Source: Sulfurovum sp. (GTDB lineage: Bacteria > Campylobacterota > Campylobacteria > Campylobacterales > Sulfurovaceae). From it: 33,252 nt of DNA. The position numbers and the translations under genes are program-made. The DNA is taken from positions 1 to 33,252 of the forward strand of contig JALWHT010000184.1 of assembly GCA_026983515.1 (NCBI GenBank), read 5' to 3'. A model generated the notes under the pieces. That model was not told the DNA's origin. It searched no databases and was given only the letters and a program-made list of their open reading frames with translations. Numbering within the stretch: the stretch's first letter is position 1; each line of letters opens with the position of its first letter. Positions 1-33,252 of this stretch are shown here, one piece after another.

Positions 1-113
1 GGGAGGTAGAAAGAAGCTATATTCAACCACAAAAGCTGGAACTGGTGATGGTTAAGCGTGAGGAGTTGCTGCAAAGTGCAGCCTAGTAAGACGAGAAGTG
101 AAATTGCGAACAT
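1..113 (-). CDS. possible overlapping ORF running off the left edge (lipoprotein-like start)
   Basis: Reading the minus strand from an ATG at 113, a frame stays open to the window edge. It begins MFAISLLVLLGCTLQQ, a short hydrophobic stretch ending in LLGC that resembles a lipoprotein signal with its lipobox cysteine. It overlaps the end of the FtsH-like gene by 62 bases and has no convincing ribosome binding site. Two readings are possible: a separate downstream lipoprotein gene, or the continuation of the FtsH-like protein in another frame after an indel, since the hydrophobic LLVLLG could match the FtsH segment before GGRxAEE. Only 37 codons are visible, so neither can be decided. Confidence 0.2.
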   Translation of the reverse strand, partial: MFAISLLVLLGCTLQQLLTLNHHQFQLLWLNIASFYL

Positions 114-1083
114 TTAAGGACACTATCTCATAGAAAAGTTCCTCTTTTGTAATGTTGGACATAGGTTCGTCGGCATTATATGAGACAAATCCCAGTGTTT
201 TACTTCGGGGTGCGATGGTAACCTGCTCAATTTTAATATGTGGCAGAAGGATCGTGGAGAGTACAGCATGTGCAGCTTCGTGATAGGCAGTCATTTCCAG
301 CTCTTTTTCAAGGTTGCGTACCATTTGCTTGTCAATTTTGTGACCGTACTTGATAATATTGATCTGTTCTATGAGAATATCTTCGGTAATTTGCTTTTTC
401 CCCTGTTCTATTGTTTCAAGTACCGCCATACGTCCAAGCCGCTCAAGATCGACGGCACTCATGCCGTTAATGTATCGCACGATGCGCTCTTTGTCAATTT
501 TTGGATCATGTGGTTTTTTCAGGATTTTTTCAAGGAAAAAGCGTCTGGCATCTTTATCAAGCTTGTCAACTTCAATAAGAAAATCCAGTTTCTTTGGTGC
601 AGTAAGGACTTCGTCTACCGCCTCAAGGGTTTCAGACGTGGCAATGGTGAAAACCCTTGCTTCTGTCTTTTCGAGCACTTTGGCAATGTCAGAGAATGAG
701 ACATTGGTAAGAGTACCCTGCAGAAGACCTTTGATGTCAATATCTTCAAGAATGACAAGAGAAGGTGCATGTTTGGAGGCTTCTTTGTAAACCTCTTTGA
801 TATAGTCAATATCGAAAAGCAGGGAACCGGAGATTTCATAGTAGGGCATATCTGCTTCATGGGCAAAAGCACGAGCAAGCATACCTTTGCCGATATTGGC
901 AGGCCCGTAAAGCAGCAGCCCTTTTGGCAGAGGGGTGTCGAATCGTTCAAAGAGTTCAGGCTGTTTAATGATTTTTATAATGGTTTTTAATCTTGTTTTG
1001 ACTTTTTTATGTCCGACGATATCTTTAAAGCTTATGGTTGAACGTAGGGCTTTTGGGAGTTCGGTTTTGGTATGACTGGACAT
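52..1083 (-). CDS. FtsH-like AAA/zinc-peptidase protein, degenerate and C-terminally short
   Basis: This 343-residue protein has an FtsH architecture: an AAA module (about residues 15-235) followed by the start of a peptidase domain with the zinc motif HEAAH (268-272). Several catalytic elements are altered. Walker A reads GPANIGKG (60-67), with Gly for the usual Thr/Ser. Walker B is ILEDID (111-116) instead of IDEID. Sensor 1 is ATS rather than ATN. The second-region-of-homology arginines are missing (APKKLDFLIE, 162-171). There are no N-terminal membrane helices, and the protein ends about 70 residues after HEAAH, before the expected third zinc ligand and the GGRxAEE segment. The last 20 residues do not look like the family, so a frameshift near the end is possible. 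H. pylori and Campylobacter carry, from memory, a second FtsH-like gene besides true ftsH, and this may be its relative. It is probably not an active protease in this form. Confidence 0.75.
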   Translation of the reverse strand: MSSHTKTELPKALRSTISFKDIVGHKKVKTRLKTIIKIIKQPELFERFDTPLPKGLLLYGPANIGKGMLARAFAHEADMPYYEISGSLLFDIDYIKEVYKEASKHAPSLVILEDIDIKGLLQGTLTNVSFSDIAKVLEKTEARVFTIATSETLEAVDEVLTAPKKLDFLIEVDKLDKDARRFFLEKILKKPHDPKIDKERIVRYINGMSAVDLERLGRMAVLETIEQGKKQITEDILIEQINIIKYGHKIDKQMVRNLEKELEMTAYHEAAHAVLSTILLPHIKIEQVTIAPRSKTLGFVSYNADEPMSNITKEELFYEIVSLNVRNFTSRLTRLHFAATPHA

Positions 1084-1117
1084 AGAATACTCTTTTTGTG
1101 TTGAATTTTATACTATG

Positions 1118-1123
1118 ATTATA
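1118..1123 (-). promoter_or_regulatory. -10 element for the FtsH-like gene
   Basis: TATAAT on the minus strand, 34 bases upstream of the ATG of the FtsH-like gene. The spacing fits a short untranslated leader. No clear -35 is visible. Confidence 0.5.
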
Positions 1124-1145
1124 GAACAACCAATCCAACAGAAAG

Positions 1146-1439
1146 TTGAGAGCGGTCAATGACGATGGAATTCTAAGATTTTTACAGTATGCTTATGGAA
1201 AAAATAGAGGTGCGCTTACGATTTTGAAGGTTCTTTCGATCCGCTCAAAGCCAAGCCGTTACCTTTTGGCTTCTTTGGAAAGCTACTGTACAACCATCAA
1301 TTCCATTTGTGATTCAGTTAAAATAAGCTACAGTATTATCTATAATGGACAAACGATTACTGAGAAGGAGTCGATCGCTTTCGGAAGCGGTGGTGGTGTA
1401 GAGATCGAAGATGGTTTTGGCGGAGCGTGCTGCTCTTAA
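1146..1439 (+). CDS. unrecognised 97-residue ORF, possibly a gene fragment
   Basis: An open frame of 97 codons starting at TTG, with no in-frame ATG and no ribosome binding site. It overlaps the promoter region of the divergent FtsH-like gene. The C-terminal end (FGSGGGVEIEDGFGGACCS) is glycine-rich with a terminal Cys-Cys, and its codons resemble those of the neighbouring genes, which hints at real coding sequence. A 15-codon frame starting at ATG 1115 leads into it in a different phase, so the 5' end may have been lost by an indel. I do not recognise a family. The remaining sequence between 1084 and 1484 holds only the promoters and the dyad listed separately. Confidence 0.3.
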   Translation: MRAVNDDGILRFLQYAYGKNRGALTILKVLSIRSKPSRYLLASLESYCTTINSICDSVKISYSIIYNGQTITEKESIAFGSGGGVEIEDGFGGACCS

Positions 1440-1447
1440 GAGTTTCT

Positions 1448-1455
1448 GCTATAAT
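1448..1455 (+). promoter_or_regulatory. extended -10 promoter of the ABC-F gene
   Basis: The sequence TGCTATAAT spans 1447-1455, with the hexamer TATAAT at 1450-1455, 29 bases before the ATG at 1485. It matches the extended -10 form that recurs in this window. Confidence 0.6.
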
Positions 1456-1476
1456 CCGGTCAAATCTCAGACCGGA
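1455..1476 (+). promoter_or_regulatory. perfect dyad between promoter and start of the ABC-F gene
   Basis: TCCGGTC (1455-1461) is repeated inverted as GACCGGA (1470-1476) around an 8-base spacer. It begins at the last base of the -10 hexamer, so it covers the transcription start. It could be a repressor operator or a 5'-terminal mRNA hairpin. There is no T-run, so it is not a standard terminator. Confidence 0.5.
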
Positions 1477-1484
1477 CAATCTCA

Positions 1485-3320
1485 ATGATACAACTTACCA
1501 ACCTCTCAAAAAGCTTTGGCGGACAGACTGTTTTCCGCGATGTCAACCTCAAAGTGGGCAAGAACTGGAAAATAGGCTTTGTCGGACGCAACGGTGCGGG
1601 CAAATCAACTCTCTTCAAGATGATCCTTGGAGAAGAGAGCTATGACAGCGGTGAGATCGCCATACCCAAGAACTACCGTATCGGTGCACTTAAACAACAC
1701 CTCGTCTTTACCGAAAAGAGTGTACGTGAAGAGTGCGCGCTGGTACTTCCCGAAGATGAACAGTGGAATTTTTACAAGATTGAAAAGCTGCTTTTTGGGC
1801 TTGGTTTCAGTGAAGAAGATCTTGACAAAGACCCTTTGAGCTTTTCCGGAGGTTATCAAATTCGTATTAACCTTGTCAAACTGCTGGCAACCGAGCCGAA
1901 CATGCTGCTGCTGGATGAACCGACCAACTACCTTGATTTGCCCTCACTTCGCTGGTTGGAGCGCTTTATTCGCGAATTTGACGGTGAGGTAATCCTCATT
2001 ACCCATGACAGAGCGTTTATGGATGCAGTTTCTACCCACACGATGGGGGTACAGCGCAAAAGCCTTCGCATAACAAGCGGTGATACGCATAAGTACTATG
2101 CGACACTTGCGATGGAGGATGAAACTTATGAAAAGACAAAAGCCAATCAGGAGAAGAAGCGAAAAGAACTTGAAGAATTTGTCGCGCGGAACAAGGCACG
2201 GGCATCTACTGCAGCAATGGCACAGTCGAAGCAGAAAGAGCTGGACAAAATGGAGGAGCTTGGAGAGCTTGAAAACGAAGCCGATCTCTCCTTTTCTTTC
2301 AATTATGCGGATACACCTGCCAAAGTAGTGCTCAGAGCCGAAGAACTTGGTTTCGGATACGACCCCCGGAAGCCACTTTTTGAGAGGCTTAATTTCACGC
2401 TTGAAAAAGGCAAAAAAATTGCTATTATCGGAAAGAATGGACGGGGAAAGTCGACACTGCTGAACTACATTGCCGGAGAACTTCCACTTCAACAGGGAAT
2501 GCTTTCGTTTCATCCTTCTACCAAATTTGCACATTTTGGTCAGACGAATATAGAACGGCTCAATACGGCAGCGACCATTGTTGAAGAGATCGCTTCGATG
2601 AGCAAGGAGGTAGGCATCCCACAGGCGCGCAGTATTGCCGGGGGAATGATGTTCCCTGGAGAGCTCGCGGACAAAAAGATAGAGGTGCTCTCAGGCGGGG
2701 AGCGCAGCCGAGTGATGCTTGGCAAGATTATCGCTACACCTGCAAATCTGCTCTTTCTGGATGAGCCTACCAACCACCTTGACATGCAGTCGATCGATGC
2801 ACTGGCAGATGCCATCGAACAGTTTGAAGGATCGCTCATTATGGTCACCCACTCGGAGATGCTGCTGCGGCGTCTGGCAGATGCGCTGATCATCTTTCAT
2901 AAAGGTGGAGCAGAGTATTTTGAGGGTACCTATGATGAATTTCTTGAGAAGATCGGCTGGGAAGAGGAGGAGGGCAGTAAACCCAAAAAGAAGAAGCCCA
3001 AGATCGATTATAAAGAGCGTAAACGTTTGCGGAAAGAGCTCATAAGTGAGCGAAATATGCTGCGTCAGCCTTATACAAAAACTGTGACATCGTGCGAAAC
3101 AAAAATCGAGTCGAATGAAGAGGAGATTGCCGTACTGGAAAGAAAACTGGCAGAGGCATCTGTTGCAGGAGATAACAGTGCAATGATAGAATATTCTACG
3201 ATGCTTGGCAAACTGCATGAAGAGGTGGAACAGTTGTTTGCATCGTTGGAAGAGGCTACGGAAAAAGAGGAAGCGATTACTGTGGAGTATGAAGAGAAAC
3301 TGACTGCACTTGATGTGTAG
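1485..3320 (+). CDS. ABC-F family ATPase (YheS/Uup-like ribosome-associated factor)
   Basis: 611 residues with two ATP-binding cassettes and no membrane segments, the layout of ABC-F proteins, which bind the ribosomal E site and act on stalled or initiating ribosomes. Cassette 1 has Walker A GRNGAGKST (34-42), signature SFSGGYQ (about 119-125) and Walker B LLLDEPTNYLD. Cassette 2 has GKNGRGKST (about 316-324), signature LSGGERSR (about 401) and LLFLDEPTNHLD. Between them lies a charged helical linker rich in Lys, Glu and Ala (about 210-260) that corresponds to the P-site tRNA interaction motif. The C-terminus (about 500-611) is a lysine-rich stretch followed by a predicted coiled coil, as in YheS and Uup. 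It is transcribed alone from its own promoter. Subfamily assignment is uncertain; antibiotic-resistance ABC-F members are less likely. Confidence 0.93.
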   Translation: MIQLTNLSKSFGGQTVFRDVNLKVGKNWKIGFVGRNGAGKSTLFKMILGEESYDSGEIAIPKNYRIGALKQHLVFTEKSVREECALVLPEDEQWNFYKIEKLLFGLGFSEEDLDKDPLSFSGGYQIRINLVKLLATEPNMLLLDEPTNYLDLPSLRWLERFIREFDGEVILITHDRAFMDAVSTHTMGVQRKSLRITSGDTHKYYATLAMEDETYEKTKANQEKKRKELEEFVARNKARASTAAMAQSKQKELDKMEELGELENEADLSFSFNYADTPAKVVLRAEELGFGYDPRKPLFERLNFTLEKGKKIAIIGKNGRGKSTLLNYIAGELPLQQGMLSFHPSTKFAHFGQTNIERLNTAATIVEEIASMSKEVGIPQARSIAGGMMFPGELADKKIEVLSGGERSRVMLGKIIATPANLLFLDEPTNHLDMQSIDALADAIEQFEGSLIMVTHSEMLLRRLADALIIFHKGGAEYFEGTYDEFLEKIGWEEEEGSKPKKKKPKIDYKERKRLRKELISERNMLRQPYTKTVTSCETKIESNEEEIAVLERKLAEASVAGDNSAMIEYSTMLGKLHEEVEQLFASLEEATEKEEAITVEYEEKLTALDV

Positions 3321-3332
3321 CGTCTGGGAGTG

Positions 3333-3359
3333 TAACTCCCGATGCTTTGCCGGGAGTTA
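3333..3359. terminator. hairpin between convergent ABC-F and HIT genes
   Basis: TAACTCCCG (3333-3341) pairs with CGGGAGTTA (3351-3359) around a 9-base loop. A competing 6-bp hairpin, GGGAGT (3326-3331) with ACTCCC (3335-3340), shares the left arm. There is no strong T-run on either side. Its position between two convergent stops suggests a bidirectional terminator. Confidence 0.55.
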
Positions 3360-3363
3360 GGGA

Positions 3364-3717
3364 TTAGAGGTTTTTATGCGGATCTTCATGCTGGTGGTTC
3401 CAGATCAGTTTTCCGCCACCGAGCAGATGGAAGTGCAGGTGTGGAATCTCCTGTCCGCCATCTTCACCATTGTTGGTAATGAGACGGTAACCGGTTTGAT
3501 CGACACCGAGCTTTCGGGCAACTTCTTGAATGAATGGGGTCATTTTCGCCATTGTCTCACCATCGACACTCTGAAAATTTTCTATATGCTTTTTTGGAAT
3601 AATAAGCACATGGATGGGAGCTTTGGGGTAAAGGTCGTGGAAAGCGAGGAACTCATCATCCTCATAGACGGTATTGTTGGGGATCTCCCCATTGACAATT
3701 TTGCAGAATATACACAT
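3364..3717 (-). CDS. HIT family (HinT-like) nucleotide hydrolase
   Basis: 117 residues of the histidine triad superfamily, which hydrolyses purine nucleoside phosphoramidates or related AMP conjugates. The triad is HLHFHLL (His93, His95, His97), preceded by the conserved NNGEDGGQEIPHLH block. The N-terminus CIFCKIVNGEIP (Cys2, Cys5) is typical of bacterial HIT proteins. I chose the ATG at 3717 because the minus-strand sequence AAAGGA lies about 7 bases upstream. A longer frame exists but its extra 19 residues are low-complexity and lie in the promoter region. It is divergent from pheS and shares a 122-base intergenic region with it. Confidence 0.93.
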   Translation of the reverse strand: MCIFCKIVNGEIPNNTVYEDDEFLAFHDLYPKAPIHVLIIPKKHIENFQSVDGETMAKMTPFIQEVARKLGVDQTGYRLITNNGEDGGQEIPHLHFHLLGGGKLIWNHQHEDPHKNL

Positions 3718-3762
3718 AATTTTTTCCTTTTTATCGAACTGTTTATGCTTTGAATTTTGGTA

Positions 3763-3768
3763 ATTATA
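3763..3768 (-). promoter_or_regulatory. extended -10 promoter of the HIT gene
   Basis: Minus-strand TGCTATAAT, with the hexamer at 3768-3763, 45 bases upstream of the HIT start codon. Confidence 0.55.
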
Positions 3769-3801
3769 GCACACTAAACCCCCTTGTTAGCAACTTTTCG
3801 T

Positions 3802-3807
3802 TAGAAT
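3802..3807 (+). promoter_or_regulatory. likely -10 element of the pheS operon
   Basis: TAGAAT at 3802-3807, 32 bases before the pheS ATG, in the short region divergent from the HIT gene. The match is weaker than at the other promoters here. Confidence 0.4.
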
Positions 3808-3839
3808 CACGGCAATTATTATGCGATAAATGGAGCATT

Positions 3840-4832
3840 ATGGAAAATTTGGAAGCAAAGATACTGCAGACCGATTCACTTGAGGCATTGGAGAAGGTGC
3901 GCATCGAACTCTTTGGAAAGAAAGGGATTCTTGCTGCGCAGTTTGCGAAAATGAAAGACATCCCCGGGCCTGAGAAGAAAGCTTTTGCCGAAGGTCTTAA
4001 CAAGCAAAAAGCCGCACTTCAGGCACTGTTTGACAAGCGTTATGAAGAGCTTAAAGCCGAAGAGATCGAGCGTCTTTTAAAAGCTGAGGCGATCGATGTA
4101 TCGCTCTACGGTGCATTGGCGCAGAAGGGAGCGTTGCACCCGGTAATGGAGACAATGGACAAGATTATTGACTATTTTACCGCGTTGAACTTTTCTGTCG
4201 AAACCGGTGGGATGATCGAAGATGATTTTCATAATTTTGAAGCACTGAATCTGCCAAAGTACCACCCGGCACGTGATATGCAGGATACATTTTATTTTAA
4301 AGATGGTGGTTTGTTGCGTACACATACATCGCCGGTACAGATTCGTACGATGCTCAAAGAGAAGCCACCCATCCGGATGATCGCACCCGGTGCGGTTTTC
4401 AGACGTGATTATGACGTGACTCATACACCGATGTTTCATCAGGTTGAGGGACTGGTGGTCGATGAGAAAGGAAAAGTTTCCTTTGCCAATCTCAAGGCGA
4501 TTTTGACTGACTTTTTGCAGTATATGTTCGGTGATGTCGATGTGCGTTTCCGTCCAAGTTTTTTCCCGTTTACAGAACCTTCGGCAGAAGTAGATATCAG
4601 CTGTATCTTCTGCGGAGGAGAAGGGTGTCGTGTCTGTTCGCATACAGGATGGATAGAGATCCTTGGATGCGGCATTGTTGACCCCAATGTTTTCAAGGCG
4701 GTTGATTATAAAGATGTTAGCGGCTATGCGTTCGGCCTCGGGGTTGAACGTATTGCAATGCTGATGCACAAAATACCGGATCTTCGCAGTCTTTTTGAAG
4801 GTGATATCCGTTTGCTGGAGCAGTTTAGATGA
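3840..4832 (+). CDS. pheS: phenylalanyl-tRNA synthetase alpha subunit
   Basis: 330 residues, the usual length for PheS. It carries the catalytic class II aminoacyl-tRNA synthetase core of the alpha2-beta2 enzyme that charges tRNA-Phe. The N-terminal helical tRNA-binding arm (about 1-90) is followed by the core, with the [10 protein letters not shown] segment, the motif 2 loop [19 protein letters not shown] and the motif 3 [10 protein letters not shown] near the C-terminus. A Cys cluster ([12 protein letters not shown], about 255-270) is typical of PheS. The start at 3840 is set by GGAG a few bases upstream and by family length; the open frame extends 30 codons further upstream but into the promoter. 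The stop overlaps pheT by four bases (ATGA). Confidence 0.97.
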
Positions 4833-7165
4833 TAGTGACACGTACATGGCTTGACGAATTTATCGACCTGAAGGGAGTTTCGGATACGACACTCTATGAG
4901 ACTTTCAATGCCATTGGGCTGGAAGTGGACAGTATGGAGAAGATCGACATCCCTGCAAAAGTGGTGATAGGAAAGATCATCTCCTGTGAAAAACACCCTG
5001 ATGCGGACAAGCTCAATGTCTGTCAGATTGATATCGGCAGCAGTGTAGAGCAGATTGTCTGTGGTGCTGCAAATGTGGTTGACGCCGAATATGTAGCTGT
5101 TGCGACTGTAGGTGCGTTATTGCCGGGTAACTTTAAAATTAAACCGGCAAAGCTTCGTGGTGTGGAAAGCAATGGAATGGTCTGTTCCTCTTCTGAACTC
5201 GGCTTGCCTGAAATGGGTAAGGGGATCATGATTCTTGATGAGAGTATCGGTGCACTGGAAGCAGGACGTGAACTTGCTACCTATGAAAAAGTAGCCGATA
5301 CTATCATCGAACTGGAATTGACAGCAAACCGTGGTGACTGTTTGAGTATTTACGGTGTTGCACGGGATCTGAGTGCCGCATTGAATATTGAAATGAAGCC
5401 CTTTGAGTATAAACAGGCTGAGCGTATGAAGCTTGGCATTGCCAGAAAAGTGGAGCTTCATCTTAAAGGTGATGTTGAGGCAGACCTACGTTATAAACTG
5501 GCTTCAATAGAAGAGATGAACAGCAGTTTTCTTATTGATCTTCGTCTCGCTATGGTGAAGGTGGAAGCACAAAATGTACTGGAAAAAATACTTGCCTATA
5601 CAACACATACTACGGGTGTAATTCTGAGAATGTACGACTGTGCAAGTTTCTGCTCTGATGAGAATGAAAAAGTAACCATCAGTATAGAAGGACGTGAAAA
5701 AGGTATTGTTCATGTGCATCTCAATGGTAAACATGCGAGTATTGTGGGTGTTTCACAGACAGAAGAGACATTGCCAAAGGTGCATTGTAAAGAGGTGCTT
5801 ATTGAGGCGAGTTATATAAATCCCGATCTCCTTTCTGAAGCGGTTTCCGATCTTGACATTGAAAAAGATGAACTCTTTTACAAAACTTCCCGAGGTTCCA
5901 ACCCTGACCTTGGTTTTGGGCTTGCTTTCCTTGCCTATTTGCTGGAGACATATACGCAGATAAGCTGTTATGAGGGATCGCTTGATGTAGAAGTCGAACG
6001 TGAACCGGTGAAAATACTGATTGATGCAAGAGAGATATCTTCCATTGTAGGAATGGAGATCGAGCTGGGTAAAATTGCAACGGTATTGCAAAAGCTTGGG
6101 TTCAGCATGACAATGATGGATGAGCATCAGATTGCCGTAAAAGTCCCGCTTTTTAGACATGACATTAAAAACATTCAGGATATTGCCGAAGAGATCGTAC
6201 GAATTATCGGCATTAACAATATCCCTGCCAAACCGCTTGTCTTTGCGGAGAAGAAACGCCTCAATGCAACCAGTGAGCGTTTCAAAGCCAAAAAGGCATT
6301 ACGTAACCGTGCTGTTGGGGTGGGATTCTATGAAAACGTCTCCTATGTATTTAGCGAAAAAGCACTGCTCGAGAAGTATGGGTTTGAAGTGACAGAGCCA
6401 GAACTGGAACTTGCAAACCCTATTGCTGAAGAACTCAATACCCTTCGCAGCACGATGCTGATCAATATGCTCCAGGCAGTCAAGCGCAATGTCAGCTACT
6501 CAAAAAAATCTATTCCGCTTTTTGAAATAGGTGCTGTTTTCGATGCCAAGCGTAACCAGAGCGAAAAGGCAGCCTTCGTTTTTGCCGGCGAAGCAGAGCC
6601 TGAGAGTGTCAGGAATGCGGGTAAGCCGGCAGCGGTCGATTTCGCTGCATTTACGCAGAAGCTTGGCAGCGTTATCGGACACTTTGAGCTGATGCCATGT
6701 ACTGACAAAAATGGGCTTATACATCCATACCAGTCTGCGGACATCGTGATTGACGGAAAAGTATGCGGTTTTATGAGTAAACTGCATCCTGTAGTACAGG
6801 AAGAGTATGGTATCCCGGTTACTTTCATCGCCGAGTTGGATTTTGAAGCGCTGCTGCCAAAGCACATCAATGCCAAGCCGATCTCCAAATTTCAGGGAGT
6901 CTATAAAGACTTAAGCATTGTGATTGACAAATCTGTGAACTACTATGAAGTAGCAAAAGTACTTGAAGCGCTGAATTTACCGCTGCTTAAAGAGAGTTAC
7001 CCAGTAGATATCTATACCGATGAGAAGCTTGGAGAGAAAAAATCGTTGACAATCCGTTTTTTCATCCAGTCAATGGAGAGGACGCTTGAAGAGAATGATA
7101 TTGAGAGCGTGATGAAACAGATTATGGAAGCACTTGAAAAAGCTTTCGGGGCGGAGCTTCGATAG
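4829..7165 (+). CDS. pheT: phenylalanyl-tRNA synthetase beta subunit
   Basis: 778 residues, close to the family norm. The order of domains is an N-terminal segment ([11 protein letters not shown]), an EMAP-II-like tRNA-binding domain (about 40-150, with [12 protein letters not shown]), a central B3/B4-like region (about 205-395), a B5 domain (about 400-475, [18 protein letters not shown]), a catalytic-like core (about 480-690) and a C-terminal ferredoxin-fold anticodon-binding domain (about 690-778, [13 protein letters not shown] to the end). The B3/B4 region, which edits mischarged Tyr in other bacteria, is clearly diverged and I cannot pick out the standard editing residues. It is translationally coupled to pheS through an ATGA overlap, and ispH starts directly at the next base after its stop. 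Confidence 0.96.
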
Positions 7166-8026
7166 ATGAAAATACAGTTAGCATCAAGTTACGGATTCTG
7201 TTTTGGGGTGAAACGTGCCATCAAGATTGCGGAAGAGCATCAAGGCAGTAAAACGTACGGTCCGCTGATCCATAATAAAGATGAGATCAACCGTCTTAAA
7301 GAGGGTTTTCAGATTGGACTGGCTGAAAAATTTGAAGAGATCACACCGGAAGATTCCGTCGTTATCCGTACCCATGGTATTCCTAAAGATGAACTTGCAC
7401 AGCTTAAAAGCCAAAAGAATGAGATTATCGATGCAACCTGCCCCTACGTGACTACGCCTCAGCACATTGTTGCTGATATGAGTGAACAGGGATACAGTAT
7501 TGTTGTGTTCGGTGACAAAAATCACCCTGAAATTAAAGGTGTTATCAGCTATGCCAAAGACCCTCGAAATGCATTTGTGGTGATTGACGAGCATGAACTT
7601 GACGGTTTGCCCATTCTCTCCAAAGTGGCAGTTGTTGCCCAAACCACACGCAAACCGCAGGATTATCTTAAAGTGGTCAATAAGCTGATTCTTGAGCATA
7701 AAGAGGTACGTGTGTTTAATACCATCTGCAATGCAACCTTTGAGAATCAGGATGCGGCTGCTGAATTGGCGAGAGAAGCTGATGTGATGGTAGTCATTGG
7801 AGGGAAGCACTCTTCTAATACTAAGCAGCTGCACTCCATTTGCAAAACCTACTGTGACGACAGTTACCTGGTAGAGAATGAAAAAGAACTGGAGAAGCAA
7901 TGGTTTGAAGGGAAGCAGCTCTGTGGTATCTCAGCGGGTGCCTCTACTCCAGACTGGATTGTACAAAATGTCATTGACCGTATTCAAGAGTTAGTGAAAG
8001 TGGAAAAGGTAGAAGAGGGTGAGTAG
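7166..8026 (+). CDS. ispH: 4-hydroxy-3-methylbut-2-enyl diphosphate reductase
   Basis: 286 residues; the last enzyme of the MEP isoprenoid pathway, reducing HMBPP to IPP and DMAPP with a [4Fe-4S] cluster. The three cluster cysteines are visible: GFCFGV (Cys12), DATCPYV (near 93) and NTICNAT (near 188). The HPE segment with the catalytic glutamate (KNHPEIKG) and the late SNT motif (SSNTKQL) are also present. ATG follows the pheT TAG with no gap, and the 3' end overlaps aroA by 8 bases, so it is inside the pheS-aroA operon. Confidence 0.96.
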
Positions 8027-9302
8027 TCTTACACTCAAGCCCGTCAAGCGTATTGACGGTGAAGTAAATCTGCCGGGTTCCAAGAGCCTCTCCAACCGTG
8101 CACTGCTTATTGCTGCGCTGGCTGAGGGAACAACGATAATTACCAACCTACTTGAGAGTGATGACACGCGTCATATGCTCAATGCACTTAAAGCGCTTGG
8201 TGTAGACTATACGCTCTCTGAAGACGGTACCGAGTGCATTGTAACGGGAAATGGCGGTCCTTTCGTCAGTACTGAACCTGTTGAGCTTTTTTTAGGCAAT
8301 GCCGGGACGGCAATGCGACCGCTTGCTGCGGCATTGACACTGGGAAAAGGGGAGTACGTTTTAACCGGTGAGCCGCGTATGAAAGAACGTCCCATAGGTC
8401 ACCTTGTCGATGCACTGCGCCAGGCGGGTGCCAACATTGCTTACCTTGAGAATGAAGGTTATCCACCGATAAAGATTATTGCTGGTGGTCTGGCCGGTGG
8501 GGAAGTGAGTATTGATGGCAGTATCTCCAGCCAGTTTCTTACCGCTCTGTTGATGGCAGCACCAATGGCAGAAAATGATATGACCATTACCATTGAAGGT
8601 GAACTGGTCTCCAAACCTTACATTGATATTACCCTTGACATTATGCGTATTTTCGGCGTGGAGGTAGAAAATGAAAATTATGCACGTTTTCGAGTCAAGT
8701 CCGGGCAGCGTTACCGTGCCGTTGATTCTTTTATGGTAGAAGGAGATGCTTCCTCTGCTTCCTATTTTCTGGCAGCCGCTGCCATTAAAGGAGGACGGGT
8801 AAAGGTAACGGGTATCGGGAAACAGTCTGTTCAGGGTGATGTCGCTTTTGCTGACGTACTTGAGAAAATGGGTGCAGCAGTAGAGTGGGGAGATGATTAT
8901 ATTATGGTTGAAAAGGGAGAACTTCATGCGATCGATATGGACTTCAACCATATCCCTGATGCGGCAATGACCATTGCCACCACAGCACTTTTTGTGGATG
9001 GCACGACCACACTGCGCAATATCTACAACTGGCGTGTCAAAGAGACGGACAGACTGCATGCTATGGCAACTGAGCTTCGTAAAGTAGGTGCAACGGTAGA
9101 AGAGGGGGAGGACTATCTTACAATTACGCCTCCCAAACAGCTTAAGCATGCTGCTATCGATACCTATGATGACCATAGAATGGCGATGTGCTTTTCACTG
9201 CTTGCGCTCGATCCTGTCTCTGTAACCATTAATGACCCTGAGTGTACCGCAAAAACATTTCCTACCTATTTTGAGGTTTTGGAGAGTATTTCTCACTATT
9301 GA
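8019..9302 (+). CDS. aroA: 3-phosphoshikimate 1-carboxyvinyltransferase (EPSP synthase)
   Basis: 427 residues; condenses shikimate-3-phosphate with phosphoenolpyruvate in the shikimate pathway. The N-terminal [19 protein letters not shown] binds substrate. The [16 protein letters not shown] loop is of the class I (glyphosate-sensitive) type, and KETDRLHAM and DDHRMAM are the C-terminal conserved blocks. The start is GTG at 8019, eight bases inside the ispH end, with AGAAGAGG just upstream; later in-frame ATGs would cut off the PGSKS region. It is the last gene of the pheS operon before the separate rpsA promoter. Confidence 0.96.
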
Positions 9303-9393
9303 GGATACACTTCGATAGTACCCTCTTCATATCTTCCCTTTTCTCTTTCCGCTCAAAATCATTTTTCATAAGCATCCTGATACAAAATTTCGA

Positions 9394-9399
9394 TATAAT
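9394..9399 (+). promoter_or_regulatory. -10 element of rpsA
   Basis: TATAAT 32 bases before the rpsA ATG, in the 129-base gap after aroA. No obvious -35. Confidence 0.55.
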
Positions 9400-9431
9400 A
9401 ACGCAAATTTAGTGTACACATAAGGATAGGT

Positions 9432-11084
9432 ATGAAGTTCGAAGATATCGAAATTGAAGATGTTGATTTTGAGGCGATGCTTGAGGAATCGTTCAAAAAA
9501 TCTGAGTCAAAAAGTGATTTGGTAACCGGTACGGTTGTGAAAATTGATGAGAAAGACAACCTGGCGGTTGTAGATATCGGTGGTGGTAGAGATGCAAATC
9601 TTTCACTTGATGAGATTAGAGACGAAGAGGGAAATATTCTCTTTAACGTCGGTGATGAAATTGAAGTAGTCAATCAGGGCAGAGGACGTGTTTCACGTAA
9701 AGCGGCACTCAGCCGTGTTGCACTCAATGAGTTTATTTCTGAATATGACGAAGATCAGGAATATATTATTGAAGGTGTCGTGACCAAGAAAAACAAAGGC
9801 GGTTACGTTGTTGATGTTGACGGGCTAGAATTCTTTATGCCGCGTACACTTTCGTACCTCTCTTCCAAGATCGACCCAATCGGTAAAAAAGTTAAAGCTG
9901 TTATCGTTAAAGTTGACAAGGACAAGGGATCTGTTGTTGTTTCCAGAAAAGAGCTGATTGAAAGAGACAGAGCGAGAACAGAAGAGATTGTCAACGAACT
10001 GCTTGAGAACAAAGAGCCGGTTGTCGGAACGATCAAAAAGATCACGTCTTACGGAATGTTTGTTGATGTAGGCGGTATGGATGGTCTGGTTCACTACTCA
10101 CAAATCTCCCACAAAGGACCGGTAAATCCTTCCAAATATTTTGAAGAAGGTGATGAAGTCAATGTTGTTGCGCTTGACTATGACAAGAAGAAGAGACACC
10201 TCTCCCTTTCCATTAAAGATGCAAATCCAGATCCTTGGGAAAACATCGATGAAATTATCGGTGTAGGCGATACTGTTACTGCAACTGTTTCTAATATTGA
10301 GCCTTACGGTGTATTCGTTGATCTCGGTGAAGATCTTGAAGCATTCCTTCATGTTTCTGAAATCTCTTGGGACAAGAATGTCAAGCATCCAAAAGACTAC
10401 CTTGAAAACGGCGAAGAGATTAATGTTGAAGTTATTGAGATTGACAAAGAGGGAAGAAGACTCAGGGTCAGCCTCAAAAACCTTCTTCCAAAGCCTATGG
10501 ATGCCTTTACTGCAGAACATAGAGTCGGTGATATTGTGAAAGGAACTGTTACTTCTATCACCGATTTTGGTGCATTTGTAAAAGTTGGCCCTGTTGAAGG
10601 TCTTCTGCACAATCAGGAAGTATCATGGGATAAATCGAAGAACGCGAAATCTGAACTCAATGTCGGTGACGAAGTTGAAGTGAAGATTATCAAAATTGAC
10701 AGAGATGCTGGTAAAATCTCTTTGAGCAAAAAAGCACTGGAAGACTCTCCTGTTGCTGCATTTGCCCAGGAGCATAAAAACGGTTCGATTGTTACTGGAA
10801 CAGTCAAAGACAAAAAAGACTTTGGTGTATTCATTGCGCTTGACGACAATGTCGATGCGCTGATCCGTACGGAAGACCTGCACCCGCTGAAATTCGATGA
10901 GATCGAAAAGGGGCAGGAGATCAAAGGTGTGATCAGTTTCATCGATCCTAATTCTGATAGAATCAGAGTTTCTGTAAAGAGACTTGAGCGTCAGGAAGAG
11001 CGTGAAGCAATGGAAAAATTGAATCTTGATCAGGATGATAGCATGACTCTTGGTGATGCCTTTGGAGACATCCTTAAAAAATAA
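9432..11084 (+). CDS. rpsA: 30S ribosomal protein S1
   Basis: 550 residues with six S1 (OB-fold) RNA-binding repeats, at about residues 31-100, 115-182, 197-266, 281-352, 368-440 and 455-525. The last four carry the typical GxFVDVG / GLVH or GLLH pattern (for example SYGMFVDVGGMDGLVH and DFGAFVKVGPVEGLLH). Repeats 1 and 2 are more diverged, as in other S1 proteins where they contact the ribosome. It unfolds and delivers mRNA to the 30S subunit. AGGATAG lies upstream of the ATG. It has its own promoter, as expected for an abundant protein. Confidence 0.97.
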   Translation: MKFEDIEIEDVDFEAMLEESFKKSESKSDLVTGTVVKIDEKDNLAVVDIGGGRDANLSLDEIRDEEGNILFNVGDEIEVVNQGRGRVSRKAALSRVALNEFISEYDEDQEYIIEGVVTKKNKGGYVVDVDGLEFFMPRTLSYLSSKIDPIGKKVKAVIVKVDKDKGSVVVSRKELIERDRARTEEIVNELLENKEPVVGTIKKITSYGMFVDVGGMDGLVHYSQISHKGPVNPSKYFEEGDEVNVVALDYDKKKRHLSLSIKDANPDPWENIDEIIGVGDTVTATVSNIEPYGVFVDLGEDLEAFLHVSEISWDKNVKHPKDYLENGEEINVEVIEIDKEGRRLRVSLKNLLPKPMDAFTAEHRVGDIVKGTVTSITDFGAFVKVGPVEGLLHNQEVSWDKSKNAKSELNVGDEVEVKIIKIDRDAGKISLSKKALEDSPVAAFAQEHKNGSIVTGTVKDKKDFGVFIALDDNVDALIRTEDLHPLKFDEIEKGQEIKGVISFIDPNSDRIRVSVKRLERQEEREAMEKLNLDQDDSMTLGDAFGDILKK

Positions 11085-11097
11085 ACCTTCACTGCTT

Positions 11098-11151
11098 CGG
11101 CATAGATGCCGCGTGAATACACTTCTTACATCGGTCTCTTCTGCGAGACCG
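11098..11151 (+). promoter_or_regulatory. two hairpins between rpsA and serA
   Basis: Hairpin 1 is CGGCAT (11098-11103) with ATGCCG (11106-11111). Hairpin 2 is CGGTCTC (11132-11138) with GAGACCG (11145-11151) and a 6-base loop. Neither is followed by a strong T-run. They may end rpsA transcription weakly or form part of a serA leader. Separate serA transcription is not proven. Confidence 0.4.
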
Positions 11152-11184
11152 TGTACACTTCTAAATTAACTATAAAGGTATACG

Positions 11185-12774
11185 ATGTCAAAAAAAACCG
11201 TTGTCGTTTGTGACCATATACACCAAAGCGGACTGGACATTCTTGCGAACGATCCTGAAATCGAACTGATCAATGCGGCAGATGAGCCAAAAGACAAACT
11301 CGTTGAAGAGATCATCCCGCTTGCAGATGTTGCTATTACGCGGTCATCAACAGATGTTGATGACAAGTTTCTGGCTGCTGCAAAAAAAATGAAAGCGATT
11401 GTACGTGCAGGTGTCGGTGTGGACAATGTCAACATCCCCGGTGCGAGCAAGCAGGGTATTGTTGTCATGAATGTACCTACCGCCAATACCATTGCTGCGG
11501 TGGAACTGACCATGGCACATATGCTTTCATGTGTGCGTCAGTTTCCTTATGCCCACAACAACCTGAAGCTTGACCGTGTTTGGAGACGTCAGGACTGGTA
11601 TGGTACGGAACTGAAGGATAAGAAACTGGGGATTATCGGTTTTGGTAATATCGGATCACGTGTAGGAAAGCGGGCAAAAGCTTTTGAGATGGATGTTGTT
11701 ACATATGACCCATATGTGGATGCAAGCAAGGCAACCGATCTTGACATTGCCTATACGAAAAATTTTGACGACATACTTGCCTGTGACATCATAACAATTC
11801 ATACGCCAAAAACAGAAGAGACTATTGGAATGATCGGTAAAGACGAGATCGCCAAAATGAAAGACGGTGTGATTCTTATCAACTGTGCACGTGGAGGGCT
11901 TTACGATGAGGATGCCCTTTTAGAAGGCTTGAAGTCAGGCAAGATCGCTATGGCGGGAATTGATGTGTTCAATAAAGAACCCGCAACCTCAAACCCGCTG
12001 CTTGATTTGAATAATGTAACGGTCACGCCACATTTGGGTGCGAATACAGTAGAGTCACAGCGTAACATTGCAACACAGGCAGCAGAGAATGCGATTGCAG
12101 CAGCAAAAGGCATAGCTTATCCTAATGCACTTAACCTGCCGATCAAAGAGAACGAACTGCCTGATTTTGTGCGCCCTTACCTTGAACTGATCCAGAAGAT
12201 GGGACATCTCTCTTCACAGGTAACGAAGAGTGCTGTCAAGTCCATCAAGGTAACGGCAAAAGGTCCTATTGCCGAATATCTTGCTTCCATGCAGACTTTT
12301 GCCACTGTCGGTGTATTGACTGAATCTCTCGCAGATCAAGTCAATTATGTAAATGCCGAGTTTGTTGCCAAAGAACGAGGCATAGAGCTTTCCAACGAAA
12401 AATTGCCAAATACCAGTGGATTTACCAATAAAGTCGGCATAAAACTTACAACAGCAGACAGTACAATCTCTATTGCAGGAACAGTGTTCGATGATACGGT
12501 ACAGCGTATTATTGAGATAGACGACTACATTCTTGATGTTGAGCCGAAAGGCACGATGATCTTCTTTAGGAATACGGACACTCCGGGTGTTATTGGTGAT
12601 GTGGGACATATTCTTGCAAACAACGGTTTGAACATTTCTGACTTCAGACTTGGACGTGACACAAAACAGCAGGCACTTGCTGTTGTACGTGTCGATGGTC
12701 AGGTTTCCAAAAAAGTCATCGAGGAACTTTCTGCACTCGATGCCTGTATCAGCGTCTCTCACGCGACACTGTAA
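11185..12774 (+). CDS. serA: D-3-phosphoglycerate dehydrogenase, long ACT-containing form
   Basis: 529 residues; oxidises 3-phosphoglycerate to phosphohydroxypyruvate with NAD+, the first step of serine synthesis. The Rossmann motif is GFGNIGSRVGKRAKAF (about 152-167). The catalytic Arg, Glu and His lie in NCARGGLYDEDAL, DVFNKEP and TPHLGANTVESQ. Residues about 320-440 form the allosteric substrate-binding (ASB) domain, and residues about 450-529 form an ACT domain (TPGVIGDVGHILANNGLNIS), so feedback control by serine is likely. AAGG precedes the ATG. A stable hairpin follows the stop. Confidence 0.96.
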   Translation: MSKKTVVVCDHIHQSGLDILANDPEIELINAADEPKDKLVEEIIPLADVAITRSSTDVDDKFLAAAKKMKAIVRAGVGVDNVNIPGASKQGIVVMNVPTANTIAAVELTMAHMLSCVRQFPYAHNNLKLDRVWRRQDWYGTELKDKKLGIIGFGNIGSRVGKRAKAFEMDVVTYDPYVDASKATDLDIAYTKNFDDILACDIITIHTPKTEETIGMIGKDEIAKMKDGVILINCARGGLYDEDALLEGLKSGKIAMAGIDVFNKEPATSNPLLDLNNVTVTPHLGANTVESQRNIATQAAENAIAAAKGIAYPNALNLPIKENELPDFVRPYLELIQKMGHLSSQVTKSAVKSIKVTAKGPIAEYLASMQTFATVGVLTESLADQVNYVNAEFVAKERGIELSNEKLPNTSGFTNKVGIKLTTADSTISIAGTVFDDTVQRIIEIDDYILDVEPKGTMIFFRNTDTPGVIGDVGHILANNGLNISDFRLGRDTKQQALAVVRVDGQVSKKVIEELSALDACISVSHATL

Positions 12775-12780
12775 CTGCTT

Positions 12781-12800
12781 TTGTCTCCTTTTGGAGACAA
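12781..12800 (+). terminator. hairpin after serA
   Basis: TTGTCTCC (12781-12788) pairs with GGAGACAA (12793-12800) around a TTTT loop, six bases after the serA stop. No downstream T-run, so efficiency is uncertain. Confidence 0.55.
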
Positions 12801-12837
12801 CCCCGCTCCCTTAAACATTAATTCAAATTATATTAGT

Positions 12838-12843
12838 TATAAT
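12838..12843 (+). promoter_or_regulatory. upstream -10-like element of the efflux operon
   Basis: TATAAT in the sequence TTATAATCACGG, 78 bases before the TolC-like start. It may be a second start site for the operon. Confidence 0.3.
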
Positions 12844-12868
12844 CACGGCAAAATTAAGATAAAATTCG

Positions 12869-12878
12869 CCTATATAGG
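12869..12878. promoter_or_regulatory. palindrome CCTATATAGG, candidate operator of the efflux operon
   Basis: A perfect 10-base palindrome that ends 10 bases before the proximal -10 hexamer, so it sits between the -10 and where a -35 would lie. A regulator bound here would control the operon. No regulator gene is adjacent. Confidence 0.4.
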
Positions 12879-12888
12879 TATCTTTTGC

Positions 12889-12894
12889 TATAAT
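12889..12894 (+). promoter_or_regulatory. extended -10 promoter of the efflux operon
   Basis: TGCTATAAT with the hexamer at 12889-12894, 27 bases before the TolC-like ATG. Confidence 0.6.
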
Positions 12895-12921
12895 TGTAGA
12901 TTAACTTTAGGAGTTGGATCA

Positions 12922-14340
12922 ATGAAAAAAACACTGCTTGTCCTGTGTTTGTCACTGCCTTTGTTTGCAGACGTAAAGCACCTTAGCCTGCCTCAGGCAA
13001 TCAAAATACTTAAACATGATAACCTAGAGCTGAAAATTGCAAAATTCAATGCTCGTATGAAAAAACTGGAAGCGGAAGCAGTCCAGGCTAAAAATTACGG
13101 AAGAGCAGATTTGACCATTGCTGCCATTCGCTCTAACGATGCGTTGAATGTTTTTGGTTTTAAGCTGCAGAGCCGTGAAGCAACGTTTGCTGACTTTGGA
13201 TTTGCAGATTTCATGGGAGCGATTGGACAAGGTGCTATACAGGCGAATGGTGACTTCGGTGCATTTTCACAGGGGCTTGTACAAAATGGAGACAGTATTT
13301 TACAAATTGCACCTAATGATCTGAACTATCCCGGTGCACGTAACCATTTCCAGACCAAATTTTCCTATAATGTACCTCTCTATACCGGAGGGAAGCTGAC
13401 AGAATATGGACGTATCAGCAATATGCTGTACCAGATGAGCCTTCTCGACCGCAGAAAACTGTTCAATGCGAAAGTGTATGAGACTAAAAAGGCTTTTTAC
13501 GATATTTCTTTGGTAGAAAATTATATTGTCAATCTCCGTAAAATCATTAAGAATATCAGTACATTGGAAAATGTTGTAAAGTCTATGCAGAAAGAGGGCT
13601 ATGCCAAGGAAACGGATCTGTTTGAAGTGCAGGCAAGAAAGGCGGAAGCACAAAGTATGTACAATCAGGCGAAACTCAATCGCGAACTTGCCTATCAATT
13701 TCTTTCGTTTTTGCTCAATACTGAAGTCAGTAGCATCCGACATGTGCATGAATCGGCACCGATGCCACGTGTCAGTAAAAGAGCTCTGGCAATGAATAAC
13801 CTCGATATTCAGAAGGCGGAGCTGGGGCTTCAGATAGCAAACCATGCGATGCATCTCGAAAAATCGCGTTATCTCCCTGAAGTAGGTGCTTTTGCAGAGT
13901 ATGGCAGTGCCGATAACCATTTATGGAATGACTTTACCGGCAAAGATGCCTACACTGTCGGAGTACAGATAAAATGGAACCTTTTCAGCGGTGGAGAGGA
14001 TGAGAAAGAGGTAGAGAAAGCACGTCTGAAATACCTGAAAACCAAAGACCAGGTTGCCCTTGCACGCAAAGGGATCGCATTGAAAGTCAAAAAACTGCGT
14101 ACAGAAATTCTCAGTATTGATTCTGATATTCACAGTTACCGTACCCAGCTCAAGTATGCACGCAGGGTGTATGAGAACTATAAAACACGATATAAAGAGG
14201 GGATGGTTTCCATCTCTGATGTACTCATTAAACAGTCAAAGGAGCTTGAGATGCTGCTTAAACTGCTTGGTGCAAAAAACAAACGTAATACAAAAATATT
14301 TGAACTTGACAGTATCTTAAACAGAGGAGGCGAAGTATGA
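12922..14340 (+). CDS. TolC-family outer membrane efflux channel
   Basis: 472 residues with a cleavable signal peptide (MKKTLLVLCLSLPLFA, then DVKH). The long amphipathic helical segments and two-fold repeat are those of the outer membrane factor family. Helical hairpins rich in Lys, Glu and Ala (about 200-290 and 390-460) alternate with strand-like stretches (YNVPLYTGGKLTEYG and VGVQIKWNLFSGGEDEKEVEKA, the classic TolC repeat pattern). The start at 12922 follows TAGGAG and is confirmed by the signal peptide; a longer frame upstream runs through the promoter. It is the first gene of the efflux operon and its stop overlaps the adaptor start. Confidence 0.9.
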   Translation: MKKTLLVLCLSLPLFADVKHLSLPQAIKILKHDNLELKIAKFNARMKKLEAEAVQAKNYGRADLTIAAIRSNDALNVFGFKLQSREATFADFGFADFMGAIGQGAIQANGDFGAFSQGLVQNGDSILQIAPNDLNYPGARNHFQTKFSYNVPLYTGGKLTEYGRISNMLYQMSLLDRRKLFNAKVYETKKAFYDISLVENYIVNLRKIIKNISTLENVVKSMQKEGYAKETDLFEVQARKAEAQSMYNQAKLNRELAYQFLSFLLNTEVSSIRHVHESAPMPRVSKRALAMNNLDIQKAELGLQIANHAMHLEKSRYLPEVGAFAEYGSADNHLWNDFTGKDAYTVGVQIKWNLFSGGEDEKEVEKARLKYLKTKDQVALARKGIALKVKKLRTEILSIDSDIHSYRTQLKYARRVYENYKTRYKEGMVSISDVLIKQSKELEMLLKLLGAKNKRNTKIFELDSILNRGGEV

Positions 14341-15146
14341 AAAAATGGATGGTAATGGCACTATTGGCCGCAACAACGTTGTTGCATGCAGTAAACTTTG
14401 AATTGAGTGGGGCAGTTGTATCGGACAATCAGAAAATGATGACCAGCCGCTACATGGGGTATGTAAAAAAAATGGCTGTCAGTGAAGGGGACATTGTCAA
14501 AAAAGGGCAACTGCTTTACGAGATTGATTCTAAGGACATTGAAGCAGCAGAACGTCAGGTTGATCTGGCAATTTCCCAGGCAAGACTTGCACTGCAGATG
14601 AACCGTAACCAGTTGAACAATGTACTGATCAACCTCGCCCGTCACAAGCGCCTTTATAAAAAAAATATGGTTTCAAAATTTGAAGTGGAAAACCTTGAAC
14701 TTGCGGCAAAAAACCTTAAAGACATGGTGAAGATTGCACAGGAACAGGTAAATCAGGCACTGGCGAAAAAAGAAGAAGTGCTCAATCAGTATAAATATCT
14801 TCGTATTACCGCACCGAACGATGGTGTCATTGTTGCCAAAAAAATCAATGAAGGTGAGATGGCAATTCCAGGTATGCCAGCAGTGGTACTGACGGATTTG
14901 AGTCATCTGAAGATTGTGGCTGAAATTTCAGAAACCCAGTTGCAGCATATGCATCTTGGTAAAAAAGTTTTAGTGGAAATACCATCCCTTGGCTACAAGA
15001 CTGAAGGAACGGTTTCTTCAATTATTCCTAACTCCAACCCGATGACACACAAATTTAAGATCAAGATCAAGTTTGACCACTCCAACAAATCGATCTATCC
15101 TGGTATGTATGCAAAAGTCATAGTAAGGTCTGACGATGGGAAATAA
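14337..15146 (+). CDS. RND periplasmic adaptor (membrane fusion protein), short form
   Basis: 269 residues, shorter than the usual 350-400. A signal peptide (MKKWMVMALLAATTLLHA) is followed by a first half-lipoyl motif (GYVKKMAVSEGDIVKKGQ), a single alpha-helical hairpin (about 60-150), the second half-lipoyl motif (ITAPNDGVIVAKKINEGE) and a beta-barrel domain to the end. The C-terminal membrane-proximal domain seems absent. It bridges the permease and the TolC-like channel. GAGGAGG precedes the ATG, which overlaps the upstream stop, and its 3' end overlaps the permease by 11 bases. A clear paralogue lies at 23018-23803. Confidence 0.88.
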   Translation: MKKWMVMALLAATTLLHAVNFELSGAVVSDNQKMMTSRYMGYVKKMAVSEGDIVKKGQLLYEIDSKDIEAAERQVDLAISQARLALQMNRNQLNNVLINLARHKRLYKKNMVSKFEVENLELAAKNLKDMVKIAQEQVNQALAKKEEVLNQYKYLRITAPNDGVIVAKKINEGEMAIPGMPAVVLTDLSHLKIVAEISETQLQHMHLGKKVLVEIPSLGYKTEGTVSSIIPNSNPMTHKFKIKIKFDHSNKSIYPGMYAKVIVRSDDGK

Positions 15147-16740
15147 GCAAGAGTATCAGGTTACCGATTATGCAGGAAAACTTGCCAAAGGGTTTCTGCA
15201 CAACCCGCTTACCGCTGTATTGGGTGCCTTTTTGCTTATTATGGGCTATCTTGCACTCAATGTTATGCCACGTGAAGAAGATCCTCAAATTGCTATCTCC
15301 GGAGGTGCTGTGGTCGTTGCTATGCCTGGTGCCAGTCCACGACAGATTGAAAATATCATTATTAATCCGTTGGAGCGAAAACTGAGGGAAATCAAGGGTA
15401 TTGAACATATCTATAGTCAGGCCTTCAACAATTACGGTACAGTCAGTGTCATGTACTACATTGGTGAAAATCGTGAAGATGCCAACCTCAAGCTTTATGA
15501 CAAGGTGATGCAGAACATGGATAAAATGCCCAAAGGGGTAATGCAACCGCTGATCAAGCCGTTTGATATCGATATTGATATTCCTATTCTTACGTTTGCA
15601 TTCTATGCAAAAGACAAAAAAGTAAATGACGTTGAACTTTTCAAGGTGGTACGTAAACTGCAACAGAAGATCAATGCGGTAAAGAATGTTGCCAAAACAA
15701 CCTTGAAGGGAAACCGTATTGAACAGTACAATATTGAAGTTGATATGGGGAAGCTTTCTGCCTACCATTTGTCACTTGGACAGATTATGAAGGCAGTACA
15801 GTCGGTTGCTGTCGATGTACCTGATGTCAAGGGAAGAACCAAAAAAAATGAATTGCTTATTTTTGGGGTGAAGAATGCCATTGAAAATATTGATGATGTG
15901 AAAAATGTTATTGTTGCCCAATATATGGGATCACCAATTTACCTGCGTGATGTTGCCACGGTCAAAGATGGTATTGACTTTCAGAATTTCAAGACAGCTG
16001 ATGTACTCTTTAAAGACAAACCGAATGAAAAACTTGGCAAAGAAAAGAGCCAGGTAACACTGACTGTGTCCAAACTGGCAGGTACCAATGCAGTTTTTGT
16101 AGCAGAAGATGTATTGAAGTTACTTGAGGAACACAATGTTGAACTTAATAAAATAGGGATTGGCTATGTTGTGACCCGTAACTATGGTGTACGTGCGGAT
16201 GAAGCGGTTAATGAGCTGATGCATCATCTTATCATTACCATTGTGATCATTGCTCTGATGCTGGTTTTTGCACTCGGATGGAAAGAATCCCTCATTGTTA
16301 CCTTTACCGTCCCTGCCATTTTGGCTGTGACACTGTTTGTTGCCTACCTGACAGGACAGACAATTAACCGTATTACCCTCTTTGCTTTCCTGCTTTCGCT
16401 GGGACTCCTGGTTGATGCGGCGATCATTGTTATTGAGAATATTCATAGACATTTGCACGCCCATGATGTGGAGGACAAAGATATGGACGAACTGCTCATT
16501 GAAGCAACCGATGAGATCGGTGCACCAACGAACGTGGCAACACTGGCGATCATTTTGACGATGGTGCCCATGGCATTTGTCGGGGGTATGATGGGATCGT
16601 TTATGAAACCCATTCCGCTTAATGTACCTGTAGCACTTGTTGCTTCGCTCTTTGTTGCCTATATTTTTACACCGTATCTGAGTTTGAAACTTTTGAAAAA
16701 ACCGACACATCACAAGCACGATAAAAAAGGGGGTAAGTAA
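15136..16740 (+). CDS. RND efflux permease, N-terminal half
   Basis: 534 residues equal to the first half of an RND (AcrB-type) permease. TM1 is at about 22-46 (FLHNPLTAVLGAFLLIMGY). A large periplasmic loop follows, with the conserved MPGASPRQIENIIINPLE segment. TM2-TM6 lie at about 360-520. TM4 carries LGLLVDAAIIVIENIHR; here Asp427 is followed by Ala, where AcrB has two Asp. The ORF ends after TM6 in a Lys/His-rich tail. RND permeases are normally about 1040 residues in one chain, and the second half is the next gene, which starts on the last base of this stop codon (TAATG). The two together should make one 12-helix protomer powered by proton flow. Confidence 0.88.
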   Translation: MGNKQEYQVTDYAGKLAKGFLHNPLTAVLGAFLLIMGYLALNVMPREEDPQIAISGGAVVVAMPGASPRQIENIIINPLERKLREIKGIEHIYSQAFNNYGTVSVMYYIGENREDANLKLYDKVMQNMDKMPKGVMQPLIKPFDIDIDIPILTFAFYAKDKKVNDVELFKVVRKLQQKINAVKNVAKTTLKGNRIEQYNIEVDMGKLSAYHLSLGQIMKAVQSVAVDVPDVKGRTKKNELLIFGVKNAIENIDDVKNVIVAQYMGSPIYLRDVATVKDGIDFQNFKTADVLFKDKPNEKLGKEKSQVTLTVSKLAGTNAVFVAEDVLKLLEEHNVELNKIGIGYVVTRNYGVRADEAVNELMHHLIITIVIIALMLVFALGWKESLIVTFTVPAILAVTLFVAYLTGQTINRITLFAFLLSLGLLVDAAIIVIENIHRHLHAHDVEDKDMDELLIEATDEIGAPTNVATLAIILTMVPMAFVGGMMGSFMKPIPLNVPVALVASLFVAYIFTPYLSLKLLKKPTHHKHDKKGGK

Positions 16741-18464
16741 TGAAAGGATTGGAGCATTTCATTTATACCATCCTTGGTAGTAAAAAGAAAAAGCGTTTGG
16801 TTATTATTTTGACAGCATTGGCATTTTTCGGTACGCTGATGATGTTCCCTACCAAGATGGTACGGGCAAAGATGCTTCCTGGAAAGAGTGACAATACGTT
16901 TTCCATCTATGTCGATACACCTACGGGAAGTTCCATTGAACAGACCAGGCAGGTAAGTGAATGTGTTATTGATGCGATCAAGGATGAAAAGAATATTATG
17001 AATATTGAACTTTTCCTTGGTCAGGGGATCCCGCTCGACTATGCCGGACTTGTAAAGGGATCGGCAATGAAACACACAGAAAATGTTGCAGAAATCGCTG
17101 TGAATCTGACAGACAAGCATACACGGAAAGAACCTTCATTTTTAATGGTTCATCGTTTAAGACCTGTAGTAAAAAGTAAGTGTGAATCGGTGGTTAAAGG
17201 CTCCAATATCCGCTTTATAGAACAACCTGCAGGTCCTCCTACGCTGGCAGCTATTGTTGTAGAAGTACATGGTGATAATCTGGATAAGATCCGTACTATC
17301 TCCTACCAGACAGCCAAGATTTTGCAAAAAACAAAAGGGTTGGTCGATATTGATGTAATGGCGGATGATATTTTCGATAAATATGAACTGATCCCCGATA
17401 AAGAAAAGATTGCGCGTAGTGGTTTGAGTGTAAAGCAGGTGAATAACATTATCTATCTGGCATTTGAAGGTATGGAGATTGCACATAAAAACTCCAAAAA
17501 CAACCCCGACCAGATTCCTATTTTTCTTATTCTTGCCAAACACAGCAAGACTTTTCCGGATAAAAGCCGTCTTGCACTGTTAAGTAAACTTTCCTCCCTG
17601 AACCTGATGAATCAAAAAGGGATGATGGTACCGTTGAGTGAAGTTGTGAATATCAGAAAGGTCAAGTCCAATCCTAAAATCATGCATAAAGATCTTGACC
17701 GTATGATCAATGTAACTGCCGAGACAGATATGGTTTCACAGGTCTACCCGCTGCTGGATGCACGTGAAAAGATGATCAAGTATTTTTCGCGTGAATACAT
17801 TGTTACCAAAGAGCCGGGAATGAGTACGTACATGTTTGACCTCCATCTCAAGGATAAAAAAACAGGAGAGAAGTTTTTGCTGCGATGGGACGGGGAGATG
17901 AAAGTTACTCTCGATACGTTCCGTGATCTTGGTGGTGCCTTTATTGCCGCATTGGTCCTGATCTTCCTGTTGTTGGTGATTTACTACAAAAGTTTTTCTA
18001 TCAGCGGTATTATTCTGCTTGGATCGTTCCTTTCGCTTATCGGGGTGATCCTCGGACACTGGGTGGCAAATTTCTTTACAAGTGAAACGTTCTTCCTGAC
18101 GGCAACGTCACTCATTGGCTTTATCGCCCTGATGGGAATCAGCTCGCGTAACTCGCTGCTTCTCATTGACTTTACCAAGTCACTGATGGAGTGTCATGGT
18201 ATGGAAAAACGCAAAGCTATTGCGGTAGCGACAGCCACCCGTGCGAAACCTATTGCTTTGACAGCTGTAGCGATCATTCTCGGTTCCGCACTTTTGGCAT
18301 CTGACCCAGTCTTTGGAGGACTGGGAGTTGCTCTTATTTCGGGAACTGTTGCCGCTGTTTTTGTATCGCTCATATTTGTACCGGTACTGATGCATAACTC
18401 CAAAGCGATGGATTTTAAACCGGCTGACCAGTGTGATATAGATAATATCTCTATTACCAAATAA
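16740..18464 (+). CDS. RND efflux permease, C-terminal half
   Basis: 574 residues equal to the second half of an RND permease. TM7 lies at about 18-38 (RLVIILTALAFFGTLMMF). The periplasmic loop has the PTGSSIEQTRQVSE segment and TM8-TM12 are at about 395-560. TM10 has GISSRNSLLLIDFTKS, with Arg470 where AcrB has Lys940. The start is set by the AGGGGG run about 8 bases upstream and by the TAATG overlap with the first half. It is in a different frame from the first half, and a stop (TAA 16734-16736) in its own frame just before the ATG argues against a simple fused readthrough. It is the last gene of the operon. Confidence 0.88.
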   Translation: MKGLEHFIYTILGSKKKKRLVIILTALAFFGTLMMFPTKMVRAKMLPGKSDNTFSIYVDTPTGSSIEQTRQVSECVIDAIKDEKNIMNIELFLGQGIPLDYAGLVKGSAMKHTENVAEIAVNLTDKHTRKEPSFLMVHRLRPVVKSKCESVVKGSNIRFIEQPAGPPTLAAIVVEVHGDNLDKIRTISYQTAKILQKTKGLVDIDVMADDIFDKYELIPDKEKIARSGLSVKQVNNIIYLAFEGMEIAHKNSKNNPDQIPIFLILAKHSKTFPDKSRLALLSKLSSLNLMNQKGMMVPLSEVVNIRKVKSNPKIMHKDLDRMINVTAETDMVSQVYPLLDAREKMIKYFSREYIVTKEPGMSTYMFDLHLKDKKTGEKFLLRWDGEMKVTLDTFRDLGGAFIAALVLIFLLLVIYYKSFSISGIILLGSFLSLIGVILGHWVANFFTSETFFLTATSLIGFIALMGISSRNSLLLIDFTKSLMECHGMEKRKAIAVATATRAKPIALTAVAIILGSALLASDPVFGGLGVALISGTVAAVFVSLIFVPVLMHNSKAMDFKPADQCDIDNISITK

Positions 18465-18495
18465 CTGCCTGATTAGGGGCTCTCTCTTCTCTATC

Positions 18496-18516
18496 ATCCC
18501 GCACTTGATGCGGGAT
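18496..18516 (+). terminator. terminator of the efflux operon
   Basis: ATCCCGCA (18496-18503) pairs with TGCGGGAT (18509-18516) around a 5-base loop. A T-rich stretch follows after a few bases. It separates the operon from efp. Confidence 0.6.
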
Positions 18517-18562
18517 CTTGACACTATTTTATTATTTACCTTATTATTTATAAACACTTTGC

Positions 18563-18568
18563 TATAAT
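18563..18568 (+). promoter_or_regulatory. extended -10 promoter of efp
   Basis: TGCTATAAT with the hexamer at 18563-18568, 27 bases before the efp ATG; AAAGGA (18584-18589) is the ribosome binding site. Confidence 0.65.
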
Positions 18569-18595
18569 CACCCAATTTACGATAAAGGACACACT

Positions 18596-19162
18596 ATGGC
18601 GACAATCGGTATGGGAGATATTAAAAAAGGAGTAAGACTCGAACTGGACGGAAACCCTTTCAAAGTGATTGAATTTCAACATGTTAAGCCAGGAAAAGGT
18701 GCAGCATTTGTGCGCGTGAAGATCAAAAACCTTCAAACCGGAAAGGTGATTGAGAAGACTGTACACGCAGGGGATAAGTTTGAAGTGCCTGAGCTTGAAC
18801 AGAAGACAATGCAGTACCTTTATGATGACGGTGAGATGCTGCAGTTTATGGATACGACAACCTTTGAGCAGATTGGTCTGACACATGAGCAGGTAGGTAA
18901 AGATACATTTGACTTTATGGTTGACGGTATGGAGGCGGAGATCCTCTTTCACAATGGTAAAGCGATCTCAGTTGAGATCCCAAACACATATGTGTATGAA
19001 GTGGTTGAAACACCGCCAAACTTCAAAGGTGACTCTCAGGGCGGTAAAAAGCCTGCAACACTTAACAGCGGGGCTGTTGTACAGGTACCTTTTCACGTTC
19101 TCGAAGGGGACAAGATCAAGGTCAATACCGTTGACGGTGAGTATCTCGAAAAAGCCAAGTAA
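18596..19162 (+). CDS. efp: translation elongation factor P
   Basis: 188 residues, full family length. It binds stalled ribosomes between the P and E sites and relieves arrest at consecutive prolines. The N-terminal KOW-like domain has the loop PGKGAAFVR with Lys34 at its tip, the residue that is beta-lysylated by EpmA/EpmB in other bacteria. The two OB-like domains follow, including [15 protein letters not shown] and the C-terminal signature [20 protein letters not shown]. It is monocistronic, with its own promoter and with hairpins on both sides. Confidence 0.97.
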
Positions 19163-19176
19163 ACATCTTTCCTTCC

Positions 19177-19196
19177 TCCCGGATACTTCTCCGGGA
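19177..19196 (+). terminator. hairpin after efp
   Basis: TCCCGGA (19177-19183) pairs with TCCGGGA (19190-19196), loop of 6. It lies 14 bases after the efp stop. The following bases (TATTAAC) are AT-rich but not a T-run. Confidence 0.55.
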
Positions 19197-19305
19197 TATT
19201 AACATCCCAAAACATTAACGTTCTTATTCATCCGATACGATATATTGATATAGATATGCAGATAAGTGGTATGGATTCTTGTCAAGTCAGGTATGTAAGG
19301 AGAAT

Positions 19306-19331
19306 AACCCGGGCATTCATTCCCGGGTTTT
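19306..19331. terminator. strong hairpin between efp and the convergent gene
   Basis: AACCCGGG (19306-19313) pairs with CCCGGGTT (19322-19329) with an 8-base loop, followed by TTTT on the plus strand and by TTATT on the minus strand. It ends 7 bases before the stop of the minus-strand gene, so it probably terminates both directions. The rest of 19197-19305 shows no gene. Confidence 0.7.
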
Positions 19332-19337
19332 GATAAA

Positions 19338-21512
19338 TTACTTCTTCTTTCTGAATACGCGCTGTGACTCTTTGAGAATAGCATCAGGGACTGTGGCAAT
19401 GGTCATGAATTCAGACATTTTCAGCAGTGGGTACATTACTGAAATGTAGTACTTTGGATCCATAATGTAGGCTTTGTCCCCTTTAATAAGAACAGGGTAT
19501 GGAAGCAGTGCGGCATTGTTGGTACCGATGCGATAAGGGAACTTTTGTGTACGTTTTCTGAATTTCATACCAAAGAGTATGGTTCCGTTGGGGAGCTTCT
19601 GTTCAAAGACAACCTGTTTTTTGCCATGAATATTTTGGTATAGGTCACTGCCCATAGCAACTTCTACCATGTCTTTATATTGTGGCATACCATTCATAAA
19701 ACGGTAATTTGGAAGCAGGTTGTACTTGAGTTTGTCTTTTGAGTTGACAAGCCCTTTGAAACGCTTTTTTATTTTAGCAAGGAGTGCTTTTGGGACTTTG
19801 GTGTCAAAATTGTCTTTTTGAATGAATGCACGTGCCATATAGAGGGGATTGGTAATAGAGATATGATTATCTTTTTTATCGACAAGCAGACGCAGTGATG
19901 CAAGGAATTCTGAATTGTTGTCTACTGCGAATTTTTCAAGTGCATCATTGGTAAAGACAATGGTTATCAACTCTTTTTTCTTCCCAAGCGGCGCAACGGC
20001 AAGTATTTTGAAGCCTGCCTGTTCCAGTTTCTTTTGGGCTTCGGCAACATCCATGTAGGGTGCTCTAAGATAGGTAGAAATGCGGCCCTTGTCAATCTCG
20101 CCAATCTTTGTAGTCGTATTGGCCGGCTTTGTTTTTGCAGTACGTGCTTCAAGAGGGATATACCCTGGTGGTACACGTTTGGAAAATTGAATACCACGCA
20201 TGTTTGTCAATCCGCCATTTTCAGTGTGAACTTTGACAGGCGTTGGTACTTTGGGGGGAACAGGAATAACAATATTGACAGTATTTCCGCCATTTTCAAT
20301 CGTTTGTGTTTTCGCTTTGGCCGGTGTTTTGGAAGTGACTGCCGGTTGAGGAGAAGACTTTGCAGCATTTTTTGTTTTTGTGACCATCTTTTGAGGTGTC
20401 TGCTTATCTATTGACGTTTGTTCCTCTTTACTGAAGATAGTACCCGGTACAGAACCATATGGTGTCATGTTGACCTTGATCGGTTTGGGTGTCTCTTTAA
20501 GCGGGTTGACATTGGTGACTGCCTGCATGCCCATATCAGTAAGGATCTGCGGAATTTCTCTATCGAGTTTGTCCATCCATCCTGCGCGTTTTGCCGAAGT
20601 GATATGCAGGGTATTTTTGACGTTGGCAAGGCTTGGCATGCCAAGATACATCTTATTGCTGTCTTTTTTAATAAAGACATACATGGTGCAGGGCGCAAAA
20701 AGTCCTGCATCTGGGCGTGCACCTTTTGTATCGAAAACATTGTAGGAGTAGGTCAGGTGACAAAGTGAATAGCTCCAGAACGCATCGAAACCTTTGAGGT
20801 AATCCTCCCCGTTGTCTGTATCCATGAAGTTGTGGAATCCGGCAATAAGGTAGTGTTTTGCAATGAAAGCCAATTCAAATTTGTTCTGAAATTCTTCAAT
20901 GAATTCGTCAAGTTCTTCTGGTCGCTCAAACGTGTATTCAAAAGTGATCATCTTCTGTTTGGTTACATTTTTATATGGGATATATTCGGTTTTGTACTTT
21001 AATCCGTTGGATTTGAAATATGACTCTACAAAAGCGTCGAGTTTATCGAAGGACGCAATGAACGGTTTACGAACACTCTCGTCGGTAATACCAAGCATAT
21101 CAAGCATCGCTTTTGGCATTAGGTGGCCGACATGGGTGACTTTGTCAGATTTTTTCTTGTAGATGAGCATATTGAATGGAGAGAATCCTGCCAGCCTCGG
21201 ATCGGTATTGAAAAGTTTCATAACCAGGTCATCGTTGACAGCCGGGAGAAAACTGAGTACATCCAGTGTGGTAGAACCATATTTGGCCTCATATTGGTCA
21301 TTGACACGGTGGTGTGGATCGGCCATTACAAAACCGATTTTTTTGAGTTCCTTTTCAACCAATGTGTTGTATGCCTTTTCAACATTGCCGTCGAGTACAT
21401 AAAAGACAGCCAGCGCGTTATCACGGTCACTGTTGGGTGAGGGTGTAGCAGAGATCAGTATGGGAAGGAGAAGGATCATGAGAGATCGTAGTAAATGTTG
21501 TCGTGTGTGCAT
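19338..21512 (-). CDS. exported protein with four DUF302-like modules
   Basis: 724 residues with an N-terminal signal sequence (RSLMILLLPILISATPS). Four segments share the pattern 'hydrophobic strand, charged turn, strand, P-x-hydrophobic helix': PFNMLIYKKKSDKVTHVG (about 112), CTMYVFIKKDSNKMYLGMP (about 274), LRLLVDKKDNHISITNPLYM (about 541) and PYPVLIKGDKAYIMDPKYYI (about 669). This resembles the core of DUF302 (TT1751-type) domains, strongest in the third. A Pro/Thr/Lys-rich linker (about 341-470) separates modules 1-2 from 3-4. I prefer the ATG at 21512: minus-strand AAGGA lies 5-6 bases upstream, whereas the ATG at 21518 would overlap it. The function is unknown; DUF302 proteins are often found with envelope and redox genes. 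Family assignment is from pattern recognition only. Confidence 0.7.
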   Translation of the reverse strand: MHTRQHLLRSLMILLLPILISATPSPNSDRDNALAVFYVLDGNVEKAYNTLVEKELKKIGFVMADPHHRVNDQYEAKYGSTTLDVLSFLPAVNDDLVMKLFNTDPRLAGFSPFNMLIYKKKSDKVTHVGHLMPKAMLDMLGITDESVRKPFIASFDKLDAFVESYFKSNGLKYKTEYIPYKNVTKQKMITFEYTFERPEELDEFIEEFQNKFELAFIAKHYLIAGFHNFMDTDNGEDYLKGFDAFWSYSLCHLTYSYNVFDTKGARPDAGLFAPCTMYVFIKKDSNKMYLGMPSLANVKNTLHITSAKRAGWMDKLDREIPQILTDMGMQAVTNVNPLKETPKPIKVNMTPYGSVPGTIFSKEEQTSIDKQTPQKMVTKTKNAAKSSPQPAVTSKTPAKAKTQTIENGGNTVNIVIPVPPKVPTPVKVHTENGGLTNMRGIQFSKRVPPGYIPLEARTAKTKPANTTTKIGEIDKGRISTYLRAPYMDVAEAQKKLEQAGFKILAVAPLGKKKELITIVFTNDALEKFAVDNNSEFLASLRLLVDKKDNHISITNPLYMARAFIQKDNFDTKVPKALLAKIKKRFKGLVNSKDKLKYNLLPNYRFMNGMPQYKDMVEVAMGSDLYQNIHGKKQVVFEQKLPNGTILFGMKFRKRTQKFPYRIGTNNAALLPYPVLIKGDKAYIMDPKYYISVMYPLLKMSEFMTIATVPDAILKESQRVFRKKK

Positions 21513-21634
21513 GGGCATCCTTTTTCTCGAAGTACATCTCTATTGAATGGATCAAAGAGAAATATATAGAGTAGAATAGCATAATATTTATATAAAAAAT
21601 GAATAAAAATGATAATATTTGATAAGTAAAATTG

Positions 21635-21662
21635 AAAAGCTACCAAAGGTATCTTTGGTAGC
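21635..21662 (-). terminator. rho-independent terminator of the LEA-like gene
   Basis: GCTACCAAAG (21639-21648) and CTTTGGTAGC (21653-21662) form a perfect 10-bp stem with a 4-base loop. On the minus strand it is followed by TTTT, 26 bases after the stop of the gene at 21688. The rest of 21519-21687 shows no gene. Confidence 0.85.
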
Positions 21663-21687
21663 CGAAATAAAGCGGGGATAAAAGCGC

Positions 21688-22401
21688 TTATTTATCGTCA
21701 GTCGCTTCTTTGACTGATTTTCGTGTCTCTTTTGAAACAGTTTTTGCAGAATCGTTTGCATTGTCTGAAACTCTTTTGACAGAATCTCTGCTGTCATGTG
21801 AAATGGTCTTGGTAGAGTCATTGGCATTGTCAGAAACTTTTTTCACTGAATCTCTTGTATCGTTAGAGACAGTTTTTGTTGTGTCATCAAGGTCATTGGA
21901 AACCTCTTTCACTGAATCTCTTGTATCGTTAGAGACAGTTTTTACAGAGTCTCTTGAATCGTTAGAGACAGTTTTTGTTGCATCGTTGATATCTTTTGAA
22001 ACAGAGATCGCAGAGTCTTTCATATCTTTGGAAGCGATGGTCGTTGAATCTTTCAGGTCTTTGGTGGTGTTGGTGATGGAGTCTTTGGTGTCTTCTGCCA
22101 CTTCCACTGTTGCATCACGGACATCTTTGGAAGTAGAAACCTGGGCTGTTTTAAGATCATCAGAAACTTTGACAGAGGTATCTTTTGCATCATGGCTTAC
22201 ATTGGTAACCGTTCGCTCTGCACTTTTACTGGTTTCAACCGCACCGTCTTTCATAGACTCGACACTGTCTTTAGCATCTTTACTCATGCTGATGGCTGCC
22301 TCTTTCATGTCTTTGAACATATCACCGAAGCTGAAGTCTGCCTGTACACTTGTCATGAGTGCAGCAGCTGCTACACAGGAGATTAATAAGGTTTTTTTCA
22401 T
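21688..22401 (-). CDS. periplasmic LEA-like protein made of 11-residue repeats
   Basis: 237 residues: a signal peptide (MKKTLLISCVAAAALMTSVQA), eight linking residues, then eighteen consecutive 11-residue units (residues 30-227) in unbroken phase and a ten-residue partial unit. The later units are nearly identical in form, for example DSVKTVSNDTR, DSVKEVSNDLD, DSVKKVSDNAN and DSAKTVSKETR. The composition is Asp, Lys, Ser, Thr and Val, with almost no aromatic residues. An 11-residue amphipathic period is the hallmark of group 3 late embryogenesis abundant proteins, which fold on drying and protect proteins and membranes; apolipoprotein-like or surface coiled-coil proteins are alternatives. The start is supported by AAAGGA upstream and by the signal peptide. 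It is monocistronic, with a strong terminator. A role in periplasmic desiccation, salt or envelope stress is inference. Confidence 0.85.
   Translation of the reverse strand: MKKTLLISCVAAAALMTSVQADFSFGDMFKDMKEAAISMSKDAKDSVESMKDGAVETSKSAERTVTNVSHDAKDTSVKVSDDLKTAQVSTSKDVRDATVEVAEDTKDSITNTTKDLKDSTTIASKDMKDSAISVSKDINDATKTVSNDSRDSVKTVSNDTRDSVKEVSNDLDDTTKTVSNDTRDSVKKVSDNANDSTKTISHDSRDSVKRVSDNANDSAKTVSKETRKSVKEATDDK
21721..22314 (-). repeat. tandem 33-bp coding repeat array
   Basis: The DNA counterpart of the eighteen 11-residue units. Most copies are diverged, but a 37-base stretch beginning TTTCACTGAATCTCTTG occurs identically at 21841-21877 and 21907-21943, exactly 66 bases (two units) apart, and part of it recurs near 21957. 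This points to recent local duplication or gene conversion. Confidence 0.9.
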
Positions 22402-22535
22402 CGTTGTATCCTTTTTATTTTTTTGATGTACTACAATCTTATCAGCAATACTTTAAATAAAAACTTAAATTTTATAAAAAAATGTCATCAATTTATGTGA
22501 TGTTTATAAATAGAATTGAGTAATTAAAAACAATA

Positions 22536-22544
22536 TGCTACAAT
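22536..22544 (+). promoter_or_regulatory. extended -10 promoter of the cytochrome c gene
   Basis: TGCTACAAT with the hexamer at 22539-22544, 37 bases before the ATG; AAGGAG at 22571-22576 is the ribosome binding site. The whole 180-base divergent region 22402-22581 is very AT-rich. Confidence 0.55.
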
Positions 22545-22581
22545 GCTGATGTATGATTTATGAAACGTATAAGGAGACACT

Positions 22582-23007
22582 ATGAAGAAACAATGGTTAC
22601 AGGTTGCGACTGCTCTTATTATAGGTAGTACAACATTCGCAAATGCGGAAGGTTATACCCAGGCTGACAGGATCATGGATATGCAGAAGATGGCACAGGC
22701 AATGCAGGATATTCAGTCCGGACTGCTGTACAACAACCTTGATATTATTAAGGCGGGAACGAAAGTCCTTAAAGATACAATCGTCAAGATTCGTCCGATC
22801 GATGAAGAGGTCAATAACAAAGATATTTACGAAAAATGGCTTAATAATAATCTCAAGATGACCAATAAAATCCAGAAGAAAATCAGAAACAAGGCACAAA
22901 CCCTTGAAGAGCGTTTTGCCGATGGTGATGCCGTACAGGCACTTCAGGAATACAGTAAGATCATCGGTCAGTGTATGCAGTGCCATGTACGTTTGAGAAA
23001 ATGGTAA
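22582..23007 (+). CDS. small exported class II-type cytochrome c
   Basis: 141 residues with a signal peptide (QVATALIIGSTTFANA) and a mostly helical body. A single heme-binding motif CMQCH (Cys131, Cys134, His135) sits only six residues from the C-terminus. A late CxxCH after a four-helix body is the arrangement of cytochrome c-prime and related class II cytochromes, which handle electrons or bind small ligands such as NO in the periplasm. It lies 10 bases upstream of the orphan adaptor gene, in an apparent two-gene operon. Its partner and role are unknown. Confidence 0.75.
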   Translation: MKKQWLQVATALIIGSTTFANAEGYTQADRIMDMQKMAQAMQDIQSGLLYNNLDIIKAGTKVLKDTIVKIRPIDEEVNNKDIYEKWLNNNLKMTNKIQKKIRNKAQTLEERFADGDAVQALQEYSKIIGQCMQCHVRLRKW

Positions 23008-23017
23008 CCGGGTGTCA

Positions 23018-23803
23018 ATGAAAAGATTTTTACTTGTAACGTTTTTACTCATCACAAGTGGGTGGGGAGGTGATATTGTCTTGACCGGTACAGTGATTTC
23101 GGATGGTCAAAAGATGATCGGAAGCCGCTATATGGGGTATGTCAAAAAGGTCTATGTCAAACTCGGTGACAAAGTCAAGCGTGAAGATGATCTTTATGAG
23201 ATAGAATCAGCGGAGTTTGACATCCTTAAAACACAGTCAAACCTGATGCTTGAGCAGGCACAGATTGCGTTGGAGTATTGGAAAGACCGTCTGCATGTAC
23301 TCAACAAGAAAAAAGAGAATGCCAAAAAGAAATTTGGCATGACCGGGTTTGACTGGGATGACCTTGAAGGGCAGATCGAAAATGTCAATGCCATGATGGA
23401 GTCGACCAAGATCATGGTCAAACATGCGGCTGAGCAGGTCAAGCAGATGGCAGTGGTGTTCAACTATCTGAAAATGAAAGCACCCTCTGACGGTGTTGTG
23501 GTACAAAAGAACATTAAAGTGGGCGATATGATCATGCCGGGCATGCTGGCAATCGTTATTGTAGATACGGAAAACCTTGAGATCGATGTGTCGATTTCAG
23601 AGAGTATCATCGGCAAGGTAAAAGAGGGAATGCGTATTCCTGTAGAGATTCCTTCCTTGCACTACAGTACCATTGGTACGATCCATGCCATTATCCCCGA
23701 TGCTAACCCTATGACGCACAAGATCAAAATGCGTGTGATGTTCGATAAAAAAAAGCTCAATATTTTCCCCGGTATGTATGCCAAAGTGAGAATTCCAAAC
23801 TAA
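23018..23803 (+). CDS. orphan RND-type periplasmic adaptor
   Basis: 261 residues, a paralogue of the adaptor at 14337-15146. Both share the mature N-terminal pattern SD-x-QKM-xx-SRYMGYVKK, a short helical hairpin, the second lipoyl half (MKAPSDGVVVQKNIKVGD) and the C-terminal PSL-x-Y and IIP-x-xNPMTHK segments. A signal peptide (MKRFLLVTFLLITSGWGGD) is present. I chose the ATG at 23018; a GTG two codons earlier is possible. No permease or outer membrane gene follows, since the next gene is an oxidoreductase with its own promoter. It may serve the pump encoded at 12922-18464, a permease elsewhere, or be a remnant of a lost operon. Confidence 0.85.
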   Translation: MKRFLLVTFLLITSGWGGDIVLTGTVISDGQKMIGSRYMGYVKKVYVKLGDKVKREDDLYEIESAEFDILKTQSNLMLEQAQIALEYWKDRLHVLNKKKENAKKKFGMTGFDWDDLEGQIENVNAMMESTKIMVKHAAEQVKQMAVVFNYLKMKAPSDGVVVQKNIKVGDMIMPGMLAIVIVDTENLEIDVSISESIIGKVKEGMRIPVEIPSLHYSTIGTIHAIIPDANPMTHKIKMRVMFDKKKLNIFPGMYAKVRIPN

Positions 23804-23846
23804 CCTGAGCAGTGCCTCTGTTATTCCTTCGTTTGTAAAAAGGTGA

Positions 23847-23852
23847 TAGAAT
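23847..23852 (+). promoter_or_regulatory. likely -10 element of the oxidoreductase operon
   Basis: TAGAAT 32 bases before the ATG at 23885; AAGGAG (23872-23877) is the ribosome binding site and favours 23885 over the ATG at 23881. Confidence 0.4.
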
Positions 23853-23884
23853 TTTTACAGCAAACAGTATGAAGGAGCGGATGG

Positions 23885-24838
23885 ATGGAGAACATATATG
23901 ACCTCGTCATTATCGGTGGTGGTCCTGGAGGTATCGGTGCCGCAGTAGAGGCAAAGATGCTCGGTGTCAACAAAGTACTGATGATTGAAAAGACTGATAA
24001 CCACTCCCATACCATCCGACAGTTTTACAAAGACAATAAGCGTGTCGATAAAGACTGGCAGGGTCAGGCAGTAGAACTTGAAGGTAATGTTGAGTTTACG
24101 GATGGTACCAAAGAGAGTACGCTGGACTACTTCGATGCACTGCTCGATGATGACAGGATCGATACCCGATTCAACTGTGCAGTAGAGAATATCGAGAAAA
24201 AAGATGGTATCTTTCATATATACAGTAGCTGCGGAACGGACTTAGCAAAAAATGTTATCGTTAGTATCGGTCGTATGGGCAAACCCAACAAACCCTCTTA
24301 CAAGATCCCCCCTTCACTAAAGTCACAAGTCAACTTCAATCTGGATAAGTGCGGCAGCGGCGAGAAGATACTGGTCGTCGGTGGCGGGGACAGTGCTGTG
24401 GAGTACGCATGCGATCTCAGTGAAAGCAATGATGTCATACTTAACTATCGCAGGGAATCTCTCTCCCGTCCCAATCCTACCAACCGAAATATGATTGCCG
24501 ATTACTGTAACAAAGAAGCAGTACGTACCAAACTTGGTGTGGATATTGAAGGGTTGGAAAATGAGCATGGCAAGGTGAAGGTCAACTTTACTGACGGGTC
24601 GGAACTTTATGACCGGGTTATCTACGCCATTGGCGGTACGACCCCAAAAGATTTTTTAAAGACGTGTGGCATCACGCTCGATGAGAGCGGAGAGCCGATT
24701 TTCGATGAGAACTACGAAACAGAAGTTCCCGGTATGTATATTGCAGGGGATATCGCCTTTAAAAGCGGCGGTTCCATTGCGATTGCGCTCAATCACGGAT
24801 ACCGGATTGTAAACCACATTCTAAATAAGGAGGCATAA
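23885..24838 (+). CDS. FAD/NAD(P)-dependent oxidoreductase (YpdA / thioredoxin reductase fold)
   Basis: 317 residues with two dinucleotide-binding folds: FAD-binding IIGGGPGGIGAA (about 9-20), NAD(P)-binding VVGGGDSAVEYA (about 160-171), and the C-terminal GMYIAGDI that contacts FAD. There is no CxxC pair, so it is not a true thioredoxin reductase. The closest layouts are YpdA-like reductases and ferredoxin/flavodoxin-type NADPH reductases. A similar protein is, from memory, common in Campylobacterota. The substrate is unknown. The next gene starts two bases after its stop. Confidence 0.85.
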   Translation: MENIYDLVIIGGGPGGIGAAVEAKMLGVNKVLMIEKTDNHSHTIRQFYKDNKRVDKDWQGQAVELEGNVEFTDGTKESTLDYFDALLDDDRIDTRFNCAVENIEKKDGIFHIYSSCGTDLAKNVIVSIGRMGKPNKPSYKIPPSLKSQVNFNLDKCGSGEKILVVGGGDSAVEYACDLSESNDVILNYRRESLSRPNPTNRNMIADYCNKEAVRTKLGVDIEGLENEHGKVKVNFTDGSELYDRVIYAIGGTTPKDFLKTCGITLDESGEPIFDENYETEVPGMYIAGDIAFKSGGSIAIALNHGYRIVNHILNKEA

Positions 24839-24840
24839 TT

Positions 24841-25401
24841 ATGGCAAGTGTACTGTTACCATTGGCAAAAGGATTTGAAGAACTCGAAGCGGTGGCGTTG
24901 ACAGACGTGATGCGCCGGGGAGGCATCGATGTGCGTCTGGCGTACATTGAAGATGAACTGCACGGAGCGGAAGTGACAGGTGCCAATGGCATCACGATCA
25001 AGGCAGATACTTCCATCAACAATGTTATTGTCGATGATTTTGATATGATGGTACTTCCCGGCGGGTGGGGCGGTACCTATGCGCTGGCGGAGAATGCACG
25101 TGTTCAGGAGCTGCTTCGCGAGTTCAAAGAGAAGAAGATTGTCGGTGCGATGTGTGCCGCACCCTATGCACTGAAGAAAGCGGGCGTACTTGGTAACCGT
25201 TACACTGCGTATCCCGGTGCAGTCGAAGAGATCGACCATCCCGGCTATGTGGCCGATGAGAAGGTGGTAGAAGACGGTAATGTCATCACTTCACAGGGAC
25301 CGGGTACCGCAGTCTGTTTTGGGCTGGCGATTGTCAAAAGGCTTGTCGGAGAAGAGACCGCGCAGCAGATCAAAGAGGGCATGCTTCTTTCTTACTGTTA
25401 G
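24841..25401 (+). CDS. DJ-1/PfpI family protein (YajL/ThiJ-like)
   Basis: 186 residues of the DJ-1/ThiJ/PfpI superfamily. The nucleophile elbow is GAMCAAPYAL with Cys105, and the conserved N-terminal acidic motif is KGFEELEAV (Glu14/Glu16). Members of this clade act in protection against oxidative and carbonyl damage; glyoxalase and deglycase activities have been proposed and debated. A strong AAGGAGG precedes the ATG. Co-transcription with the flavoprotein oxidoreductase points to redox stress defence (inference). Confidence 0.93.
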   Translation: MASVLLPLAKGFEELEAVALTDVMRRGGIDVRLAYIEDELHGAEVTGANGITIKADTSINNVIVDDFDMMVLPGGWGGTYALAENARVQELLREFKEKKIVGAMCAAPYALKKAGVLGNRYTAYPGAVEEIDHPGYVADEKVVEDGNVITSQGPGTAVCFGLAIVKRLVGEETAQQIKEGMLLSYC

Positions 25402-25415
25402 AGATATTTATTTAA

Positions 25416-25739
25416 ATGATGAAACAGAAATTACAAAATCTTCAACACAGAATGGAGCACGACCCCAAACTCAAAAAGGCGGTTGACTCCATCCGTCCCA
25501 AGCGTACCATATGGGGTGTCATTGGTATTATCCTCTTTTTTTTCGTTCCTGAACTCATCACTTACATTTGGCAGCCCGAACTTGTCAACTGGGCACATGC
25601 CCACAGCATCACCGAACCGTTAGCAATGCAGCGTATGCTCTATGCGCAGCTTGAAAAGATGTTTGCCGATGGTGTCAGCTGGCTCAACATCGGCATAGGA
25701 GCAGCTTTGCTGGTGTGGGTGTGGAGGGTGGAGAAGTAG
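25416..25739 (+). CDS. small membrane protein with two helices, unknown function
   Basis: 107 residues. A basic N-terminus (about 1-30) is followed by a first membrane helix (WGVIGIILFFFVPELITYIW, about 33-52), a loop of about 35 residues and a second helix (IGIGAALLVWVW, about 91-103). I do not recognise the family. It starts 14 bases after the DJ-1 stop and is probably co-transcribed. No strong ribosome binding site is visible; an ATG one codon later is an equal candidate. Confidence 0.7.
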   Translation: MMKQKLQNLQHRMEHDPKLKKAVDSIRPKRTIWGVIGIILFFFVPELITYIWQPELVNWAHAHSITEPLAMQRMLYAQLEKMFADGVSWLNIGIGAALLVWVWRVEK

Positions 25740-25758
25740 TATCTAATACGTCTCAATC

Positions 25759-26115
25759 TTATGCTGCATCGATGATCTTCCTGAAGACTTTGAAGTCTAT
25801 GATCTCATGCTGTTTTCGTACTTCATATTCGGGTCGCATCTCATGGTCTTTGAGCAGGATGCCGTGATAGATGATCGATTTAAGCAGATAGATGTTATGT
25901 GTGGTATTGAGGATGATGAGGACAATCTCTTTTTGCAGTGCCTTTTGCAGTGCATGATGCAAAGAGAGTCTGGCATCAAGCGAAGTATCCTCCAGATAGA
26001 CGGCAATATCCACATCGCTTTTGGGTGTCGCCTCATTTGCGGCATAGCTGCCAAAGAGGTAGCCAAAACGAACATTACTCTTGGCATTGAGGATATCTTG
26101 GATGGTTGCTTTCAT
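25759..26115 (-). CDS. orphan MNT-type nucleotidyltransferase (MntA antitoxin family)
   Basis: 118 residues of the minimal nucleotidyltransferase fold. The signature is FGSYAANEATPKSDVDIAVYL, with Gly22-Ser23 and the metal-binding pair Asp34 and Asp36. In MntA antitoxins, which AMPylate and neutralise HEPN (HepT) toxins, a third Asp sits in a V-D-x-V-x-L-N strand; here that strand reads EIVLIILN, with Val in its place. No HEPN gene is next to it on either side. I chose the ATG at 26115, since a longer frame would read through the TATAAT promoter. It is divergent from the ORF6N gene. Confidence 0.8.
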   Translation of the reverse strand: MKATIQDILNAKSNVRFGYLFGSYAANEATPKSDVDIAVYLEDTSLDARLSLHHALQKALQKEIVLIILNTTHNIYLLKSIIYHGILLKDHEMRPEYEVRKQHEIIDFKVFRKIIDAA

Positions 26116-26121
26116 GGGATG

Positions 26122-26127
26122 ATTATA
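26122..26127 (-). promoter_or_regulatory. -10 element placed for a leaderless MNT transcript
   Basis: Minus-strand TGCTATAAT, with the hexamer ending only 6 bases before the ATG at 26115. Transcription would begin at or next to the start codon, and no ribosome binding site is present. Confidence 0.5.
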
Positions 26128-26151
26128 GCATAAATCTATTTTGATGAAAAA

Positions 26152-26166
26152 ATGACAATTTGTCAT
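26152..26166. promoter_or_regulatory. palindrome ATGACAATTTGTCAT, candidate operator
   Basis: A perfect palindrome with 7-base arms around a single T, in the 122-base region between the divergent MNT and ORF6N genes. It lies between both -10 elements, so one bound protein could control both genes. Confidence 0.5.
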
Positions 26167-26189
26167 GATTTTGCTTTAACTTTTTAAAA

Positions 26190-26195
26190 TAGAAT
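26190..26195 (+). promoter_or_regulatory. likely -10 element of the ORF6N gene
   Basis: TAGAAT, 42 bases before the ATG at 26238. No clear ribosome binding site is seen at that start. Confidence 0.35.
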
Positions 26196-26237
26196 AAAAT
26201 TTGATGGTAGTTTGAATGAGTTGCGAGTATAAAGACT

Positions 26238-27104
26238 ATGGATGAATTGATTGTAAGTGAGCAAAGTATACAAAACAGGATCTATAATATTCGAGGTCAG
26301 CAGGTAATGCTTGATAGGGACTTAGCAGATCTCTATCAGGTAGAGACCAAAGTGCTCAATCAGGCTGTTAAGAGAAACATCAAAAGATTTCCAGATACTT
26401 TTAGGTTTCAGCTGTTGGAAGATGAAAAAAATGAACTGGTCACAAAATGTGACCGGTTCAAAACCCTTAAGCATTCTACTGTTTTGCCTTATGTTTTTAC
26501 TGAACAGGGTGTATCAATGCTTAGTGCCGTGCTCAAGAGTGACCGAGCCATTGAAGTGAGTATTAAGATCATCGAGGCATTCGTAGCAATGCGACGCTTT
26601 ATAGCATCGAATAGTTTGGTATTTGAAAGATTTGAAAGGATAGAGCAAAGACTCTCAAAACATGATGACAATTTTGATAAGATATTTAAAGCCATTGAAG
26701 ATAAAAATATAAAACCAAAACAGGGCATCTTCTTTGACGGACAAATCTTCGATGCGTATGTGTTTGTCAACGACCTGATCAAAAGTGCCAAAAAGTCGAT
26801 AGTCCTGATAGACAACTATATCGACGAGACGACGCTGACACTCTTTGCCAAAGTCCCCGACATCGAAGTGACCATCTATACCCACACCATTACCAAACAG
26901 CTCAAACTTGACTACCAGAAATACAATGTACAATACAACAACATTATGCTAAAGACATTCAAAAAATCCCATGACAGGTTTCTCATCATCGACGGTACGG
27001 AGGTGTATCATATCGGCGCGAGTCTGAAGGACTTGGGTAAAAAGTGGTTTGCGTTTTCGAAGATGGATAGGGAGAGTGTGCGGGTTTTGGAGAAAATAGG
27101 ATGA
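26238..27104 (+). CDS. ORF6N-domain protein with C-terminal phospholipase-D-like domain
   Basis: 288 residues. The N-terminal part (about 8-115) is an ORF6N DNA-binding domain, seen in phage and mobile-element proteins: YNIRGQQVMLDRDLADLYQV, then LNQAVKRNIKRFP and VFTEQGVSMLSAVL. A coiled-coil-like spacer (about 118-150) leads to a domain (about 157-288) with DAYVFVNDLIKSAKKSIVLI and HDRFLIIDG-x-EVYHIGASLKDLG, the single-motif phospholipase-D-like fold, with HxR in place of HxK. The combination is common as an accessory gene in bacteria, but its role is not established. A copy of its last 48 bases reappears at 27544-27591. Confidence 0.85.
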   Translation: MDELIVSEQSIQNRIYNIRGQQVMLDRDLADLYQVETKVLNQAVKRNIKRFPDTFRFQLLEDEKNELVTKCDRFKTLKHSTVLPYVFTEQGVSMLSAVLKSDRAIEVSIKIIEAFVAMRRFIASNSLVFERFERIEQRLSKHDDNFDKIFKAIEDKNIKPKQGIFFDGQIFDAYVFVNDLIKSAKKSIVLIDNYIDETTLTLFAKVPDIEVTIYTHTITKQLKLDYQKYNVQYNNIMLKTFKKSHDRFLIIDGTEVYHIGASLKDLGKKWFAFSKMDRESVRVLEKIG

Positions 27105-27157
27105 ATGTAGTTTGAGATACAAAGATATGCGTCTTATTTTGTTCTAAGTTGATATTG

Positions 27158-27163
27158 TATACT
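27158..27163 (+). promoter_or_regulatory. -10 element of the ribbon-helix-helix gene
   Basis: TATACT 24 bases before the ATG at 27188; AAGGAG (27175-27180) follows at good spacing. Confidence 0.45.
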
Positions 27164-27187
27164 TTTGCAACAGCAAGGAGTTTTACC

Positions 27188-27415
27188 ATGAATTTTGCAC
27201 TAAGAATTCCAGACTATTACAAAAAAGAGATAGAGTCTCTCAAAGGAGAGGTTTCTATGAACCAATTTATTGTCAATGCACTGGCAGAGAAGATCGCTTC
27301 TATGAAGACAGTTGCGTACTTGGAAGAGAGAGCCCAAAGAGGTTCAAAAGAGTATGCATTGGATGTGTTAAAGAGGGTAGCTGCGAGAGAACCGCTTGAA
27401 GAAGATAGGCTTTGA
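27188..27415 (+). CDS. ribbon-helix-helix antitoxin-like protein, no adjacent toxin
   Basis: 75 residues. The short strand FALRIP is followed by two helices (YYKKEIESLKGE and SMNQFIVNALAEKIASM), the ribbon-helix-helix DNA-binding fold of CopG/HicB-type antitoxins. The tail YLEERAQRGS-x-EYALDVL and EPLEEDRL matches the usual C-terminus of such antitoxins. The ATG at 27188 is fixed by AAGGAG seven bases upstream. No intact toxin ORF follows; the frame after the stop encodes only a helical remnant. It may be a solitary regulator or the survivor of a decayed pair. Confidence 0.75.
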   Translation: MNFALRIPDYYKKEIESLKGEVSMNQFIVNALAEKIASMKTVAYLEERAQRGSKEYALDVLKRVAAREPLEEDRL

Positions 27416-27497
27416 GTGGATCAGAAGGCTCAATGAAATATCAAAAATGATCAATGGTTTAAGCAACTATCATAAAAGCAAGGTCAAGAACATATAA
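27414..27497 (+). pseudogene. possible 3' remnant of a four-helix-bundle (S23-type) gene
   Basis: Overlapping the antitoxin stop in another frame, 27 codons read EWIRRLNEISKMINGLSNYH and onward to a TAA. The pattern EISKMINGL resembles the last helix of small four-helix-bundle (23S intervening sequence-type) proteins. There is no start codon and no upstream part, so this would be a decayed tail. The match is short and from memory. The rest of 27498-27543 is low-complexity A/C-rich sequence. Confidence 0.22.
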
Positions 27498-27543
27498 ACA
27501 TCAAACCCCTAAATCCTCAACACTCAATCCTAAAACCTAACTC

Positions 27544-27614
27544 GGTTTGCTTTTTCAAAGATGGATAGGGAGAGTGTGCGGATTTTGGAGAGTAGCATAA
27601 ATGACATATACTAA
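27544..27614 (+). pseudogene. duplicated 3' tail of the ORF6N/PLD gene
   Basis: Bases 27544-27591 match 27046-27093, the end of the intact ORF6N gene, at 45 of 48 positions. The frame reads FAFSKMDRESVRILESS and stops at TAA 27612-27614. The matching frame in the intact gene reads FAFSKMDRESVRVLEKIG. No upstream part of a second copy is present. It is the scar of a lost tandem or inserted copy. Confidence 0.75.
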
Positions 27615-27632
27615 TGTGAATTTCAAAGAGGA

Positions 27633-27638
27633 TATAAT
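27633..27638 (+). promoter_or_regulatory. -10 element of the nuclease-like gene
   Basis: TATAAT in GGATATAATAC, 43 bases before the ATG at 27682. Confidence 0.5.
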
Positions 27639-27681
27639 ACTGTATTCTCAAAATAAAACTATAGAAACGTAAGAAATAAAA

Positions 27682-28560
27682 ATGGCACAAAAAGATTGGC
27701 AGGAAGTTCTGCATATTATCAAAGACAAAAAGTTCGAATTATTTGAAGCATTTTTAGTATCCGAACAAAATTTTTTGCCAAACAAAACACTATTCAACCC
27801 TTTTAATGAAAAACATTCAAACTTTAGTGCTTCTGATCTTGGTAAAGGGAAGCCAGGACAATGGATTCCCGTCTACTACTTAAAAGATATTCCAGAATTT
27901 CTTCGGAAAAACAGTATTGTACCTGTAAGAGCAGGACCGGCAGAATTCTTTTTTTATAAAGGTGAAGTTTTTTTTGACTTAACGAAGATAAGATTTGAAA
28001 AAGTGGTTACTTCCAATATTATTCCCATAGAAAACTATATCCCTGCTACACTTAGAGCAAATTTTCAAAGAAATGAAAATGCTTACCTAAATAAAGCGGT
28101 TGCTTTAGGGTATATCAATCATTTTGTTGATGATACAAGGTTGGCAGTTTTTGAGCATGAAATAAAAACCAAAAAATATAAACGTTTGCTTTATGGGCAG
28201 TTTGGTAAGATAAAAATAACCAAACCCCTACAGTTTCAGACAGCTAAAGGTAATAAAACTATCCATCCTGGATTTCAGTTTGAAATAGATCTCGTTCTTG
28301 AAAATGAGAACGAAATTATTATATTTGAAGCCAAAACCGGGAGTAAGTATTTTGATAACTTTTCCCTTTTGCAGCTTTACTATCCCTTGATCTACCTGCG
28401 GTCAGTTATTGATCAGCCTAAATCAATTAGAACTATCTTCATAGATATTACGACATCTGAAACAAAAGAAGTATATCGTTTATTGGAACTACGTTTTGAG
28501 AATGACTTTTTTGATGCAGTTAAAATATTGTCAGCTTGCGAATACTTAAACGATTTATAG
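27682..28560 (+). CDS. solitary restriction endonuclease-like protein (PD-(D/E)XK fold)
   Basis: 292 residues, soluble. The C-terminal half has the nuclease pattern FEIDLVLENENEIIIFEAK, with Asp203 and Glu216-x-Lys218 fitting the D-(x)n-E-x-K active site of PD-(D/E)XK nucleases. The N-terminal half (IVPVRAGPAEFFFYKGEVFF) resembles predicted type II restriction enzymes of uncharacterised specificity. No DNA methyltransferase is in the window, so either the partner lies elsewhere or the gene is an orphan. The gene is visibly AT-rich compared with dnaE and uses many A/T-ending codons, a sign of transfer. No convincing ribosome binding site precedes the ATG. After its stop, an imperfect inverted repeat (28581-28615) may serve as a weak terminator. 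Confidence 0.6.
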   Translation: MAQKDWQEVLHIIKDKKFELFEAFLVSEQNFLPNKTLFNPFNEKHSNFSASDLGKGKPGQWIPVYYLKDIPEFLRKNSIVPVRAGPAEFFFYKGEVFFDLTKIRFEKVVTSNIIPIENYIPATLRANFQRNENAYLNKAVALGYINHFVDDTRLAVFEHEIKTKKYKRLLYGQFGKIKITKPLQFQTAKGNKTIHPGFQFEIDLVLENENEIIIFEAKTGSKYFDNFSLLQLYYPLIYLRSVIDQPKSIRTIFIDITTSETKEVYRLLELRFENDFFDAVKILSACEYLNDL

Positions 28561-28647
28561 TATGTTCCTAAGGGGTTGCTTGGTGAGAAAATATTTCAAC
28601 CCATTTTCACCAAACCTCTGCTATATTCAAGTAAAATTATAAACATA

Positions 28648-28694
28648 GTGGCTTTGCCACAGTGAATAGTGAATATATGCGTTGCAGGAAACGC
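28648..28694 (+). promoter_or_regulatory. two small hairpins in the dnaE leader
   Basis: GTGGC (28648-28652) pairs with GCCAC (28656-28660), and GCGTT (28679-28683) pairs with AACGC (28690-28694). Both are short and may not matter. A -10-like TATAAA lies near 28639. The region 28561-28729 holds no other gene. Confidence 0.25.
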
Positions 28695-28729
28695 TACTAT
28701 CTGATAGATAAATAGAAGGAATACCATAG

Positions 28730-31700
28730 ATGTCCCAAGAGCCAAACAAAAAACCGCAGTTTACCCACCTCCACCTCCACACCGAGTACTCGCTGCTTGA
28801 CGGTGCCAACAAGATCAAAGCACTTGCCAAGAAAGTAAAAGAGCTGGGGATGACGTCGGTGGCGATGACCGATCATGGCAATATGTTCGGTACCATCGAC
28901 TTCTACAACACCATGCGCAAAGAGGGCATCAAGCCGATTATCGGGATGGAAGCTTATGTGCACAACCAGCCGGAACTGGGTGACAAGTCGGTGCGTCAGC
29001 GGTTTCACCTCTGTCTCTATGCTAAGAACGAGACGGGTTACAAAAACCTGATGTTTCTCTCTTCCAAGGCTTACATTGAAGGCTTCTACTACTATCCGCG
29101 TATCAACTGGGAGCTTCTCAAAGACCATGCCGAGGGGCTTATCTGCTCTTCGGCGTGTCTGCAAGGCGAGGTCAACTGGCATCTGAACCTCTCTGAGCGT
29201 AACGTCAAGTTCGGCGCGAAGGGCTATGAGGAGGCAAAACGGGTAGCACTGAAGTACAAAGAGGTCTTTGGTGATGACTTTTACCTTGAGATCATGCGTC
29301 ACGGTATCGGCGATCAGCACCGCATTGACAAGCAGATATTGCAACTGAGTCAGGAGACGGGCATCAAAGTGGTCGCTACCAACGATACCCACTACACCAA
29401 CCCCGAAGATGCCGATGCACATGAGGCGTTCATGTGTATCGCGATGAACAAACTCTATGACGACCCAAACCGTCTGCGCCACTCCGTGCACGAGTTCTAT
29501 GTGAAGTCGCCCGAAGAGATGGCAAAACTCTTTGCCGACATTCCCGAAGCCATCGAAAACACACAGGAGATCGCCGACAAGTGCAACCTTGAGATCAAAC
29601 TGGGTAACCCCACACCGCCAAACTTCAAGTTTGCAAGGCAGCGTGCGGCGGACATTGGGCTGGAGCTGCCTGAGCCCGACAAAGAGTACTCTCTCGAGAA
29701 TGATAAAACACTCTTCATCGAAGAGTCGCGAAGAGGGCTTGAAGAGCGTTTGAAGATTGTCCCCGAAGAGAAGCATCAGGAGTACCGCGACAGACTGCAG
29801 GTGGAGATAGACATCATCAACAACATGAAATTCCCCGGCTATATGCTCATCGTATGGGACTTTGTCAAGGCTGCCAAGGATATGGGTATACCGGTAGGGC
29901 CGGGGCGGGGGTCTGCAGCGGGGTCGCTGGTGGCCTATTCGCTCAAGATCACCGATATAGACCCGATGCCTTACGGGCTGCTCTTTGAACGATTCCTCAA
30001 CCCTGAACGTGTCTCGATGCCGGATATCGATATGGACTTCTGTCAGGCACGTAGGCAGGAGATACTCGACTATGTGGTAGAGAAGTACGGGCGGGTCAAC
30101 GTCGCGCAGATCATTACCTTTGGTAAACTGCTTGCCAAAGGGGTCATCCGTGATGTTGCCCGGGTGCTTGATATGCCGTACTCCAAAGCGGATGCGATGG
30201 CGAAGCTCATTCCTGATGAGCTGGGTATCGACCTCAAAAGCTCGTATGAGAAAGAGCCGAAGATCAAAGAGCTTCTCGATCGTGATCCACAGGCAAAGCG
30301 GGTCTGGGAGTATGCCTTAGCGCTTGAAGGACTGAACCGGAATGCCGGTACGCATGCGGCAGGAGTGGTGATTTCCAACGAACCGCTCTGGCAGAAAACA
30401 CCATTGTTCAAACCGACGGGGCTTGATACGCTGGCGACACAGTACAGCGGGAAGTATGTCGAGGATGTCGACCTGATCAAGTTCGACTTCCTTGGACTCA
30501 AGACCCTGACGGTTATCGAAGAGGCGCTGCAGCTGGTGCAAAAGCGTCACGGCAAGCGGATCAACTTCGTTGAGGAGAACATCGAAGACCCTAAAGTCTA
30601 TGACTATATCTCGACAGGTGAGACACTCGGACTCTTCCAGATCGAATCTGCGGGGATGCAGGATCTGGCAAAGAAGCTCAAGCCCTCCGGCTTTGAAGAT
30701 ATCATCGCGATGCTGGCACTCTACCGTCCCGGACCCATGGAGTCGGGGATGCTCGATGACTTCGTCGAGCGTAAGCACGGGCGGGCGGAGATCACCTATA
30801 TGTTCCCTGAACTTGAGCCGATCCTCAAACCGACCTACGGGGTCATCGTCTATCAGGAGCAGGTTATGCAGATCGTGCAGACGATTGGTGGCTTCAGCCT
30901 TGGCGGGGCGGATCTGGTGCGTCGTGCGATGGGTAAGAAGATCAAAGAGGAGATGGACAAACTCAAAGGAGAGTTCGCCGACGGTGCGCAGAAAAAAGGG
31001 TTTGACCGTGCCAAAGCCGAAGAGCTCTTCGACCTGATCGTAAAATTCGCCGGATACGGATTCAACAAGTCCCACTCGGCAGCCTATGCGATGGTCACTT
31101 TCTACACCTCCTACCTGAAGTACTACTACCCCACAGAGTTCATGGCAGCGATTTTGACGCTTGAGAAGAACAATACCGACAAAGTTGTCAAGTATGTCGA
31201 TGAGCTCAAGCGTATGGGTATCAAATTGCTTCCGCCGGACATCAACCGCTCCGGATTGGTCTTTGAAGCAACCAATATCGATGGTGATGAGGTGGTTATG
31301 TTCGGTATGGGAGCTATCAAGGGAGCAGGGGATATTGCAATCAATTCCATCCTTGAAGCACGGGCTGAAACACCTTTTAAAGACTTTTCGGACTTTGTAT
31401 CGCGTATTGATTCGAGCAAAGTGAACAAAAAAGTTATCGAATCGCTCATCAAAGCAGGGGCGCTTGACAGCTTCGGGTACAGCCGTAAAGCGATGCTGAT
31501 GCAGATTGAGGAAATCATTGAGACAGCCAAAAAAGCGGGTGAAGCCAAAAAGATGGCAGTAGGCTCGCTCTTTGGCGAAGGGGAGGAAATGACCACCGTA
31601 AAGCTGGAGCTCAAGGAGATGGATGAGTTCGAGGCGATGGAGATACTGGAGATGGAGAAAGAGTCACTAGGCTTTTATGTCTCCGGGCATCCGCTGGACA

Positions 31701-32299
31701 AGTACCGTGATACCCTCGAAGGCATCAATTATACGCTCAGCTCCGAAATAGATGACCTTGCTGACGGTTCTCAGGCACTCTTTATAGGGAAAATAGAGAG
31801 CATTACGGAGAAAATCTCCAAAAAGGGCAATAAGTTTGGTATTGCCAACATCATGGACCTGCACGGTAACATCGAGCTGATGCTTTTTGAGAACCGTCTG
31901 AAGGAGCTTGAAGAGGACTTCGACATGACCAAGCCGATCGCCTTCAAAGTTAAGATCACCAAAGATGGTGACTTTACCCGTATGAATATCCTCAAGATCG
32001 AATCACTCAAAGATGCGAAAAAAGAGAAAGTCAAGGTAAAAAAGGAACAGAAGCATACACCTGAGCCTGAACAGCCGCCGCTGATTCTTGCTGTCAATCT
32101 GATGCCTGATGCCAAAACGGTTGAAGAGCTGATGTGTCTGGTGGAGCGCTACCCGGGCAAGCGTCCGCTTGAACTGCATATCAAATCCAAGCTTGCTGAT
32201 GTCATTATTGAAAGTAAGTACAGGGTGAGCGACCTGATTTTGGAAGAGGCGAAAACACTTGGTATTTATAAAGAGGAAGCATTGGCTGTCGAAGGCTGA
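28730..32299 (+). CDS. dnaE: DNA polymerase III alpha subunit
   Basis: 1189 residues, the catalytic subunit of the replicative polymerase. The N-terminal PHP domain begins FTHLHLHTEYSLLDG and continues with MTDHGNMFG; its metal-binding histidines are intact. The polymerase core has PGRGSAAGSLVAYSL and the catalytic aspartates PDIDMDF (Asp432, Asp434). Further on are the AGYGFNKSHSAAYA segment of the thumb/helix-hairpin-helix region, an OB-fold (about 1010-1090, LFIGKIESITEKISKKGNKFG) and a C-terminal tau-interaction region. Length and order match the DnaE1 group. AGAAGGA precedes the ATG. The downstream neighbours are convergent; the 54-base gap to the next stop shows no strong hairpin. Confidence 0.97.
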   Translation: MSQEPNKKPQFTHLHLHTEYSLLDGANKIKALAKKVKELGMTSVAMTDHGNMFGTIDFYNTMRKEGIKPIIGMEAYVHNQPELGDKSVRQRFHLCLYAKNETGYKNLMFLSSKAYIEGFYYYPRINWELLKDHAEGLICSSACLQGEVNWHLNLSERNVKFGAKGYEEAKRVALKYKEVFGDDFYLEIMRHGIGDQHRIDKQILQLSQETGIKVVATNDTHYTNPEDADAHEAFMCIAMNKLYDDPNRLRHSVHEFYVKSPEEMAKLFADIPEAIENTQEIADKCNLEIKLGNPTPPNFKFARQRAADIGLELPEPDKEYSLENDKTLFIEESRRGLEERLKIVPEEKHQEYRDRLQVEIDIINNMKFPGYMLIVWDFVKAAKDMGIPVGPGRGSAAGSLVAYSLKITDIDPMPYGLLFERFLNPERVSMPDIDMDFCQARRQEILDYVVEKYGRVNVAQIITFGKLLAKGVIRDVARVLDMPYSKADAMAKLIPDELGIDLKSSYEKEPKIKELLDRDPQAKRVWEYALALEGLNRNAGTHAAGVVISNEPLWQKTPLFKPTGLDTLATQYSGKYVEDVDLIKFDFLGLKTLTVIEEALQLVQKRHGKRINFVEENIEDPKVYDYISTGETLGLFQIESAGMQDLAKKLKPSGFEDIIAMLALYRPGPMESGMLDDFVERKHGRAEITYMFPELEPILKPTYGVIVYQEQVMQIVQTIGGFSLGGADLVRRAMGKKIKEEMDKLKGEFADGAQKKGFDRAKAEELFDLIVKFAGYGFNKSHSAAYAMVTFYTSYLKYYYPTEFMAAILTLEKNNTDKVVKYVDELKRMGIKLLPPDINRSGLVFEATNIDGDEVVMFGMGAIKGAGDIAINSILEARAETPFKDFSDFVSRIDSSKVNKKVIESLIKAGALDSFGYSRKAMLMQIEEIIETAKKAGEAKKMAVGSLFGEGEEMTTVKLELKEMDEFEAMEILEMEKESLGFYVSGHPLDKYRDTLEGINYTLSSEIDDLADGSQALFIGKIESITEKISKKGNKFGIANIMDLHGNIELMLFENRLKELEEDFDMTKPIAFKVKITKDGDFTRMNILKIESLKDAKKEKVKVKKEQKHTPEPEQPPLILAVNLMPDAKTVEELMCLVERYPGKRPLELHIKSKLADVIIESKYRVSDLILEEAKTLGIYKEEALAVEG

Positions 32300-32353
32300 G
32301 TGTATCCGTTCAAGTTTGAATGACCGTTGAAGTCGTAAGCATGATGTAGTCAA

Positions 32354-32719
32354 CTATTTGTGACTGCGCTTTCCAACTGTCTGTTCATGTAAACGTTTTT
32401 TAAGCATAAGATCGATGATGGGCTGTTCTCTTTTGTTTGCTTTTTTACAGTGATTCTCATCGAAAAAGTCTGTAATTTTGATGACAATTCTTGCCCACCG
32501 TTTCTCTTTTGCTCTCCAGGCATGGGAGGAGAGTGACTCCCATGCATATCCGTTGAAGAGCGTGGCATTGACAAAATGATCCATTGCACGTACTCCCTGC
32601 CGAGCCCGGTCAACTTTTCCAAACAGTCCTACAACAACAATGAGCAGATAGCCCGCTACGGCCATCGGTACAATGGCACACATCAGCAGTGTACCTGCAA
32701 GACGCTCTTTAAGGTTCAT
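32354..32719 (-). CDS. small membrane-anchored protein coupled to the P450 gene
   Basis: 121 residues with one N-terminal membrane helix (LLMCAIVPMAVAGYLLIVVV, about 11-32) and a basic cytoplasmic tail. The pattern VNATLFNGYAWESLSSHAWR followed by a late ENHC resembles, from memory, a widespread family of small uncharacterised phage and bacterial proteins (N-A-x-x-x-G-x-x-x-E-S-L-S-S ... H-C). Its ATG overlaps the P450 stop (ATGA), with GAGGAG just upstream, so the two are co-translated. The function is unknown. Confidence 0.7.
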   Translation of the reverse strand: MNLKERLAGTLLMCAIVPMAVAGYLLIVVVGLFGKVDRARQGVRAMDHFVNATLFNGYAWESLSSHAWRAKEKRWARIVIKITDFFDENHCKKANKREQPIIDLMLKKRLHEQTVGKRSHK

Positions 32720-33252
32720 CTTTTGTCTCCTCTTGGTATGAGCCGGATAGGCATACCGTTTAGCGAACGTGTTGTCAGTCTGCCTGCTACATCGGGGATA
32801 AAACCGGGTTTGAGTTCGAGGCGGTACTCTTTTAGAATAGTTGAAAGCAGGATGGGGGCTTCCTGCATTGCAAAGCGTGTACCAATACAGATGCGCGGTC
32901 CCAGTCCAAAAGGGAAATAGGTATATTTTGTGATCTTCTCGGGATGATCGAAACGGTATGGATCGAAATGGTGAGGATTTTCCCAGTAACGGCTGTTGCG
33001 ATGCATCAGCCAGGGGGAAACCATGACCGCATCACCGGGTTTGATGGTTTTGTTCCTCATCACAGTTGTTTTTGCAGCAATGCGGGGCATGAAACTGACC
33101 GGAGGATAGAGCCGGAGTGCTTCGTTGAATACATTGGTGGTTAAATGCAGTGATTTTACCTGTTCGGCAGTGAGCTGTTCTGTTGTACAGACCCGGTCTA
33201 TTTCGGCATGCACCTCTGATTGAATATTTGGATGGAGTGCAAGCAGGTACAG
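32716..33252 (-). CDS. cytochrome P450, C-terminal part (5' end outside the window)
   Basis: 179 codons of a P450 monooxygenase that continues without a stop to the window edge (first visible residues LYLLALHPNIQSEVHAEIDR, the end of helix I and helix J region). The K-helix ExxR is in FNEALRLYP, the PERF-like segment is FDPYRFDHPEK, and the heme-binding loop is FPFGLGPRICIGTRFA with the thiolate Cys encoded at 32887-32889. The motifs are complete, so the visible part should be functional. P450s are rare in Campylobacterota; C. jejuni has one (Cj1411c, from memory). Substrate and redox partner cannot be judged. An internal GTG at 33213 is not the true start. Confidence 0.93.
   Translation of the reverse strand: MYLLALHPNIQSEVHAEIDRVCTTEQLTAEQVKSLHLTTNVFNEALRLYPPVSFMPRIAAKTTVMRNKTIKPGDAVMVSPWLMHRNSRYWENPHHFDPYRFDHPEKITKYTYFPFGLGPRICIGTRFAMQEAPILLSTILKEYRLELKPGFIPDVAGRLTTRSLNGMPIRLIPRGDKR

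Follow-up and report, generated by a model that had tools for sequence, protein, structure and literature searches.

What kind of protein is encoded by a Sulfurovum gene whose product is exported and consists almost entirely of 11-residue repeats? The window analysed here (the whole 33,252-nucleotide stretch) carries this gene at positions 21688-22401 on the minus strand, read 22401->21688, and a sequence-only reading had proposed a periplasmic LEA-like protectant with an unbroken, perfect-phase array. We asked how far the repeats, the family and the gene neighbourhood agree with that proposal, and which other roles they suggest.

Repeat architecture of the exported protein

The gene comprises 237 codons, has AAGGA ahead of its ATG start and homologs in other genomes, and is followed by a strong intrinsic terminator (21638-21663, minus strand; 11-bp stem and T tail, seen in the sequence and in a terminator scan). 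An antisense open reading frame of 238 codons that spans the whole gene (21710-22426, plus strand) is unsupported: it arises as a mirror image of the repeat codons, and homologs have comparable frames on the opposite strand. Judged by eye, the N-terminus MKKTLLISCVAAAALMTSVQA|DFSF is a typical signal peptidase I substrate, with a type I signal peptide over residues 1-21 (22339-22401, minus strand) and cleavage at VQA|D. At this junction A21 is invariant and D22 nearly so in 59 homologs, which supports the export claimed in the sequence-only reading. A lipoprotein is unlikely because the lipobox-like Cys9 is not conserved, being absent from Sulfurimonas-type homologs; in place of the lipobox signal peptide of Ag473- and BilRI-type envelope lipoproteins there is the type I site.

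The mature part (216 residues) is rich in Asp, Ser, Lys, Thr and Val and lacks Cys, Trp, Tyr and Pro, with two His. Its three Phe are its only aromatics, all within the N-terminal DFSFGDMF, leaving residues 62-237 free of aromatics. Asp outnumbers Glu 37:9, charged residues make up 38%, net charge is -9 and mean hydrophobicity is about -0.05. Identity at a lag of 11 residues is 0.39, against 0.109 ± 0.021 in shuffled sequences (10,000 shuffles, maximum 0.205), and hydrophobicity shows a sharp periodicity peak at 3.667 residues. The 11-residue periodicity is far beyond chance, and the amphipathic repeats described earlier are borne out.

The count of eighteen complete 11-mers also stood (residues 23-33, 34-44 and sixteen at 52-227, followed by a partial unit at 228-237), but the array is neither unbroken nor in perfect phase. 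A head, DFSFGDMFKDMKEAAISMSKDAK (residues 22-44; 22270-22338, minus strand), was delimited from the sequence and its homologs and consists of two degenerate hendecads holding the sole mature aromatics. It is followed by a 7-residue unit, DSVESMK (residues 45-51; 22249-22269, minus strand), which occurs at identical spacing in 100 of 100 homologs. Residues 52-237 (21691-22248, minus strand) then form the sixteen complete hendecads and the partial one in a single register, as seen from periodicity and register scoring. Scored with a profile made from more distant homologs, the 11-mers at 30 and 41 are in a different register from these sixteen, an offset caused by the 7-residue unit at 45-51. 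The apolar seam (F25-M28-M32-A36-M39-A43-V47-M50-A54-T57-A61-V65-V68...) nevertheless runs uninterrupted across the heptad, with spacings of 3,4,4,3,4,4,3,4,3,4,4..., giving the continuous 3-4-4 seam, compatible with heptads, of hendecad coiled coils. Hendecads mixed with heptads are a trait of coiled coils. Across the family, 1900 of 1934 11-mers from residue 63 onward are in phase, 27 of the 34 exceptions being the final unit before the C-terminus, and 511 of 653 internal indels (78%) are multiples of 11. The register beyond the head is strongly protected; this phase constraint and the repeat geometry are both direct observations.

Plotted on an 11/3 helical wheel, the repeats show a weakly apolar stripe, narrow and lined by Ser, in columns 5, 9 and 2. 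The acidic edge lies in columns 0 and 8, where Asp predominates, and the basic edge in columns 3 and 10, with Lys or Arg. Summed over residues 63-237, the left flank has a net charge of -25, the seam side +1 and the right flank +19. Across 786 distinct repeats, the charge in column 8 covaries with that in column 10 on the opposite edge (r = -0.45), the two being mostly both present or both absent; this fits helices lying side by side in register, with the reservation that repeats duplicate and the events are not independent. AF2 monomer models contain long helices only, at low confidence (mean pLDDT 42 and 54 in two models). A beta-solenoid was rejected on these models and on the periodicity peak, at 3.667 and not 2.2, and searches of solved structures gave no sequence match and no meaningful relative. 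On its own the protein may be disordered, since a seam of Val/Thr/Ala/Ser with few Leu is weak, and Asp, Ser, Thr, Asn and Val are poor helix formers.

A constrained family and its gene neighbourhood

Residues 22-150 (21952-22338, minus strand) are 100% identical in amino acid sequence to those of two close species at a dS of 0.9-1.0, with dN/dS ≤0.01; dS is only roughly estimated once it approaches or exceeds 1, and silent sites in this same comparison are near saturation. For the whole protein, dN/dS is 0.02, in the range of elongation factor P (EF-P) and the RND permease. Purifying selection is thus demonstrated, and the constraint on the 129-residue stretch is as strict as that on EF-P; more than anything else, this constraint speaks against a generic protectant tolerant of sequence change.

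Homologs were found in 30 of 60 relatives and, in a phylum-wide sample, in 12 of 298 genomes and 6 of 58 genera. A scan of named genomes gave 141 loci; the 80 listed among these are named as MAGs of Sulfurovum, Sulfurimonas, Nitratifractor or other Campylobacterota, apart from a few that have broad labels only, in agreement with the aquatic Campylobacterota host that had been surmised. Viral contigs contained no relatives, and a viral origin was set aside. The protein thus belongs to a Campylobacterota family of Sulfurovum, Sulfurimonas and relatives that has neither a name nor a Pfam model, and our literature search found no paper on it and none that deals with DUF302 alongside RND genes in this group. 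Novel in this case are the family itself, for which Pfam has no model, along with the conserved heptad, the extreme constraint and the module of genes around it.

Homologs range from 172 to 498 residues, and two or three gene copies occur in 13 of 77 loci, with four in one region (L031). Tandem paralogs in L032 (6852-7688 and 7926-8696) are the same along most of the sequence and diverge in their C-terminal tails, which suggests gene conversion or recent duplication. Many homologs (in L036, L094-L097 and L054) end in a conserved tail type, SDDDYKEYLRLKAKYEK, which is missing from the window protein.

Upstream and divergent lies a gene for an exported protein of 141 residues with a C-terminal CxxCH (22582-23007, plus strand), called cytochrome c'-like or class II from weak matches to PF01322, below the curated Pfam cut-off, and to cytochrome c' in the PDB. 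It is followed by an HlyD/RND membrane-fusion adaptor (23012-23803, plus strand, likely start 23018; PF16576, 8.8e-28). The next gene downstream encodes a DUF302-containing exported protein of 726 residues (19338-21518, minus strand), whose PF03625 match (8.8e-05) is just under the cut-off and whose homolog is above it (2.7e-15). Beyond it is an RND pump operon on the plus strand, with a TolC-family outer-membrane factor (12922-14340, in a frame open from 12916; TIGR01844, 2.2e-22) and, from profile matches, an adaptor (14337-15146) and an RND permease (15136-18464). The two adaptors are paralogs at 38% identity. The permease is split mid-protein into adjacent genes (15136-16740 and 16740-18464), a split that recurs in homologous loci L031, L036 and L038.

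This arrangement is widely kept. Among the 71 distinct loci with enough upstream sequence, the divergent CxxCH cytochrome gene is present in 68 and the adaptor gene in 66; the DUF302 gene is a neighbour in 63 loci, in most of them downstream on the same strand, and, of 30 loci that extend over 12 kb or more, 18 show an RND half. Loci from other families of the order (L036, L038) keep these genes together in a different arrangement. Across 59 relatives, a close homolog of the cytochrome was found in 19 genomes with the hendecad gene and in none without (Fisher p = 5e-9, uncorrected for kinship), and some relatives with the hendecad gene, mostly incomplete MAGs, gave no detectable close cytochrome homolog. 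A Sulfurovum indicum S0 transcriptome is reported to show induced TolC/HlyD genes, under locus tags not tied to this module. The gene context is observed, and such a neighbourhood does not in itself prove interaction between the hendecad protein and its module partners.

The divergent intergenic region (22402-22581) contains a strongly conserved block in an alignment of 14 loci. About 100 bp are conserved, including a box, TTTAAGTTTTTATTTAAA (22452-22469, minus strand), and extended -10 sequences on both sides, TGATAAGAT (22436-22444, minus strand) and TACAAT (22539-22544, plus strand), which were located by the alignment together with a promoter scan that alone was not above chance. This stretch is kept between species that have silent sites close to saturation. 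Used as a regulon search of the genome assembly, the box returned a single exact copy and no further targets.

Comparison with known 11-residue systems

The protein shares with group 3 LEA proteins (LEA_4, PF02987, e.g. DrLEA3 of Deinococcus) tandem 11-residue amphipathic units, hydrophilicity and a variable repeat number. The LEA_4 profile, however, scored 13.3 bits (E 0.185) against a cut-off of 51.1, and LEA_4 was not among the Pfam families listed for 15 family members at E≤10; LEA membership is not supported. The chemistry and charge layout of the group 3 consensus TAQAAKEKAGE (PMC6559209) are likewise lacking. Asp, Ser, Thr and Val replace Ala, Lys and Glu, and the acidic and basic edges lie on opposite sides, whereas the consensus carries 0 on the left flank, +16 on the seam side and -16 on the right flank. 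Its helix propensity is also higher, with a mean cost of 0.31 kcal/mol per residue versus 0.48 in the hendecad protein. The conserved heptad and head, export and a fixed gene context set the protein further apart.

An exported LEA form had been called unexpected, yet there is a Gram-negative precedent. BilRI of Aggregatibacter actinomycetemcomitans is described in PMC8096337 as an outer-membrane lipoprotein with LEA_4 and eleven 11-mers; like the hendecad protein it is exported, and it is disordered, predicted helical and without aromatics. It differs in its lipoprotein anchor and LEA_4 membership, and that part of the source reports no comparable operon context. The best NCBIfam match is another envelope protein, the Neisseria Ag473 family lipoprotein (NF047840; E 1.4e-5), although at 25.8 bits against a cut-off of 100 and with a lipid anchor. 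Given BilRI and the Ag473 family, export of 11-mer proteins in Gram-negatives is not new.

Two further systems resemble the array. Perilipin 4/apolipoprotein-type helices (PF01442) share the 11/3 helix, weak apolar face, segregated charges and preference for Asp over Glu, whereas the hendecad protein is far more charged, bacterial and periplasmic, and contains the conserved heptad. The Pfam apolipoprotein profile matches 15 of 15 family members tested (best 2.8e-8), and the window protein is far below the cut-off, at 21.3 bits versus 90. Right-handed hendecad coiled coils share the 3-4-4 apolar spacing, the tolerance of a heptad and the oppositely charged edges; unlike theirs, the core residues here are weak, and no solved structure is matched. 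A phasin or PHA-granule protein was dismissed, the match being weak and the protein exported.

Candidate roles in the envelope

Our preferred reading, held tentatively, is that of a periplasmic self-associating coiled coil acting as a structural accessory of an envelope module; we infer its location, oligomeric state, partner contacts, scaffold role and co-regulation. After export to the periplasm, the array, including its one heptad, would form long alpha-helices that associate laterally through the continuous 3-4-4 Val/Thr/Ala/Met seam. An acidic edge facing a basic edge would aid pairing and yield a near-straight rod or bundle. The nearly invariant residues 22-150 may dock the protein to partners, while the C-terminal shaft would gain or lose 11-residue units with its register kept. 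The rod could thus serve as scaffold or spacer for a module of the cytochrome c'-like protein, the RND-type adaptor and the DUF302 protein, probably also including the nearby split RND pump and its TolC, and its gene may be co-regulated with those for the cytochrome and adaptor through the shared conserved promoter region. Judging from its RND pump, cytochrome and DUF302 protein, the module may couple transport in the envelope to redox chemistry. Three features lead us to prefer the coiled coil: the seam is preserved through the conserved heptad, the two edges complement each other, and length varies mostly by whole units. Tandem paralogs and the wide range of homolog lengths argue against a fixed ruler.

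Most of this anatomy is common to the coiled coil and its main rival, a perilipin-like coat stabilised by many weak contacts and lateral acid-base pairing of helices, as proposed for perilipin 4, which is unfolded, acts in a length-dependent manner and requires asymmetric charges (PMC5889406, PMC8064757). The aromatic-free stretch, the Asp preference, the charges segregated to both edges and the family-wide apolipoprotein matches speak for such a coat, as does a hydrophobic moment of 0.36-0.42, compared with 0.257 reported for perilipin 4. We consider it unlikely, however: charged residues are 38% versus 15% in perilipin 4, the net charge and near-zero mean hydrophobicity fit poorly, a conserved heptad is unexpected in a pure 11/3 surface helix, and there is no evidence for periplasmic droplets or granules. 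Ranked below it, and unlikely too, is a LEA-like protectant, a disordered exported filler that would fold into helices under salt stress or as water is lost, shielding periplasmic proteins and membranes. Export, hydrophilicity, variable numbers of poorly helix-forming 11-mers and the BilRI precedent (PMC8096337) suit this role. The LEA_4 score and charge layout do not, and EF-P-like constraint over 129 residues together with a nearly fixed gene context disfavours a generic filler; prokaryotic LEA genes are reported to lie at scattered sites (PMC8096337), and the named relatives live in permanently wet habitats. On balance, a protein dedicated to this envelope machinery is more probable than one that protects generally against drying.

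It is quite improbable, in our estimate, that the protein is a dedicated periplasmic polymer or coat in which hendecad helices join by their oppositely charged edges into sheets or filaments whose length can be adjusted, holding the cytochrome c'-like protein and RND/TolC adaptor together or coating a hydrophobic substrate such as zero-valent sulfur; if true, this would be a kind of bacterial envelope scaffold not previously described. Least probable of all is a chaperone or carrier, whose disordered array would bind its client, the cytochrome c'-like protein or an RND substrate in transport, only transiently and form no rod. The near-constant divergent cytochrome gene with its shared promoter region and the constrained N-terminal part are in keeping with this, but strict register conservation and in-phase expansion would be left unexplained, and a mature protein with two His and no Cys offers no obvious metal or heme ligands.

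What appeared as a lone LEA-like curiosity is thereby placed in an uncharacterised envelope module that is conserved among Campylobacterota of vents and seeps. Since its natural variants keep the head almost unchanged and differ chiefly in how many repeats they carry, by increments of 11, the family is a clean test of whether long periplasmic 11-residue arrays act as scaffolds, coats or protectants.

Two other genes of the window deserve mention. The C-terminal part of a cytochrome P450 lies at the contig edge (32716-33252, minus strand; PF00067, 4.9e-49); P450s are not known to be common in this bacterial group. At the opposite end, an FtsH-like AAA+ protein with an HEAAH motif (52-1083, minus strand) is only 343 residues long.
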